Made by a program: the position numbers and the translations under genes | Shown here: positions 1 through 64,000 of the stretch, piece after piece | Layout: every line of letters begins with the position of its first letter | Numbering within the stretch: the first letter of the stretch is position 1 | Source of the DNA: Nitrospirota bacterium | GTDB lineage: Bacteria; Nitrospirota; Thermodesulfovibrionia; Thermodesulfovibrionales; UBA6898 | DNA length: 64,000 bases | Assembly (NCBI GenBank): GCA_016215155.1 | Contig: JACRLQ010000084.1 | Coordinates: forward strand, 1 to 64,000 | Direction: 5' to 3' | The notes under the pieces: generated by a model | The model's input: the letters and a program-made list of their open reading frames with translations, nothing else | Databases searched by the model: none | Told to the model about the DNA's origin: nothing

Positions 1-153
1 CTCTGGAATATCACGATACCGCTCGTTGACAATAATTTCTTCGCCTTTGCTTAAATATGCACGTAAATTGTAATAAACATGGTCCCCTTTTTCTGCTGGC
101 GGACCTTCGCCTTCACGTTCTTCAAGTAATTTTATGCCTTTTTTAATATTCAT
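1..153 (-). CDS. Hypothetical protein, partial (possibly FKBP-like)
   Basis: Fifty-one codons run from an ATG to the window edge, so the C-terminus is missing. The N-terminus is rich in Lys and Glu, with an EGEG stretch, a KGD turn and a YNLR strand. This loosely recalls the start of small FKBP-type peptidyl-prolyl isomerases; that resemblance is inference. The frame stays open upstream to a GTG at 216, so the true start may be earlier. An AAGGAAG stretch near 182-188 lies inside that extension. The gene diverges from the integrase that follows. Confidence 0.45.
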   Translation of the reverse strand, partial: MNIKKGIKLLEEREGEGPPAEKGDHVYYNLRAYLSKGEEIIVNERYRDIPE

Positions 154-273
154 TTTGCGCACAACATGTAATATACCAACTTCCTTTTTTTCCCATAACT
201 GAGCATACCTTAACACAATCCCGGAAAATTAAAAAGTCTCAACTCCCTGTAATAAAACAATACCGCAGATTGC

Positions 274-322
274 CAAGTTGGTATTTTGTGGTAATATAGA
301 GCAAAGGGCAAGTTGATATTTT
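274..322. repeat. 14-bp direct repeat before the integrase gene
   Basis: CAAGTTGGTATTTT (274-287) and CAAGTTGATATTTT (309-322) differ at one base and are 35 bp apart, start to start. They lie directly upstream of an integron-type integrase. They could be remnants of recombinase-binding repeats, although neither contains a full GTTRRRY core. Confidence 0.4.
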
Positions 323-343
323 AAGACTGGGGGGATCAAAAAG

Positions 344-973
344 ATGAACGAACTGCTTCCGGAGTTCCAAGAATTTATTCGTGAGCGCAAACTCGCGCCT
401 GAGAAACACATCAGTTATCTCGCTTACTGGGCCAGCAGATTTCTTCGCTTTGCCGGGAAAAGAGAAATCAACCAGGCCGAATATCATGAAACAGCGATCA
501 TGGAATTTCTCGATGAACTGCGGAACGACGCCCGCACGACTGAATGGCAGGCTCGCCAGGCGGATGACGCTATCAAACTCTATTATCTCCATTATCGCGG
601 CAAAAAAAGCGGCAGCCTGCAGACCGACGCCTTAGTTTCTGATACTTCGTCAGCGCTCAAGGAGGCCAGGCGCCTTATCAGAGTCAGGCACTATTCCTAC
701 AGTACGGAGCGGACTTACCTTCAGTGGATCGAAAGATTTCTTGACTATGTCCATGGAGTCGGTAGCATTGCGAAACACGCTTCTGTCCATACCCTACGAC
801 ATAGTTTTGCCACTCACCTGCTTCAGTCAGGCGTCAACATCCGGGAGGTGCAAGACTTGCTCGGACATAAAAATGTTGAGACGACGATGATTTATACGCA
901 TGTACTTAGAAATATGGCGAGTGCCCCGAAGAGTCCGCTCGACGCATTGTATGCGGATGACACGAAAAACTGA
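344..973 (+). pseudogene. Integron-type tyrosine recombinase with internal deletion
   Basis: The 209-residue frame is open, but the catalytic domain is not complete. Residues 1-85 look like an extra N-terminal SAM-like core-binding domain and 100-140 like the usual IntI core-binding segment ([13 protein letters not shown]). The chain then jumps to the C-terminal catalytic block: [12 protein letters not shown] (box II His/Arg), LLGHK (third His), TTMIYTHV (Tyr nucleophile) and the SPLDAL tail typical of integron integrases. About 150-200 residues carrying the first catalytic Arg and the beta-hairpin Lys are absent, so it should be inactive. A GGGGGG run upstream may serve as ribosome binding site. 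The SPLDAL tail is what favours IntI over a generic phage integrase. Confidence 0.75.
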
Positions 974-999
974 TCTGCTTTTTTGACGGACCTGTCTGC

Positions 1000-1170
1000 G
1001 AGCGGGCGGGCTACCGCCGGTCCATGCACGGTATCCCGAAACGGCATGATATAGAAATGTAATGATATTACCCGCTGCATACAAACAATAATAAGAAAAA
1101 AATGGTCTTCTGAAACCCTGGTTGATTATAGGGAATGAGGAGGAATATGTAAAGAGGATTATTAGAGTGG
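1000..1170. repeat. Direct repeat, copy 1, beside the DUF2442 gene
   Basis: The block holds two segments found again at 1895-2217. One is about 45 bp around GGTATCCCGAAACGGCATGA, and it folds as TCATGC/GCATGA in copy 2 only. The other reads CTTCTGAAACCCTG, followed by TAAAGAGGATTATTAG. The copies flank the two-gene module at 1255-1798. Nothing codes in the rest of 974-1254. Confidence 0.7.
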
Positions 1171-1254
1171 GAGTAACCCTTCATCAGTTACAGGGGGTGG
1201 GTTATCTTTCCGGCTCAAAGCCACCCAAGACCGAAAGGTTGCGGATGGGGCCTG

Positions 1255-1524
1255 TCAGGTCGCTTTTTGAGTTGCAGAATCTGTCTCGTCCACAGGAACC
1301 ATTTCAGCCAATAGGGTTTCCGGCTCAATATCCTGATTGTTCGGCCAGGTAACCGCACCAAACAGAATGCCGACTTGACCGAAGTAGCGCACATCCTGAA
1401 GCTCCCTCAAGATACCACGGTGCAGATAGGGTTTAACGTCGAAGATACCCTTGCGCCCATCCTCAATTTCAACATAGATGCGATAATCGGACAGCGGCTT
1501 TACAAATTTAACATCCCAGTACAT
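1255..1524 (-). CDS. DUF2442 domain protein, putative antitoxin partner
   Basis: A protein of about 89 residues starting MYWDVKFVKPL, with the DUF2442 pattern: an alternating beta-strand N-terminus, a DGRKGIFDV segment and a C-terminal part with WPN and IEPE. A GAGG ribosome binding site lies five bases before the chosen ATG; the frame continues upstream without a comparable site. It lies 7 bp downstream of the DUF4160 gene on the same strand. DUF4160/DUF2442 pairs are widespread and often suspected to be toxin-antitoxin-like modules. That role is inferred from pairing, and no catalytic residue is obvious. Confidence 0.7.
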   Translation of the reverse strand: MYWDVKFVKPLSDYRIYVEIEDGRKGIFDVKPYLHRGILRELQDVRYFGQVGILFGAVTWPNNQDIEPETLLAEMVPVDETDSATQKAT

Positions 1525-1531
1525 GCAAACC

Positions 1532-1798
1532 TCACAACGGGGCGATTTTATAAGGCTCCTCACCGGCTATGGCCAGTTCCCAATCTGCCACCAGCTCGTC
1601 ATGGTGCAGCTCTATCCATGCCTGCACCAACCGCAATTGTTTGCGGGGCAATTTGCCGGTCAATATCTCGCCGTCATCTATTTTGATGGAGGCCTCGAAC
1701 TCGGCATACTTGGCATGAATGTGCGGCAGATTATGCTGCCCGCCGTCGATCAGATACAAGCGTATAATGATTCCGTAAAACATTGAAATGATGGGCAT
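1532..1798 (-). CDS. DUF4160 domain protein, putative toxin partner
   Basis: A protein of about 88 residues beginning MPIISMFYGIIIRLYL with the DUF4160 hallmark HNLPHIHAKY (the usual HxxPHxH motif), then a KLPRKQLRLVQ helix and WIELHHDEL. GGAGG lies seven bases before this ATG; two alternative starts, ATG and TTG, lie just upstream. It is the first gene of a two-gene unit with DUF2442. The histidine motif suggests metal or nucleic-acid binding, but the biochemical function is not established. Confidence 0.72.
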   Translation of the reverse strand: MPIISMFYGIIIRLYLIDGGQHNLPHIHAKYAEFEASIKIDDGEILTGKLPRKQLRLVQAWIELHHDELVADWELAIAGEEPYKIAPL

Positions 1799-1894
1799 CA
1801 TCAAACCTCCGGGCGTGCCAATAAGGACTGTTTGTTATTCTTGATACTATCAGAAATTGCAGGCATGGTCAAGAAAGCTGTCTGTCTTTTTTAC

Positions 1895-2217
1895 GGGCTA
1901 CCGCCGGGTCATGCACGGTATCCCGAAACGGCATGATAAAGAAATGAAATAATCTTCTCCGTCGCATACAAACAATAAGCCCTATAAAAAGCATTTGGCC
2001 ACGGATAAACACGGATAATCACAGATAAAACAGGAACTTATGCCTATTTTATGGTTAACCTTATAAGGTGAAATATAAATTGCCTGTAACTCACTGAAAA
2101 ATCAGCGTCAATCCGTGCAAATCAGCGGCTAACTGCCGTTTTGAAATAAGAATGGACTTCTGAAACCCTGCATAATTCTAATGAAACCGCCGTCGACTGT
2201 AAAGAGGATTATTAGTC
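1895..2217. repeat. Direct repeat, copy 2, with an insertion
   Basis: Matches 1000-1170 in two blocks, near 1897-1970 and 2152-2217. Between them about 165 bp are inserted, including the CACGGATAAACACGGAT-like repeat. The shared cores are GGTATCCCGAAACGGCATGA, CTTCTGAAACCCTG and TAAAGAGGATTATTAG. Confidence 0.65.
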
Positions 2218-2330
2218 AGGAGAGTGGAAGTCAGGAGAGTGGAAGTCAGGAGAGTGGAAGTCAGGAGAGTGGAAGTCAGGAGAGTGGAAGTCAGGAGAGT
2301 GGAAGTCGTGGAAGTCAGGAAGTCAGGAAG
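2215..2330. repeat. 15-bp minisatellite
   Basis: Six tandem copies of AGTCAGGAGAGTGGA are followed by degenerate GGAAGTCAGGAAGT units. There are no unique spacers, so this is not a CRISPR array. The GGAAGT units resemble those at 24070-24177 and in nifEN near 28228-28262. Confidence 0.9.
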
Positions 2331-2350
2331 GCCGCATCACCGATAGTCGG

Positions 2351-3541
2351 CTACGACCCGCGTATGTCCTGGAACAGGATTGTGGCTGTGGTCCCCTTCC
2401 CCCCGGCGCTCTCGATCCTGAGTGTCCCGCCCTCTTCCTCGATTATGCCCTTCGCTATCGAGAGCCCGAGACCGGTCCCTTTAGGAGAGGTCCGCGTGGT
2501 AAAAAAAGGCTCGAAGATCTTTTCGAGTTTTTCGGGAGGGATGCCTTCACCCTCGTCCTTTATCCGGACCCTGACATAAGGGACCCCCCTGACCACCTCC
2601 CGGTCCGTCGTTAAGGTCAGTGTCCCGCCGCCCGGCATCGCATCGAGGGCATTCGCGACGAGTTTTTCGACCGCCTCACCCACCAGAGATTTATCCACCC
2701 GCACAACCGCACTGTCCCCGTATTCCTTATTTATGACAATCGACTGCATCCGGCCCCTTTCCTTCGATGCCTTCAGCGCCTCGTCGAGTATCTCGCGTAT
2801 GTCATGGTCCTCAAGCAGCGGGCTCCTCTTGCGCGAAAAGGCAAGGACGTCCCTCAAAATTCTTTCGAGCCTGTCGACCTCTGAGCTGATATACTCGGCA
2901 TACTGCCTTTCCTTGTCGCTGTCCGCAATCTTCCTGAGCCTCCGCGCAAAACCGCCTACCGCAGTGAGCGGATTTCTGATCTCGTCGGCCACATTGGCGG
3001 CGATCCTGCCCAGGGCGGAGAGCTTCTCGGCCTCGGCAAGCTGCTCCATCAGCCTATGTTTTTCATCCTCGGCCTTTTTTCTCTCCGTCACGTCCCTGAT
3101 CGCGGCGACGGCGATTATGCGCCCTTCGGCCTCGATAGGACTCAGGCTTATATCCGCGGGGAATTCAGACCCGTCTTTTTTCAGCCCGAAGGCCGCGATA
3201 TTCGTCCCCATATGCCGGACCCGGGGCTGTTCGAAATAGCCCGCCACATAGTCATGGTGGCGGTGACGGTAACGCTCGGGTATCAGGAAGTCTATGTCCC
3301 GGCCGAGCAACTCCTGTTCCGAATAGCCGAAGAGACCGCAGAGCTGCGCGTTGACCAGCACGATCTTAGCCCCCCTGTCCACAAAGACCATGGCATCCGG
3401 GGCCGACTGAAGGAGCTGTTCGTATCTTTTCTGGGCCTTTTCAAACTCGAAGCGGCACTCCTCCACCTCAACGAATTTACGATTCATCTCCTCAAGCTGT
3501 TTTTCGACCTCTGTATGACGATTAAAACGCTTCACCGGCAC
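2351..3541 (-). CDS. PAS-domain histidine kinase with H-box His replaced by Asp
   Basis: A 396-residue soluble sensor kinase. A coiled N-terminus (1-40) is followed by a PAS domain (about 42-155), a short linker with DVTERKKAEDE, a HisKA dimerisation domain (about 165-235) and a HATPase_c domain (about 255-390). The ATPase domain shows NALDAMPGGG (N box), DEGEGIPPE (G1), FFTTR and GTGLGL (G2). There is no membrane segment. The H box reads ADEIRNPL instead of AHEIRNPL: codon 186, on bases 2984-2986, is GAC. One C-to-G change would give that, and it removes the phospho-acceptor. No response regulator is adjacent. It is either a degraded or signalling-only kinase, or a sequence error. Confidence 0.85.
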   Translation of the reverse strand: MPVKRFNRHTEVEKQLEEMNRKFVEVEECRFEFEKAQKRYEQLLQSAPDAMVFVDRGAKIVLVNAQLCGLFGYSEQELLGRDIDFLIPERYRHRHHDYVAGYFEQPRVRHMGTNIAAFGLKKDGSEFPADISLSPIEAEGRIIAVAAIRDVTERKKAEDEKHRLMEQLAEAEKLSALGRIAANVADEIRNPLTAVGGFARRLRKIADSDKERQYAEYISSEVDRLERILRDVLAFSRKRSPLLEDHDIREILDEALKASKERGRMQSIVINKEYGDSAVVRVDKSLVGEAVEKLVANALDAMPGGGTLTLTTDREVVRGVPYVRVRIKDEGEGIPPEKLEKIFEPFFTTRTSPKGTGLGLSIAKGIIEEEGGTLRIESAGGKGTTATILFQDIRGS

Positions 3542-3762
3542 TCGCCCCCTTCACACTCTTCAGTTACCGCTTACCCGCCGCGCGGAAGTAATTTAGCAGT
3601 CTGTTGAAAAACTCTCATTTTGTCAGTTAAAGCCGTCATACTCGCGAAGCCCCCAACAGTCGGTGCTTTAAGCAGCGGGTATCCAAACTCCTTAAAAACA
3701 ATGGATTCCCGTCTGCACGGGAATGACGCGAAAACACCGGATAAAAAATAAAAAGCTCAAGG
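3542..3762. other. Intergenic region with a REP-type palindrome
   Basis: Non-coding. The palindrome at 3703-3728 has arms ATTCCCGT/ACGGGAAT and ends in GGAATGACG. It is the same family as the repeats at 30474, 31953, 43024 and 43377. A degenerate longer copy may lie at 3640-3690. Confidence 0.65.
3703..3728. repeat. REP-type palindrome (GGATTCCCG/CGGGAATGACG)
   Basis: Hairpin with arms ATTCCCGT and ACGGGAAT. One member of a family that recurs at least five times in the window, always outside genes. Confidence 0.7.
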
Positions 3763-4073
3763 TCACTTTTTGCCGAACGCCTTTGTTTTCCCCAGAAGCA
3801 CGATCGACAGTTCATAGGCCGACCCTTCTTCTTCCTTTACAGACCTGAAAAAATCACACACCTCGCAGTTCGCGTATTTCTGGGCGAACGTGCCCTGGAC
3901 CTTTCCGCCGCACATAGTGCCGGCGAGCACCCAGCAGGCCCGTCCGGCATTCTTCCCTCCGTGGACCCCGGCGAGGGTCTCACGCCAAGCTCCTCGGCCT
4001 TCTCTCCGCCGGGCTGTCTTCCGCACTTTTTAAACTCCCAGCAATTGGCCTTCTTCCTGTCCTGCTTCTCCAT
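3763..4073 (-). pseudogene. CW-type Cys-rich protein, frameshifted
   Basis: Two frames together give one family member. The first (from ATG 4073) reads MEKQDRKKANCWEFKKCGRQ then EKAEELGV. The second frame (ending 3763) carries GVHGGKNAGRACWVLAGTMC, then KVQGTFAQKYANCEVCDFF. The joined product, with CWEFKKCG, RACW and CEVCDFF, is the small two-CW-motif protein of about 90-100 residues common in anaerobic diderms. The break lies near 3965-3985, where some residues between ELGV and GVHGG also appear lost. That suggests an indel rather than programmed frameshifting. Function is unknown; the cysteines suggest metal binding. Confidence 0.65.
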
Positions 4074-4175
4074 GACGGACCTCCCTTTTCACGGTTCACT
4101 ACCTGATTCATTATGTAATAACGGGACAATTATTTCCAATGGAATTGTCCTCTGTCCGGTTCAGGAACGATCTTC

Positions 4176-4231
4176 GGGGGAGGGGGGGGAGGGGCTTCCC
4201 GATTGGGGGGTGCGGGAAGCCCCTGGGGGGG
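4176..4231. other. G-run tract with 11-bp hairpin after ftsZ
   Basis: The plus strand carries successive G runs (GGGGG, GGGGGGG, GGGG, GGGGGG, GGGGGG). It also has a perfect 11-bp inverted repeat, GGGGCTTCCCG at 4191-4201 and CGGGAAGCCCC at 4213-4223, ending 13 bp beyond the ftsZ stop. It may act as the terminator or 3' mRNA boundary of the dcw operon. There is no T tract, so it is not a classic intrinsic terminator. Confidence 0.55.
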
Positions 4232-4235
4232 AAAC

Positions 4236-5393
4236 TTATAATTCCTGGAAAGGGGATTTCCTCAGAAACGTAGGCAGATCTATAGCCTCTTCATATTTAA
4301 ACCCATCGCTGTTTCTTCTCATCGTTTCGAAGTCAAGGGTCAGTGTCTTGGCGAGGACCCTGTCCGAGCCCTTAAAGCTAAGGGGCTCCTTTACCGGCGC
4401 CCACTTTTTGATCTGGGGGAGCTCGACCTTTTCTTTTTTCTCCTCAAAACCGGTGGCGATCACCGTCACCCGGACTTCATCGTCAAGGTCGGGGTCTATT
4501 ACCGCCCCCAGTATAACGTTTACGTCCTCATGGGCCATATCATGCACAAGGGCCGCCGCCTCCTGGACCTCGTTGTGGGACATATGGATACCACCGGTAA
4601 TATTCAGGAGTATGCCCTTTGCGCCCTCGATCGAAGAATCTTCCAACAGGGGGTTGGAGATGGCCTGTTTGGCGGCCTCGAAGGCGCCGCCTTCGCCCTT
4701 GCCTATGCCGGACCCCATCACCGCGCGGCCCATATTCTCCATCGTGGTCCTTACGTCGGCGAAGTCCACGTTTATCAGGCCGGGGACAAGAATTATGTCG
4801 GATATACCCTGTACCGCCTGCCGGAGGACATCGTTTGCTATCGAGAAAGATTTCAGCATCGGCGTCCCTTTTTCAACGACCAGGCTTATCCTGTCGTTGG
4901 GGATGACGATGAGGGTGTCCACATGTTTCGAGAGTTCCTTTATCCCTTCCTCGGCATTTTTGAGCCTCCGCCTTCCCTCATAGAAAAAGGGCTTCGTCAC
5001 AACGGCCACGGTAAGGATGCCGAGTTCCCTGGCGATGCCCGCGATCACGGGGGCCGCGCCCGTCCCCGTCCCTCCGCCCATGCCTGCCGTGATGAAGACC
5101 ATGTCGCAGCCGTCCATAGCGTCCATAAGCGCGGCCCTGTCGTCGATCGCGGCCTGTCTGCCGGTCTCGGGATTCGACCCCGCGCCGAGGCCTCTGGTGA
5201 GTTCGGTGCCGATCTGCACCCTTACTGGAGCAAGCGACGTCTCCAGCACCTGCAGGTCCGTATTGACCGCTATGAACTCCACGCCGTGGAGCGTCGAGGC
5301 GATCATATTATTGATGGCGTTGCCGCCCGCGCCGCCCGCGCCTATCACCCTGATCCTCGCCTTCTGACCTCTTATCTCTTCGATTTCGAACAT
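4236..5393 (-). CDS. ftsZ: Cell division protein FtsZ
   Basis: A 385-residue tubulin-like GTPase that polymerises into the Z ring at midcell. The N-terminal nucleotide-binding domain shows GAGGAGGNA (about 18-26) and the signature GGGTGTG (106-112). The T7-loop region carries NVDFADV. The C-terminal peptide DLPTFLRK corresponds to the conserved FtsA/ZipA-binding tail and is followed by seven residues. Length is normal. It is the last gene of the dcw operon, overlapping the end of ftsA by 22 bp. A GAAGGGGG site precedes the ATG. Confidence 0.98.
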
Positions 5394-6649
5394 GTGATAC
5401 CCCCTTCTTTTTTATTTTCCGGATTTATGGTTTCTGAATTTCTGAATATGTCTTTTGCCCAGTGCCTCATCTTCGAAAGCAGGCTGTTTACGCCCTCGGT
5501 ATTTACGGTCTTTACGCGGTCATACGAAGGATAAAAACCGAGGAGGCCGACGCCGGTCGAATACTGGGGATTTTCCATTATCTCCTGAGGGCCTTCCGTC
5601 ATCGCCGGCAGTCCTATCCTCACGGGCAGGCCCAGCACCGCTTCCGCGATCTTATCGAGACCGCCCAGCATGGAAGACCCCCCGGTAAGCACGACGCCGC
5701 AGACCGCCTGTTCATAGCCGCGGCAGTCCTTCAGCTCCGCCTTTACCATATTCAGGATCTCTTCGCAGCGCGGGGCGATGATACCGGCCAGACACTGCGG
5801 GGTCACGGTCTTTACCTGTCCCCCCGCCTGCGTGACAAGTATGCCTTCAACGTCCGACTCATCGGTGAGGACCTTCGAACCGGAGGTTTTTTTGAGCGTC
5901 TCGGCGTCCGCCATCGGCAGCCGAAGACCTACCGCTATATCGTTTGTAAGGTGGCTTCCGCCGACGCCCAGTACGGACGCGTGCCTCAGCCGTCCTTCCC
6001 TGTAGAGGGCCATGTCCGTCGTGCCGCCCCCGATGTCAACGAGCATGACCCCTGAGTCTTTCTCGACTTTTGTCAGCGTGGCCTCCGCGGAGGCAAGCGG
6101 TTCGAATACAAGATCGACCACGTCAAGGCCCGCTTTTTCACAGCATTTAAGAAGGTTCTCGATGGCCGATATGGCCCCGGTAATGATATGCACTCCGGCC
6201 TCGAGCCTGGAGCCTGACATGCCGGAGGGGTCTTTTATGCCCTCCTGTCCGTCGAGGACATATTCATAGGGGATGGCATGGAGTATCTCCCTGTCGACAG
6301 GTATGCAGACGGAGCGGGCCGACTGGAGCGCCCGTACGATGTCCGCTGACGTCACCTCCCTGCCTGAGACCCCTGAAAAGCCCCTTGTGTTGAAACCTTT
6401 TATATGACTCCCGGAGATGCCTGCCGACACGGACTTTATCCTTACCCCCGTGCAGGCCTCGGCCTCGGCCAGGGCGCTTTTTATCGAGGCCACAGCCTCG
6501 TCGATATTTATGACCATCCCTTTTCTCATTCCCGCCGAGGGGGACACCCCCATGCCTAAAATATTTATTCCGCCGGCATGGGCCTCCGCGACTACGGCGC
6601 ATATCTTGGTGGTCCCTATGTCAAGCCCTGCGATGATGTTATGTCTCAT
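5372..6649 (-). CDS. ftsA: Cell division protein FtsA
   Basis: A 425-residue actin-like ATPase that tethers FtsZ filaments to the membrane and recruits late division proteins. Phosphate-1 motif GLDIGTTKI (8-16), the 1C subdomain around GMVINIDEA, phosphate-2 MLVDIGGGTTDMA and the adenosine motif VLTGGSSML are all visible. The C-terminal end is Lys- and Ser-rich rather than a clear amphipathic helix, though HWAKDIFRN shortly before it may serve as one. ATG overlaps the ftsQ stop by one base, indicating coupling. Confidence 0.97.
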   Translation of the reverse strand: MRHNIIAGLDIGTTKICAVVAEAHAGGINILGMGVSPSAGMRKGMVINIDEAVASIKSALAEAEACTGVRIKSVSAGISGSHIKGFNTRGFSGVSGREVTSADIVRALQSARSVCIPVDREILHAIPYEYVLDGQEGIKDPSGMSGSRLEAGVHIITGAISAIENLLKCCEKAGLDVVDLVFEPLASAEATLTKVEKDSGVMLVDIGGGTTDMALYREGRLRHASVLGVGGSHLTNDIAVGLRLPMADAETLKKTSGSKVLTDESDVEGILVTQAGGQVKTVTPQCLAGIIAPRCEEILNMVKAELKDCRGYEQAVCGVVLTGGSSMLGGLDKIAEAVLGLPVRIGLPAMTEGPQEIMENPQYSTGVGLLGFYPSYDRVKTVNTEGVNSLLSKMRHWAKDIFRNSETINPENKKEGGITCSKSKR

Positions 6650-7431
6650 CAGCGGACGACCTCCCTTACGGGCTTTACAACGACCCTGTTGGCGAACCTG
6701 AGGTCGATATAGTCAACGGGTATCCGCCTGGTCCTGATCTCGTCTTCCAGTTCGAGGAACCTCGCCAGCTTGTTCTGGTAGTCGCCGCTGCCCACCTTCA
6801 CCACGGCCCCGTCAAGATTGACGGTAAGGTCCTGCGGGCGGTTTGCGATCACCTCTATCCGGTCCTTGCGGGTCATGAGACCGGAGTCTTTTATCGCCCT
6901 GACAAGATCGATCGCCTCGGCGAAACCCTCCTTCTTTTCGAAGGGATTGCCGACGATTACGGGAAGGAAGGGGACCGAACCTCCCTTCATCTCCTCGAGC
7001 ATCCTGCCTTTGTTGTCAACGATGAAGTGCCTGCCGCCCATCTCGAGAAGGGCGAAGGGCTCGGCCTCCTTTATGTCTATACTCAGCGTGTCCGGCAAAT
7101 CCTTCCTGACGGAGACGGACTTTATCCACGGAGAGGCGGTCATGTTCTTATATACGACGCCTGACTTCAGCGTCACGAGGCTTTCGTCCCCCTTTAATCC
7201 GGTAAGGGTCCTCATGTCTTCGTCAGAGAGATGCCGGCTCCCGGAAAAAACCATATTCCGGAGCGTAAAGGAAGATTTCATGAAAACGGCGGCAAGATAC
7301 ACCGACGAAAGGACCGCCAGGACCGGAAGGACCCCCGTGGCGATCATTCCGGCCCTCGAAACAAAGGAGTCCGGGGCTGACCGGCCCTTTTCGACCATCG
7401 TGTTTTTTCTTACGTTCCTGCCTGGCTTCAA
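6649..7431 (-). CDS. ftsQ: Cell division protein FtsQ
   Basis: A 260-residue single-pass membrane protein of the divisome. Layout: basic cytoplasmic N-terminus, membrane helix (about 28-50, [20 protein letters not shown]), POTRA domain (about 55-125, starting [10 protein letters not shown]) and an FtsQ beta-domain ending [16 protein letters not shown]. The best-supported start is a TTG with AAGGAG seven bases upstream, overlapping the ddl stop; an ATG lies 11 codons later. In the divisome it would partner FtsL and FtsB; no ftsB is nearby. Confidence 0.92.
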
Positions 7432-8357
7432 GCAACAGCTCCTTCTATTATCTTCTCCACGAGGGCCGCGAAATTAAGCCCGGCGGACCGTGCTATCTTC
7501 GGAAGCAGGCTCGTTTCGGTCATCCCGGGGATTGTATTTACTTCCAGCACAAAGGGACCGCCCGAGCCGTCTATGATAAGGTCCACCCTCGTGGCCCCGC
7601 GGCAGCCCAGCGCCTTGTGGGCCAGGAGCGCCGCCTCTTTCGCCGCCCTGTAGGAACGCGCGTCAAGTTCCGGAGGGATTATATATTCGGTCATGCCGGC
7701 GGTATACTTGGCGACATAGCTGTAGAACCCCACGGAGGGCCTGACCTCGACCCCTCCCAGGACCTTGTCGTTAAGTATCCCTATCTGCACTTCCCTGCCC
7801 GTGATATACTTTTCGATCATTACGGCCTCTCCGTATGCAAAGGCGTCCGTGAGGGCCTTCCGGAGTTCGGCGTTTTTTCTCACTATCTCGACCCCTACGC
7901 TCGACCCCTCCGCCGAAGGCTTTACGACCCACGGCAGGGTAAAGCCGGTCCTCAAAGCAGTTTTTTTGCCTCCGGTGTCACCCTGGCGGACTACCACAAA
8001 AGGCGGCACCGGGATGCCGTGATATATAAAGACCTTCTTCGAGGCCTCCTTGTCCATCGCCACGGCCGAGGCGCATATGCCCGAGCCGGTATAGGGGATA
8101 TTCATTATCTCCAGAAGTCCCTGGACGGCCCCGTTTTCCCCGTGACCGCCGTGAAGGGCAATAAAGGCAAGGTCTATCTTTTCCTTTTTAAGGACGGCGC
8201 AGAGGTCAGTGCCCGCGTCTATGGCCTTCACGTTATACCCCCGGGACTGAAGCGCCTTCATGACCGCCCCGCCGCTTCTTAGGGAGACCTCGCGCTCCGA
8301 CGACTGCCCCCCCATCAGCACCCCTATCTTTATCGTCTTCAACATTTTTTTATTCAA
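7428..8357 (-). CDS. ddl: D-alanine--D-alanine ligase
   Basis: A 309-residue ATP-grasp ligase making D-Ala-D-Ala for MurF. Visible features: [14 protein letters not shown] (N-terminal Glu and Ser), the HGGHGENG loop, the ATP-grasp segment [11 protein letters not shown] and the metal-binding [10 protein letters not shown]. The catalytic Ser loop SSVGV lies around 150. TTG is the start with GAGGAGG upstream; an ATG four codons later is the alternative. It lies between murB and ftsQ in the dcw operon, the usual position for DdlB. Confidence 0.96.
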
Positions 8358-8369
8358 TTCATTCCTCCT

Positions 8370-9296
8370 CTAAGGCCGTCCTAAAACGCGGATCTCAGGC
8401 TGAAGCGTCAGGCCGGACTTTTTTTCGATGATGGCCGCTACCCGGCCCATCAGGTCCAGGTAATCGGAGGCCGTGCCGCCTCCGTTATTTACGAAGAAGT
8501 TCGCGTGTACACGGCTCACCTCAATCGCGCCGGCACGCATCCCCTTGAGCCCCGCCTCGTCGATGAGTCTTCCGGCGCTTTGGCCCTCGGGGTTTTTAAA
8601 CACACAGCCGGCCGAACGCTCGGATATCGGCTGAGACTGTATTTTCTCTTTCATGAAGCGCTCGGTCCTTTCGGACACCCGGTCTTTTTCGTCTTTCAGA
8701 AAACGCAGGTTCGCGCTGAGGATGATATCCGTCGGCAGTATGTCCGACCCCCGGTACCTGAACCCAAGCCCCTCCGCCTTGTACCTGTCGAGCCTGCCGT
8801 CGGCGTCCATGATGGCGACCGAAGCTACGACGTCTTTTATCTCGGACCCGTATGACCCCGCGTTGCCGAAGAGGGCGCCGCCCACCGTGCCCGGGATCCC
8901 GGCAAGTCCTTCGATGCCTGAATAACCCCGCTCCCTGCAGAAATTTACGAGTCTCTGGAGGGGCACGCCGGCCTCTACAAACAGTTCGGCATGATCGTCG
9001 CTTTCTTTAAGCACCTCTATCCTTCCAAACGCGTTCATCGAGATGACCACACCCTCGATCCCTCCGTCTCTGACAAGAATATTGCTTCCCTTCCCAAGCG
9101 CCATTGAAGGGACCTTCTTTTCTTTAAGCAGGGCCAGCAGGTTCCGAAGGGAAAGCGGATCGTCCGGGGTCATGAATATATCGGCCGGGCCTCCGATGCC
9201 AAGGACGGTAAAATCCCTCATCGGGGCGTTGAACCCGATATGCCCCTGGTACTTTCCGCGCAGCAGCTCCCTCCAGGAGGCCTCATTGACCTGCAT
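8370..9296 (-). CDS. murB: UDP-N-acetylenolpyruvoylglucosamine reductase MurB
   Basis: A cytoplasmic FAD enzyme of about 308 residues that reduces UDP-GlcNAc-enolpyruvate to UDP-MurNAc. The FAD-binding part shows LGKGSNILVRDGG and GIPGTVGGA with FGNAGSYG. The C-terminal domain has the catalytic SAGCVFKNP, then SAGRLIDEAGLKG and HANFFVN. It lacks the type II loop differences, so it is a type I-like MurB. The chosen ATG overlaps the murC 3' end by 14 bp; the frame runs 17 codons further without support. Confidence 0.96.
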   Translation of the reverse strand: MQVNEASWRELLRGKYQGHIGFNAPMRDFTVLGIGGPADIFMTPDDPLSLRNLLALLKEKKVPSMALGKGSNILVRDGGIEGVVISMNAFGRIEVLKESDDHAELFVEAGVPLQRLVNFCRERGYSGIEGLAGIPGTVGGALFGNAGSYGSEIKDVVASVAIMDADGRLDRYKAEGLGFRYRGSDILPTDIILSANLRFLKDEKDRVSERTERFMKEKIQSQPISERSAGCVFKNPEGQSAGRLIDEAGLKGMRAGAIEVSRVHANFFVNNGGGTASDYLDLMGRVAAIIEKKSGLTLQPEIRVLGRP

Positions 9297-10674
9297 TGAG
9301 CATCTCCAGTACCTTTTCCCCTGATTTCCAGACATCGCCCGCGCCAAGGGTCAGCAGAATGTCTCCCGGCCTGAGGACCGGGACCAGGTATCCCGGGGCC
9401 TCGTCTTTATTGCTGATACGAACTACATTCCCGTGGCCTTTTTCGACCATTTTTTTGTACAGGGCATCCGAGGTCACTCCCTCGATAGGTCTCTCTCCGG
9501 CCGGATAGATGTCCAGAAGCACTACCTGGTCGGGACCCTTAAACGACCCGGCGAATTCATCCATCAGGTCTGACGTCCTTGTATATCTGTGGGGCTGAAA
9601 CATGACGAAGAGCCTCCCCTTTTTTTCGAGGAAGGCCATGTTCTCGCAGGCGGCCGTAAGCGTGGCCCTCACCTCGGTCGGATGGTGTCCATAGTCGTCA
9701 TACACCCTTATGCCTCCCGCCTCGCCCTTGAACTCAAACCTCCGCTGTATGCCGCTGAACCCGGCAAGGGCCTCGCGGATCCGCTCGGGGGCCATCTTGA
9801 CTTCGAGCCCTACCCCTATGCATGCAAGGGCGTTAAGCACATTGTGCATGCCCGGCACCGGCAGGCTGAACCTGCCGATATTTTCTCCCCTCACGACCAC
9901 GTCAAACGCAGTTTTCATAAACCCCTTGGTAATGTTCGTCGCAAAGATGTCAGCCTGGTCTGAAAGGCCGTAGGTAATATATCTGCGGTGTATATCCGGA
10001 AGCAGTTCACGGATATACCCGTTATCGGCGCAGATGACGGAGACCCCATAGAAGGGGACCTTGTTGATAAACGACAGGAAGGCCTCCTTCAGGCGGGAGA
10101 TGTCCTTGAAAAATTCCATATGTTCACGGTCGATATTGGTCACTACCGCGATAGTGGGCGAGAGCTTCAGGAACGACCCGTCGCTTTCGTCGGCCTCGGC
10201 CACGAGGAACTCGCCGCTTCCAAGCCGCGCGTTGCTTCCTATGCCTTTGAGCTTCCCGCCGATTATTATGGTAGGGTCCATGCCGCCATGACCGAGGACC
10301 GTGGATATCAGGGAGGTGGTGGTGGTTTTCCCGTGCGCGCCCGCAACCAAAATGCCGTATTTTAGTCTGGCGAGTTCCGAAAGCATCTCGGCCCTGGGGA
10401 TCACCGGCACGAGCAGGCCCCTGGCGGCCGCTACCTCGGGGTTGTCGTCTTTTACCGCGGAGGAGATCACCACGACATGGGCGCTGTCTATGTTTTCGGC
10501 CTTATGTCCCAGGGCGATCTTTATCCCCATCGTCCGAAGTCTCAGAGTCGTCTCGGACTCTCTGAGGTCGGAGCCGGTCACTTCATAGCCCAGATTGGAA
10601 AGGACCTCCGCGATGCCGGACATTCCGACGCCGCCGATGCCGACAAAGTGTATCACCCGGTATTTCTCAAACAC
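9283..10674 (-). CDS. murC: UDP-N-acetylmuramate--L-alanine ligase MurC
   Basis: A Mur ligase of about 463 residues adding L-Ala to UDP-MurNAc. Order: Rossmann N-domain with HFVGIGGVGMSG (residues 8-19), ATP P-loop GAHGKTTTTSL, AEADESDGSF, NIDREHMEFF, and a C-domain with YDDYGHHPTEV and FQPHRYTRT. The GTG at 10674 has GGAG six bases upstream and is preferred over the TTG four codons earlier. It lies 33 bp after murG. Confidence 0.97.
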   Translation of the reverse strand: MFEKYRVIHFVGIGGVGMSGIAEVLSNLGYEVTGSDLRESETTLRLRTMGIKIALGHKAENIDSAHVVVISSAVKDDNPEVAAARGLLVPVIPRAEMLSELARLKYGILVAGAHGKTTTTSLISTVLGHGGMDPTIIIGGKLKGIGSNARLGSGEFLVAEADESDGSFLKLSPTIAVVTNIDREHMEFFKDISRLKEAFLSFINKVPFYGVSVICADNGYIRELLPDIHRRYITYGLSDQADIFATNITKGFMKTAFDVVVRGENIGRFSLPVPGMHNVLNALACIGVGLEVKMAPERIREALAGFSGIQRRFEFKGEAGGIRVYDDYGHHPTEVRATLTAACENMAFLEKKGRLFVMFQPHRYTRTSDLMDEFAGSFKGPDQVVLLDIYPAGERPIEGVTSDALYKKMVEKGHGNVVRISNKDEAPGYLVPVLRPGDILLTLGAGDVWKSGEKVLEMLNAGQ

Positions 10675-10707
10675 AGCCCGCTCCAATGGAGTTATTATTC
10701 CGTCTTT

Positions 10708-11805
10708 TCATATCTTCCTCATGAGGCTCATCGCGATATCCACTATCTTTGCGCAGGCATCGGTGCGCCCCAGCCCTTTGCTGGCGCTCTTCATCTCGTC
10801 CCTCAGGGTCTCGTTTCCGTACAGCTCGCGTATGTTCTGTGCCAGAGTCTCACCGCTCAGGTCGGATTCGGGCACTACCATCGCCGCGCCCATGTCCCGG
10901 AGCTTCATGGCGTTGAACTCCTGATGCCTGCCGGCCGCGTGAGGGTAAGGCACCAGCACGGCAGGTTTGCCCAGCGCCGTGATCTCGGCAAGCGTAGTGG
11001 CGCCGGCCCTCGATATTACGAGGTCGGCCGCGGCATAGGCCTCCGCCATCTGATAAATAAACGGGGCGACCGTGCCCCTGGCCCCCGCCTTCCTGTAGGC
11101 GTCGCGTATGCCCTCGAAGTCCCTGTCGCCTGTCTGGTGGAGGAACTGGACCTCACCTTTTATGTCCGACAGATGGTTAAGCGCGTCCACAACCGCCCGG
11201 TTGATCGCCCTTGCGCCCGAACTGCCTCCGAAGATAAACACCGTGAACATGTCCTTGTCCAGGGAGAAAAGCCGGCAGGCGGATTCATGTTCTCCCTTTA
11301 ATATCCTGGGCCTGATCGGGTTGCCGGTAAGGAAAGTCCTGCTCATGGGAAACGACGTAAGACTCTCATGGTAGGTAACGCAGACCATTTTGACGAACCT
11401 GCCCAGGATTTTATTCGTAAGCCCGGGCACAGAGTTCTGCTCATGGATCATCGTCGGGACCGACTTAAGCGCCGCGGCAAGGACTATGGCGCCCGAGGCG
11501 TAACCGCCGACGCCGATTACGATGTCCGGTCTTATGCTCTTTAGAATGCCTGCGGCGTCGAAAAAAGACAGCCCGATCTTTATAATGCCCGAGACCTTAT
11601 TCATAAACGACTTGCCGACGATCCCCTCCGCCCGAAGAAACCTTATCGGGTAGCCCTCGCGGGGGATTATCTTCGCCTCTATGCCGTGCTCGGTCCCTGC
11701 AAAAAAAACCTCCGTGGCGGGGTCCCTGTGCCGGAATTCCTCCGCCAGGGCGAGCCCGGGGAACAGGTGTCCGCCCGTGCCTCCGCCTGCTATCAGGACC
11801 TTCAT
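10708..11805 (-). CDS. murG: Lipid II synthase MurG
   Basis: A 365-residue GT-B glycosyltransferase. It adds GlcNAc to lipid I on the inner leaflet, forming lipid II. The N-terminal membrane-associating loop is GGGTGGHLFPGLAL. HEQNSVPGLTN, the donor-site GGSSGARAIN and the C-terminal SRAGATTLAE with PYPHAAGRHQEFNA are diagnostic. ATG overlaps the ftsW stop (ATGA). Length matches the family. Confidence 0.98.
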   Translation of the reverse strand: MKVLIAGGGTGGHLFPGLALAEEFRHRDPATEVFFAGTEHGIEAKIIPREGYPIRFLRAEGIVGKSFMNKVSGIIKIGLSFFDAAGILKSIRPDIVIGVGGYASGAIVLAAALKSVPTMIHEQNSVPGLTNKILGRFVKMVCVTYHESLTSFPMSRTFLTGNPIRPRILKGEHESACRLFSLDKDMFTVFIFGGSSGARAINRAVVDALNHLSDIKGEVQFLHQTGDRDFEGIRDAYRKAGARGTVAPFIYQMAEAYAAADLVISRAGATTLAEITALGKPAVLVPYPHAAGRHQEFNAMKLRDMGAAMVVPESDLSGETLAQNIRELYGNETLRDEMKSASKGLGRTDACAKIVDIAMSLMRKI

Positions 11806-13013
11806 GCGGGGTCCCTCTTTATCCCGTATATGTTTCTTCTTGCCACCCTTTTTGCCTTGTCCATCGCGTTGTCCTTCGGAGCGGCCTCTTCCTCGCCTTT
11901 TGAGATCTTAAGCAGGATCCCTATCGCGGCCATATTTACAAGCAGAGCGGAACCGCCGTAGCTCAAAAAAGGCAGAGGCAATCCTTTCGTAGGCACAAGA
12001 CCGGTGACGACGGCAAAATTTATAAGGGCCTGAAGCGAGATCATAAGCGTCAGGCCATAGGCCAGATAACAAACGAATTTGTCCTCGGACCTGTTGGATA
12101 TCGAGATGCCCCTCATGAATAAAAATACAAAGAGCGCGATGAGGACCGAGGCCCCCAGGAGGCCGAGTTCCTCGCCGACCAGGCAGAAGATGAAGTCGGT
12201 ATGCGAGGCGGGCAAAAAGGAGAGCTTCTGTTTCGATTCCCCGAGGCCGAGACCCGTCACGCCGCCGGACCCGAGGGCGATGAATGACTGCACGAGCTGG
12301 AACCCGCTTCCCAAGGGGTCCTTCCAGGGGTCCAAAAACGAGGTGATCCTCCTTAAACGATACGGCTCCATCACAAGCTTGTAGATTACCGGCGACGCAA
12401 GAAGAAGGATGGACGCTATATATCTGAGTCTCATGCCCGATATGAAGAGCATCGCCAGGGTGATAAACGCAAGGCTCATGGTCGAACCGAAGTCCGGCTG
12501 CTTAAGAAATACCACCTGAAACAGCGCCATTACTATCAGGGGTTTGATGAACGACCGGAAACTCTCGGTATCGTACCCCGGCGACGAGAGATACCGCGCG
12601 AGGAATATCACCATGGCGAGCTTCACGAGTTCCGAGGGCTGAAATGTCGTCGGCCAGAGTCTTATCCAGCGTCTGGCCCCGCCGGCGGACACCCCGATAT
12701 GCGGCAGAAATACCATTACCAAAAGGACAAACGATATCACAAGCAGCGGGACTGAGGCCCTGTTGAGGAATGACGGCTTCAAGCGGTACGCAAACAGCAT
12801 GACGATGAAACCGAGCACCAGAGTAAAGATATGTCTTTTAAAATAATAAAACTCGGTAATGTTTCTCTTGGCGAGAAGGGGGGTTATCACCGAGGTCGAA
12901 CTGTATATCATCAGCGACCCGAAAGATATCAGAAGCAGCATCGCAAGGAGAAGTCCCCTGTCATAGGTCCTTGAGACAGGCGCCTTCATCGAATGTGTCC
13001 GCCCCCCGGTCAT
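11802..13013 (-). CDS. ftsW: SEDS peptidoglycan polymerase FtsW
   Basis: A polytopic membrane protein of 403 residues (about 395 if it starts at the internal ATG). It is the septal glycosyltransferase that polymerises lipid II with FtsI. About ten hydrophobic helices are visible. The SEDS signature lies in RWIRLWPTTFQPSELVKL, and the ending region has LPLPFLSYGGSALL. The ATG chosen overlaps the murD stop; an ATG eight codons later (MKAPVSRTYDRG) has a G-rich site upstream and is possible. The C-terminal tail is charged and Lys-rich. Confidence 0.95.
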   Translation of the reverse strand: MTGGRTHSMKAPVSRTYDRGLLLAMLLLISFGSLMIYSSTSVITPLLAKRNITEFYYFKRHIFTLVLGFIVMLFAYRLKPSFLNRASVPLLVISFVLLVMVFLPHIGVSAGGARRWIRLWPTTFQPSELVKLAMVIFLARYLSSPGYDTESFRSFIKPLIVMALFQVVFLKQPDFGSTMSLAFITLAMLFISGMRLRYIASILLLASPVIYKLVMEPYRLRRITSFLDPWKDPLGSGFQLVQSFIALGSGGVTGLGLGESKQKLSFLPASHTDFIFCLVGEELGLLGASVLIALFVFLFMRGISISNRSEDKFVCYLAYGLTLMISLQALINFAVVTGLVPTKGLPLPFLSYGGSALLVNMAAIGILLKISKGEEEAAPKDNAMDKAKRVARRNIYGIKRDPA

Positions 13014-14437
13014 GGCCTGAGCTCCATTACGAGTTTTTTGAACTGCCTGCCGCGGTCCTCGAAATCGCGGAACATGTCGAAGCTCGCGCAGGCGGGCGAA
13101 AGCAGCACCACGTCGCCGGCCTTGGCGACCCCGCGCGCCAGTGTCACGGCCTCTCCGAGGCCGCCGGCAAGGAAGACATCTGTCGCGCCGTCAAGCGCCT
13201 TTTTGATCTTATGCGAGGCCTCCCCGATCAGGACCACCGCCTTGACCTTCCGTGAGACAGGCCCTCTGAGCGCCTCAAAATCCCCCGCTTTGTCCCTGCC
13301 GCCGGCGATCAGCACGACCGGCTCACTGAAGCTCTCAAGCGACTTCAGCACCGCGTCGACATTCGTCCCCTTCGAGTCGTTGAAATATCTGACGCCGTCA
13401 AGCTCACGCACCGGTTCGAGCCTGTGTTCAAGACCGCTGAATTCTGCGAGCGCCGCCGTCACTGCCCGCGCGCTGCATCCTGCAAGGAGAGCCATGGCCG
13501 AAGCGGCCATGGCATTCTCCAGGTTATGGACCCCTTTTATTCCGATTGAACCGGCGGAGATCAGACGAAAGGCGGCCCCGTCAGAGCTGACAGGGAGACT
13601 GCACCAGACATCGCCGTCTCTGAGGAAGACACCGTTTACCTCTTTTTTTCTGCTGAAAAAATATACCTGAGGCCCTTCACCCCGGTCTACCGGCAGTTCT
13701 TCGAGGATTTCCATGGTGACGGGATCATCGGCGTTCAAGACAAGAAAATCTTCAGGACCCTGGTTCCCGGCAATCCTGGCCTTTACTGAACCGTATTCCC
13801 TGAGTGAATGATACCTGTCCATATGGTCCGGAGTGACATTGAGGAGCGCCGCGATACGCGGTCTGAAGGTCGATACGGTCTCCAGCTGGAAACTGGAGAC
13901 CTCGGCCACGACCCAGTCAAACATCGCGGACACGGATGCCGGAGATACCTGAGCGGTCTTGCAGCGTTTATAAATTTCCTCCGTCAGCGAGTTCCCGATA
14001 TTTCCGCCAAGGAGGGTCCTCGACCCGTTTTTTCTCAGCATGAGATCTGAAAGCGTAGTGGTCGTTGATTTGCCGTTGCTGCCGGTTATGGCCATAAAGG
14101 GGACTGCTCCCGGCCCGGCGGTCGTCAATATCTGATAAGCCAGCTCGAGTTCGCCGATGACCGGCACTCCGGCAGCCCTTGCCTCTTTAATCTGCCTGAT
14201 CTCAGGGACCCCGGGGCTCACGACGATCATGTCCGCGGACATGAAAAGCTCGTCCGGGTGTCCGCCGAGGACCGTCCTGACCTCTCCGGAGAGCCCCGAG
14301 AGGTGGTCTTTCAGCGCCTCTTCCGGCTTGATGTCAGTAACGGTGACCGAGGCCCCCATCTCCGACAGGAGGTTGGCCGCCCCTGTCCCGCTTCTGGCAA
14401 GCCCGACGACGGTCACTTTATTACCCCGCAAATCCAT
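13010..14437 (-). CDS. murD: UDP-N-acetylmuramoyl-L-alanine--D-glutamate ligase MurD
   Basis: A Mur ligase of about 475 residues adding D-Glu. N-domain VTVVGLARSGTGAANLL, P-loop AITGSNGKSTTTTL, then EVSSFQLETV and NVTPDHMDRY. The C-domain has FSGLEHRLEPV, FNDSKGTNVDA and LIAGGRDKAGDF, ending with SPACASFDMF. The ATG overlaps the dacA 3' end by 17 bp; a TTG six codons upstream is the alternative. Sensitive placement: it follows dacA, which interrupts the usual mraY-murD adjacency. Confidence 0.96.
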   Translation of the reverse strand: MDLRGNKVTVVGLARSGTGAANLLSEMGASVTVTDIKPEEALKDHLSGLSGEVRTVLGGHPDELFMSADMIVVSPGVPEIRQIKEARAAGVPVIGELELAYQILTTAGPGAVPFMAITGSNGKSTTTTLSDLMLRKNGSRTLLGGNIGNSLTEEIYKRCKTAQVSPASVSAMFDWVVAEVSSFQLETVSTFRPRIAALLNVTPDHMDRYHSLREYGSVKARIAGNQGPEDFLVLNADDPVTMEILEELPVDRGEGPQVYFFSRKKEVNGVFLRDGDVWCSLPVSSDGAAFRLISAGSIGIKGVHNLENAMAASAMALLAGCSARAVTAALAEFSGLEHRLEPVRELDGVRYFNDSKGTNVDAVLKSLESFSEPVVLIAGGRDKAGDFEALRGPVSRKVKAVVLIGEASHKIKKALDGATDVFLAGGLGEAVTLARGVAKAGDVVLLSPACASFDMFRDFEDRGRQFKKLVMELRP

Positions 14438-15536
14438 TTTCACCGTTTTTAGCAATGTTCCGGTTCCTTGGTTTCTTTTTGGCGATGTTGATTTTCCTGG
14501 ATTTCTTCTTCGCGAATTTTTTGTTTTGCCCCTTCTTCTTATGGGCGGAAAGCTTCGAAGACTTTTTGTATTTCGACTTTACGACCTTCCCCGGCCCTCC
14601 GTTTTCGTCCGTGGTGTAAACCGCATGCGATGCCCTGGAGGACTGAATATCAGCGCGGGCCAGGTATATGACCGGTTCCTCCGTCTTGCCGATGACCTTC
14701 GATCCAAACGTCATAAGTTCCTCGGACTCTTTCCAGAGAAGGTCTCTGCTGGGCGCGCCCAACAGGGACACGATGATCGTTTCCTTGTCGCGTTCACCGG
14801 CGCAGACAAAGCAGTGGCGCGCCTGTCTGGTAAAGCCGGTCTTCCCCCCCATGAGCTCACTGTCCGACCACAGGAGCTTGTTCGTGTTGGTAATAAACAC
14901 CGTCTTTCCGGTCTCCGTCGAGACCTCGGTCATTCTCGTGTTGATTATCTCCTTGAGTACCGGATATTTGATCGTCTCTCTCATGATCCTCGTCAGGTCG
15001 TACGCGGTGATATACTGGCCCTTGCCGGGCAGGCCGTGGGCGTTTATAAATCTAGTATCGTTTGCGCCGATGGCAACGGCCTTCCTGTTCATGAGTTTGA
15101 CGAACTCCTCCTCGGACCCTCCGACCGCCTCGGCCAGCGCCACCGCCGCGTCGTTGGCCGACTTCATCAGGGCCGCGTAGAGGAGTGTCTCTATCGTGAC
15201 CTTGTCGCCCTCGTTGAGCCCTATTTTCGTAGGCGCGGCCAGGGAGGCCCGTCTGCTGACGGTCACGACATCACTCAGCTTCGCCCTTTCGACGACCACG
15301 AGCGCGGTCATGAGCTTTGTAGTGCTGGCCGGCATCAGCCTAAGGTCCGGGTTCTTTGCATAGAGCAGCCTGCCTGTTTCGGCTTCCATGACAACGGCCG
15401 CCTTCGACTTTACCTCCTGGGCAAAAAGAGGCGAAGCAAGGACTAAAGACAGAGCCGCCGCAAGCAGGAGACCCAATATTTTCGAACCCGCCGGTCCCGT
15501 GAGGGACTTTACCGCCCGCTGATGCTTCTTTGTCAT
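14421..15536 (-). CDS. D-alanyl-D-alanine carboxypeptidase (PBP5/6 class) inside dcw
   Basis: A protein of about 371 residues with a signal peptide (hydrophobic run ILGLLLAAALSLVLA, cleavage near SPLFAQ). The peptidase S11 motifs are intact: STTK (catalytic Ser-xx-Lys), SAN and KTG in GGKTGFT. It would trim the terminal D-Ala from pentapeptides in the periplasm. A PBP5-type C-terminal domain is only partly represented. The last 55 residues form a Lys/Asn/Arg-rich low-complexity tail with repeated NIAK and no amphipathic anchor. The ATG is spaced from GAGG by five bases and sits 5 bp past the mraY stop. Such a gene is unusual between mraY and murD. Confidence 0.9.
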   Translation of the reverse strand: MTKKHQRAVKSLTGPAGSKILGLLLAAALSLVLASPLFAQEVKSKAAVVMEAETGRLLYAKNPDLRLMPASTTKLMTALVVVERAKLSDVVTVSRRASLAAPTKIGLNEGDKVTIETLLYAALMKSANDAAVALAEAVGGSEEEFVKLMNRKAVAIGANDTRFINAHGLPGKGQYITAYDLTRIMRETIKYPVLKEIINTRMTEVSTETGKTVFITNTNKLLWSDSELMGGKTGFTRQARHCFVCAGERDKETIIVSLLGAPSRDLLWKESEELMTFGSKVIGKTEEPVIYLARADIQSSRASHAVYTTDENGGPGKVVKSKYKKSSKLSAHKKKGQNKKFAKKKSRKINIAKKKPRNRNIAKNGENGFAG

Positions 15537-15538
15537 GA

Positions 15539-16621
15539 TCACCTCAATTTCAGCGTCGCAAGACTCAGCAACGCAAGCATTATTCCGACGATCCAGAACC
15601 TTATGATGACCTTCGACTCATGCCACCCCTTCAGTTCGAAGTGATGGTGTATCGGGGCCATCCTGAATATCCGCTTTCCGGTCAGTCTGAAAGACGCGAC
15701 CTGGAAGACCACGGACAATGTCTCTATCACGAATATTCCTCCCACCAGCGCCAGCACGATCTCGTGTTTGGTGATGACGGCCAGGGTGCCTAACGCCCCG
15801 CCGAGGCCCAGCGAGCCCACATCCCCCATGAATATCTCGGCCGGGTACGCGTTAAACCAGAGAAACCCGAGGGCCGCTCCGAGCATCGCCCCGCAGACCA
15901 CCGTCAGCTCGCCCGTCCCCTGAAGATACAGGACCTGGAGATATGAAGCGAACTTCGCGTTTCCCGATATATACACCAGGACCATATTCGCGAAGAGGGC
16001 GATCCCGACCAGTCCGATCGCGAGCCCGTCGATGCCGTCGGTAAGGTTCACGGCATTGGAAGACCCTACGATGACGAGGACGGAAAACGGGATATAAAAC
16101 CACCCGAGGTCGATAAGCCATCTTTTGAAAAACGGGATGCTGAGCATATCGTTGTACGGGTCGTTCGGGTCCAGGTAGAGGACCGCCCCGATGACGACCG
16201 CAATGGCTATCTGCGCGCCGAATTTATACCAGGCGCGAAGCCCCTTGGGGTCCTTTCTTATGACCTTCAGATAATCGTCGAGCAGACCGATCGAGCCGAA
16301 CCCTATCAGGGAGGCGATCATGATCCATACGTACCTGTTTCCAAGGTCGCCCCACATAAGGACCGTAACCAGGATCGAGACAACGACGATTATCCCGCCC
16401 ATGGTCGGCGTCCCTGATTTTTTCAGATGGGTCTTGGGCCCGTCGTCCCTTATCTGCTGGGTTATGCTGATCCTTTTTAACCACGATATTATCGCGGGCC
16501 CCACGAGCAGGGAGATGACCATGGCGGTAATTATGGCCAGCGCCGTCCTGAAGGTGATGTACCGGAATACATTGAGCGGGGACACAAGTCCGTGGAGCCC
16601 GTAGAGGACCTTATAAAGCAT
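15539..16621 (-). CDS. mraY: Phospho-N-acetylmuramoyl-pentapeptide-transferase MraY
   Basis: A 360-residue polytopic membrane enzyme transferring phospho-MurNAc-pentapeptide to undecaprenyl phosphate (lipid I). Visible: DDGPKTHLKKSGTPTMGG, the Asp-rich loop with LLDDYLKV, NAVNLTDGIDGLAIG, FMGDVGSLGLGGALG and MAPIHHHFELKGWHE. The ATG at 16621 has GGGGAG upstream, overlaps the murF end by 11 bp and gives the family length. The frame continues upstream inside murF without support. Confidence 0.97.
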   Translation of the reverse strand: MLYKVLYGLHGLVSPLNVFRYITFRTALAIITAMVISLLVGPAIISWLKRISITQQIRDDGPKTHLKKSGTPTMGGIIVVVSILVTVLMWGDLGNRYVWIMIASLIGFGSIGLLDDYLKVIRKDPKGLRAWYKFGAQIAIAVVIGAVLYLDPNDPYNDMLSIPFFKRWLIDLGWFYIPFSVLVIVGSSNAVNLTDGIDGLAIGLVGIALFANMVLVYISGNAKFASYLQVLYLQGTGELTVVCGAMLGAALGFLWFNAYPAEIFMGDVGSLGLGGALGTLAVITKHEIVLALVGGIFVIETLSVVFQVASFRLTGKRIFRMAPIHHHFELKGWHESKVIIRFWIVGIMLALLSLATLKLR

Positions 16622-17981
16622 TTCCGCTCCCCCCCGGCAAAGAGGCCTCAACTTCCTCGAGCGCCTTTTCCATGCGCATGCCGCGGGACCCCTTAAGCAA
16701 TATGGTGTCCCCTTCCCTGCATATATCAGAGAGTATCGTCCCTGCTTGAAACGGGTCCTCGGCACGGTAGCAGCCCCCGTTGAAGACCGCTGAGGCCTGC
16801 TGCATCAGGGTCCCCGTGGCGATCAGCATGTCCACCTGAAGGTCGTTCAGCCTGACCATGAGCTGCGCGTGCGAATCCGCGGCGCCCGCCCCCAGTTCGA
16901 GCATGTCGCCGAGCACGGCGATGGTCCTGTTCCTTTTGAGGCGGGAAAGCTCCCTGACCGCCTCTTCCATCGATGCCGGATTGGCGTTGTAGGCGTCGAT
17001 TATAAGGAGCATCCCCCCCAATTCCTTCATCTGAAGCCTCATCGGCACACCGGCGAAGGACTTGAAGCCGAGCCTTATTTCTTCGGCCGAGATACCGAGC
17101 GAGTCCGATATGGCCGCGGCCGCGAGGGCGTTTGAGATATTAAATCTTCCCGGCAGGGCCAGTTCCACGTCGAACTGCCTGTCCCCGCCGAGGCTGAGCC
17201 TGAACTCCGAGCCCCGCTCCCTCAGTACGATGTCGCGCGCGGTAACGTCGGCGGCAGCCTCGATCCCATAGGTGATCTTTCTTCCCTTATACGAAACAGT
17301 GCCGTCCATAAGAAAACGGTCGTCGGCGTTTACGGCGAAGGTCCGCGCATAACCCATGACCTCGAGGTCGGTGTCTCTCACCGCGGTGATGTCTCCAAAC
17401 CCCTCAAGATGGGCCTGGCCCACATTGGTCATCACGGCGTAATCCGGTCTCGCGATGTCGCAGAGGAACTTTATGTCGCCTTTGGCGCTTGAGCCCATCT
17501 CGATGACCATGAAGTCCTCGTCCCCATCCATCCTTGTTATGCAGAGCGGCACCCCGATATGGTTATTGAGATTGCCGGTCGTCTTCAGGACCTTATGCCT
17601 TATCCCGAGGACGGAGCAGATGAGTTCCTTTGTGGTGGTCTTCCCGTTAGTGCCGGTGACCGCTACAACGGGCCCGGAATGTCTTGTCCTCAGGTATTTG
17701 GCTGTGTCCTGGAGGGCCTTCAGCGTGTCTTTGACCCGGACGACGGTCTTTCCTTCAACGGATACGGAAGGGACAACGGACACAAGGGCCCCGGCCCCTC
17801 TTTCAAGCGCCTGGGCAAGGTAATCGTGGCCGTCGCAGTGTTCCCCCGGGAGGGGGACGAAGAGGTCCCCGGCACGGATCGTGCGCGAGTCTATGGAAAC
17901 GCCGGAAAATGTCTCCAGCTCCCTGTTAAGGAGTTCCCCCCCTGTCGCCTTTATTATGTCATCAAGTCTTAATTTTGCCAT
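16611..17981 (-). CDS. murF: UDP-MurNAc-tripeptide D-alanyl-D-alanine ligase MurF
   Basis: A Mur ligase of about 456 residues that adds D-Ala-D-Ala to the MurNAc tripeptide. N-domain LDDIIKATGGELL, VSIDSRTIRAGDLFVPL, P-loop AVTGTNGKTTTKEL, then NLNNHIGVPLC, EMGSSAKGDI, NVGQAHLEGF and a C-domain with IDAYNANPASMEEA and LGDMLELG. The start MAKLRLDDII is preferred for family alignment; an ATG seven codons upstream is also in frame. It lies 31 bp after murE. Confidence 0.96.
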   Translation of the reverse strand: MAKLRLDDIIKATGGELLNRELETFSGVSIDSRTIRAGDLFVPLPGEHCDGHDYLAQALERGAGALVSVVPSVSVEGKTVVRVKDTLKALQDTAKYLRTRHSGPVVAVTGTNGKTTTKELICSVLGIRHKVLKTTGNLNNHIGVPLCITRMDGDEDFMVIEMGSSAKGDIKFLCDIARPDYAVMTNVGQAHLEGFGDITAVRDTDLEVMGYARTFAVNADDRFLMDGTVSYKGRKITYGIEAAADVTARDIVLRERGSEFRLSLGGDRQFDVELALPGRFNISNALAAAAISDSLGISAEEIRLGFKSFAGVPMRLQMKELGGMLLIIDAYNANPASMEEAVRELSRLKRNRTIAVLGDMLELGAGAADSHAQLMVRLNDLQVDMLIATGTLMQQASAVFNGGCYRAEDPFQAGTILSDICREGDTILLKGSRGMRMEKALEEVEASLPGGSGNAL

Positions 17982-18012
17982 CGTCCGCTTGGCCCCCCGC
18001 ATTTTATGACCG

Positions 18013-19479
18013 TTATTTGCCGGTTATAAAACGCCTGATAGTATCCTCGAGCACCTCCCTGTCGCTGAACTTGAGCCGTCCGCCCCGGATCTCCTGGTAT
18101 TCTTCATGTCCCTTCCCGGCCAAAAGGAGGATGTCTCCGCGGTCCGCCATCAGAGCGGCCTTTTTGATCGCCTCTTTCCGGTCGGGCTCGACCAGGTAAT
18201 TGTTGCTGACCACGCCGGCCACGATCTCCCGGATTATGTCATCGGGGTCCTCGTTCCTGGGGTTGTCGGAGGTGATGACCACAAAGTCGCTCAGTTTTGC
18301 GGCGACCGCCCCCATGGCCGGTCTTTTGCCCCTGTCCCTGTTGCCCCCGCAACCAAAGACAGTGATTATCTTTCCGCTTCCGAGTCCGCGGGCGGTTTTG
18401 ATAAGCCTTTCGAGCGCGTCTTCCGTATGCGCGAAATCGATGATCGCCAGGAACTGCTGGCCGGCCTCGACGCGTTCGAAGCGGCCCCTTATGGCCCGCG
18501 CGTCTTTTATGCCGTCTATGATTGTATCGACGGGCGCTCCGGCGGAAAGACAGGCGCCTGTGGCCGCAAGTATATTATAAACGTTCTGGAGTCCCATAAG
18601 CGACGAAACTACGCGATGCTTTTCACCCTTTATGGCCATGACGAACCGCAGCCCGGACGACGTGTTTTCGATGTCCGCGGCCGCGATGTCCGAGGCGGTC
18701 TCCAGGCCGTAGGTCAGCGCGTTCGCGCATTCCCGCCTGAGTCTTCCGCCGTATTCATCGTCGGCGTTTATGACCGCATGCCCGTCTCCGCATAGCGGTC
18801 CCCTGAAGAGCCGCTCTTTGGCGAGATAATACTCCTCCATCGTAGTATGAAAATCGAGATGGTCGCGGGTCAGGTTCGTAAATACCACGGTCCTGAAAAG
18901 TGTCCCGTCAACCCGCCTCTGGCTGAGCGCGTGGGACGACACCTCCGTGACGACATGCGTACAGCCGGCCTTCAGCATCTCCCCCAGCAGCCGCTGGAAT
19001 TCGGGGGCCTCGGGCGTGGTGTGGCTTGCCCGGGAGACTTTGCCCGCGACGATGTACTCGATGGTGCCGATCAGGCCGACCTTTTTTCCCCATCCCTCGA
19101 GTATCGACTTTATGATATAGGCCGTCGTGGTCTTGCCGTTGGTGCCGGTGACCCCGATCACATGCATTGAATGCGAGGGCCTGCCGTAAAAGATGTTCGC
19201 CGCCACGGCAAGGGCGGCCCGGCCGTCTTGCACCTGGATAAATGCCGCGTCCGAATTGAGGACGACCGCCTCGGACCGTTCGTATATTACGGCGGCAGCT
19301 CCGCTTCGGAGGGCGTCCGCGATGAACATATGTCCGTCAGTGACCTCCCCGCTTATGGCGACAAACAGGGACCCCGCGGTCACGGTCCTTGAATCGCAGG
19401 TCACGGACGTGATCTCACGGTCCGTGTCGCCGGAGACGTTCTTCGCGCCGACCTCTTTTAGTATCCCGTCCAGCCTCAT
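18013..19479 (-). CDS. murE: UDP-MurNAc-dipeptide--meso-DAP ligase MurE
   Basis: A 488-residue Mur ligase. Motifs: VTCDSRTVTAGSLFVAI, P-loop GVTGTNGKTTTAYI, LIGTIEYIV, EVSSHALSQRRVDG, NLTRDHLDFH and, in the C-domain, VFGCGGNRDRGKRP and ITSDNPRNEDP. The DNPR tetrapeptide is the meso-diaminopimelate specificity motif, so the third stem residue should be meso-DAP. GKGHEEYQEI near the end is also standard. ATG overlaps the ftsI stop. Confidence 0.97.
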   Translation of the reverse strand: MRLDGILKEVGAKNVSGDTDREITSVTCDSRTVTAGSLFVAISGEVTDGHMFIADALRSGAAAVIYERSEAVVLNSDAAFIQVQDGRAALAVAANIFYGRPSHSMHVIGVTGTNGKTTTAYIIKSILEGWGKKVGLIGTIEYIVAGKVSRASHTTPEAPEFQRLLGEMLKAGCTHVVTEVSSHALSQRRVDGTLFRTVVFTNLTRDHLDFHTTMEEYYLAKERLFRGPLCGDGHAVINADDEYGGRLRRECANALTYGLETASDIAAADIENTSSGLRFVMAIKGEKHRVVSSLMGLQNVYNILAATGACLSAGAPVDTIIDGIKDARAIRGRFERVEAGQQFLAIIDFAHTEDALERLIKTARGLGSGKIITVFGCGGNRDRGKRPAMGAVAAKLSDFVVITSDNPRNEDPDDIIREIVAGVVSNNYLVEPDRKEAIKKAALMADRGDILLLAGKGHEEYQEIRGGRLKFSDREVLEDTIRRFITGK

Positions 19480-21236
19480 TTCGAGACCATCAGCACATTT
19501 TTTTCCTTGCTGTCATCACGCGGGACATTAAGATATGAAAGCGACTGGTCCGCGATACTTTTAAAAACCGGCCCGGCAACCGTGCCTCCGTATATGGCCC
19601 CTTTGGGCTCGTACACGACCACTATCATGGCGAGCCTCGGGTTGTCGGCCGGGACAAAACCGACGAAGGAGCTCACGAAACGGTCTTTCGAATATCTCTT
19701 TGTCCTCCTGTCGATAAGCTGGGCCGTGCCCGTTTTGCCGGCCACCTTGTTGCCCTCAACGGCGGCCCCCGTCGCAGTCCCTCCTTCTTCGACGACCGTC
19801 TTTAAAATGTCCCTGAAGACGGTCGCGGTCTTGTCGGAGAGGACCCTTTTTTTCTGCTCTTCCTTGAAGGTAAATATTGTCTGCCCGTCATGCTTTTTTA
19901 TTTCCTTGACGATATGGGGCGTCACGAGATACCCTCCGTTGGCGACGACCGAATAGGCGCGGACGACCTGCAACGGCGTTACGGCGACTTCCTGCCCGAT
20001 CGGTATCGCCCCGATAGACGTCGCGGACCATTTCTCCGGTTTTCTTATCCAGCCGGAGACCTCTCCGGGGAGGTCTATTCCCGTACGGTCTCCGTATCCG
20101 AAGAGTTTGGCGTATTTATAGACCCTTTCCTTTCCCAGTTTCATACCTATCATGATGGACCCGACGTTGGATGATTTTTGTATGACCTCTTTAAAATTCA
20201 GCAGTCCGTGCCTGTGGGCGTCATGGATCACCTTGCCGCCCGCCTCGATCGTACCCCGGCTGCAGTCGAAGGCCGAGCCCAGGTCGTATATCCCTTCCTC
20301 GAGGGCCGCTGTCCCGACCACGATCTTGAAGGTGGAGCCCGGTTCGTAGATGTCGGTTATGGCCCTGTTCCGGACGTCGTTCTTCCCCGCCCTGCCGATC
20401 TCGTTCAAGTCATATGTCGGTCTGTTTGCAAGGGCCAGTATCTCGCCGTTTATGGGGTCCATGATTATGGCCGTGGCCGCGACCGACCGCCATTTTGTCA
20501 TCGCCTTCGCCAGTTCCTTCTCCGCGATATACTGAAGGCCCTCGTCGATGGTCAGCACTATGTCGTTGCCGGTCGCCTCCATATCAACGCCTGACGACAG
20601 CATTTTTCCGCTGGCGTCCCTCGAAAACTGGATCTTGCCCCCGGCGGTCCTGAGGTATTTGTCGTACTTAAGTTCGATGCCCTCGAGGGGCTGGTTGTCC
20701 ATGCCGACATTGCCGATGATATGGGCGGCCAGATCGCCCTTGGGATAATATCTCTTCGACTCGTTTATAAAGCCGAACCCCTTGACGGGGGAGTCCTTCG
20801 CCCTTGAGTTCATACTGAGGACTTCCCTTACTTTCATGACCTTGTCCTGCGGGAGCTTTCTGTTTATCCACGTAAACCTTTTTTCAGGGTCGAGCTTCGC
20901 CTTGACGGCCCGCGGTTCCATCCCCAGCTCGTGGGAGAGCCTGTTTATTCTTTCGTTATCGATCGTGGCCTCTTTGGCGTCACAATACAGTGACTCGAAT
21001 TCCATGTTGACGGCGAACTCCCTGCCCCTCCTGTCGAAGATATTGCCCCTCATCACCTGGATGTCCTCGGACTTGACCTGCTGGAGTTTAGCCTTGTCGG
21101 AGTAGAGTTTGTGATTGTAGATCATCAGGTCCGTGAGGCGAAAAAAAATCACGATAAACCCGAAGATAATCGTGGTGTTCAATATCACGGCCCTTTTTCT
21201 GTTCAGACCGGCGTCTTTTGGGAGCCCCTGGCGCAT
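19476..21236 (-). CDS. ftsI: Septal transpeptidase FtsI (class B PBP)
   Basis: A 586-residue single-pass penicillin-binding protein that crosslinks septal peptidoglycan with FtsW. A membrane helix spans about 17-38 (VILNTTIIFGFIVIFFRLTD). The pedestal domain starts RGNIFDRRGREFA. The transpeptidase motifs are STFK (Ser301-Lys304), SSN (355-357) and KTGT near 498. No PASTA domain follows. It sits 3 bp after ftsL and overlaps murE. Confidence 0.97.
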   Translation of the reverse strand: MRQGLPKDAGLNRKRAVILNTTIIFGFIVIFFRLTDLMIYNHKLYSDKAKLQQVKSEDIQVMRGNIFDRRGREFAVNMEFESLYCDAKEATIDNERINRLSHELGMEPRAVKAKLDPEKRFTWINRKLPQDKVMKVREVLSMNSRAKDSPVKGFGFINESKRYYPKGDLAAHIIGNVGMDNQPLEGIELKYDKYLRTAGGKIQFSRDASGKMLSSGVDMEATGNDIVLTIDEGLQYIAEKELAKAMTKWRSVAATAIIMDPINGEILALANRPTYDLNEIGRAGKNDVRNRAITDIYEPGSTFKIVVGTAALEEGIYDLGSAFDCSRGTIEAGGKVIHDAHRHGLLNFKEVIQKSSNVGSIMIGMKLGKERVYKYAKLFGYGDRTGIDLPGEVSGWIRKPEKWSATSIGAIPIGQEVAVTPLQVVRAYSVVANGGYLVTPHIVKEIKKHDGQTIFTFKEEQKKRVLSDKTATVFRDILKTVVEEGGTATGAAVEGNKVAGKTGTAQLIDRRTKRYSKDRFVSSFVGFVPADNPRLAMIVVVYEPKGAIYGGTVAGPVFKSIADQSLSYLNVPRDDSKEKNVLMVSK

Positions 21237-21239
21237 TCG

Positions 21240-21608
21240 TCAGTTTTTTCCCTGTATCTCGAGCGACGCCCTGTACGGCTCCGGAGATTTCTTTTTTACA
21301 AGCACGACCTTCGTCCTGTCGGGTGTCACGTACCCGCTGTCGCCGAATCTGCTCTCCCCGGAGACCGTATCTTTCAACGACGACGTGACCTTCGCCAAAG
21401 ACATAAGCTTAGCCCTCTCCGCAAGGAGCAGTTTGGTCTCCTTCCTGGCCTCCATCGTCCTTTCTTCAAGACTCCTTAAGTTATAGGTAAGCGACACGAC
21501 CCCGGACCTGAGCCAGATCTGGAAAAAAAGCCCGGCCAGAAGCAGAAACACGCAGAGTGGTTTATATGTCATCGATATAAGGCTGCCGCCGGTCTTCGTC
21601 CTCATCAT
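21240..21608 (-). CDS. ftsL: Cell division protein FtsL
   Basis: A 122-residue bitopic protein with one membrane helix (about 14-34, YKPLCVFLLLAGLFFQIWL), then a leucine-rich coiled coil (YNLRSLEERTMEARKE) and a short polar tail. Sequence similarity across FtsL is low, so identification rests on topology, size and position between rsmH and ftsI. ATG overlaps the rsmH stop (ATGA); a second ATG follows immediately. Confidence 0.85.
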   Translation of the reverse strand: MMRTKTGGSLISMTYKPLCVFLLLAGLFFQIWLRSGVVSLTYNLRSLEERTMEARKETKLLLAERAKLMSLAKVTSSLKDTVSGESRFGDSGYVTPDRTKVVLVKKKSPEPYRASLEIQGKN

Positions 21609-22480
21609 AGTTTTTCGGCTCCTCTTAATTTTGCGCTCCGCGAAGAAGGGTTCAGTCTGAGTTCCTCCTGTCCCGGCGAAAGCGGCTTTTTAGTCAGCGG
21701 TTTAACGAGCATCTGCCTTGCGTTGTCCCTTATGAAATTCTTGACGATCCTGTCCTCAAGAGAATGATAGGAGATCACGCAAAGCCTCCCGCCCTTTTTC
21801 AATAGCCTCAGAGACGCGTCGAGCGCGGTCCTGAGTTCTTCCATCTCCCTGTTGACCTCAAGGCGGAGCGCCTGAAAGGTCTTTGTCGCGGGATGCGTCC
21901 TTCCGGTCCTGCCGGTTGCGCGTTCGATTATTCCGGCGAGTTCGGAACAGGTATCGATGCTCTTTTTCTGCCTGTAATTCAATATCGACCGGACTATCCG
22001 CACCGCCCTGAACTCCTCGCCGTACTCGCGTAATATCCTGATCAGCTCTTTCTCGGGATAGGTGTTAACGACATCCCAGGCCGAAAAGGACTGCCCCTTG
22101 TCCATCCTCATATCGAGCCGGTCATCAGAGCTGAAGCTGAAACCCCTTTCCATGTCCCTGAGCTGCATCATCGAGACGCCAAGGTCAAAAAGGATACCGT
22201 CGGCGCTATCGACGCCTTCTTCCCTCATAATGGTTTCCACTCCGGAAAAACTGCCCTTCCTCAGGATGAGCCTCCCGTCATTTAAACGCAGGCCCGCGCG
22301 TTTCAGCGCCTCATCATCCCTGTCAATGCCGATAACTCTTCCATTGTGCCCAATCTTTTCCAAAAGCACCTCAGAATGTCCCCCAAGACCTACTGTGGCA
22401 TCTATATAGGTTCCGCCCTCAACGGGTGAGAGCATTTCCACCATCTCCCTGACAAGAACCGGGAGATGGACTATATTCAT
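21605..22480 (-). CDS. rsmH: 16S rRNA (cytosine1402-N4)-methyltransferase RsmH
   Basis: A 291-residue SAM-dependent methyltransferase (formerly MraW). It opens HLPVLVREMVEML, with the SAM site YIDATVGLGGHSEVLLE. Then come LFDLGVSMMQL, FSSDDRLDMRMD and HPATKTFQALRLEVN, followed by VISYHSLEDRIVKNF. Length is slightly below the usual 300-310. It follows mraZ by 3 bp. Confidence 0.97.
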   Translation of the reverse strand: MNIVHLPVLVREMVEMLSPVEGGTYIDATVGLGGHSEVLLEKIGHNGRVIGIDRDDEALKRAGLRLNDGRLILRKGSFSGVETIMREEGVDSADGILFDLGVSMMQLRDMERGFSFSSDDRLDMRMDKGQSFSAWDVVNTYPEKELIRILREYGEEFRAVRIVRSILNYRQKKSIDTCSELAGIIERATGRTGRTHPATKTFQALRLEVNREMEELRTALDASLRLLKKGGRLCVISYHSLEDRIVKNFIRDNARQMLVKPLTKKPLSPGQEELRLNPSSRSAKLRGAEKL

Positions 22481-22483
22481 CTT

Positions 22484-22936
22484 CTAGATCCCGAACGCCG
22501 TGAGTTTTTCTTCGACAGCCTTTCTGTCAATATTCGCAGGGTCGGTCACGAGGTCCCATTCGCGCCTGTCCCACAGGTCTATCCTGTCTATCTGCCCCAC
22601 TATCACGATCTCGGAATTAAGCCCGGCGTCTTCCCTGTGGGCCGCGGGGACCAGGACCCTGCCCTGCCTGTCTATCTCGACTTCCTGGGCGGACGCAATG
22701 ACCTTTCTTTTGAAAAACTTTACCGCCTCGTCCATGCTCGGCAGCTTCCGCACCTTTTCCTCGATGGCGCTCCACTCCGCGTGCGGATAAATATGCAGGC
22801 ACCTGTCGAAGGCGTCGTTGGATATATAGAGCTTCGGGCTATAATGAGAGGAAATAATTTCCCTGAAAGGAGCAGGAATCATGATTCTGCCCTTGGAATC
22901 CGCTGTGTAATAATATTTTCCAGAGAAAGCCGGCAC
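22484..22936 (-). CDS. mraZ: Transcriptional regulator MraZ
   Basis: A 150-residue AbrB-like protein of two MraZ folds: FSGKYYYTADSKGRIMIPAP and, in the second half, EVEIDRQGRVLVPAAHRE. MraZ represses the dcw operon by binding direct repeats upstream of itself. GTG at 22936 is chosen because GGAGG (22941-22945) lies four bases upstream, and because MPAFSGKYYY matches the family start. An upstream in-frame GTG lies inside the operator-like repeats. Confidence 0.94.
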   Translation of the reverse strand: MPAFSGKYYYTADSKGRIMIPAPFREIISSHYSPKLYISNDAFDRCLHIYPHAEWSAIEEKVRKLPSMDEAVKFFKRKVIASAQEVEIDRQGRVLVPAAHREDAGLNSEIVIVGQIDRIDLWDRREWDLVTDPANIDRKAVEEKLTAFGI

Positions 22937-22943
22937 CTTTCCT

Positions 22944-22967
22944 CCACTTTCTACCACTATTTACCAC
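22944..22967 (-). promoter_or_regulatory. Candidate MraZ operator: three GTGG boxes, 10-bp spacing
   Basis: Read on the minus strand, GTGG occurs at 22967-22964, 22957-22954 and 22947-22944, exactly one helical turn apart, each in an AAAnAGTGG-like context. Known MraZ sites are short direct repeats with 10-bp periodicity (TGGGN repeats in E. coli, AAAGTG-type in Mollicutes). The last box overlaps the ribosome binding site, which suggests autorepression. Confidence 0.6.
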
Positions 22968-23076
22968 TAAATATTAATGTAAGAAGAAGAAAGAGTCAAG
23001 GAAAAAAAAGAATACTAAACTTATTTAATTTACCTCTCAACAATATATCCGGGCCCACGTTCTCTCCTGTCACTGA

Positions 23077-24066
<990 letters not shown>

Positions 24067-24069
24067 ACA

Positions 24070-24177
24070 AAGCGCGGAAGTTAGGAAGCGCGGAAGTCCT
24101 GAAGATAGGAAAGACCCGGTAACGGTTATCTGAAGCTTAGGATTTTACTTCCGCGCTTCCCGGCTTCCCGCTTCCAG
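24070..24177. repeat. nifH-nifD spacer hairpin built from GGAAG repeats
   Basis: AAGCGCGGAAGT at 24086-24097 (also 24070-24081) is the exact complement of ACTTCCGCGCTT at 24147-24158, a 12-bp stem. Further GGAAG/CTTCC units surround it. In the polycistronic mRNA it would protect or separate the nifH message from nifDK. Confidence 0.7.
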
Positions 24178-24197
24178 ACTATTACAAGGAGAATGAT

Positions 24198-25625
24198 ATG
24201 AGCACAGCGATTAAAGATACCCAGAAGATGATAGAGGAAGTACTTGACGCCTATCCCGAGAAATCGAAGAAGGACCGGGCAAAGCACCTGGCGGCAAATG
24301 ACCCCTCAGGGCAGTGCGGCGCCTGCCAGGTGAAGTCCAACATAAAATCCCGTCCGGGCGTGATGACGGTCAGGGGCTGCGCCTATGCCGGCGCCAAGGG
24401 CGTCGTCTGGGGGCCGGTGAAAGACCAGATTACGGTAAGCCACGGCCCCATAGGCTGCGGCCAGTACAGCTGGTGGTCCCGCCGCAACTACTATAACGGC
24501 CAGACCGGGATCGATACGTTCGGCACGATGCATATCACCACCGACTTCCAGGAAAAAAACATCGTCTACGGCGGCGACAAGGGCCTCGACGGCGCGCTCC
24601 ATGAGTTGAAAGAACTCTTTCCCCTGGCAAAAGGGATAGGGATACTCTCCGAATGCCCGGTGGGTCTTATCGGCGACGATATCGAGGCGGTCTCGAAACG
24701 GGTGGCGAAGGAGTTCAAATTCCCGATAGTGCCGGTCAGGTGCGAGGGGTTCCGCGGTGTGAGCCAGTCCCTTGGCCATCATATCGCCAACGACACCATC
24801 AAGGATTACGTGCTCGGCAAAGGCGAGCTCGATACAACGACACCCTATGACGTTGCCCTTATCGGGGACTACAACATAGGCGGCGACGCCTGGGCCTCTC
24901 GGAAGATCCTTGAGGAGATGGGCCTCCGCGTAATCTCCCAGTACACAGGCGACGCAACGATCAATGAGATCGCGATTGCGACCATGGCGAAGCTTAATCT
25001 GATCCATTGCTACCGGTCCATGAACTACATATGCCGCCATATGGAAGAGGAGTACGGCATCCCGTGGATGGAGTTTAATTTCTTCGGTCCGACAAAAACT
25101 TACGACAGCATCAGGAAGATAGCGGCCAGGTTCGACGAAAAGATACAGGAAAAGGCCGAGGCCGTGATAGCAAAGTACAAGCCGGTCATGGACGCGGTCG
25201 TGGAGCGATACCGCGCGAAGCTCGAAGGCAAAAAAGTGATGCTCTACGTCGGGGGTCTGAGACCGCGCCACACGATCGGCGCATATGAGGACCTGGGCAT
25301 GGAAGTGGTGGCCTCGGGTTACGAATTCGGCCACAGTGACGACTATAAGCGGACCTATCCCGAACTGAAAGAGGGCGCGGTGGTCATGGACGACGCTACG
25401 CTATATGAGCTCGAAGAGTTCACCCGCAGGCTGAAGCCCGACATGGTCGGCTCCGGCATCAAGGAGAAATACTCGTATCACAAACTGGGGGTCCCGTTCC
25501 GGCAGATGCATTCCTGGGATTACTCGGGGCCATATCATGGTTTCGACGGGTTCCCGGTCTTTGCGAGGGACATGGACATGACGGTCAACAGCCCCACGTG
25601 GGATTTAATACGGAGGAAAAAATGA
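24198..25625 (+). CDS. nifD: Nitrogenase MoFe protein alpha chain NifD
   Basis: A 475-residue subunit holding FeMo-co. P-cluster cysteines are seen in [21 protein letters not shown] and [11 protein letters not shown]. The cofactor Cys is in HCYRSMNYI and the cofactor His in [16 protein letters not shown]. Homocitrate-pocket and NifH-docking regions look intact, which indicates a functional Mo enzyme rather than AnfD or VnfD. AAGGAG lies six bases before the ATG. The stop overlaps nifK (ATGA). Confidence 0.98.
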
Positions 25626-27130
25626 TCAGGATCCTAGACCATAATGAGCTGTTCAATCAGCCTGATTACCAGGAGCAGTTCGAACGCAAAAAAGAGTTCG
25701 AAAGGCCCTGGCCCAAGGAGAAAGTCAGGGAGGTCTCGGAATGGACGAAGACCCCTGAGTACAGAGAGCTCAACTTCAAGCGGGAGAATATAAAGATCAA
25801 CCCCGCAAAGGCCTGTCAGCCGCTGGGCGCCGTATTCTGCGCCTCGGGTTTCGACGGCTGCATGCCCTTTGTGCAGGGCGCCCAGGGCTGCGTCGCCTAC
25901 TTCAGAAGTCACCTGTCGAGGCACTTCAAAGAGCCCTTTGCTGCGATCTCGACCTCGATGACCGAGGACGCGGCGGTATTCGGCGGCCTCAATAACATGA
26001 TCGAAGGCATGGAAAATACCTATGCCCTTTATAAGCCGAAAATGATCGCTGTCTCGACGACCTGCATGGCGGAGGTAATCGGCGATGACTTAAATGCCTA
26101 CATCAAAACGGCCAGGGAGAAGGGTGTTATCCCCGAAGACCTGCCCGTGCCGTTTGCGCATACCCCGAGCTTCGTCGGGTCGCACATCGTGGGATACGAC
26201 AACATGCTCAAAGGCATACTGAAGGCGCTCTCTGAAGGCAGAAAGGGAGAATCAAACGGAAAGGTCAATATCATTCCCGGCTTCGATACCTATACGGGAA
26301 ACTACCATGAGATAAAAAGGCTCATGGCCTTGATGGACGTCGGCTTCACGCTCCTTTCGGATGTGAGCGACACCTTCGATTCACCGAACACCGGTGAGTA
26401 CAAGCTCTATCCCGGCGGCACACCGCTGCCCGAAGCCATGGACGCGGTGAACGCCATCGGCACGATCGCGCTCCAGAAATACTCGACGGTAAAGACCATG
26501 GATTATATACAGAAGGAATGGGGGCAGAAGACCTTCACCCTCCCGCCGATCGGGATCAGAAACACGGACAGGTTCTTTTCAGAGTTAAGCAAACTCACCG
26601 GAAGGCCGGTCCCGGCGTCGGTCGAGGCGGAGCGCGGCAGGGCGGTTGACGCCATGGTGGACTCGCATCCCTATGTCCACGGCAAACGTTTTGCCCTGGT
26701 GGGAGATCCCGACCAGCTGCTCGGGTTGATGAGTCTGATCATGGAGATGGGCGGCGAGCCGGTGCATATTGTCTGCACAAACGGCGACAAACACTTCGAG
26801 GCGGAGGCAAGGGAGCTTCTTGCGTCGAGTCCCTTTGGCGCGGGCGGCACGGTCTATATAGGCAAGGACATGTGGCATATGCGGTCTTTGCTTTTTACTG
26901 AGCCCGTGGATATTCTTATCGGCAACTCGTACGCAAAATTTCTGACACGCGATACGGGAACGCCTCTGATACGCATCGGGTTCCCGCTTTTTGACCGCCA
27001 CCACCTGCACAGGCAGCCGATAATCGGGTACCAGGGCGTGATCAATCTTGTGAGCATGCTCGTAAATACGGCGCTCGATGAGCTCGACAGAAAGACGGTA
27101 GATACGACGAGTTTCGATGTAATACGTTAA
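25622..27130 (+). CDS. nifK: Nitrogenase MoFe protein beta chain NifK
   Basis: A 502-residue partner of NifD supplying the other half of the P-cluster. Ligands are in [29 protein letters not shown] and [32 protein letters not shown] is typical. The N-terminus is somewhat shorter than in Azotobacter, as in many anaerobes. AGGAGG lies directly before the ATG, which overlaps the nifD stop. Three alpha/beta domains are seen without gaps. Confidence 0.98.
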
Positions 27131-27320
27131 GGCACTGCCGGATCATAACTCCCCATCCCTGCTTATCTTAAGAGGGGGGTGAAGAAGACACTGGAGGAAC
27201 ACAACTAGTTCCTTCCCCTTAAGGTGAGGGGAGTTTACCCGCCTCTGGCGGCGCCTCAGGCGACCAGGGGTGAGGAGGGGTTATGAAGCTGATAATTAAT
27301 GACAAAAGGAAGATATACCG
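27131..27320. repeat. Palindromic repeats between nifK and nifEN
   Basis: CTTATCTTAAGAGGGGGG at 27162-27179 is identical over 18 bases to a segment inside nifEN (27901-27918). A second hairpin, TCCCCTTA/TGAGGGGA, lies near 27215-27235, and a GGCG-rich palindrome follows. AAGGAAG before 27321 is the nifEN ribosome binding site. No sigma-54 promoter was seen here. Confidence 0.7.
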
Positions 27321-30065
27321 ATGATAACCAACGTGGACAGACTTACAGAACATGGTTGCGGAGCAGAGAGGAAGGACAAGGTATGCCGTTCGCGCGGAGG
27401 GGAATCATGCGCCTTTGACGGGGCGATGATAGTCCTCCAGCCCATCGCCGATGCCGCCCACCTGGTCCATGGCCCTATCGCCTGCTGCGGCAATTCATGG
27501 GAAGGCCGCGGCGCCTTGTCGCACGTAGGGGCACGGCACGCCGTGCCTCTGCACAAAATGGGATTCACCACGGACATGAATGAGCTGGATATTGTCTATG
27601 GTTCCGAAGAAAAGCTCCTTCGGGCCATTTTGCGGACGTTCGAGGCAGTCAGGCCGAAGGCCATATTTGTCTATGCGACCTGTGTAAGCGGCCTTACGGG
27701 GGAAGACATCGAGGCCGTCTGCAGGAAGGCTGAGACTGAACTCGACATAAAGGTCATTCCGGTCAACGCCCCGGGATTTGTCGGCCCGAAAAACCTCGGC
27801 AACCGGATTGCGGGCGAGGTGCTGCTCAACCATGTTATAGGGACTGGGGAACCACCGGATTTATCTTCACCCGTGGAAATCATAACGCCCCCTGCCCCCT
27901 CTTATCTTAAGAGGGGGGAAGATGAATATATATCAGAGAAACTGAGGGGGGTGGACATCAACCTCATAGGTGAATATAACATCGGCGGAGATCTGTGGGT
28001 CGTTGAACCGGTCCTCCGGAAGGCCGGTCTTTCGGTCCTTTCGAGGATAACGGGCGACAGCGCCTTCGAAGAGATTACCTATGCCCATCGCGCAAAACTG
28101 AATGTCGTGGTCTGCAGCAGGGCGCTTATCAATGTGGCTGTCGAGATGGAGCGCAGGTACGGCATCCCTTATATTGAGGTCTCGTTTTTTGGAAAGACCG
28201 AGATGTCGAAGGCCCTGAGGCTGATAGCGCGGAAGCTGGAAGTCGGAAGTAGGAAGCAGGGTATATCTGAAAAAGTAGAGGCAGTCATAACACATGAAGA
28301 AAAAGTCGTAGATGAAAGGCTCAGTCCATATTCTTATCTCAGGGGGAAAAAAGCGGTCCTCTATACCGGAGGCGTCAAGAGCTGGTCTTTTATCTCGGCC
28401 CTGCTTGATCTAGGGATAGAGGTCGTCGGAGTCGGCACAAAGAAGAGCACGTATGAGGACGAAAAAAAGATGAAGGAGATCCTGGGGGCTGACGCGCCGC
28501 TTCTTGAAGACGTTACACCGAAAAATCTGCTGAAGACCCTCAGGGAGCATGATGCGGACATTCTGGTTGCGGGAGGCAGAAACCAGTATCTTGCGGTCAA
28601 GGAAGGGTACCCCTTTGTCGATGTAAATCAGGAGCGCCATATTGCCTATGCTGGGTATGAGGGCCTGGTCAATCTGGCGGAGCAGATACATAACAGCATA
28701 AGGTTCTACGCAGGGACCAGAGACCGGGAATCCGGGATCAGAAATTCTCAAATTGCCGGTCCCCGGTCCCCGGTCCCAAATCCCGTGCTTATAAATCCTT
28801 TAAAGCACTCTCCCTCGATAGGAGCGGCCATGGCGCTTCAGGGTATCCACCGCGCAATACCGGTCATTCATGGGGCCCAGGGCTGCACATTTCTCGGGAA
28901 GGTCTTGCTGACGAGACATTTCAGGGAACCCATCGCGCTTGCAGGTTCAAAATTGTTTGCCGAGGATGTTGTCATGGGCAGTGAAGATGCCCTGACCAGG
29001 GTCATTGACGGCCTGCTCGAAAAAAACAGCCCTGACGTTATCGGCATTCTCACCTCGGGACTATCTGAAGTCAAAGGGGACGACATTGCGTCAGTTGTAA
29101 AAATAATCAACGGAAGGCGGACTAAGACCGGGGTAATTCATGTCCCTACCCCAGACTATGACGGCAGCCTCGAAACCGGGTATTCTCGCGCGACGGAGGC
29201 CCTCTTGTCCCTGGCGGAAGGCGGACACGATATTTATATGCCCTCCGTGCTTCCCTTCGAAGCGGACCCCGGGCAGCGTGAAATCCAGATCAATGTACTG
29301 GCGGGTCCGCACCTCACTCCGGCGGATGTGCTGGAACTTAGGGAGATCATCGAGGCCTTCGGAATGAGACCGATCATACTCCCGGACCTTTCGGCCCTGG
29401 ACGGCAGCAGGGAGGGGGTCTCTCCTCTGGCAACGGGCGGGACTACCGTTGATGAGATCCGCGCAATGGGGTCTTCGGAATTTACAATCGCGGTCGGCCC
29501 GAGCATGGAACAGCCGGCAAGGCTGCTCAAGGAAAAATTCGGCATTGAATACAGGACCATCGAAAGTCTCTCGGGGTTGAAGGCAGTAGACCATTTCCTG
29601 GAGCTGGTCAGTATGCTGAGCGGCTGCCGGGTCCCTAAAAAATACGAGCGGCAGCGACGGGTCCTGGTGGACGGCATGCGGGATGCCCACTTCTATACCG
29701 CCGGAAGGAAGGCGGCTCTGGCGCTTGAGCCGGACCAAGCGCTGCAGATGGCTAAAGTTTTGGCTGAGATGGGTATGGATATAAGTCTTGTGGTTACGCC
29801 GGTCGAATCAGCCGCAAATGCAAGGATCGCCGCGGATTGCGTGAGGACCGGGGACCTTTTTTCACTGGCTGGAGAGTTTGACATCATCCTTTCGAACTCA
29901 CATGCAAAAGACAGGGCGAAAGAACTACGGGTCCCCTTACTGCATACAGGATTCCCGGTTTTTAATAAACCTGGGAATACCGCGAAGATGACCCTAGGTT
30001 ATCGTGGGACACTGGAGCTTGTTAATGACATTGCCAATTTATTGGCCCAGGAGGTGCATTCATGA
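27321..30065 (+). CDS. nifEN: Fused FeMo-co scaffold NifE-NifN with repeat insertions
   Basis: A 914-residue fusion of the two scaffold subunits that mature NifB-co into FeMo-co. The NifE half (1-465) shows GPIACCGNSW, ATCVSGLTGEDIEAVC, GEYNIGGDLW, CSRALINVAVEMERRYG and VDVNQERH. The NifN half (about 488-914) shows SPSIGAAMALQGIHRAIPVI, HGAQGCTF and TSGLSEVKGDD. Four in-frame insertions look repeat-derived: 70-76 (palindrome 27530-27547), 192-199 (palindrome 27895-27917), 304-314 (GGAAG units) and 466-485 (GGGACC/GGTCCC linker). Separate NifE and NifN are the rule; fusions occur in some lineages. No frameshift was found. Confidence 0.95.
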   Translation: MITNVDRLTEHGCGAERKDKVCRSRGGESCAFDGAMIVLQPIADAAHLVHGPIACCGNSWEGRGALSHVGARHAVPLHKMGFTTDMNELDIVYGSEEKLLRAILRTFEAVRPKAIFVYATCVSGLTGEDIEAVCRKAETELDIKVIPVNAPGFVGPKNLGNRIAGEVLLNHVIGTGEPPDLSSPVEIITPPAPSYLKRGEDEYISEKLRGVDINLIGEYNIGGDLWVVEPVLRKAGLSVLSRITGDSAFEEITYAHRAKLNVVVCSRALINVAVEMERRYGIPYIEVSFFGKTEMSKALRLIARKLEVGSRKQGISEKVEAVITHEEKVVDERLSPYSYLRGKKAVLYTGGVKSWSFISALLDLGIEVVGVGTKKSTYEDEKKMKEILGADAPLLEDVTPKNLLKTLREHDADILVAGGRNQYLAVKEGYPFVDVNQERHIAYAGYEGLVNLAEQIHNSIRFYAGTRDRESGIRNSQIAGPRSPVPNPVLINPLKHSPSIGAAMALQGIHRAIPVIHGAQGCTFLGKVLLTRHFREPIALAGSKLFAEDVVMGSEDALTRVIDGLLEKNSPDVIGILTSGLSEVKGDDIASVVKIINGRRTKTGVIHVPTPDYDGSLETGYSRATEALLSLAEGGHDIYMPSVLPFEADPGQREIQINVLAGPHLTPADVLELREIIEAFGMRPIILPDLSALDGSREGVSPLATGGTTVDEIRAMGSSEFTIAVGPSMEQPARLLKEKFGIEYRTIESLSGLKAVDHFLELVSMLSGCRVPKKYERQRRVLVDGMRDAHFYTAGRKAALALEPDQALQMAKVLAEMGMDISLVVTPVESAANARIAADCVRTGDLFSLAGEFDIILSNSHAKDRAKELRVPLLHTGFPVFNKPGNTAKMTLGYRGTLELVNDIANLLAQEVHS
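27530..27547. repeat. Palindrome inside nifE (GGCACGGC/GCCGTGCC)
   Basis: Perfect 8-bp arms with AC in the centre, preceded by GTAGG. It encodes GARHAVP where NifE homologues have a shorter SSGS-type loop before the GFTTD motif. Confidence 0.65.
27895..27917. repeat. Palindrome inside nifE (CCCCCTCTTA/TAAGAGGGGG)
   Basis: Perfect 10-bp arms around TCT, in frame, encoding residues 192-199. The same element stands in the nifK-nifEN spacer at 27162-27179. Confidence 0.85.
28228..28262. repeat. GGAAG-type repeat inside nifE
   Basis: GGAAGCTGGAAGTCGGAAGT followed by AGGAAGCAGG. The AGCGCGGAAG start is shared with the nifH-nifD spacer repeat. It encodes a short basic insert, RKLEVGSRKQG. Confidence 0.6.
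28711..28790. repeat. Imperfect inverted repeat forming the NifE-NifN linker
   Basis: GGGACC with ACCGGGAATCCGGGA on the left faces GGTCCCCGGTCCCCGGTCCC on the right. It encodes a hydrophilic Arg/Pro-rich linker (about residues 466-488) exactly between the end of NifE and the start of NifN. Confidence 0.65.
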
Positions 30066-30460
30066 AGGTTGCCTTCGCAACGACGGATGGAACCAATGTA
30101 AACGAACATTTTGGAAGGTCCGGCAAGTTTGCCGTCTACGAACTGACAATGGAGGGGTACTCCTTTGTTGAGCTGAGGAGATTTGCCGACGGCAGGGACA
30201 CCGGCATCGAAGAGACAAAGGGAATGGGGCAGGCACATGATCAAAAAGTCGAAAGCAAGATTGAACAGCTGGCTGACTGCCGGATCATCTATATGACCGA
30301 GATAGGAGGACCGTCGGCGGCGAGGTTGATAAAAAGAGGCCTGATGCCGGTCAAGGTCAAGGATGCGGTGACAATAGAGGAGTCACTCGAGAGGCTCCTC
30401 GCAACGATAAAGGGGTCCCCGCCGCCATGGCTTAGGAAGTTAGTCAGCGGTGAGAAGTAG
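30062..30460 (+). CDS. nifX: NifX-type dinitrogenase cofactor carrier protein
   Basis: A 132-residue member of the NifX/NifY/NafY domain family that binds NifB-co or FeMo-co precursors. It opens KVAFATTDGTNVNEHFGRSG (the HFGRS loop is diagnostic) and contains HDQKVESKIEQLADCRIIYM, EIGGPSAARLIKRG and a C-terminal PPPWLRKLV. ATG overlaps the nifEN stop (ATGA), so synthesis should be coupled to the scaffold. NifX and NafY cannot be separated with certainty by sequence alone. Confidence 0.9.
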   Translation: MKVAFATTDGTNVNEHFGRSGKFAVYELTMEGYSFVELRRFADGRDTGIEETKGMGQAHDQKVESKIEQLADCRIIYMTEIGGPSAARLIKRGLMPVKVKDAVTIEESLERLLATIKGSPPPWLRKLVSGEK

Positions 30461-30473
30461 GCGGTCCATGTCT

Positions 30474-30502
30474 GTCATTCCCGAAGTCCGTAATCGGGAA
30501 TC
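30474..30502. repeat. REP-type palindrome downstream of nifX
   Basis: GTCATTCCCGA and TCGGGAATCC form the hairpin; the spacer to 30631 also has a CCCAGGATGACG tail, perhaps the other end of a longer composite. No gene lies in 30461-30631. Confidence 0.65.
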
Positions 30503-30631
30503 CATTTTATCAGGGTGTCCCGGGTTCCCCTCGCCCCAGGCGGGTCAAGTCCCAGGATGACGACTCTTATTTTATGAGCAGAACCTTAACAGTTTCAGTT
30601 GTAATTAAATCAAAACAAGGAGGAGTGCAAA

Positions 30632-30949
30632 ATGAAGATGATCAGGGCTTTTATCAGACCGGAAAAGGAACAGGAAGTGGTGCTGGCGCTTGAGGGGGCC
30701 GGGTTTCCGTCCCTTACGAAAATGCCGGTGTTCGGACGCGGAAAACAGAAGGGCCTTCAGGTCGGACCGGTACACTATGACGAGCTGCCTAAGACACTCA
30801 TCATGATGGTGGTCAACGACGGAGACGTCACAAAGGTGGTCGATCTCATGATGGACAAGTCGCGGACGGGTTTTGTGGGAGACGGGAAGATCTTCGTCAG
30901 CCCTGTCGAGGCCACATACACGGTCAGAACGGGTGAGGCGGCGCTCTGA
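30632..30949 (+). CDS. nifI1: PII-like nitrogenase regulator NifI1
   Basis: A 105-residue GlnB-family protein. KMIRAFIRPEKEQEV opens it, followed by GFPSLTKMPVFGRGKQKG, YDELPKTLIMMVV and a C-terminal VGDGKIFVSPVEATYTVRTG. The T loop is short and lacks the uridylylated Tyr motif of GlnB. In methanogens and anaerobic bacteria NifI1-NifI2 binds the MoFe protein and blocks it unless 2-oxoglutarate and ATP are high. AAGGAGG precedes the ATG. In those organisms the pair usually lies between nifH and nifD; here it is after nifX. Confidence 0.93.
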   Translation: MKMIRAFIRPEKEQEVVLALEGAGFPSLTKMPVFGRGKQKGLQVGPVHYDELPKTLIMMVVNDGDVTKVVDLMMDKSRTGFVGDGKIFVSPVEATYTVRTGEAAL

Positions 30950-30979
30950 TTCGGGAATATAAACAAAGGAGAATTGGAC

Positions 30980-31399
30980 ATGAAAGAAATAACCGCAGTC
31001 ATAAGAAGAGATAAACTTCAGGAAACGAAGAAGGTGCTGGAAGATCTCGGGTTTCCTTCGCTGACAATCCAGAGCGTTGACGGCAGGGGAAAGCAGAAGG
31101 GCATGGTATGTAACAACGACCTCGATCCGGAACTTCCCGACAATTTCTGCACCTCGGTCAAACTGAACCCTACGCCGTCGGCCTATGCCCTCGAGCATTC
31201 GTTGCCGAAGGTGGCGCTTTTCGTGCCGAAACGGATGCTGACGATGGTCGTGCCCGACGACCTTGTGACCAAAATAGTAAAGTCGATCATCAGCGTGAAT
31301 AAAACCGGAAAGACGGGCGACGGCAAGATATTCGTCTCGCCGGTCGAAGGCGCGGTAAGGGTCAGGACCTCGGAGACGGGCGGAGAAGCCATAGCGTAG
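30980..31399 (+). CDS. nifI2: PII-like nitrogenase regulator NifI2
   Basis: A 139-residue GlnB-family protein with the long insert typical of NifI2 (about residues 40-75, containing NNDLDPELPDNFCTSVKL). The conserved PII ends are present: KEITAVIRRDKLQETKKVL and GKTGDGKIFVSPVEGAVRVR. It would form a hetero-oligomer with NifI1. AAAGGAGA lies before the ATG at 30980, 30 bp after nifI1. Confidence 0.93.
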   Translation: MKEITAVIRRDKLQETKKVLEDLGFPSLTIQSVDGRGKQKGMVCNNDLDPELPDNFCTSVKLNPTPSAYALEHSLPKVALFVPKRMLTMVVPDDLVTKIVKSIISVNKTGKTGDGKIFVSPVEGAVRVRTSETGGEAIA

Positions 31400-31557
31400 A
31401 GGGCGGACACCCATTCATTTGAAAGTCCTCCTCTTTATAAGGGGAGGTACGGTGGGGTATTGGAAAATTTACCACTCCCTCTCAACCCCTGCTTAAGGCG
31501 CCTACTGTTGGTCCCTGTAAAGGCGGGGCCACTACCCGTACCAGAAAGGAGAATATT

Positions 31558-31833
31558 ATGGCAATCGTAGGATATACAAGGGGCGGGGAGGCTTGGACGC
31601 CCCGCTTCATAGAGTCGATCGATGTTAATAAATGCATCGGCTGCGGACGCTGTTACAAGGCCTGCAGCCGTAAAGTTCTCGAGCTGATCGAAAAGCCTTT
31701 CGAAGGCGAGGACGAATACGGGGACGATATGGGCAATAAGGTCATGTCGGTGGCCAATCCCGGCAACTGCATAGGCTGTGAGGCCTGCGCACGCACCTGT
31801 ACGAAGAAATGCCAGGTGCATATCGAACTGTGA
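31558..31833 (+). CDS. fdxB: Nif-specific ferredoxin III (FdxB type)
   Basis: A 91-residue ferredoxin with two cluster motifs: CIGCGRCYKAC and CIGCEACARTC, the latter followed by TKKC. The N-terminus GYTRGGEAWTPRFIESID matches the nif-specific ferredoxin III family. It may feed electrons to NifH or to cofactor assembly. AAAGGAG precedes the ATG. It is the last gene of this nif block before the island. Confidence 0.92.
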   Translation: MAIVGYTRGGEAWTPRFIESIDVNKCIGCGRCYKACSRKVLELIEKPFEGEDEYGDDMGNKVMSVANPGNCIGCEACARTCTKKCQVHIEL

Positions 31834-32049
31834 GATACTGCTTTGGCGAATGAACGACCCCGATGCAAAGCATCGAGGAATTCTTTTGATTAAATAATGC
31901 TTTTTTTGTCATTGTCCGGCTTGACCGGACAATCCAGAAACGACTGAAGTGCTGGATTCCCCGATCAAGTCGTGGAATGACAAAACGAAAAGTTATTTTC
32001 TGCTTTGTTCGGCGTACTATTTTTTTTGTGATCTCTTATGGAGCTGATT
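31834..32049. repeat. Two palindromic repeats after fdxB
   Basis: ATTGTCCGG/CCGGACAAT (31911-31933) is one hairpin. The other, at 31953-31982, is of the GGATTCCCCG...GGAATGACA type and resembles the REP family elsewhere in the window. No gene is seen. Confidence 0.6.
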
Positions 32050-32790
32050 ATGAATGCTTATGATAGCTATATTCTCTGTATACTGATTTTTACCGCAGCG
32101 GTGCTTTACTCCTCAGTCGGACATGGAGGGGCCTCCGGATACCTGGCGGCTATGGCCTTGGTCGGCCTGGCGCCGGGGATTATGAAGCCGACGGCCCTTT
32201 TACTTAATATCCTTGTCTCCCTCATTGCCACGATAAGATTTTATCGTGCGGGGGGCTTTTCCTGGCCTGTTTTTCTGCAGTTCGCTGCAGCCTCTATCCC
32301 CTTTGCCTTTTGGGGAGGGACATTGTCTCTGCCGGGTACTTTACATAGATATATCATAGGGGTGGTCCTTATATTCGCCGCCTTCCAACTTTTTCGTTAT
32401 ACAAAATGCAGAGCTAACGGCGGCAGCAACCCTATTCCAGTTTCAGCGGCAATTCTTTGGGGCTCAGGGATTGGATTGTTGTCGGGACTTACCGGCGTCG
32501 GCGGTGGCATATTCCTGACCCCGCTTCTGCTTTTTACGGGCTGGGCAAAACCACGCGAGGCTGCGGGTGTTTCGGCCGCGTTTATCTTTGTAAACTCGAT
32601 AGCCGGTATACTCGGATATTATTCCAAGATCCAGTTACTGCCGAACACCATCGTTATGTTCGCGATAGCTGCCGTTACAGGCGGCATCATAGGGTCGGGA
32701 CTGGGAAGCCGTCATTATTCGGGCGGGACATTACGGCGTCTGCTTGCGACGGTCGTCGCCATCGCCGGCCTCAAATTTATATTGTCATAA
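32050..32790 (+). CDS. TauE/SafE-family membrane permease
   Basis: A protein of about 246 residues with seven to eight membrane helices. The family motif is duplicated in both halves: SVGHGGASGYLAAMALVG near the N-terminus and LTGVGGGIFLTPLLLF in the middle. TauE/SafE proteins export sulfite, sulfoacetate or related anions; the substrate here is unknown. The ATG at 32050 has GGAG six bases upstream; the ATG four codons earlier is part of that site. It has no obvious role in nitrogen fixation. Confidence 0.88.
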   Translation: MNAYDSYILCILIFTAAVLYSSVGHGGASGYLAAMALVGLAPGIMKPTALLLNILVSLIATIRFYRAGGFSWPVFLQFAAASIPFAFWGGTLSLPGTLHRYIIGVVLIFAAFQLFRYTKCRANGGSNPIPVSAAILWGSGIGLLSGLTGVGGGIFLTPLLLFTGWAKPREAAGVSAAFIFVNSIAGILGYYSKIQLLPNTIVMFAIAAVTGGIIGSGLGSRHYSGGTLRRLLATVVAIAGLKFILS

Positions 32791-33198
32791 ACGGTGTTTC
32801 AGCGAGACCGGCAAGGTCCGAAATATAGTACTGTAGTTTGACTTCTTCCTGAAATTTGACAATCCTGAGAATTCTTCTTTTCAAAATCAACAAAATAATG
32901 TAACGTAATAGCGGGAATCAATAATGGCGAACTGCAAACATTCTCTGACTAATATACAAATTCCGATATTATCGGGGCGGGTGCTGTCGCAAAACTGGGG
33001 AACTAACGTCGGATTTCGGTTGTTACCCCCCTTTATCGCTCTAATTACAAGTTCTAATAGCCTTGTTTTAGATAATCCACTAATAACGCAAACTGCGGTG
33101 CTAACGGGTTCACGCGCACGCGCGCGTGAATGGATTAATAACTGGTTGGCAACGATAAGATATTGCACTATTATCTACTATTCTGGTAAATTCTAACT
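32791..33198. other. Gene-free AT-rich boundary of the RM island
   Basis: About 400 bp. It contains a perfect 9-bp palindrome, TTCACGCGC/GCGCGTGAA at 33109-33130, preceded by CTAAC and followed by GGTTGGC. Small open frames on both strands cross the palindrome and have no family features. Base composition drops in GC here compared with the nif genes. Confidence 0.6.
33109..33130. repeat. Palindrome at the left edge of the RM cassette
   Basis: TTCACGCGC and GCGCGTGAA separated by ACGC. It may be a degenerate attC-like or operator hairpin upstream of the methyltransferase gene. The outer bases do not satisfy the attC core rule. Confidence 0.5.
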
Positions 33199-34191
33199 AT
33201 GACGGTGAGAATGACAACATTCATTCGTGAGGATTCAAGAATTTGCCTTGGGGACGCTTTAACTCATTATGAGAAATGGCAGAAACCTACAGTTATAATT
33301 TCCGATGGCCCTTATGGGCTTGGAAGTTATCCCGGCGACCCAGAAACCACAGTTGAGTTGCCGGAAGTGTATAAACCCCATTTTGAAGCATGGTCCAACT
33401 ATGCGCTTCCTTCAACAACTTTATGGTTCTGGAATAGCGAGCTTGGATGGGCTACCGTTCATCCGCTTCTTGATAAATATGGATGGGACTTTAGAAACTG
33501 TCATGTTTGGGATAAGGGGATTTCTCATATTGCCGGTAATTCCAATACAAAAACCTTAAGAAAGTTTCCCGTAGTAACCGAAGTCTGCGTTCAATATGTT
33601 AAAAGGGTAACATTTCCAATGAATGGTTCAATCCTTTCGATGCAGGCATGGCTGCGGCACGAATGGGAACGCACAGGGCTTCCTTTTTCAAAGACTAATG
33701 AGGCCTGCGGCGTCAAGAACGCCGCAACGAGGAAATATTTTACGAAATGCCATTTGTGGTATTTCCCCCCGCCGGAAGCTTTTGAATCGTTTGTGAAATA
33801 TGCAAATAAAAATGGCAACGCTAAAGGACGTCCGTATTTTTCACTTGACGGTAAACGTTCCTTAACAGGAGGCGAATGGGAAAAAATGCGAGCAAAATTT
33901 TATTGCCACAATGGAACGACAAATGTGTGGCAGGAAAATGCAGTGCGAGGCATTGAACGGTTAAAAGAACAAAACAAATGCATTCATATGAATCAAAAGC
34001 CATTAAAACTTCTCGAACTTTGCATTAACGCCTCTTCAGATGAAGGAGACGTGGTATGGGAGCCTTTCGGGGGGTTATGCTCTGCGAGCATCGCCGCGCA
34101 TAAAATAAGTCGTAGTTCCTTTGCTGCCGAGATTATTCCAGAATATTTTGATATAGCCTGTAAGAGACTGGATAACTACGATGTCTTCTGA
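33199..34191 (+). CDS. Beta-class DNA methyltransferase of a type II RM system
   Basis: A 330-residue amino-methyltransferase (N4-cytosine or N6-adenine). Motif IV appears first as IISDGPYGLGSYPG (a DPPY variant, S/D-G-P-Y). Motif I comes late as VWEPFGGLCSASIAA, preceded by HMNQKPLKLLELCI, the beta-class motif order. It would protect host DNA from the neighbouring nuclease, whose start overlaps its end by 11 bp. Codons are AT-rich compared with the nif genes, which implies transfer. No controller (C) gene is seen. The target sequence cannot be predicted. Confidence 0.85.
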   Translation: MTVRMTTFIREDSRICLGDALTHYEKWQKPTVIISDGPYGLGSYPGDPETTVELPEVYKPHFEAWSNYALPSTTLWFWNSELGWATVHPLLDKYGWDFRNCHVWDKGISHIAGNSNTKTLRKFPVVTEVCVQYVKRVTFPMNGSILSMQAWLRHEWERTGLPFSKTNEACGVKNAATRKYFTKCHLWYFPPPEAFESFVKYANKNGNAKGRPYFSLDGKRSLTGGEWEKMRAKFYCHNGTTNVWQENAVRGIERLKEQNKCIHMNQKPLKLLELCINASSDEGDVVWEPFGGLCSASIAAHKISRSSFAAEIIPEYFDIACKRLDNYDVF

Positions 34192-35074
34192 GCCTACTCG
34201 TACATCTTGGCCGAAAAACTGGCAACATTCAGAATTGCATAAGCGCGTCCGCGAAGCTATTTTTGCGCTTCCATCATACTTTCGCACTTCAACAAATATT
34301 GAGGGCATATCAGCTACAGACATTTTTACTCTAAACAGCGCATTAGGCGCTACAATTGAAAATCAAGTTGTTAATACTCTTAATCAAATGCGTGCAGTGT
34401 GGGACCCTAACGAAAAATATCTTCTCTATTCATTTGTCCGTCAACCGCAGACATTTCCTGACGTTCTCTTAAGAAAGTCATCGACAGAACAACATGACAT
34501 AATTCTTGGCATTGAGCTAAAAGGCTGGTATCTTCTTGCAAAGGAAGCAGAGCCCAGTTTCCGCTTTCAGGTCACGCCTGCAGCTTGTGCATCCCAAGAC
34601 TTGATTGTAGTCGTGCCGTGGGCACTAAACAATGTAATTTCAGGTTCACCGCAAGTTTTCCAGCCATTTATCGAGTCTGCTCGCTACGCAGCAGACTACC
34701 GCAATTACCATTGGAAATATTTGAGACAGACGTCATCAGATTCAACCATTATTCATCCTTCCAATGTCTCGCCTTATCCCCGCAAAAGTGATCAAATTGG
34801 TGATAAGCCTGTTTCTGATAGTGGCGGCAATTTTGGTCGGTTCTCACGAACTGGCATCATGGATAATTATCTTTCAGTTGCTAAAGCAACATTGCTTTGT
34901 GGAATTCCAGCCCAAAACTGGCTTGAGTTTTTCAAGATATTTCAAGATCAAAAAGCCACAGGGCAAATTCATGATGAAATCCTTCGTCTTAAGAATCGAT
35001 ATGCTTCTACTCTGTCTGAGGGCACCCCTGTTGAAATTATTTTAAATCAAATAGAAAACCTACTGAAAGAATAG
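34181..35074 (+). CDS. Putative type II restriction endonuclease, PD-(D/E)xK
   Basis: A 297-residue protein. The likely catalytic core is FPDVLL ... GIELKGWYLL (about residues 92-118): Pro-Asp, then Glu-x-Lys about 20 residues on, the PD-(D/E)xK arrangement. The rest is not similar to any nuclease I recognise. Overlap with the methyltransferase gene and shared AT-rich composition support an RM pair. The gene ends 94 bp before an attC site in the same orientation. Confidence 0.75.
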   Translation: MSSEPTRTSWPKNWQHSELHKRVREAIFALPSYFRTSTNIEGISATDIFTLNSALGATIENQVVNTLNQMRAVWDPNEKYLLYSFVRQPQTFPDVLLRKSSTEQHDIILGIELKGWYLLAKEAEPSFRFQVTPAACASQDLIVVVPWALNNVISGSPQVFQPFIESARYAADYRNYHWKYLRQTSSDSTIIHPSNVSPYPRKSDQIGDKPVSDSGGNFGRFSRTGIMDNYLSVAKATLLCGIPAQNWLEFFKIFQDQKATGQIHDEILRLKNRYASTLSEGTPVEIILNQIENLLKE

Positions 35075-35168
35075 CGTCAAAAAAATTCACCTCCCGACAG
35101 ATGTTACGCTTGTTGAGGGTTTCAAAACACGAAATGGCCTCGACATTGAATTGAATAATGATGAATAC

Positions 35169-35216
35169 TCCCAACAAGTCATTCCAGCGGTGAACCCGCT
35201 GAATTCCGCGTTAGGC
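35169..35216 (+). other. Integron attC recombination site
   Basis: The site begins CCCAACAAGTCATTCCAGCGG-like and ends CCGCTGAATT then GCGTTAGGC. R'' CCCAAC (35170-35175) pairs with R' GTTAGG; GTTAGGC at 35210-35216 fits GTTRRRY exactly. The inner arms CAGCGG (35185-35190) and CCGCTG (35196-35201) enclose TGAAC. Both size and the order of unpaired bases fit short attC sites of chromosomal integrons. Orientation places it at the 3' end of the restriction-modification cassette. Confidence 0.8.
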
Positions 35217-35231
35217 TCCAAGGAGGACAGA

Positions 35232-35312
35232 TGAAGGCGAACATCCAAATCAAGGCTTCAGTTCTAAGCGCAATAATTTCCGAGGACCTCCGGGAAGTAC
35301 GCGGACTTTGAT
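35232..35312 (+). pseudogene. Cassette gene remnant (26 codons)
   Basis: An ATG with AAGGAGGA upstream begins 16 bp after the attC core, the position expected for the first gene of the next cassette. The reading frame, MKANIQIKASVLSAIISEDL and six more residues, stops after 26 codons. The following 200 bp to 35514 contain no gene and no second convincing attC. It is probably a truncated cassette gene with no recognisable family. Confidence 0.4.
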
Positions 35313-35514
35313 CCTTGATCTATGACATTGTTTCACTTGTACGGGCGAGCCTTTGTCTGCTTTGCCGCCGCTTGAACCGTAAAAATAAATGGGACGTTTC
35401 TGTTTATAACAGCTGGAAACGTTAGAAAAAACTTAGGCGAATTGCCCCGTTCATCCATATCGTGAAATAGAAACAGAAATGTTATCATTTAATCAGATAG
35501 AAAGGAGTAAGACA

Positions 35515-35736
35515 ATGCACGTAAAAGATATTCCGCAAATTGACAAGCTAAGTATACCGGAGAAGATTCTTCTAGTCGAGGATTTGTGGGACAACATATA
35601 TTCTGCGGCATCTGACGTGCCGGTTCCCCAAAGCCATATTTCCGAGCTTGATAAGCGGCTGGCACGCCACAAGTCTAATCCCGGCGAACTTCTATCCCTT
35701 GACGAACTTCGGAAAAATATAGAATCAAGGATATGA
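35515..35736 (+). CDS. Addiction-module antitoxin component
   Basis: A 73-residue protein of the putative addiction module component family: IDKLSIPEKILLVEDLWDNI near the N-terminus, then PQSHISELDKRLARHKSNPG and a C-terminal LDELRKNIESRI. It should neutralise the adjacent RelE/ParE toxin and may autoregulate the pair. AAAGGAG precedes the ATG at 35515. The stop overlaps the toxin start (ATGA). Upstream, 35313-35514, is non-coding. Confidence 0.85.
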   Translation: MHVKDIPQIDKLSIPEKILLVEDLWDNIYSAASDVPVPQSHISELDKRLARHKSNPGELLSLDELRKNIESRI

Positions 35737-36044
35737 CTTATACCATGCAGTTTCTTCCTGAAGTGGAGGAAGATGTCATCAGCGGTTATGTTTGGTATGA
35801 GACTAAATCCATTGGCCTCGGTGCAGACTTTCTTCGCATGTTTTATGCCTCTGCAAATGAACTTCAAGGGAATCCATTGCTCTACCCCAAAGTTTATCAG
35901 GACTTTCGACGGCGATTACTCAGACGATTCCCGTATGCCATATATTTCATAATAGAGAACAACCAGATTATTGTATTTGGGCTTTTTCATTGTGCGCGTA
36001 ATCCTCAAGCTGTAGAGACAACTCTTCAAAATAGAGAACAGTAG
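35733..36044 (+). CDS. RelE/ParE-family toxin
   Basis: A 103-residue protein with the RelE/ParE fold pattern: MQFLPEVEEDVISGYVWYE, an IGLGADFLRMF helix, YPKVYQDFRRRLLRRFPYAIYF and the closing strand IIVFGLFHCARNP. Such toxins cleave mRNA at the ribosome or poison gyrase; which applies is not evident. It is coupled to the antitoxin. The pair lies between the attC region and nifB and may also have arrived as cassette cargo. Confidence 0.87.
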   Translation: MTYTMQFLPEVEEDVISGYVWYETKSIGLGADFLRMFYASANELQGNPLLYPKVYQDFRRRLLRRFPYAIYFIIENNQIIVFGLFHCARNPQAVETTLQNREQ

Positions 36045-36119
36045 CGACGTCATTGCCTTGTGCTAAATTCTGGTCGAAAAGATATGCCGTACTTTTTCTG
36101 AAACGATATAAATAGGCCT

Positions 36120-36160
36120 TGAGGCGTTATATTCCACCCTGCGGTATCGCCTCAGCTTTT
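36120..36160 (+). terminator. Weak terminator hairpin after the toxin gene
   Basis: TGAGGCG (36120-36126) and CGCCTCA (36148-36154) are followed by GCTTTTCC. The loop is long and the T run short. Confidence 0.35.
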
Positions 36161-36170
36161 CCTACAAAAT

Positions 36171-36186
36171 TGTCTCTATATCTACA
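36171..36186 (+). promoter_or_regulatory. NifA upstream activator site before nifB
   Basis: Perfect TGT-N10-ACA, 71 bp upstream of the -24 element of the nifB promoter. Confidence 0.7.
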
Positions 36187-36257
36187 TTAGTGCAACCCTG
36201 CAATATCTATCTATTGCTAACCACCTGATTAATAAGACATACCAGCTGTATATATTC

Positions 36258-36273
36258 TGGCACCGCTATTGCA
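36258..36273 (+). promoter_or_regulatory. Sigma-54 promoter of nifB
   Basis: TGGCACCGCTATTGCA is a full match to the TGGCAC-N5-TTGCA consensus, 40 bp upstream of the nifB start. Confidence 0.88.
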
Positions 36274-36313
36274 ATTATCATGTTTGGATTAAATAATTCA
36301 GTCAGCGAGGTGC

Positions 36314-37210
36314 ATGAAGATGACAGAGGCAAAGACATTTAAACCCAACAGCTTCATAAAAAACCATCCGTGTTTTTCGAAAGAGGCGCACCATAAATTC
36401 GGAAGGCTCCACCTCCCGGTTGCGCCGGCCTGCAATATCCAGTGCCGGTACTGCATCAGAAAATACGACTGCGCGAATGAGTCGCGGCCCGGTATCACGA
36501 GCAGGGTCATGAAGCATGACGAGGCGATAGAAAAAGTAAGGACACTCCTTGATCGGAATGACCGGATCAGCGTCATAGGCATCGCGGGGCCCGGAGACCC
36601 TCTCGCCAATGATGAGACATTTGAGGTCATGGCTTCACTGCACAGGGAGTTTCCCGAGATCATACTATGCGTCTCCACAAACGGCCTGTACCTCCCCGAC
36701 CGGCTGGGTGACCTTATGAAGGCCGGGGTCCGGAGCCTCACGATAACCATAAACGCCGTGACCCCGGCGGTTGCGGAAAAGGTCTATGCCTGGGCCTCGT
36801 ACAAGGGAAAAAGGTATATCGGAAAGGACGCCGCCGCCCTTATCCTTGGAAACCAGTGGCGCGGGCTCACCAATGCCATCGATGCGGGATTGGTTGTCAA
36901 GATAAATACAGTGTATATCCCGGGGGTCAATGACGTCGAGATACCGCTTATTGCCTGGCATGCGGGGGAGCGTGGCGCGGACATCATGAACCTCATGTCT
37001 CTGATACCCCAGGCAGAGTTCGAAAACGTCGAGAGGCCCACAAAGGATATGATCGCGAAAAAAAGGGAGAAATGCGGCAAGTATATCCCCCAGATGACGC
37101 ACTGCAGGCAGTGCAGGGCCGATGCCTTCGGCATTCTGGGCGAAGACAGGGACATGGAGCTTGAAATTCTGAACGCGCGTATCGGCGAAGAATATTGCGA
37201 ATCGGTCTGA
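36314..37210 (+). CDS. nifB: FeMo-co biosynthesis radical SAM protein NifB (core only)
   Basis: A 298-residue radical SAM enzyme that fuses two [4Fe-4S] clusters with a carbide to form NifB-co. The N-terminus HPCFSKEAHHKFGRLHLPVA supplies cluster ligands. The SAM motif is CNIQCRYC, and GPGDPLAN and STNGLYLPD follow. A C-terminal CGKYIPQMTHCRQCRADAFG holds further cluster cysteines. The C-terminal NifX-like domain of proteobacterial NifB is absent, as in archaeal and many anaerobe forms. A second ATG lies two codons later. It leads the operon to hesA and nifV. Confidence 0.96.
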   Translation: MKMTEAKTFKPNSFIKNHPCFSKEAHHKFGRLHLPVAPACNIQCRYCIRKYDCANESRPGITSRVMKHDEAIEKVRTLLDRNDRISVIGIAGPGDPLANDETFEVMASLHREFPEIILCVSTNGLYLPDRLGDLMKAGVRSLTITINAVTPAVAEKVYAWASYKGKRYIGKDAAALILGNQWRGLTNAIDAGLVVKINTVYIPGVNDVEIPLIAWHAGERGADIMNLMSLIPQAEFENVERPTKDMIAKKREKCGKYIPQMTHCRQCRADAFGILGEDRDMELEILNARIGEEYCESV

Positions 37211-37228
37211 ACAGGAGGACAAAAGAGC

Positions 37229-37423
37229 ATGATTGAGGCGGGCATAATTTTTTTCAGCGTGGTGTCGGCAGTGCTTTGTCTGCTGGTCATCAGAAAATAC
37301 GAACGGATCGAGAAATCCGAACTGACCAGCTACGCGCTGCTTTTCGGTTGGGGCTCATTTCTTTTCGGATTGTCGTTGACGAGGCTCGCAGCGGTCATAA
37401 ACCTTGCCGGCCCGGTCCGGTGA
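37229..37423 (+). CDS. Small membrane protein between nifB and hesA
   Basis: A 64-residue protein with two hydrophobic segments: GIIFFSVVSAVLCLLVI (5-21) and a second around YALLFGWGSFLFGLSL (36-51), with a basic connector KYERIEKSE. AGGAGG lies eight or so bases upstream. It begins 18 bp after nifB and ends 8 bp before the hesA ATG, so it is almost certainly co-transcribed. I do not recognise a family. Confidence 0.65.
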   Translation: MIEAGIIFFSVVSAVLCLLVIRKYERIEKSELTSYALLFGWGSFLFGLSLTRLAAVINLAGPVR

Positions 37424-37431
37424 CAGTCGCC

Positions 37432-38211
37432 ATGGACCTGTTTATGGAATCTTCAGTTAGTGAAATGGAACGCTACAAACGGCAGCTGATGCTGGAGGGG
37501 TTCACCCCCGGGCATCAGGCGCTTTTGAAAAACTCAACCGCCTTCGTGGCCGGCGTCGGCGGGCTCGGAGGGACGGCCGCCCTCTACCTTGCCGCGGCGG
37601 GGATCGGGAAGTTGGTCCTCGTCCATCGCGGAGACCTGACGCTCTCTAATATGAACCGCCAGATCCTGATGAGGGAGGACTGGATCGGAAGGTCCAGGGT
37701 GGTCATGGCAAAAAAGACAATCGGGGAGATAAACAGCGGGGTCGTTGTGGATATACACGACCGGTGGATAACGGAGCCGGGTCTTGATGAACTCCTGCCG
37801 GGTGTTGACATAACTCTCTCTGCCCGTCCTAATTTCAGAGAGCGGCGTATATTGAACAGGGCGTGTATCGAAGGCGGCGTACCGATGGTCGAGGCGGCTA
37901 TGGACGGGATGGAGGCCTATCTCTTTAATGTTTTACCGGGCATGACACCATGCCTGGACTGCGTATTCCCCGGTGATGACCCCCGGTGGCAGGAGCTCGG
38001 GTTCCCGGTCCTTGGGGCCGTCTCAGGAACGCTCGGATGCCTTATGGCGATTGAGACGATAAAGATACTGACCGGTTTCGGGAAACCGCTCGTCTCGAAA
38101 ATGCTCACGTTTAATCTGCTGGATATGCGCTTTAAGACCCTCAACATACATCGGGACGAAAATTGTTCTGTCTGCGGCGGACCCGGCGACCGAAACGATC
38201 GGGCGCTATAA
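37432..38211 (+). CDS. hesA: HesA/MoeB/ThiF-family adenylyltransferase
   Basis: A protein of about 259 residues of the E1-like superfamily. It has MERYKRQLMLEGFTPGHQAL, the nucleotide loop GVGGLGGTAALYLAAAGIG, the NMNRQIL patch, and the zinc cysteine pairs CLDC and CSVC. HesA occurs in nif clusters of cyanobacteria and other diazotrophs and is thought to help metal or sulfur delivery to the cofactor. Its exact reaction is not settled. GTG at 37420 and ATG at 37444 are alternative starts. The TAA overlaps nifV (TAATG). Confidence 0.82.
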   Translation: MDLFMESSVSEMERYKRQLMLEGFTPGHQALLKNSTAFVAGVGGLGGTAALYLAAAGIGKLVLVHRGDLTLSNMNRQILMREDWIGRSRVVMAKKTIGEINSGVVVDIHDRWITEPGLDELLPGVDITLSARPNFRERRILNRACIEGGVPMVEAAMDGMEAYLFNVLPGMTPCLDCVFPGDDPRWQELGFPVLGAVSGTLGCLMAIETIKILTGFGKPLVSKMLTFNLLDMRFKTLNIHRDENCSVCGGPGDRNDRAL

Positions 38212-39443
38212 TGGCCAAGGTATATCTCATAGACGTGACAAACAGGGACGGCGTCCAGACCTCACGGATCCTTCTGCCGAAGCTCTCGAAAACCATGCTC
38301 AACATATACCTCGATCAGATGGGCGTTTACCAGAGCGAGATAGGGTTCCCGACACTGAGGCATGAGATCAACTATATTAACGGGAATCTCGCTTTGGCTA
38401 AGGCCGGAGTAATAAAAAACATACGTCTGGAGGGATGGTGCAGGGCTATCCCCGAGGATGTAATCCTTGCCTTTAATAATTGTCCGGACCTTAGGGACCT
38501 GAATTTATCCATGTCGACCTCGGAGATCATGATTCAGGGGAAGTTTCTCGGCAGGAAGACCTGGGGAGAGATCGTCTCGACCATGACCGGGGCGGTCAGG
38601 GCGGCAAAAGAGCTCGGGGCAAGGTCCGTGGGCGTCAACGCGGAGGACGCCTCCAGGACCGATCTAAGCAGGCTGATAGATTGCGCTCTTGCCGCACAGG
38701 AGGCCGGGGCCGACCGCTTCAGATATTGCGACACGCTTGGGGCGGATGACCCGATAACCATCTACGAAAGGATCAGGGCGCTTTCACTCGCGGCAAACAT
38801 CGCAATCGAACTTCACTGTCATAATGACCTCGGCATGGCCGAGGCGGTCTCCTGCGCGGGCGCTCAGGGGGCGATCGAGTGCGGGGTTGACGCCTTCATC
38901 AATACCACGGTCAACGGATATGGCGAGCGGTGCGGAAACTGTGATCTGGTCTCCACCATCCTTGCCCTGAAGTATTCACATGGCCTGAGCAGGAAAGTGA
39001 AACTTGATGAGCGGGTCAACCTCAGGGAAGCCTGGAAAATAGCGAAATATGCCTCGTACGCCTTCGGTCTGCCGATACCGATCGGCCAGCCGGGTGTCGG
39101 AGCGAACGCCTTTGCGCATGAGTCCGGGATCCACGCGGACGGGGCCTTGAAAGACAGGCGGAACTACGAGCTTTATGGCCCGGAAGATGTCGGCCGCGGA
39201 GAACCTGAACTCACCCAGACGGGCAGGATAATAACCACGGGGGAATATGGCGGGGTCAAAGGGTTCCGGCACGTCTATGACAAGCTCGGCATCCATTTCA
39301 TAAATGACGCGGAGGCGCGCTCCATATTTGAACTCGTCCAGTACGCGAACCTGCACACCCAGAAGCCCCTGACCGATGACGAACTCCGTCTGATTGCGGA
39401 AAATCCCGATCCGGTGAGGAAAATTCTGACGATGACGGTGTAG
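38211..39443 (+). CDS. nifV: Homocitrate synthase NifV
   Basis: A 410-residue DRE-TIM metallolyase that condenses acetyl-CoA with 2-oxoglutarate to homocitrate, the organic part of FeMo-co. It starts VYLIDVTNRDGVQTSR (substrate loop; family members often have TLRDGEQ here). HCHNDLGMAEA and NTTVNGYGERCGNCDL carry the metal and active-site residues, and GIHADGALKDRRNYELYGPE the C-terminal linker. The variant RDGVQ loop leaves some doubt versus other homocitrate/isopropylmalate synthases, but the nifB-hesA context supports NifV. Confidence 0.88.
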   Translation: MAKVYLIDVTNRDGVQTSRILLPKLSKTMLNIYLDQMGVYQSEIGFPTLRHEINYINGNLALAKAGVIKNIRLEGWCRAIPEDVILAFNNCPDLRDLNLSMSTSEIMIQGKFLGRKTWGEIVSTMTGAVRAAKELGARSVGVNAEDASRTDLSRLIDCALAAQEAGADRFRYCDTLGADDPITIYERIRALSLAANIAIELHCHNDLGMAEAVSCAGAQGAIECGVDAFINTTVNGYGERCGNCDLVSTILALKYSHGLSRKVKLDERVNLREAWKIAKYASYAFGLPIPIGQPGVGANAFAHESGIHADGALKDRRNYELYGPEDVGRGEPELTQTGRIITTGEYGGVKGFRHVYDKLGIHFINDAEARSIFELVQYANLHTQKPLTDDELRLIAENPDPVRKILTMTV

Positions 39444-39544
39444 GAAGCGGCCAGAGCTCTTCCGCACAACAAAATTGTAGCCTAGACACATAATTGTCCT
39501 ACTCCCTTATGACATAAAACATTTTAAATCAGCGGGTTGCAACT

Positions 39545-39560
39545 TGGCATAAATCTAGCT
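39545..39560 (+). promoter_or_regulatory. Probable sigma-54 promoter of the orphan HTH gene
   Basis: TGGCATAAATCTAGCT keeps GG and GC ten bases apart. The upstream region has TGT-N9-ACA at about 39474, one base short of the canonical NifA site. Confidence 0.5.
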
Positions 39561-39582
39561 ATATACAGAGGCAGGTGACATT

Positions 39583-39807
39583 ATGGATTCCCTGAAAGAC
39601 AAAATTAAGGACCTGGAAAAAGAGGCGATCATCAAGGCGTTGAGCGAGTGCAACTGGGTCATGGCCAGGGCCGCGAAGAAACTCGGGATAACCGAAAGGA
39701 TAATCGGCTACAAGATAAAAAAATACGGGTTGAGAATAAAGGAGGTGCGATGGATAGAGGACATGCGGCATTCAGAGGTCAGTGATGGGAAGCATAATAC
39801 CAAATAA
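39583..39807 (+). CDS. Orphan Fis-type HTH protein resembling the NifA DNA-binding domain
   Basis: A 74-residue protein consisting of little more than one Fis-type helix-turn-helix: LEKEAIIKALSECNWVMARA, then AKKLGITERIIGYKIKKYGL. This pattern (CNW...A...LG.T.R...Y.I.KYG) is the C-terminal domain of NifA, without its GAF and AAA+ parts. A tail of about 20 polar residues follows. Possible roles are a modulator competing for NifA sites or a separate nucleoid-like regulator. No complete nifA is in the window. Confidence 0.8.
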   Translation: MDSLKDKIKDLEKEAIIKALSECNWVMARAAKKLGITERIIGYKIKKYGLRIKEVRWIEDMRHSEVSDGKHNTK

Positions 39808-39838
39808 CTTCATAAAAGATAATTCCAAAGGAGGAAAA

Positions 39839-40942
39839 ATGAAAAAATTAATTACAAAAGCAGTTTTAACATTCATTATGGTATTGGGTCTGGCGTACGC
39901 TGTAAAGGCGGAAGATGCCAGGCCCGCGGCCAACCCGATGGCGGACATCAAGGCCGCACTCGGCCTGAGCATCTACCTGCAGGGTGGATACAACTATAAT
40001 TTCGAAAGCCCCGACCCCAGTGAGAACGACCTGAGGGTCTTCGACCACAAGGCCAACAGCTTTACGTTTGATCTCGCGCAGATCATATTTGCGAAGGACG
40101 CCCCGGTGGGGGGAGCCGGCTACAAGCTGAAGCTGTCCGCGGGCGAGACGGCGAAATTCATCCATTCAAGGGGCCTGGGCAAGGCCGATGACGAATTCGA
40201 TCTCACCGAGGCATATATAACTTATATGGCCCCGGTAGGAAAAGGACTGAAGCTTCAGTTCGGAAAATTCGTCACGATGCACGGCGCGGAGGTAATCGAG
40301 GCCAGGGACAACTTAAACTATTCGCGTTCCCTGCTTTTTAATTATGCGATACCCTTTACCCATACGGGTCTTATGGCCGGCTATGCCCTTTCAGACCAGG
40401 TGAGCGCAAACCTCTATCTCGTAAACGGGTGGGACAACACGGATGACAACAACAAGGGCAAGACCGCCGGGCTTACAGTCGGCTATACACCGTCAGAGCA
40501 GGCCGCGCTCATCTTCAATGTTATGTTCGGTCCTGAGAAGGACAGCAGTTCCGACAACAGGTTTCTCTTTGACTGGGTCGGCACCTTTAAGCCGGTGAAG
40601 AACACTACAGTCGTCCTTAACACGGACTATGCCGCTGAAGAGAAGTCGGCTGCCGGCGGCGGGACGGCAAAATGGTACGGCATAGCGGGGTACGTCAAAT
40701 ACGACTTCAGCGATCTGGTAAGCGGAACTATCAGGGCGGAGTATTTCAACGACAAGGACGGCCTGAGGACCGGGACCGCGCAAAAGCTGAAGGAAATAAC
40801 CGTTACCCCGGAGTTCAAGATCGGAAAGTCGATCATAGTAAGGCCGGAATACCGGCATGATATTTCCGACAAGCTGTCCTTTAAGGGCGGCACAAAAAAG
40901 ACCCAGGACACCATAGCCCTCGGCGTGATGTATACCTGGTAA
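39839..40942 (+). CDS. Outer-membrane beta-barrel porin (BBP2-like)
   Basis: A 367-residue protein with a signal peptide ([20 protein letters not shown], cleavage near VKAED). The remainder is alternating amphipathic strands with frequent aromatic belts and ends in MYTW, a C-terminal aromatic typical of barrels. [10 protein letters not shown] and [19 protein letters not shown] resemble OmpL/BBP2-type porins. GGAGG lies just before the ATG. Position between the HTH gene and amtB suggests a nitrogen-regulated porin, perhaps for ammonium or other small solutes; the substrate is inferred. Confidence 0.82.
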
Positions 40943-40970
40943 TCATAAAATACTTGCAGGGAGAATTAAT

Positions 40971-42700
<1,730 letters not shown>

Positions 42701-42734
42701 CATACAAGTAATAAGTCAGTAGTAAGTGATAAGG

Positions 42735-42774
42735 CGGGGGCCCGCGGCCGTGACATCGGCGGGCCCCCGTTTTA
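42735..42774 (+). terminator. Intrinsic terminator of the amtB-glnK operon
   Basis: CGGGGGCCCGC and GCGGGCCCCCG form an 11-bp GC stem followed by TTTTATTT. Confidence 0.9.
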
Positions 42775-43073
42775 TTTCAATTGCAGTGTGCTCAGGCCCG
42801 CGGACTATCGGTTAAGAGCCCCAAGAGCGTCCACAATAACAGGCCGATCCATAATAATCCCTGATAATTGCCCGCCTGATAACTTTCGGGAGTTCCCCCA
42901 ATAAACAGGGTATAGGTCTCGCAGGGTCTTGAGCAATAAGGATTTAAGGGCAAATCGAAGTGGTCGGAGACTGTTTTTGAAAAAATGGGGGAACTTTTTG
43001 CGAGACACGCGGTAAAATTAAGGCCGTCATTCCCGCGCAGGCGGGAATCCATTTTTGTCTTATAATCCTGCAT
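42775..43073. other. Non-coding flank of the GIY-YIG element
   Basis: No credible gene. GGAGTTCCCCCA (42889-42900) is the inverse of TGGGGGAACTCC at 43411-43422. AAAAAATGGGGGAACT at 42980-42995 recurs directly at 43405-43420. The first REP hairpin lies at 43024-43050. Confidence 0.6.
43024..43050. repeat. REP palindrome left of the GIY-YIG gene
   Basis: Runs from CCGTCATTCCCGC to GCGGGAATCC. Its reverse complement matches the repeat at 43377-43403 at 26 of 27 positions. Confidence 0.85.
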
Positions 43074-43369
43074 ATGAAAGAAAACTTTTACGTGTATATC
43101 CTTGCGAGCCAAAAGAGAGGGACTCTTTACATAGGAGTAACTTCAAAGCTGGCAAAAAGAATTTATGAGCATAAGAACGACGTAGTTGAAGGGTTCACAA
43201 AGAAATATGGGGTGCACAGGCTCGTTTACTATGAAGTTGCGCAAGATGCCAAGGCGTAGCACTAGCTAGGGAAAGGCAAATGAAAAAATGGGATCGGGTA
43301 TGGAAGCTCAAGCTTATTGAGGAGCACAACTCTGAATGGGCTGATTTGTACGAAATTTTACCGACCTGA
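43074..43369 (+). pseudogene. GIY-YIG endonuclease-like gene, frameshifted
   Basis: The first 61 codons read KENFYVYILASQKRGTLYIG, then KLAKRIYEHKNDVVEGFTKKYG and RLVYYEV, the GIY-YIG core of the UPF0213-like family (YVYIL ... LYIGVT; Tyr, Arg and Glu-region residues). A stop follows AKDAKA-like codons. Shifting frame near 43257 gives ALARERQMKKWDR and an ending EEHNSEWADLYEILPT, the normal C-terminus, stopping at 43369. A small indel therefore killed it. It is framed by inverted REP hairpins. Confidence 0.8.
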
Positions 43370-43376
43370 AAAGAGT

Positions 43377-43403
43377 GGATTCCCGCCTTCGCGGGAATGA
43401 CGG
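43377..43403. repeat. REP palindrome right of the GIY-YIG gene
   Basis: Arms ATTCCCGC and GCGGGAAT with TGACGG at the end; inverted relative to 43024-43050. The 16-bp direct repeat AAAAAATGGGGGAACT begins one base after it. Confidence 0.85.
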
Positions 43404-43888
43404 CAAAAAATGGGGGAACTCCTGGATAAATTTCGCTTGACAAATAATTAAAAAACATTAATATTTAAAGTAAGGACAGTAAGAACTATATAAATATACT
43501 GATTCAGGCAACTGGTCGGAAGGGATTTGAAAAATGCTCGCCGGGCTACACATTGAAGACCAGACAAATCGGTGTGTATGCGTTTCAGTCCTCATAGCTG
43601 CGCGCCTGTCTTTGCTTTCAAGAGTGTTGGCGCCGCCGCATTGGAGCGGTAAAAGGCAACCGGCACATGTCTCGGAATCGGCTCAATGTGTATGTCAAAA
43701 AAAACAGTATTTTTGCTTGACTTCGGTTTTATTAGTGGTAAGTTGTAACCAGAAGGACCAGTTAAGGTCCGGACATTTGAGACGGAAGAAACAGACGAGG
43801 AGGTGATGGCGCAAATTTTTAACGGGTTCGGAGAGTCCATATTTGGACGGATTATCTTAATAACGAAGCACTGAGAAAGGGGGAAGAA
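43404..43888. other. Long leader region upstream of the Tad operon
   Basis: About 480 bp before flp. A plausible sigma-70 promoter is TTGACA (43437-43442) with TATTTA (43462-43467); the 19-bp spacer is long. A second TTGACT lies at 43717. Several short hairpins occur (GCGCC/GGCGC near 43595-43635), but no known riboswitch was recognised. AGGAGGTGA at 43799-43807 directly overlaps an ATG of a 22-codon frame ending 14 bp before flp. Confidence 0.5.
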
Positions 43889-44053
43889 ATGAAACAGCTG
43901 ATCGAGAGACTTCATAATGAAAAGGGCCAGACCGCGATTGAATACGCGCTCGTCGCCGTTCTTATCGCAATCGTTCTCGTCTTTGCCTTCAAGAATGTCG
44001 ACGTCGGTATATCGACAGCGGCCAGCAAGGTAAACAGCGCTCTGGTGCAGTAA
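43889..44053 (+). CDS. flp: Flp/Fap-type IVb pilin
   Basis: A 54-residue prepilin. A short leader RLHNEKG is followed by QTAIEYALVAVLIAIVLVFA, so cleavage should fall after Gly and leaves Glu at position 5 of the mature chain, the type IV pilin rule. The remainder, KNVDVGISTAASKVNSALVQ, matches Flp tails. AAAGGGGG precedes the ATG. It is the structural subunit of the Tad pilus. No TadV/CpaA prepilin peptidase gene is in the window. Confidence 0.93.
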   Translation: MKQLIERLHNEKGQTAIEYALVAVLIAIVLVFAFKNVDVGISTAASKVNSALVQ

Positions 44054-44134
44054 AGATGTTTTGCGGGGGGAATTATTCCCCCCGCATCATTAATTGACAT
44101 TAAATTTAACGTAATGAAACATGAAGGATTCCAG

Positions 44135-44587
44135 ATGAAAAGAACAGCGAACAGAGAGGGCCAGACAGTCATCGAGACCGCGATCCTTATGATCCTGATA
44201 CTGATGCTTTTTTTCGGGATCGCGGAAATAGCGAGGGCATGGTGGTATAAAGGACAGTTGAACAACGCGGCAAGGGTCGGCGCAAGGGTGGCCATAGTCA
44301 CACCCTCCCTGACTCTGCCATCGTCGGCCTCCTGTTCGTCGTCGGCCCCGGTAGTAGCGGCGGCATGCGCTGCAATAACAAGCTCTGATCTCAGGAGTTC
44401 AGCCTCAGTTAACGTAGCCTGCAGTATCAATACAACTTGTTCGTCCCCGGCGGCGGCGGGTGACTCGATAACCGTTTCAGTAAGCGGCGTTTTTACAACA
44501 GTAGTCCCGGGCATGGCGTCCCTTGCAGGCAGCCTTGTGCCCGACTCAACGACCCTCACCGCGCAGATGGCTATGAGACACGAATAA
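44135..44587 (+). CDS. tadE: TadE-like minor pseudopilin
   Basis: A protein of about 150 residues. The N-terminus REGQTVIETAILMILILMLF has a TadE-type hydrophobic helix with Glu after a GQT cleavage-like site, then FGIAEIARAWWYKGQLNNAA. The C-terminal half is rich in Ser, Ala and Cys pairs and is probably extracytoplasmic. GAAGGA lies six bases before the ATG at 44135; another ATG seven codons upstream lacks a site. It is likely processed by the prepilin peptidase and helps assemble the pilus. Confidence 0.85.
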   Translation: MKRTANREGQTVIETAILMILILMLFFGIAEIARAWWYKGQLNNAARVGARVAIVTPSLTLPSSASCSSSAPVVAAACAAITSSDLRSSASVNVACSINTTCSSPAAAGDSITVSVSGVFTTVVPGMASLAGSLVPDSTTLTAQMAMRHE

Positions 44588-44684
44588 AGATGAATATGAC
44601 CACAACATTTATATAGATAGTTATCCGGAAGTTTACAGGTCTCGTTTTCGAAATTTTCATATAACTTTAATAAAGGGGGCAATT

Positions 44685-45623
44685 ATGGCAGCGAAACCCA
44701 AAGCGGTAGTAATTATAGGGATAGCGTCTCTGGTTGTAGCGGCGTTTGCGAGTTATTCGCTCTACAGCTATCTGAAGGGGCAGGAGACGAAGGTAAAATC
44801 GGCGGTCGCCACATCAGGCGTGGTAGTGGCGGCGCTTGAGATACCTGCCGGGAGCGCCATCAACCTTACACAGCTTAAAACCGTCAACTGGCCTCAGAGC
44901 GACCTTCCAAAGGGGTTTTATACATCTGCCGACCAGGTGGCGTCCCGCGTCAGCATGGACAAAATAGCTCCGGGAGAACCGGTCCTCGAATCAAAACTGG
45001 TGCCGAAGGACGGCCAGAGCGGCATACTGACCTATAAAATTCCCGAGGGCCATAGGGCGATGACGGTCGGGGTGGACCCTGTCTCCGGGGTAGCGGGCTT
45101 TATCATGCCGGGCAACCGGGTGGACGTGGTCCTTACAACAAGCCAAATGTCTGGCCAGCAGCAGCCGGTCAGCAAGATCGTCCTTCAGAATGTCCCTGTG
45201 CTTGCGATCGGCCAGGTTGTCGAACAGCAGAAGGACGGCAAACCCCTGGCAGTGCCTACGGTCACCATGGATGTCGTCCCTAACGATGCCGAAAGGCTTG
45301 CAATAGCAAGCACGCAGGGCAAGCTCCAGCTGGTATTGAGACGGGCCGGAGACGCGGACATCGCCAAGACCTCGGGCGAGACGGTCGTCAAGGTAATAGG
45401 CATGTCAAGTTCGGCGTCCGCGCCCAGGACCTCTTCAAAAGAAAAGCCTGCTCCAAAGACACCTAAGATGTCAAAAGATTCCAAGACGGAAAAGCCCGCG
45501 GTGAAACCCGCTGAAAAGCCGGCTGAAAAACCGGTCGACATGATGAACGTTGATGTCTGGAGGGGGAGTCATAAATCCACCGAGCACTTCAAAACGGAAA
45601 AACAACAAGAGATGACAAAATGA
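44685..45623 (+). CDS. cpaB: Tad pilus assembly protein CpaB/RcpC
   Basis: A 312-residue periplasmic protein with one N-terminal membrane helix (about 7-27). The SAF domain (VVVAALEIPAGSAINLTQLK, about 46-110) is followed by the RcpC region with MTVGVDPVSGVAGFIMPGNR and VDVVLTT. The tail (about 245-295) is a Lys/Pro-rich low-complexity segment with EKPAVKPAEKPAEKP. It may connect the secretin to the cell wall. It is the third gene of the operon. Confidence 0.93.
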   Translation: MAAKPKAVVIIGIASLVVAAFASYSLYSYLKGQETKVKSAVATSGVVVAALEIPAGSAINLTQLKTVNWPQSDLPKGFYTSADQVASRVSMDKIAPGEPVLESKLVPKDGQSGILTYKIPEGHRAMTVGVDPVSGVAGFIMPGNRVDVVLTTSQMSGQQQPVSKIVLQNVPVLAIGQVVEQQKDGKPLAVPTVTMDVVPNDAERLAIASTQGKLQLVLRRAGDADIAKTSGETVVKVIGMSSSASAPRTSSKEKPAPKTPKMSKDSKTEKPAVKPAEKPAEKPVDMMNVDVWRGSHKSTEHFKTEKQQEMTK

Positions 45624-45651
45624 ATAAAACTTCGAGACATGAGGAGGAAAT

Positions 45652-46902
45652 ATGAGAAAAAATATTATCTCAATAATGCTATCGTGCCTTATTCTAATTC
45701 TGCTTTGCTCCATAACGTGGGCGGCTGTCCCCGTGAACGTGTCGGTTGGAAAAGGCACTATCGTCACTCTTAAAGAACCCAGCAAGCGTGTCTCGGTATC
45801 GAACCCCGAGATAGCGGACATGAGCCTCGTCTCCCCTTCCGAGATACTCATAAACGGGAAAAAGATCGGGTCAACAAACATGATCGTCTGGGACACGACG
45901 GGGAAGAAGACATTTTTCGATATCCTCGTAAGCGGTGACCTGAGCCTGCTCGAGGCCCAGATTAAAGATCTGTTGCCGGGCTCCGATATCACCGCCGAAA
46001 TGGTCGGCGATACCCTCATCCTGAAGGGCGGCATAATAAATGAGCAGTCAAAAAAGAAGGTCGAACAAGTGGCGCAGGCCTTCGCCCCCAAGGACGCAAA
46101 GATCGTGAATTTGATGGTAATGAAGGACGCCCAGCAGGTGCTCCTTGAGGTCAGGGTGGCTCAGATCGACAAGACCAAGCTCCAGCAGTGGGGGGTCAGC
46201 GCGATCGCCGGTAACATTCCCGGCATCAGCTCCATAAACCCCCTCAACATGTATCAGATCGGTATTTCATACTTCAAAAGCGGCGTCGGCATAGTCCTCA
46301 AGGCGCTTCAGGAGCAAGGCATCGCAAAGGTCCTGGCTGAACCAAACATGGTCGTCCGGTCCGGCGAAGAAGGGAAATTCCTTGTCGGCACCAGGGTCCC
46401 GATCCAGGTGGTCACAGGCGCAGCCGGAAGCCAGACGGTTTCGATACAATATGAGAACGTCGGAATCAAACTCAATTTCAAGCCTGAGGTTATGGATACC
46501 GGCGCAATAAGACTGAAGATTGACCCCGCGGAAGTCAGCAACATTATACAGTTCATATCCTTCGCAAACGGAATAACAGCGCCGGAGATAGACACCAGGG
46601 AAATAAGGACAAGCGTTGATCTCAGGGACGGAGAGAGCCTTATCCTTGCAGGACTGCTGACCGAGGACACCAAGAAGAACATTCAGAAGATCCCGTTTTT
46701 CGGGGACATCCCGATATTTGGGGCGCTCTTCAGGAGCACCTCGGACGAGCTTGCAAAAAAAGAGCTGGCGTTTTTCATTACACCAAAGCTTGTAAAACCG
46801 ATCCCGGCCGGTGTAAAGACCCTGCTGCCTGGTGAACGCGCGATAACTCCGGAGGAAGAGAAGGAATTCAAATGGATGCCACTCGGAAAACAGGAAAACT
46901 AG
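45652..46902 (+). CDS. cpaC: Tad pilus secretin CpaC/RcpA
   Basis: A 416-residue outer-membrane secretin with a signal peptide (ending near SITWAA). The N-terminal pilus/BON-like domain is around VSVGKGTIVTLKEPSKRVSV, and the secretin domain shows VLAEPNMVVRSGEEGKFLVG, VGIKLNFKPEV, IDTREIRTSVDLRDGESLIL and GDIPIFGALFRS. It would form the pilus exit channel. The tadG-like gene starts 31 bp inside its 3' end. Confidence 0.94.
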   Translation: MRKNIISIMLSCLILILLCSITWAAVPVNVSVGKGTIVTLKEPSKRVSVSNPEIADMSLVSPSEILINGKKIGSTNMIVWDTTGKKTFFDILVSGDLSLLEAQIKDLLPGSDITAEMVGDTLILKGGIINEQSKKKVEQVAQAFAPKDAKIVNLMVMKDAQQVLLEVRVAQIDKTKLQQWGVSAIAGNIPGISSINPLNMYQIGISYFKSGVGIVLKALQEQGIAKVLAEPNMVVRSGEEGKFLVGTRVPIQVVTGAAGSQTVSIQYENVGIKLNFKPEVMDTGAIRLKIDPAEVSNIIQFISFANGITAPEIDTREIRTSVDLRDGESLILAGLLTEDTKKNIQKIPFFGDIPIFGALFRSTSDELAKKELAFFITPKLVKPIPAGVKTLLPGERAITPEEEKEFKWMPLGKQEN

Positions 46903-48188
46903 GCACGTCAAAAGAAAATGGCTTCGCCACTATCCTCCTTGCGGGGATAATGGGGCTTTTTCTGATCCTCTTCTTTGTCGTGGGGATCGACTTTGCCCGC
47001 ATTTATTACGTAAAGGGCGAGCTACAGAACGCAGCAGATGCTGCCGCCCTAGCGGGTGCTGCTGTGCTTGACGGTACAAACAGCGTTGCCCAAGCAGCCG
47101 CGAGGACCGCAGCAGTGACTTTCGCCGGACAAAATAATGCGGCAGGGACTTCTGTTGGCCTTGCCTCGGATGGCACTAATGCCTTGTCCGATGCAAACGA
47201 TATATTAGTCGGCAACTGGAATGGGACGGATTTTTTGGAGACAAGGAAACCGGTGAATGCCGTTCAGGTCAGGGCAAGAAGGACTGCCAATTCACCCGGC
47301 GGTCCGGTAGTGCTTCTTTTTGGGAATATGGTCGGGTGGGTGAATATGAGCCCGGTGAGGAATGCGACTGCCTCGCGAGTGCCTCCGCCGCTCGGGCCTT
47401 TTCCGATCTGCCTTCCGAGCTGCGACCGCGCGACCCCTATTGACGGACAGTGGGAGTTTGACGGCAATCCAACCGCTGATATATTTGCGCCCGGCGGCAC
47501 CCCTGCCGGGTTCAAAGCTGAGGACGCAGCAACATTATGCACAGACACCAGCACAAGTACTCCTGGCGTTGTCAGCCCTGCCGGTCAGCACTTTTATCTC
47601 AACTCATCGCAAGACATGGTAGGGATGGCATGGACGAACTTCGACCTGACAAATGTTGAAACATGTGGCGCTGCTTCCAAGTGCGGCGATAATCCTGATC
47701 CTGACGATATAACGCCTTACATAAAAGGCGAAAAAATCCCGCCCGACATCTGTGGGAAGGCCATATGCATAACCAACGGCACAGGGACCGGTCCTTTGGT
47801 CGAGCTGCTTAAGAATGAGTTGCCGAAGCGCGCGAAGGACCACATAGTCGGCGGAAAGACTATCCATGGATGGCGTATAACCCTGCCGATAGTCCTTGAC
47901 TGTTCAGGGGGTCAGTCGTGTCCCGGCGATCCCACGGGCAGGCCGTATCCGGTCATGAACTATGCCAATGTGATTATCACTGAGGTGCTTTCTTCCGGAG
48001 ATGACCCCAAAAAGGGTATGAGGCTGGTCGGGACCAGCGACCCAAGGACTATTACCTATACCTGCAGGGACAAAAAAGGTATTGACACGACAAGGACGAG
48101 GACCGTGACCAGTATCGGACCCTCGGGCGTCTGCGCTTCCTGCAGCGAGCCGATAATCGATGGCTCTCAGGTGAAGCTCGTCAAGTAA
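46872..48188 (+). CDS. TadG-like pilus-associated protein
   Basis: A 438-residue protein. An N-terminal helix follows the TadE/TadG pattern: ENGFATILLAGIMGLFLILF, then GIDFARIYYVKGELQNAADAAALAGA. The remainder is a Cys-rich, probably extracytoplasmic domain (pairs in CLPSC, CGAASKCG, CSGGQSC, CASC) without a von Willebrand A domain. Known TadG proteins carry a vWA module, so this is a variant. ATG lies within cpaC; no strong ribosome binding site was seen. Confidence 0.8.
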   Translation: MDATRKTGKLGTSKENGFATILLAGIMGLFLILFFVVGIDFARIYYVKGELQNAADAAALAGAAVLDGTNSVAQAAARTAAVTFAGQNNAAGTSVGLASDGTNALSDANDILVGNWNGTDFLETRKPVNAVQVRARRTANSPGGPVVLLFGNMVGWVNMSPVRNATASRVPPPLGPFPICLPSCDRATPIDGQWEFDGNPTADIFAPGGTPAGFKAEDAATLCTDTSTSTPGVVSPAGQHFYLNSSQDMVGMAWTNFDLTNVETCGAASKCGDNPDPDDITPYIKGEKIPPDICGKAICITNGTGTGPLVELLKNELPKRAKDHIVGGKTIHGWRITLPIVLDCSGGQSCPGDPTGRPYPVMNYANVIITEVLSSGDDPKKGMRLVGTSDPRTITYTCRDKKGIDTTRTRTVTSIGPSGVCASCSEPIIDGSQVKLVK

Positions 48189-48237
48189 TGATTTAAGTGC
48201 CAGTAAATATATTTAAGAGCGAGGAGTTTAATCAGAA

Positions 48238-49389
48238 ATGACACAGGGCATCTCGATAGTCATCATAGACAGCGACGCCGACATACTGAGCTCCATTTCG
48301 AAGTGCATCAAGGGCCTCGGCGACGGGGCTACCGTGGACGGGGTTTCTACCAGTTTCGAGACCGGCTTCGAACTGATCCACAAGAAGAAACCGATGGTCG
48401 TGATCATGGAAGTCAACTCAGCCAATCTCGATCTCTACATCGAGAGGATAGGCACGATCCTCGGGAGGTTCCCCAGGGTCTCGCTCTTCGCCCTGTGCGA
48501 CGACAAGTCCTCGGACACGATACTTAAAGTCATGAGGGCCGGCGCGACCGAGTTCCTGCTTAAGCCTTTGTCGGAGGTGGACCTCGTCTCCGCCCTCCAG
48601 AAGGTCGGAAGGCTCTGGATACAAAGCCCCCCGGCGGAGGCGGAGACGGGAAGGATCTACACCTTCTTCAGCCCCAAGGGCGGAGTCGGGGTGAGCACGC
48701 TTGCCATTAACACCGCGGTCAATTTATATGAAATCACGAAAAAATCCACGCTCCTGGTCGATCTGGACCTCGAGGCCGGGGATGTCAATACTTTTTTAGA
48801 CATGAACCCCACATATACCATAAGCGACGTGACCGCCAACATGACACGGCTCGACAGGACCTTCCTCCAGAGCGTCATCACCAAGCACAAGTCAGGGATA
48901 TATGTGCTCGCGGAGCCTCAGCGGATCGAGGACATCGTCGGGGTGTCGGCCGACGACATCAGAAAAGTCCTTGGACTTCTGAAGACGATGTTCAGGTATA
49001 TTGTCGTCGATACCGAGGCGGGGCTCAACGAGAGTTCGACCGCGGCCCTCGAAATGTCCGACATGATTCTTCTGACCTTTGTAATGAGCCTCCCCGGCAT
49101 AAAGAACATGCAGAAGTATCTTAACTATTTTGTGAGGCTCGGCATACGGAAAGACAAGATAAACCTTGTTGTAAACAGATATCTCAGCAAGGGCGACATC
49201 AAGATCGAGGACGCCGAACGGATACTCAAACATACTATTTTCACTAGCATACCGAACGATCACGGAAGCGCGATTGCCTCCCTGAACAAGGGTGTGCCGT
49301 TGAACGAGTTCGATCCCAAATCAAAGCTCAGCCAGGCCGTCAAGGAACTGGCCCTGTCACTTACGAGACGCGACAGGCAAGGAGGATAA
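48238..49389 (+). CDS. cpaE: CpaE/TadZ localisation ATPase
   Basis: A 383-residue protein with a receiver-like N-terminal domain (1-125, [20 protein letters not shown]) and a MinD/ParA-like domain. The Walker A reads [15 protein letters not shown], with Val where canonical deviant Walker motifs have the second Lys; atypical Walker A motifs are known in TadZ. The later strand [15 protein letters not shown] is present. It places the pilus machinery in the cell. It lies 4 bp before cpaF. Confidence 0.9.
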
Positions 49390-49393
49390 CAAT

Positions 49394-50638
49394 ATGGCAA
49401 ATGGTGAAATCAAGGCCACAAAACCCCAGACCTACCAGACGCTGAAGTCAAAGATCCACCGGAGGCTGATCGACGGTATGGACCTGGCCAATATGGACCT
49501 TATAGACAAGAGCGTGCTCGTAAGGGAGATCGGCCACGCGCTCCAGACCCTCATAGACGAGGAGAACATACCTCTCAGCCAGGCCGAAAGGGAGAGTCTG
49601 ATAGTTGACATTCAGCATGAGACCTTCGGCCTTGGTCCGCTTGAGCCGCTCCTGGCGGACCCCGACATATCGGACATCCTTGTCAACAGGTACAACCAGG
49701 TTTACATCGAAAAATTCGGCAAGCTCCAGAAGGTGGACATCATGTTCAGGGACGATAACCATCTCCTGCAGATAATCGACAGGATCGTCTCCAAGGTTGG
49801 CAGAAGAGTGGATGAATCCTCCCCTTACGTTGACGCCAGGCTCCCCGACGGATCGAGGGTCAATGCGATCATACATCCGCTTACGCTCGACGGACCGTCC
49901 CTTTCGATAAGGAGGTTCGGCGCCGACCCGCTCAAGATGACGGATGTCCTTGCGTTCGGGGCCCTTACCCGCGATATGGCTTTCATCCTGGAAAATTGCG
50001 TGAGGACAAGACTTAATATACTCATTTCAGGAGGCACGGGCACAGGAAAGACGACTCTTTTGAACATCCTCTCGGAGTTTATACCGGACAACGAGAGGAT
50101 CATCACGGTCGAAGATTCCGCCGAACTCCAGCTTAAGCAGGAACATGTCGTGAGGCTCGAGACCCGCCCCCCGAACATAGAAGGCAGAGGCGAGGTCACC
50201 CAGAGGGACCTGGTGCGTAACTGCCTGAGGATGAGACCGGACAGGATAATAGTCGGAGAGGTCAGGGGCGGCGAGGCGCTTGACATGCTCCAGGCGATGA
50301 ACACCGGTCACGACGGCTCGCTTTCCACGATACACTCCAACTCCACAAGAGACGCGATGTCCCGGCTTGAGACGATGGTCCTGATGGCCGGTTATGACCT
50401 CCCTGAGAGGGCCATAAAGGAGCAGGTGGCATCGGCGATCCAGGTCGTGCTCCAGCTTGCCCGTCTGTCCACCATAGTAATGCAGGACATATTCGTCTTC
50501 AGGAGGACCGGGACCGCTCCTGACGGAAGGGTGCTGGGAGAATTCGTGCCTACAGGTGTAAGACCGAGATTCATGGAAAAATTCAAGGTACACGGCATCG
50601 ATATCCCGCTGCATCTTTTTGAAGGGAGGGAGGCATGA
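49394..50638 (+). CDS. cpaF: Tad pilus secretion ATPase CpaF/TadA
   Basis: A 414-residue hexameric ATPase powering pilus extrusion and perhaps retraction. Walker A is [20 protein letters not shown], with an Asp box [15 protein letters not shown], Walker [20 protein letters not shown] and the His box [12 protein letters not shown]. The N-terminal domain (1-130) includes [10 protein letters not shown] and [23 protein letters not shown] precedes the ATG; the stop overlaps tadB. Confidence 0.97.
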
Positions 50639-51657
50639 CACTGCACCTGATCGTAATCCTTTTTTTTGTGGCCATCCTCCTCGGTCTGGTTGCGCTCTCT
50701 CTGGGTTACGAGGCGGTAAGGACATCTCCGTCATTCGAGCTGAAAAAGAGGCTCAAAAACATGGCGGTGAACTCGGATGAACGCATCCCCTTCGACCTGA
50801 GGGTGGAGATCATGCAGGGGACCTCTCCCTTTGACAAGCTCCTCTACAGATTCGGGGCCGTCAAGCGCCTGGACCGGATGATCGATAATGCCGGGGTGAA
50901 GATGGACGTGAAGGTATTTATTCTGATATTGATAGCGTCGGCCCTGGCCGGAATGGCCCTCGGCATCGTGCTTGGCATACAGAGCATTCTTTCCGCGGCC
51001 CTCGTCGCCATGGGGGTCATCAACGGGTTTCTAAGACAGGTGGTCCTTTCCTTGGTCCTCGGCTTGCTGGGGATTATAGTGCCCTTTATTTTCCTTAAGT
51101 TCAGAAGCGACCGCAGGGTGCTGACATTTACCGAGCAGTTCCCCAATGCTCTCGACATGATAGCCCGTTCCCTCAAGGCCGGGCACGCGCTGTCAGCCGC
51201 GATCCAGATGATCGGCAAAGAGACGTCAAACCCTACGGCGGGTCTTTTCAAGACCGCGTATGACGAGCAGTCACTCGGACTTACGATGAAGGACGCCCTT
51301 GAACATATGCTTCAGAGGATGAAGAGCTCCGACCTCCAGCTCTTCGTGGCGGCAGTCAACATCCACAAGGACATCGGGGGCAATCTCTCCGAGACGTTAG
51401 AGAAGCTTGGTGAAACAATTCGCGAGCGTTTAAAGGTCAGGCGGCAGGTCAGGGTCTTCTCCGCCCAGTCGAGACTCTCGGCTATCATCCTTGTCCTGCT
51501 CCCCCCCCTCATGACCGTGTTCTTCTATTACAGGGTCCCGGGCTATATGGATGAGCTTCTTACTAACGACATAGGGAAGATGGGCATCGCATACGCGATA
51601 GTGTCCCAGATTGTCGGCATAATCATAATAAAAAAGATCATAGATATAAGGATTTAG
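50635..51657 (+). CDS. tadB: Tad pilus inner-membrane platform protein TadB
   Basis: A 340-residue protein with N-terminal and central membrane helices flanking a GspF-type cytoplasmic domain: [20 protein letters not shown], then [13 protein letters not shown] and [19 protein letters not shown] final helix pair (about 275-335) closes it. It forms the inner-membrane base with TadC beside CpaF. ATG overlaps the cpaF stop. Confidence 0.94.
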
Positions 51658-51749
51658 ATAATGAACGAAACGAAGGCTCACTATAAGATCACCGTCGCTT
51701 TGAGAGTCGGAACCAAAGTGGCGGCTGAAGGAACCGGATCGGAGGTCAT

Positions 51750-52664
51750 ATGCCGGCATCTATTGTAATATTACTCGTATTTATCGGTACGGCGTCTCTC
51801 GTGGGTTTTTTTCTTTATCTGGTGATTTCCAGGATGACACCGCTTGAGGAAAGGCTCAAGAACCTTGAAGAAGGCCCTTATGAAAAACCTGACGCCGCAA
51901 AAACCCCGGGCGGTTTCAATAAGTTTCTCGGGCGTTTAGGGGCCAACGTCCCCATGAGAGTTGAGGACTACGGGAAGTACCAGCGTTACCTGGCGGCTGC
52001 CGGCATAAGAAAGGAGAGGCTGCCCCTGTTCATGGGGTCCAAAATCTTTCTGACGGCGTTACTGCCCGCGGCCTATCTGCTTTTCTACGGCCTGCCGGTC
52101 GAGCATGAACCCACCACGAGGCTTCTCCTGACCGCTATGGCTGCGATCATCGGGTTCATAATCCCGAGCGTATGGCTTACCAGGAAGATGAAGAACAGGC
52201 AGCTCCAGATATTTCTCGATCTGCCTGATGTCCTTGACCTGATGACCGTCTGCGTCGAGTCGGGGTTGAGCATGGATGCCGCGATGGTCACTGTCTGCGA
52301 AAACCGGCACTTAAAGAAAAGTCCGCTCATACAGGAGATGACCGTCGCCCTCCGTGAAACGCGCGCCGGCAAGGAGCGGACCGAGGCCTTACGGGACATG
52401 GGTGAAAGGTCGATGGAGGAAGACCTGAAGTCTTTTACCGCAATGCTCATCCAGACGGAACGCCTCGGGACAAGCCTTGCCCGGGCATTGAGAATCCATT
52501 CGGAATCATTGAGGACGATAAGGATCCAGAGGGCTCAGGAAATGGCGGCCAAGACTTCGATCAAGCTTCTCTTTCCGCTTGTGTTTTTTATACTGCCTGC
52601 ACTTTTTGTGGTAATGCTGCTTCCGGCAGTAATAAGAATGGCCAGGGTCATAAATGCCCTGTAA
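51750..52664 (+). CDS. tadC: Tad pilus inner-membrane platform protein TadC
   Basis: A 304-residue protein with membrane helices near 5-26, about 95-145 and 275-300 around a GspF domain: LQIFLDLPDVLDLMTVCVES, then GLSMDAAMVTVCENR and ERLGTSLARALRIHSESLRT. GGAGG lies four bases before the ATG. The 92-bp gap after tadB contains a 35-codon frame without clear support. Confidence 0.94.
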   Translation: MPASIVILLVFIGTASLVGFFLYLVISRMTPLEERLKNLEEGPYEKPDAAKTPGGFNKFLGRLGANVPMRVEDYGKYQRYLAAAGIRKERLPLFMGSKIFLTALLPAAYLLFYGLPVEHEPTTRLLLTAMAAIIGFIIPSVWLTRKMKNRQLQIFLDLPDVLDLMTVCVESGLSMDAAMVTVCENRHLKKSPLIQEMTVALRETRAGKERTEALRDMGERSMEEDLKSFTAMLIQTERLGTSLARALRIHSESLRTIRIQRAQEMAAKTSIKLLFPLVFFILPALFVVMLLPAVIRMARVINAL

Positions 52665-52726
52665 CCGGACGTTGCCTTATCGGAAGGACTTTGGGAAAAA
52701 ACTTCTGTACGGAGGGAGGTGAAGAT

Positions 52727-52816
52727 ATGCACTGGGATTCCAACACTATCGTACTCCTTATCATCGCGGTCGAAATTGCGCTGGTCTATGCGAGATTAGG
52801 GCAGAAGAAGGCTTAG
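52727..52816 (+). CDS. 29-residue single-helix membrane peptide
   Basis: MHWDSNTIVLLIIAVEIALV followed by YARLGQKKA: a polar start, one hydrophobic helix (about 7-22) and a basic end, typical of a bitopic micropeptide. A strong GGGAGGTGA site lies about five bases before the ATG. It is 62 bp after tadC and before a hairpin at 52876-52912, so it could be the last gene of the Tad transcript. No family recognised. Confidence 0.55.
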   Translation: MHWDSNTIVLLIIAVEIALVYARLGQKKA

Positions 52817-52875
52817 GCTTTTTCGGAAAGTATTAATGTGTACCCTTAATGCGCCTGTTGCCGCAACTGAGCAAT

Positions 52876-52912
52876 CTCCTCTCCCTGTGGAATGGCCGAC
52901 ACGGGAGAGGAG
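52876..52912 (+). terminator. Hairpin between the Tad operon and the DUF192 gene
   Basis: CTCCTCTCCC (52876-52885) and GGGAGAGGAG (52903-52912) form a perfect 10-bp stem. CCTTTTGCG follows at 52918, giving only a short T run, so termination would be weak. Confidence 0.5.
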
Positions 52913-52951
52913 AGCGGCCTTTTGCGTAATCAGCTCCAATTTCGGCGCGCG

Positions 52952-53293
52952 ATGAAAGCGCTCAACCTGACCACAAAAAAAGAGTTGGCCTCTGAAGTCA
53001 CTGTCGCAAGAGGGCTGCTCGGCAGGATGAAAGGCCTTCTTGGGCTGAAAGAGATGCGGCGGGGGACCGCTCTTGTGATTGCGCCCTGCAAAGGGGTACA
53101 CACCTTCGGCATGAGATTTCCTCTTGATATTATTTTCCTTGACAGGCACAACCGTGTAACGGCCATGGTAGAAAATCTTGCCCCAAACCGGATGACCTGG
53201 TTTTATCTCAAAGCGGTAAATGCAATTGAAATGCCGGCAGGGAGTCTTGCCCCGACCCGGACACGGATTGGAGATGAAATAGAGATTGCGTAA
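52952..53293 (+). CDS. DUF192 family protein
   Basis: A protein of about 113 residues with the DUF192 pattern: VARGLLGRMKGLLGLKEMRR, then CKGVHTFGMRFPLDIIFLDR, NRVTAMVENLAP and AIEMPAGSL near the end. The family is widespread in prokaryotes, often periplasmic elsewhere; here no signal peptide is seen. Function is unknown. The in-frame ATG 20 codons upstream falls inside the 52876-52912 hairpin, so the later start is preferred. Its end overlaps the next gene by 8 bp. Confidence 0.85.
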   Translation: MKALNLTTKKELASEVTVARGLLGRMKGLLGLKEMRRGTALVIAPCKGVHTFGMRFPLDIIFLDRHNRVTAMVENLAPNRMTWFYLKAVNAIEMPAGSLAPTRTRIGDEIEIA

Positions 53294-54572
53294 ATGGCTG
53301 AAGGACACGGACATCATATGGTATATATCTTTTTTTCTGCTGGTAGTGGTTTCGAGAGCCCCCTTTATCGGCTCGATGCTCTACCACATGGACGCGGTCC
53401 AGTTCGCCCTCGCGCTTGACCATTATGACGTCGCGGCGCATCAGCCGCACCCTCCCGGATATTTTCTTTATGTAATGCTCGGCAGGTTTTTTCACCTGTT
53501 CATTCAGGACGCAAACAGGTCCTATGTATTTCTGAATATCCTGCTGAGCGGCCTCACCGTCTCGGGTCTGTATCATCTGGGCAAAGAGATCGCGGACAAA
53601 AAAACTGGTGTGTTGGCGGCTGCCTTTGCCCTGGTAAGTCCTACCCTCTGGTTTCACGGGGGGGTCGCGCTCTCCTACGCGGCAGACGCCTTCTTCAGCA
53701 CTGCGCTTGCCGTTGTCTGCTGGAAGACCTATAAAGGTGAAGAATCTTATGTATGGCTGTCCGCCGTGGTCCTGGCCATTGCCGGAGGAGTGAGACAGAA
53801 CACCGCTGTTTTTTTGTTGCCTTTTTGGCTTTTTTCCCTAAAGGCGCTCCCCGCCAGGAAGGTGGTCCTGTCTATCGGCCTTTTCGGCGTTACATGTATG
53901 CTGTGGTTCATCCCGATGGTGCTGATGACAGGGGGATGGAGCACATACAGGCCGGCGCTCGAACAGATTATCGTACCGGGGGCCTACTCTTTTCCGGGCG
54001 CTGTTGCGGGGGCGATGCGGGTGCTTCCAAGATTGGCGGCGGAAGGACTGGGCGCCGGCCTCTCTTTAATATTCTTTGCGGCGTACCTGCTTGTAAGACG
54101 TTCCGGACCCGGATATCCGGACAAATCAAAAACGGCCTTCCTGGCCCTGTGGATATTGTCCCCCATATTTTTCTACGCGATTACGGGACTGCATCCCAGG
54201 ATTTCAGGGTACGCCCTGATTTTTCTGCCGCCTCTGTTCCTCCTGACAGCCGTATCGGCCGGGTACGTCCACGATTCCTTGAAAATGACATTTAAGAATA
54301 AATATCTTCTGCCGGCCTTCGCCTGTCTCCTCGGTATCAATATTTTCCTCTTCGTCTTCGGCCATACGGTCGTCTCATACGCTGAGATAAAACAGCATGA
54401 CGAATTTCTCTCGCGGGTTGTAGGCGGGATAAAGACCTTAGACCCTGAAGCGACCGTCATAATTACTGACCCATGCATGTTTTTCGGCTATAATGAGCTT
54501 ATGTACTATCTTCCGGAATTCAGCTTGCCGTCGGTCCGGTCTCGATGGTCCGTTCCCTGTACCCGGACCTGA
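53286..54572 (+). CDS. GT39/DUF2723-like polytopic glycosyltransferase, C-terminus possibly frameshifted
   Basis: A 428-residue membrane protein with about ten helices and a GT-C style first loop: SMLYHMDAVQFALALDHYDV (Asp after the first helix), then HQPHPPGYFLYVML. It probably transfers a sugar from a polyprenyl phosphate. The last 15 codons in this frame (SLPSVRSRWSVPCTRT) look foreign. Shifting frame near 54500-54520 gives LAVGPVSMVRSLYPDLKVIA and a stop at 54602-54604, overlapping the next ATG like the other couplings. An indel is therefore likely. Confidence 0.72.
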   Translation: MRKWLKDTDIIWYISFFLLVVVSRAPFIGSMLYHMDAVQFALALDHYDVAAHQPHPPGYFLYVMLGRFFHLFIQDANRSYVFLNILLSGLTVSGLYHLGKEIADKKTGVLAAAFALVSPTLWFHGGVALSYAADAFFSTALAVVCWKTYKGEESYVWLSAVVLAIAGGVRQNTAVFLLPFWLFSLKALPARKVVLSIGLFGVTCMLWFIPMVLMTGGWSTYRPALEQIIVPGAYSFPGAVAGAMRVLPRLAAEGLGAGLSLIFFAAYLLVRRSGPGYPDKSKTAFLALWILSPIFFYAITGLHPRISGYALIFLPPLFLLTAVSAGYVHDSLKMTFKNKYLLPAFACLLGINIFLFVFGHTVVSYAEIKQHDEFLSRVVGGIKTLDPEATVIITDPCMFFGYNELMYYLPEFSLPSVRSRWSVPCTRT

Positions 54573-54600
54573 AAGTTATCGCCCAAGGCAATAATGGCTT

Positions 54601-55386
54601 ATGAAAGGCGAAGAGCTCCAGCTGCACGCGCGGATCGAGGACTCCCACTGGTGGTTTAAGGCCAGGCGGGAGATAATTTATTCCCAGCTCAGAAGGTTTG
54701 TGCCGGCGGGATGCGGCAGTATGGTTGCCGAGATCGGCTGCGGCGCCGGAGGGAACCTGAAATTTCTGAAGGATTACTATGAAGTGCTCGGTGTGGATAT
54801 CTCTCCCGTGGCGGTCGCGCAGACCCGCGAGAGGGTCGCCTGCCGTGCGCTCCTGGGGGACTTCAGAGAGGTCCCGGCTGACGACTGGGACAGGATCGAT
54901 GCGGTCATCCTGGCGGATGTGCTGGAACACGTCGACTCTGACCGCGAGTTCCTCGGGGGGATCATGACCCGGGTAAGACCCGGCGCTGTAGCGGTAATAA
55001 CAGTGCCGGCCCATATGTATTTATGGAGTCATCATGATGTCGCGCTCGGACATCTGCGCAGGTATTCGAAAAAACGTCTCCGTTCGCTATGGAGTGACAC
55101 GGACGTTGAGGAGCTTTTTTTCTCTCCTTTTAACTTTCTGCTTTTTCCGTTGATCGCCCTCCACCGGAGGCTGTGGCCTGAAAGCGGCAACGGCGGCGGC
55201 AGCGACCTGAGTCAGCCGTCTCCGGTCATCAATCGTCTTCTTTATAATATCTTCATCGCCGACAGATCGCTGATGAGACTGTCCCCCCTGCCCTTCGGGA
55301 TCAGCTACATGGCTGTCCTCAAAAAAAAAGGCCCGGGCCGGGCCGCGGCCCTGAAAACAGGCCGCAAATCCGGATTTACGGCATGA
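54601..55386 (+). CDS. Class I SAM-dependent methyltransferase
   Basis: A 261-residue protein. The N-terminus HARIEDSHWWFKARREII is typical of methyltransferases next to glycosyltransferases. The SAM site is VAEIGCGAGGNLKFL, followed by VLGVDISPVAVA and DAVILADVLEHVDSD. The C-terminal half includes a hydrophobic segment (FNFLLFPLIALHRRL) and may associate with the membrane. The substrate is probably a lipid-linked sugar or glycan, from context. It overlaps the next gene by 4 bp. Confidence 0.85.
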   Translation: MKGEELQLHARIEDSHWWFKARREIIYSQLRRFVPAGCGSMVAEIGCGAGGNLKFLKDYYEVLGVDISPVAVAQTRERVACRALLGDFREVPADDWDRIDAVILADVLEHVDSDREFLGGIMTRVRPGAVAVITVPAHMYLWSHHDVALGHLRRYSKKRLRSLWSDTDVEELFFSPFNFLLFPLIALHRRLWPESGNGGGSDLSQPSPVINRLLYNIFIADRSLMRLSPLPFGISYMAVLKKKGPGRAAALKTGRKSGFTA

Positions 55387-56960
55387 GCGCCGTCAGGACG
55401 CCGATATCGCTCCTCGTGCCGTCCCTTGCGGACATCATGTTCCTCTGCATATTTCTTTCCATTTCGTTGACCGTGACAAAGGGCGCCGATCTCCTCGTTG
55501 ACGGAGACACCGGCTATCATATCAGGGCGGGGGAATATATACTGAAGAACCATTCAATCCCGACTCATGATATATTTTCCTCGACGACACCGCCCCAGGA
55601 GTGGACCGCGCACGAATGGCTCGCCGAGGTGATCATGGTCATTGCGCACAAATTTCACGGGCTCACCGGGGTGGTCCTCTTTTTTGATTTTTTGATCGCG
55701 GCCGAATTTTACCTGCTCTTCAAAATAGTGCAGTCCCGGGGAGGCAACATCCATGCGAATATCCTGATTGTAGTGCTTGTCATAGGGTCGTCCCAGGTCC
55801 ACTGGCTTGCGAGGCCCCATATCTTTTCTCTTATGCTGATGACCCTATGGTATTACGCGCTCGACCGGTATCAATGCCGGAAAAATAATTATATATATAT
55901 TCTCCCTTTCATCATGGTCCTTTGGGTCAATCTTCACGGCGGTTTTATCGCGGCCTTTTTACTGACCGGCAGCTACCTTGCCGGAAATATCGTCCGGTCC
56001 CTGTTTGCGGAAGGCGCAAAAAAAGAGGAGTTTAAAGGGAATGCGAGGGCCTATGGGCTGGTGGGCGTATTTTGTCTTCTCGCCGCGCTCGTCAACCCCA
56101 TCGGCGTGCATATATTGGCGTTCCCCTTTAAGCTTACCTTCGACTCGTTCCTCATGGACAACGTACATGAATTCCTCTCCCCGAATTTCCATGAACAGGT
56201 CCTTTTTAAGTTATTGCTCCTGCTCTCGCTCGCGATACTTGCGGCTTCGAAGATCAGGATGGATGTTACCGAACTCATCCTGTTGCTTATCTTCGCTAAT
56301 ATGGCCCTGTATGCCGCGAGATACATACCGCTCTTCGGGGTCATCGCCGCGCCGATACTGTCCCGCCATGCGGACGGGATAATCGGTCAGAGCACCGGGA
56401 AGATCGTGGACTTCCTGAAAAAAAGAGCGCTGAAGATCGCCCGGTTGGACGCGTCGGCGCGAGGGTTCGTCTGGCCTTTAGCGGCGGTATTTGTAATTAC
56501 CGTCCTTGCCGCGAACGGACGGATACGGTTCGGCTTTGATGAAAAAAGAATGCCTGTTGCCGCGGTGGAGTTCCTGAAAAACGAACGGATAAACGGGAAC
56601 ATGTTCAACACTGACGAGTTCGGCGATTATATTATCTACGCCGCCTGGCCTCAGTACCGGGTCTTCATTGACGGCAGGCTGGACATGTACGGCAAAGAAA
56701 GAATAAAGGACTACTTCAAGCTTATCCGGATCCGGAGCGACTGGGAAGACGTAATCAGGCGGCACGATATCGGCTGGATCATCTATAACGCCGACGCGCC
56801 GCTCACCGTGCTCCTGAGGGAGAGGCCCGACTGGAAGCTTATATATGCGGATAAAGTGGCCCAAATATTTGTAAGAAACATTCCGGCCTATCAGGACCTG
56901 ATAAACAAATATCCTGACGTCAGGCCTGTTCCGCCTGAGCCGGACAAGGCAGGCAAATGA
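55383..56960 (+). CDS. Polytopic membrane protein, GT-C-like
   Basis: A 525-residue protein with about eleven hydrophobic segments. The first loop, LLVDGDTGYHIRAGEYILKN, carries an acidic pair followed by HDIFSSTTPPQEWTAHEWLA, as in GT-C superfamily membrane glycosyltransferases. A soluble C-terminal part (about 395-525) includes NTDEFGDYIIYAAWPQYRVF and DGRLDMYG. I recognise the general type but not a characterised enzyme. It is coupled to its neighbours by 4-bp overlaps. Confidence 0.7.
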   Translation: MSAVRTPISLLVPSLADIMFLCIFLSISLTVTKGADLLVDGDTGYHIRAGEYILKNHSIPTHDIFSSTTPPQEWTAHEWLAEVIMVIAHKFHGLTGVVLFFDFLIAAEFYLLFKIVQSRGGNIHANILIVVLVIGSSQVHWLARPHIFSLMLMTLWYYALDRYQCRKNNYIYILPFIMVLWVNLHGGFIAAFLLTGSYLAGNIVRSLFAEGAKKEEFKGNARAYGLVGVFCLLAALVNPIGVHILAFPFKLTFDSFLMDNVHEFLSPNFHEQVLFKLLLLLSLAILAASKIRMDVTELILLLIFANMALYAARYIPLFGVIAAPILSRHADGIIGQSTGKIVDFLKKRALKIARLDASARGFVWPLAAVFVITVLAANGRIRFGFDEKRMPVAAVEFLKNERINGNMFNTDEFGDYIIYAAWPQYRVFIDGRLDMYGKERIKDYFKLIRIRSDWEDVIRRHDIGWIIYNADAPLTVLLRERPDWKLIYADKVAQIFVRNIPAYQDLINKYPDVRPVPPEPDKAGK

Positions 56961-58333
56961 GGCCCTATGACGACAATGCCGGTTTCGGCGCACAGCTTGT
57001 CTCGTCCTTGCTCATGCATGCCCTGGTGCTGATCCCTTTTCTCGTAATGCCCGCGAACCGGTTCGGCCTGTCCGTTTGGTCACGGCAGGGGAATTTTATT
57101 TCGCTCGTGACCGAAGTGAAGCTGCCTGACGCCGTGCCGGGACCCGTAAGGACAATCGGCGCAAAAAAAACCCGGGGTCCCCTGATAAGGGAAAAGGCCG
57201 CTCCCGGTCCCGTCAGTGCGCCGGCCGGTCAGTCGCCCTCAGAAAGAACAGTGGCGCGGTCCGGGGCGGCGGCCCCTGCAAATATAACAGAGGAGGATAT
57301 TCAGGTCCCTTCGTCCGGCCATGCGCCCGGGCAGATGGCCGCTATCACTCCGGATGCCGCCCCTGAGGTTTCAGCTCCTCCTGATATTGAACTGGTCTTA
57401 CTCCCTCCTGATGACGCGGGACAGGCCGATCCTGCTGTCCCTGGCCCGCCTGTCCCCGCGCAAACGGCCGGCACAGCCGGTCCGTCGACGGGTCCTTCCT
57501 ACGGCGGCGGCAATCATTCCGTGGCCCCGGACAAAGAAGAAAGGGGGAACGACATCGCTCCGGTCAGCGAAAAGGCCATACCCGAGGCCTCTGCCGAAGC
57601 CCCCGGCCTCTCCACTGCCGAGACGGCAGGAGGGACTGCCGGAAAAGCCGTCGCCGAAGCCGCGCCTTCAGCCCCTCCGCAGGGTCTTTTCTCGTTCATT
57701 AAGGAGGTGTTAAAGGGCGGTTCAGAGCTCAGGCCAGAGGCCAAAACACGGCGCGAGATCATTCTGGCCGCGGCAGTTCCGGAAAAGACTTCGGGCAGAC
57801 CTGACGATAAAATATTGCCGGGGGAACTGGGTCTCCCGGTCGTCGCGGACATACCTTTAAAGGTCCGTGTCACACTCAAGGAGGGCGGTTTCAGGGACAT
57901 AAGCATGCGCCTCATTCAAAAACCCCATCTCTCCGATGCGAAGAAAAAGGTCAAGGCGGCAGGAAAAGAGGTGGAGATATCGGAAGGACCTCTGCCCGGC
58001 GCCGACCCGGATAATATCGCGCCCGTAAAACTTTTTACGGTAGCCCGCGGCGAACGGGGCAGATACGTCCTGAGCATAAATAAAAAGTCGGACGCAGTCA
58101 TAATTGCGGATGTCGTATTTTATTTCTTCAAGGGTCAGCTCAAGACCAGGACGAAGGAATACCTGTCCCTTAAGATGGAGGACGACAAGGGCTTGTCCTT
58201 CAGGTTCATGCTGCCGGAAGCGGTCTTTTGGGATGACGACGACAGGTTCTCCGGAACGATCGAGGACTCCGATTCAATCACCAAGTTCAATGAAGACGCC
58301 GGGCTTCTGTGGAAAGAAGAAAAAGAGGACTGA
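56957..58333 (+). CDS. TonB-like N-terminus with Pro/Ala-rich linker and novel C-terminal domain
   Basis: A 458-residue protein. A single N-terminal helix, AQLVSSLLMHALVLIPFLVM, contains the Ser-x3-His pattern of TonB transmembrane helices. A Pro/Ala/Gly-rich linker (about 55-245) follows. The C-terminal domain (about 275-455) has alternating strands, for example RYVLSINKKSDAVIIADVVF and FRFMLPEAVFW, but no TonB fold motif. It could transmit force from an ExbBD-like motor or simply span the periplasm; no exbBD is present. Overlaps the preceding gene. Confidence 0.65.
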   Translation: MRPYDDNAGFGAQLVSSLLMHALVLIPFLVMPANRFGLSVWSRQGNFISLVTEVKLPDAVPGPVRTIGAKKTRGPLIREKAAPGPVSAPAGQSPSERTVARSGAAAPANITEEDIQVPSSGHAPGQMAAITPDAAPEVSAPPDIELVLLPPDDAGQADPAVPGPPVPAQTAGTAGPSTGPSYGGGNHSVAPDKEERGNDIAPVSEKAIPEASAEAPGLSTAETAGGTAGKAVAEAAPSAPPQGLFSFIKEVLKGGSELRPEAKTRREIILAAAVPEKTSGRPDDKILPGELGLPVVADIPLKVRVTLKEGGFRDISMRLIQKPHLSDAKKKVKAAGKEVEISEGPLPGADPDNIAPVKLFTVARGERGRYVLSINKKSDAVIIADVVFYFFKGQLKTRTKEYLSLKMEDDKGLSFRFMLPEAVFWDDDDRFSGTIEDSDSITKFNEDAGLLWKEEKED

Positions 58334-58365
58334 GTTTATTCAATGAAAGAGCAGGGAGGAATGAT

Positions 58366-59769
58366 ATGGAAGATCTAATAGGAAAGAAACTCCTGGAGGA
58401 AAGGGTCATCACGGACGAGCAGCTTTTCGAGGCCCTCGAGAGGCAGAAAAAGCTGGGGGGCAGGACCGGCAGCAATCTCGTCGCCCTCGGCTATATCACG
58501 GATGAGGAACTCAATAATTTTCTTCACCGGATCCCGTCCGTGCCGAGGACCGCGGAGGAGACCGGGATGGAGCTCTCATTCATCGCGGACCTGATCATGA
58601 AAACAGTGGTTTTCACCGGAGATTTCAGGCTCTCCGATATAGTGGAGGCGGTGAAGCTTCCGCTCGAAATTGTGGATCCGGCAGTCGAAATCCTGCGGAG
58701 AGACCAGTTTGTCGAGGTAAAGGGCGCGGCCGGCTACGCAAAGACGACTTACAAGTTCAATGTTACCGGCAAGGGCAGAAAAAGGGCGGAGGAGCTGCTG
58801 GAGATCTGCCGCTATATCGGACCGGCCCCCGTCACTTTGAATGAATACAGGAATATGGTCAGCGTACAGACGATAAAACATATCATTGTCGATGAGGGGA
58901 GCGTCAAAAAGGCCTTTTCGCATCTGGTCGTCAGTGAGCGGTTTCTGAGCGTCCTCGGGCCGGCCATAAGCTCCGGAAAGGCCATCTTTATATACGGACC
59001 TCCCGGCAACGGGAAAACCACGATTGCCGAGACGATCGGTCAGGTGCTTCCGGGGACGGTCTATATTCCCTATTCGATTATCGTCCGCGGACAGATAATA
59101 AATATCTTCGACCCCGTAAACCATCTGCCTGCGGATAACGGGACTTCACCGACTACCGACCATAGATGGATTGCGGTCAAAAGGCCTTCTATCATGACCG
59201 GAGGGGAGCTCACGCTGAAGATGCTCGATCTCGACTTCAATCCTATTTCGAAATTCTATGAAGCGCCGCTTCAGATGAAAGCGAACAACGGCCTGTTCAT
59301 CGTGGACGACTTCGGAAGGCAGCAGATGAATCCTCACGATCTGCTGAACAGGTGGATAGTCCCCCTCGAAAGAAGGACCGATTTCATGACGCTTCATACC
59401 GGCATGAAGTTCGACATCCCTTTTGACCAGCTCGTCATCTTCTCGACGAATATTGAACCCCAGAAACTGGTCGACGAGGCCTTCCTCAGGAGGATCAGGT
59501 ATAAGATCAGGATAGACCACCCGACGGAAGAACAGTACAGGCTGATATTCAGGCAGGTATGTGAAACCAAGGATATCGAGTTCAAAGACGGCGTCTTTAC
59601 TTACCTGATGGACAATTACTACAGGAGGCTGAACGTCAGGCTCAACGCCTGCCATCCCCGGGACATCATAGACCAGATTATAGACGACGCGCACTATTAC
59701 AACCATAAACCCGAACTCACGACCGAGGGCATTAACATGGCATGGAACAATTATTTCGTGGAAATGTAA
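58366..59769 (+). CDS. AAA-type ATPase with GspE/MshEN-like N-terminus
   Basis: A 467-residue protein. Residues 1-50 (LIGKKLLEERVITDEQLFEA, then LERQKKLGGRTGSNLVALGY and ITDEEL) resemble the MshEN/GspE N-terminal domain, which in related ATPases can bind c-di-GMP. A winged-helix-like stretch (about 60-150) precedes the AAA core with Walker A IYGPPGNGKTTIAETIG, Walker B LFIVDDFGRQ, sensor IFSTN and arginine-finger-like FLRRIRYKIRI. GGGAGG lies before the ATG at 58366. It probably drives a membrane assembly with its neighbours; this is inference. Confidence 0.8.
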   Translation: MEDLIGKKLLEERVITDEQLFEALERQKKLGGRTGSNLVALGYITDEELNNFLHRIPSVPRTAEETGMELSFIADLIMKTVVFTGDFRLSDIVEAVKLPLEIVDPAVEILRRDQFVEVKGAAGYAKTTYKFNVTGKGRKRAEELLEICRYIGPAPVTLNEYRNMVSVQTIKHIIVDEGSVKKAFSHLVVSERFLSVLGPAISSGKAIFIYGPPGNGKTTIAETIGQVLPGTVYIPYSIIVRGQIINIFDPVNHLPADNGTSPTTDHRWIAVKRPSIMTGGELTLKMLDLDFNPISKFYEAPLQMKANNGLFIVDDFGRQQMNPHDLLNRWIVPLERRTDFMTLHTGMKFDIPFDQLVIFSTNIEPQKLVDEAFLRRIRYKIRIDHPTEEQYRLIFRQVCETKDIEFKDGVFTYLMDNYYRRLNVRLNACHPRDIIDQIIDDAHYYNHKPELTTEGINMAWNNYFVEM

Positions 59770-59770
59770 T

Positions 59771-60526
59771 ATGAAAGAGTCCCTTTCCGTCGTAATTCCG
59801 ACCTTCAATGAAGAGCTGAGGATACCCGGGACTATCGAGAAGATGTCTGCATATCTGGACGGCATGGATCTGGATTATGAGATAATTGTAGTTGACGACG
59901 GGAGTTCCGACGGCACCGTAAGGCTGCTCGGTGAACTCGGAAAAAGGTTCAGCGGATTAAGGCTTTTGACCCTCGGTGAAAACACCGGCAAGGGGGCCGC
60001 CGTCAGAAAAGGGGTCCTTGCTTCGAGGGGAAGCCTTGTCCTGATGAGCGACGCCGACATGTCGACCCCCATCGAGGAGATCGAAAGACTGCTGCCTTAT
60101 ATGCGGGACGGTATCGACATAGCCCTGGGCTCACGGGGACTCAGGGAATCCGATCTTGAGATCAGGCAGCCGTGGTACAGGGAATGGATGGGGAAGACGT
60201 TCAACCTTCTGGTGAGGGGTCTGGGAATCAGAGGCATTAAGGATACCCAGTGCGGCTTTAAACTCTTTAAAGGCGATATCGCCAGAAGGCTCTTTGCGCA
60301 AAGCAGCATCAACGGGTTCAGTTTTGACGTCGAGATACTTTTTATCGCAGCCAGGGAGGACTGCTCCGTAAAGGAAGTCCCGATAAGATGGCTGAACTCC
60401 CCGGCCTCGAAGGTGAACATATTATGGGACCCCGTCGTCATGCTGATAGAACTCTTGAGGATAAAACTCGACTGGCATCTGGGGAAATACGACAAGGCCG
60501 CCGGCGCCGGACCTGTCAAACAATGA
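59771..60526 (+). CDS. GT2 glycosyltransferase, dolichyl-phosphate glucosyltransferase-like
   Basis: A 251-residue GT-A enzyme. SVVIPTFNEELRIPGTIEKM, EIIVVDDGSSDGTV, ENTGKGAAVRKGVL and the metal motif LMSDADMSTP are typical of the DPG_synthase/ALG5 group that charges polyprenyl phosphate with a hexose. TQCGFKLFKGDIARRLF supports that group. It would supply lipid-linked sugar to the GT-C proteins upstream. It starts one base after the ATPase gene's stop. Confidence 0.88.
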   Translation: MKESLSVVIPTFNEELRIPGTIEKMSAYLDGMDLDYEIIVVDDGSSDGTVRLLGELGKRFSGLRLLTLGENTGKGAAVRKGVLASRGSLVLMSDADMSTPIEEIERLLPYMRDGIDIALGSRGLRESDLEIRQPWYREWMGKTFNLLVRGLGIRGIKDTQCGFKLFKGDIARRLFAQSSINGFSFDVEILFIAAREDCSVKEVPIRWLNSPASKVNILWDPVVMLIELLRIKLDWHLGKYDKAAGAGPVKQ

Positions 60527-60624
60527 AAATCCATAGCTGAAGGGCCGCAGATCGACGCACGATCCACTTTTAGTGTTGATGAACAATATGTTATTTGCAT
60601 ATAATACGTGAGGAAAGGTTAACC

Positions 60625-60951
60625 ATGAATAAAAAATCTTTGCTTGTCTTGTCAGTCTTTATATTAATGACCGCGTTCGGAACTGCCGGGGTCGCCCAGG
60701 AAAAATCCGGCCTTACCGGGCAGGAACTTTTCAAGGAACATTGCGCCGTCTGCCACCCTGACGGGGGCAACATCATCAACACGTCCAAGACCCTCAGGAA
60801 GGCCGACCGCGAGGCCCATGGCATCAGAAACCGGTCGGACATCATCGAAAAAATGCGGCACCCCGGAAAAGGCATGACCTCCTGGTCTGCCTCTACGATC
60901 TCGGACCGTGACGCGGCGGAGATCGCCGATTATATCCTTAAGAACTTTTAG
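60625..60951 (+). CDS. Periplasmic monoheme c-type cytochrome
   Basis: A 108-residue protein with a signal peptide (NKKSLLVLSVFILMTAFGTA, cleavage near GVAQ) and one heme site CAVCH (about residues 45-49). The distal Met is probably in GKGMTSW. Class I cytochrome c fold. AGGAAAGG precedes the ATG at 60625. It lies after a 98-bp gap and probably begins a separate unit; its electron partners are unknown. Confidence 0.88.
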   Translation: MNKKSLLVLSVFILMTAFGTAGVAQEKSGLTGQELFKEHCAVCHPDGGNIINTSKTLRKADREAHGIRNRSDIIEKMRHPGKGMTSWSASTISDRDAAEIADYILKNF

Positions 60952-60993
60952 CAGCCGGTCGCTTTATATCTCTACCCCAGAAAGGATGGCATC

Positions 60994-61992
60994 ATGGAAA
61001 AAGTCTCGTATAAGGAAATAGGGCTTGTCAACACCAGGGAGATGTTCCGGAAGGCTATGGAGGGCAAATACGCCATACCTGCCTACAATTTCAACAATAT
61101 GGAGCAGCTGCAGGCGATAGTCATGGGATGCGTGGAGTCCCGTTCCCCGTTCATCCTGCAGGTTTCAAGCGGCGCCAGAAAGTACGCGAACCAGACCCTG
61201 CTGCGCTTCCTCGCCATGGGCGCCGTAGCGATGATCAGGGACGCCGGGTCGCCGGTCAAATTCGCCCTGCATCTCGACCATGGTGACACCTTTGAACTCT
61301 GCAAATCATGCATAGACTCAGGTTTTTCTTCCGTCATGATCGACGGCTCCCATCATTCCTACGAGGAGAACATAAAATTGACCCGGCAGGTCGTCGAATA
61401 TGCGCGCGACCACGATGTGACGGTTGAAGGAGAACTGGGGGTCCTCGCCGGGATAGAGGACGAAGTCTCCGCGGCTAAATCCACCTACACAAAACCCGAG
61501 GAAGTTGAGGACTTTGTACAAAAGACCGGCGTAGATTCCCTGGCGATCTCTATCGGCACGTCCCATGGCGCGATGAAGTTCAAACCCGAACAGTGTACCC
61601 GTGACGAAAGGGGCGTGCTCGTGCCCCCTCCCCTGCGCTTCGACATCCTTGAAGAGATAGAAAAGAGGATACCGGGGTTTCCGATAGTCCTTCACGGGGC
61701 CTCATCGGTTGTCCCTAAATATGTTGAAATGATAAATAATAACGGCGGCAGACTGAAGGATGCAGTCGGCATACCCGAGACGCAGCTCAGGAGAGCTGCC
61801 GCAAGCGCGGTCTGTAAAATCAATATCGACAGCGACGGCAGACTGGCCATGACAGCCCTGGTCAGAAAGGTATTTGCCGAAAGCCCGGCTGAATTTGACC
61901 CGAGGAAATATCTGGGGCCGGCCCGCGATGAGCTCACGAAGATGATAATCCACAAAAACAAGGAAGTGTTGGGGTCTGCCGGACAGGCCTGA
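60994..61992 (+). CDS. Class II fructose-bisphosphate aldolase-type enzyme
   Basis: A 332-residue zinc aldolase of the KBA family. It starts LVNTREMFRKAMEGKYAIPA with YNFNNMEQLQA. The zinc-site residues are in FALHLDHGDT, VEGELGVLAG and PIVLHGASSV; GTSHGAMKF and KINIDSDGRLAM bind phosphate and substrate. It cleaves fructose-1,6-bisphosphate or a related ketose bisphosphate. Whether it is fba or a tagatose-type enzyme is not resolved by sequence. A strong terminator follows. Confidence 0.92.
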   Translation: MEKVSYKEIGLVNTREMFRKAMEGKYAIPAYNFNNMEQLQAIVMGCVESRSPFILQVSSGARKYANQTLLRFLAMGAVAMIRDAGSPVKFALHLDHGDTFELCKSCIDSGFSSVMIDGSHHSYEENIKLTRQVVEYARDHDVTVEGELGVLAGIEDEVSAAKSTYTKPEEVEDFVQKTGVDSLAISIGTSHGAMKFKPEQCTRDERGVLVPPPLRFDILEEIEKRIPGFPIVLHGASSVVPKYVEMINNNGGRLKDAVGIPETQLRRAAASAVCKINIDSDGRLAMTALVRKVFAESPAEFDPRKYLGPARDELTKMIIHKNKEVLGSAGQA

Positions 61993-62000
61993 TACTATCA

Positions 62001-62024
62001 AAGGGGGCCGAAAGGCCCCCTTTT
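62001..62024. terminator. Intrinsic terminator after the aldolase gene
   Basis: AAGGGGGCC, loop GAAA, GGCCCCCTTTT. An A run on the other side means it may also stop the convergent RCC1 transcript. Confidence 0.92.
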
Positions 62025-62089
62025 CGAAATAACATTTCCGCCCATAAAACCCTTAGCCGTTCATTGCGGCAAGAGCTTACCCGGCGGTT

Positions 62090-63505
62090 TCAGAACGATC
62101 CAACAGGGGCCGGTATCAATACGTCCGTTGACGACCCGTTTCCAAGCTGCCCGCTGCCGTTATTCCCCCAGGTCAGGACCGTACCGTCATTCCTGAACGC
62201 GGCCGAATGAGCGGCGCCGGCAACTACGGACGTTATATTCGACAGCCCGACTGACTGGACCGGGATGAGTGCCTGAGTAGTAGTCCCGTCTCCGAGCCGA
62301 CCGTTAGCGTTGCTTCCCCAGGTCCAGACCGTCCCGTCATTTTTCAGTGCTGCTGTATGGGCGGTCCCGGCTGATATCGACGTGACATTAATCAGCCCCG
62401 CTACACGGACAGGGGAATTCTGCTGGATGGTGCTCCCGATGCCGAGCTGGCCGTTTGCGTTGTTACCCCAGGCCAGGACAGAGACGTTTACACCCTCGTT
62501 TCTGAGCGCGACGGTATGCGTGTCGCCCGCCGAAACGGAGATGATATTCGTCAGGCCTCCCGCCTGGACAGGGGAGTTCTGCTGGGTGGTGCTCCCGATG
62601 CCGAGCTGGCCGTTTGCGTTGTTACCCCAGGTCCAGACCGTGCCGTCACTTTTTAGGGCAACGCTATGGGCGCCGCCGGCCGAGATCGCGGTCACCACGG
62701 TAAGTCCAGACACCTGGACAGGCGCATTTGACTGAAGCAGGCTGCCGATGCCGAGCTGGCCGTTTGCGTTGTTACCCCAGGCCCAAACCGTGCCGTCACT
62801 TTTTAGGGCCATGCTGTGCGCGGTCCCCGCGGCTATCGCAATGACATCCGTCAGACCGGGCACCTGTACGGGCACGGTGGATTGGGTCGTCGATCCATTT
62901 CCGAGCTGACCGTTGCTGTTATTGCCCCAGGTCCAGACAGTGCCGTCATTTCTAAGGGCAACTGTATGGGCATCTCCCGCGGAGACCCTTGTTATGCCGG
63001 AGATGCCGGGCACCTGAACAGGATTTGAAGACTGTGCCGTGCCGCCATTTCCGAGCTGCCCGTTGCTGTTATTTCCCCATGCCTGGACAGTGCCGTCGGT
63101 TTTCAGAAATAAGGTGTGGTTTTTGGCCGCCAGCCTGCCTTCATTGCTTGCGCTGAAATTGAATCCGATCGCATCCAGTCCCTGGAGCCAGACCTTTCTG
63201 TACGGGGGGCTGAAAAAAGAAAATCCGGTCGGGGAAGGTGTCACCTGAAATATGCCTCCCTGTACGTCGTTGAAGCTGTATCTGCCGCTCGCGTCGGTAG
63301 TGGTCACCATAGAGGCATCGCCGGAAAGAGTGACGGTCACCCCGGGGAGTCCCACGCCGCCGGACGTCACAGTCCCGGTAATTATATATTTCCGGTCGTC
63401 CCCGCATCCTGAGAGCAGGACCATCGGGATCAGACCCATAAGGACCACCGCCGCCGCGGTGAATATCCGTGTGCGCGTCAGTAAGTTATGTCTAGCCATG
63501 TTCAT
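62090..63505 (-). CDS. RCC1-repeat lipoprotein, seven repeats
   Basis: A 471-residue secreted protein. The signal ends in LLSGC, a lipobox-like Cys, so it is probably a lipoprotein. Residues 40-115 form a carboxypeptidase-regulatory-like beta domain (TGTVTSGGVGLPGVTVTLSG). Seven RCC1-type repeats of about 50 residues follow (for example HTVALRNDGTVWTWGNNSNG), matching a seven-bladed propeller. Repeats around 62420-62830 are nearly identical at DNA level, showing recent duplication. An ATG two codons later has better spacing to AGGAG. Function unknown; such proteins often mediate surface interactions. Confidence 0.88.
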   Translation of the reverse strand: MNMARHNLLTRTRIFTAAAVVLMGLIPMVLLSGCGDDRKYIITGTVTSGGVGLPGVTVTLSGDASMVTTTDASGRYSFNDVQGGIFQVTPSPTGFSFFSPPYRKVWLQGLDAIGFNFSASNEGRLAAKNHTLFLKTDGTVQAWGNNSNGQLGNGGTAQSSNPVQVPGISGITRVSAGDAHTVALRNDGTVWTWGNNSNGQLGNGSTTQSTVPVQVPGLTDVIAIAAGTAHSMALKSDGTVWAWGNNANGQLGIGSLLQSNAPVQVSGLTVVTAISAGGAHSVALKSDGTVWTWGNNANGQLGIGSTTQQNSPVQAGGLTNIISVSAGDTHTVALRNEGVNVSVLAWGNNANGQLGIGSTIQQNSPVRVAGLINVTSISAGTAHTAALKNDGTVWTWGSNANGRLGDGTTTQALIPVQSVGLSNITSVVAGAAHSAAFRNDGTVLTWGNNGSGQLGNGSSTDVLIPAPVGSF

Positions 63506-63954
63506 TATCTCCTGAGGTTGCTTAAATTATTATATCGCCTGTATCGACGGGATCTCTCATCAAAATGCCCCCGGTCGAAGGCCGGTATAAACGTCCGGGA
63601 TTAAAACGCCCTTGGTCCGGTAATACGGTCAAATTCTCATGTATATGATACAGATATGCCGGCTGTTTGTCCATCAGCCCGACCGCGGGAAATCCGGCAG
63701 ATCTCAGGCAGACCCGCTGTGTCCCGCCCTCTGCCCTGAATCCCAATACCCGGGAAATAAAAAAAGGCAGGTCCGGTTTTGTCCTGACCTGCCCCAGTAA
63801 AGAGGAGAAAAAAGATGAATTAATCAAATTAAATTACATCTTACGTATTGATGATACCAGTAAATCTTGAACATATTATGAATTTATGGAATGTTAGGAC
63901 CCGTTTTGATTTCTTATATAAGAATAAGAAGACGCCGGATGGTATAATTTTAGT
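63506..63954. other. Gene-free region with a minus-strand terminator
   Basis: About 450 bp. The only long open frame (minus, 63522-63827) runs through the terminator hairpin and has no family features. The minus strand from 63954 to 63794 could encode a short RNA ending at that terminator. TATAAT at 63943-63948 lies seven bases before the HAD start. Confidence 0.5.
63759..63793 (-). terminator. Intrinsic terminator on the minus strand
   Basis: GGCAGGTC (63766-63773) and GACCTGCC (63786-63793); on the minus strand the stem is followed by seven T residues. No gene on that strand ends just upstream of it. Confidence 0.75.
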
Positions 63955-64000
63955 ATGGTAAAAGCAGTCATGTTCGATTTTGGAGGGGTCCTCGCGGAAG
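63955..64000 (+). CDS. HAD-superfamily hydrolase, 5' end only
   Basis: The first 15 codons, MVKAVMFDFGGVLAE, are the beginning of a HAD-IA phosphatase-like protein: FDFGGVL is motif I with the nucleophilic Asp. The gene continues beyond the window. A TATAAT lies seven bases upstream of the ATG, so the mRNA could be nearly leaderless. Confidence 0.75.
   Translation, partial: MVKAVMFDFGGVLAE

Follow-up and report, generated by a model that had tools for sequence, protein, structure and literature searches.

Introduction

Palindromes that reside in frame in protein-coding genes are known mainly from Rickettsia and, in scattered genes, from the GTAG/CGTC class of REP elements. The Rickettsia palindromic elements (RPEs) and the protein-coding palindromes of Wolbachia are short and occur both between genes and in frame in conserved genes (PMC2229807, PMC10969869), and some REP elements have also inserted in frame in genes (PMC3733652). 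The TM_ECO/boxC elements of enterobacteria combine a C-rich arm, a G-rich arm and a mirror third strand, often as inverted pairs; in E. coli they have been described as always intergenic and as having no associated mobility gene (Holder 2015, PMC4666352).

Here we describe a palindromic element inside the nitrogenase-assembly gene nifE of a Nitrospirota bacterium, found in a 64,000-nucleotide stretch of DNA (the window) from a draft assembly of 101 contigs (genome G000). The explanation that we regard as probable is that it is one of a set of REP-like triplex elements that have DUF559 nucleases as partners and are probably mobilized by them, and that nifE keeps such insertions in a tolerant linker.

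A palindromic element lies in frame in nifE

The gene that carries the insertion is a nifE-nifN fusion, with the fused NifE entry 9i0g as its top PDB match and 3pdi also matched. Its open reading frame is intact despite the 23-mer hairpin inside it. The features of the locus are as follows.

27144 to 27285, + strand: longer member of the family, between nifK and nifE, CATAACTCCCC ... GAGGGGTTATG, which holds the 18-bp match
27321 to 30065, + strand: nifE-nifN fusion gene, 914 aa, carrier of the insertion (Pfam Oxidored_nitro twice, E 1e-195)
27526 to 27550, + strand: further palindromic repeat in frame, from a different family, TAGGGGCACGGC-AC-GCCGTGCCTCT (inverted repeat)
27864 to 27944, + strand: extra 81 bp of nifE, residues 182-208 (27 in frame), from alignment with G004 (L047) and relatives
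27881 to 27892, + strand: element head CATAACGCCCCC, presumed to supply the third strand in an intrastrand triplex (mirrors the pyrimidine arm, 7/8)
27895 to 27917, + strand: perfect hairpin with arms CCCCCTCTTA / TAAGAGGGGG and loop TCT (covariance-model match 27880-27918, E 3e-12)
27944 to 27953, + strand: putative decayed right end of the nifE element, GAGGGGGGTG, which pairs with the head

A sequence-only reading of the window had placed the palindrome CCCCCTCTTA-TCT-TAAGAGGGGG at 27895-27917 within the nifE coding sequence and an exact 18-base recurrence at 27162-27179. The first position is exact, and CTTATCTTAAGAGGGGGG was found at the second, in the nifK-nifE spacer. Dinucleotide shuffles of the window yielded no match to a palindrome of this kind. 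The nifE element is longer than the 23-mer, comprising the head, the hairpin and what is probably a decayed right end: the same head precedes the hairpin in the genomic copies as in nifE, and in the predicted DNA fold of the element (z = -3.6) the head is paired with the end at 27944-27953. The nifE copy keeps a single half-unit, and many other copies are inverted pairs. The spacer element at 27144-27285 also encloses a further palindrome, GCCTCTGGCGGCGCCTCAGGC, which may be a different repeat that has nested in it.

The second repeat in the gene, at 27526-27550, adds 5 residues to NifE within VGARHAVPL, and among the aligned relatives a similar insert was present in G013 and G010 only. With up to 3 mismatches it was found at 6 forward and 2 reverse places in the genome, compared with none for a reversed control.

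Genomic copies and mirror geometry

The sequence-only reading had proposed a genome search, in which a unique 23-mer would have spoken against a mobile element; the repeat is not unique in the window genome. The 16-mer core CTTATCTTAAGAGGGG has six exact copies, and a covariance model of the half-element, built from 15 copies, returned approximately 30 strong half-element matches, which correspond to approximately 21 elements. Approximately 4 of the elements are within conserved genes and the remainder are mostly intergenic. The intragenic copies are in nifE, a large regulator-like ATPase (for which the only Pfam match was weak, to AAA_16 and below cut-off), an MmeI-type methyltransferase and the start of feoB; the effect of the feoB copy may be limited to the translation start site. 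The copy in the MmeI-type restriction-methylation gene (C66:14657-14769) is a complete two-hairpin element in frame, and it separates the methylase and target-recognition domains. Elsewhere in the genome, a pair of half-elements lies approximately 180 bp apart (C44:1026-1285).

Each half-unit consists of a head (ATAAC[GT]CCCCC) and a 10-bp hairpin, usually accompanied by a second, inverted half-unit, and the element has one open reading frame per strand. When the head is followed away from the hairpin, its sequence mirrors that of the pyrimidine arm (triads G*G-C, A*A-T and T*A-T), and the element therefore fits an intrastrand triplex motif like that of E. coli TM_ECO/boxC. For 128 hairpins near DUF559 genes, a mirror match of 7-8 out of 8 was found on the head side in 63% and on the other side in 1.6%; the mean mirror scores (out of 8) were 6.6 for the head side, 3.5 for the other side and 5.3 for composition shuffles. 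The nifE copy has both arms and a mirror third strand, matching at 7/8 positions. The ATAAC family of nifE did not match the exact pattern CCCTCNCCC N3-6 GGGNGAGGG N3 GGGNGAGGG. At several DUF559 loci the CTCACCC family fits the published TM_ECO pattern letter for letter.

The repeats are paired with DUF559 genes

The window genome has three DUF559 (Vsr-like nuclease) genes, and every one of them lies between such elements, each with a different palindrome family. The DUF559 copy on C22 has its start codon in one head and its C-terminal residues read from the other, and C20 carries a near-identical empty version of this site, so that the filled and empty states are both present in one genome. 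In relatives, hairpins scoring at least 8 were present on both DUF559 flanks at 14 of 25 loci, compared with 3 of 246 control windows. A wider set gave hairpins in 76% of 154 DUF559 flanks, compared with 7.7% of 208 control windows situated approximately 1 kb away. At a score of at least 7, both flanks carried a hairpin at 31/47 DUF559 loci in the order and 21/22 in the other orders of the phylum. The survey outside Nitrospirota covered plasmid records of other phyla, where the figure was 6/8 plasmid DUF559 loci (Deinococcus, Azospirillum, Sphingomonas, Synechocystis and others).

The flanks are of the same class and this class follows the DUF559 clade. Left and right palindrome classes agreed at 29/32 DUF559 loci (6.3 when shuffled), and on a tree of 46 DUF559 domains (IQ-TREE) the seven head classes required 9 changes, compared with a minimum of 6 and 25.5 when shuffled; the label patterns were written after the flanks had been inspected, and the pattern used in the tree test covered ATAACCCC heads. 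An unlabelled check of shared words versus protein identity agreed with the labelled test (Mantel rho 0.28, 0/2000 permutations). The median number of ATAAC copies was 17 with the ATAAC-type DUF559 subfamily versus 0 otherwise (P = 3e-5, uncorrected for relatedness). In G000, G008 and G024 the class inserted in nifE is also the class that flanks a resident DUF559 gene, and the resident DUF559 gene of G007, whose flanks escaped automatic labelling, belongs to the ATAAC-type clade. An IS-end-like motif, GGTTCTTC..GTTTTGTGTGGGTA / GGAATCCCGGAAGAACC, was observed just outside many DUF559-palindrome loci (L099 1400-1900, L088, L104, L107 and L280), as though these loci lay within a larger repeat or within a favoured target site.

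Repeat and DUF559 gene are paired, and the nuclease probably acts on its repeat; the class-specific pairing is compatible with either direction of cause. The main rival to mobilization by the nuclease is that DUF559 genes are homing-type passengers in pre-existing palindromes, which multiply in some other way, for instance by replication slippage or gene conversion. We consider this unlikely, but it is the alternative that fares best: the C22 gene sits at a repeat junction, C20 has that repeat in its empty form, and many genomes have the repeats and no DUF559 gene, whereas insertion alone would not raise the copy number of the repeat with its cognate subfamily. A further alternative, that a Y1 (HUH) RAYT transposase moves the elements as conventional REP/REPIN-type repeats and that the DUF559 link is incidental, is improbable. 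The inverted pairing of half-units and their conserved head do resemble REPINs (PMC3116915), and seven Y1_Tnp genes are present in the genome. However, these palindromes flank not one of the seven, which speaks against a Y1/RAYT-like partner, the heads are neither GTAG nor CGTC tags, and it is the DUF559 genes (3/3) that are flanked by, and co-vary with, the palindromes.

A finding that counts against mobilization by DUF559 proteins is that the DUF559 protein VsrA of Caulobacter is tied to mismatch repair; the VsrA paper treats mismatch repair and DNA damage and nowhere uses the word palindrome (PMC12907096). We found nothing in the literature that links DUF559 with REP-like repeats, which is weak evidence as subscription papers were mostly out of reach.

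In E. coli K-12, ycjD (NC_000913.3:1351407-1351760) is a DUF559 gene, and an intact TM_ECO motif comes after it, together with degenerate ones; another E. coli strain has an intact inverted TM_ECO pair by ycjD. The number of TM-like places was 22-37 in 37 records with ycjD and 3-30 (median 9.5) in 22 records without it, counted for some records among the matches listed, and this contrast between evenly spaced records is confounded by lineage, with some ycjD-less strains at 22-30. E. coli probably belongs among the bacteria in which repeat and DUF559 gene are paired.

Different palindrome families have entered nifE at one point

Alignment of NifE with its homologues, as the sequence-only reading had suggested, revealed that the 27 extra residues are missing from most relatives. 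The sister species G004 (85% identity over the second half) lacks residues 182-208 and reads GTGEPPAVTGYDINLIGEYN in a gap-free alignment; the same residues encoded by other codons, which would have spoken against an insertion, were not present there. Between IG and NLIGEYN, most species of the order have a loop of 12 residues. A long loop (21-50 residues) was identified in the order at 13 of the 77 NifE sites that could be read and, in a second, named collection, at 13 of 51 Nitrospirota loci; with 5 genomes common to both collections, the number of distinct genomes with long inserts is 21. At 29 cyanobacterial NifE loci the loop was never longer than 12 residues. The inserts add 9-38 residues and belong to at least five unrelated sequence families:

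ATAAC: window genome, GWC2_42_7, DP16D_bin.35 and others
AAATC[CT]CCCC: G037, G008
CTCACCC: G024, L227
ACCCCTCC..CCTCCCC: G003, G117
GGGGACAGTCCC: G039, G049, G088, G089

This point of nifE is an insertion hotspot that different palindrome families have reached repeatedly, and the window element is an in-frame insertion at it. In G089 (L142) an ATAAC element is nested within a GGGGACAGTCCC element, and G102 also has a nifE copy of the repeat. Several ATAAC inserts in nifE have a common left flank, GGAAATCATAAC, and may all go back to a single ancient insertion event. A search for target-site duplications gave no clear case, and none was readable at the nifE site. Another site in NifE, after window residue 310, holds a 46-residue insert with palindrome-type peptides (NPPFPKGE) in L145 (G058) and L162 (G043), two genomes that belong to different families.

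In an AlphaFold model of NifE (27 aligned sequences; moderate quality, mean pLDDT 68), residues 182-209 have a pLDDT under 50, and this disordered segment sits between a helix and a strand that link two subdomains. The regulator-like ATPase behaves in the same way as nifE: palindromic inserts were identified at one point in G000, G012 and G003, no palindromic insert was found at that point in L304 or L306-L309, and L303 has some extra residues there with no obvious palindrome. As a second gene has recurrent inserts, repeated landing is not specific to nifE.

The possibility that the extra NifE residues are adaptive, with the palindrome as raw material retained because a longer loop helps NifEN, is remote. 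Insertion has recurred at one point, the inserts stay in frame and the A. vinelandii NifE loop is also longer in the alignment; however, the inserts have neither sequence nor length (9-38 extra residues) in common, most relatives lack them and the second gene behaves alike, which makes tolerance the simpler account. An assembly or chance artefact, conceivable for a draft genome in 101 contigs, can be dismissed, as independent assemblies have in-frame inserts at the identical point and shuffles yield no such palindrome.

The proposal that a palindromic element can land in genes without breaking them is thus upheld by its absence from G004 and most relatives, its dispersal in and between genes and the presence of other families at the same point. 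That reading had not recognized the longer unit, the fit to a triplex motif, the recurrence of insertion at this point or the pairing with DUF559 nuclease genes. Our search found no report of palindromes in nifE; most subscription papers were out of reach, and this is weak evidence.

Discussion

One copy of a DUF559-paired, REP-like repeat that fits a triplex motif entered nifE in frame, at a flexible linker between two domains. We propose that it survived there through an open frame on each strand and a linker that tolerates 9-38 extra residues. With the head as mirror strand, a single strand of the element could fold into an intrastrand triplex. Each palindrome family is paired with its own DUF559 subfamily (Vsr-like PD-(D/E)XK), with the genes lying between copies, and most likely the nuclease would recognize its own hairpin or triplex and start copying or movement. 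RAYT transposases are thought to do likewise for REPs.

Unrelated families have struck a conserved nitrogenase-assembly enzyme at one point in many species, so that nature has in effect run an insertion experiment on one of its linkers. Holder et al. (PMC4666352) reported that mobility functions had never turned up beside the triplex motif, which is abundant in E. coli, and the DUF559 pairing, including that of ycjD in K-12, supplies a testable mobility candidate. If true, this would give a role to a family still labelled as a domain of unknown function. A wider reading is that the C-rich triplex-forming palindromes of bacteria in general, including TM_ECO/boxC of E. coli, form a single class of mobile repeat moved by DUF559 proteins, a non-HUH counterpart of REP-RAYT, whose in-frame inserts repeatedly remodel enzyme linkers such as that of NifE. 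We put this forward tentatively, at somewhat less than an even chance.

Comparison with the described systems places the element between them. The likeness to RPEs in in-frame residence, raised in the sequence-only reading, is borne out: this repeat is likewise dispersed, lies in frame in conserved genes and is missing from orthologues, and in both systems there is one open frame and the protein tolerates the insert. In contrast, RPEs are 100-150 bp and, as far as described, restricted to Rickettsia, a triplex head or partner nuclease was not found described in the RPE reports, and here five or more unrelated families share one point of a gene across many genera. We do not claim membership of the RPE families. 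The VsrA protein of Caulobacter has the same nuclease domain, PF04480, as the DUF559 proteins studied here. With TM_ECO, the element shares the architecture of arms and mirror head and the inverted pairs, but the ATAAC family has A+T in stem and head, and copies also lie in frame inside genes. The GTAG/CGTC tag of REPs is absent from the foot of the palindrome, where the consensus head is ATAAC[GT]CCCCC, a mirror third strand. Like REP/REPIN-RAYT systems, many copies here are pairs of inverted half-units with a conserved head beside the palindrome, and a small nuclease gene is flanked by cognate repeats in class-specific pairing; the partner of REPs is a HUH Y1 enzyme, whereas the partner here is a PD-(D/E)XK, Vsr-like DUF559 protein.
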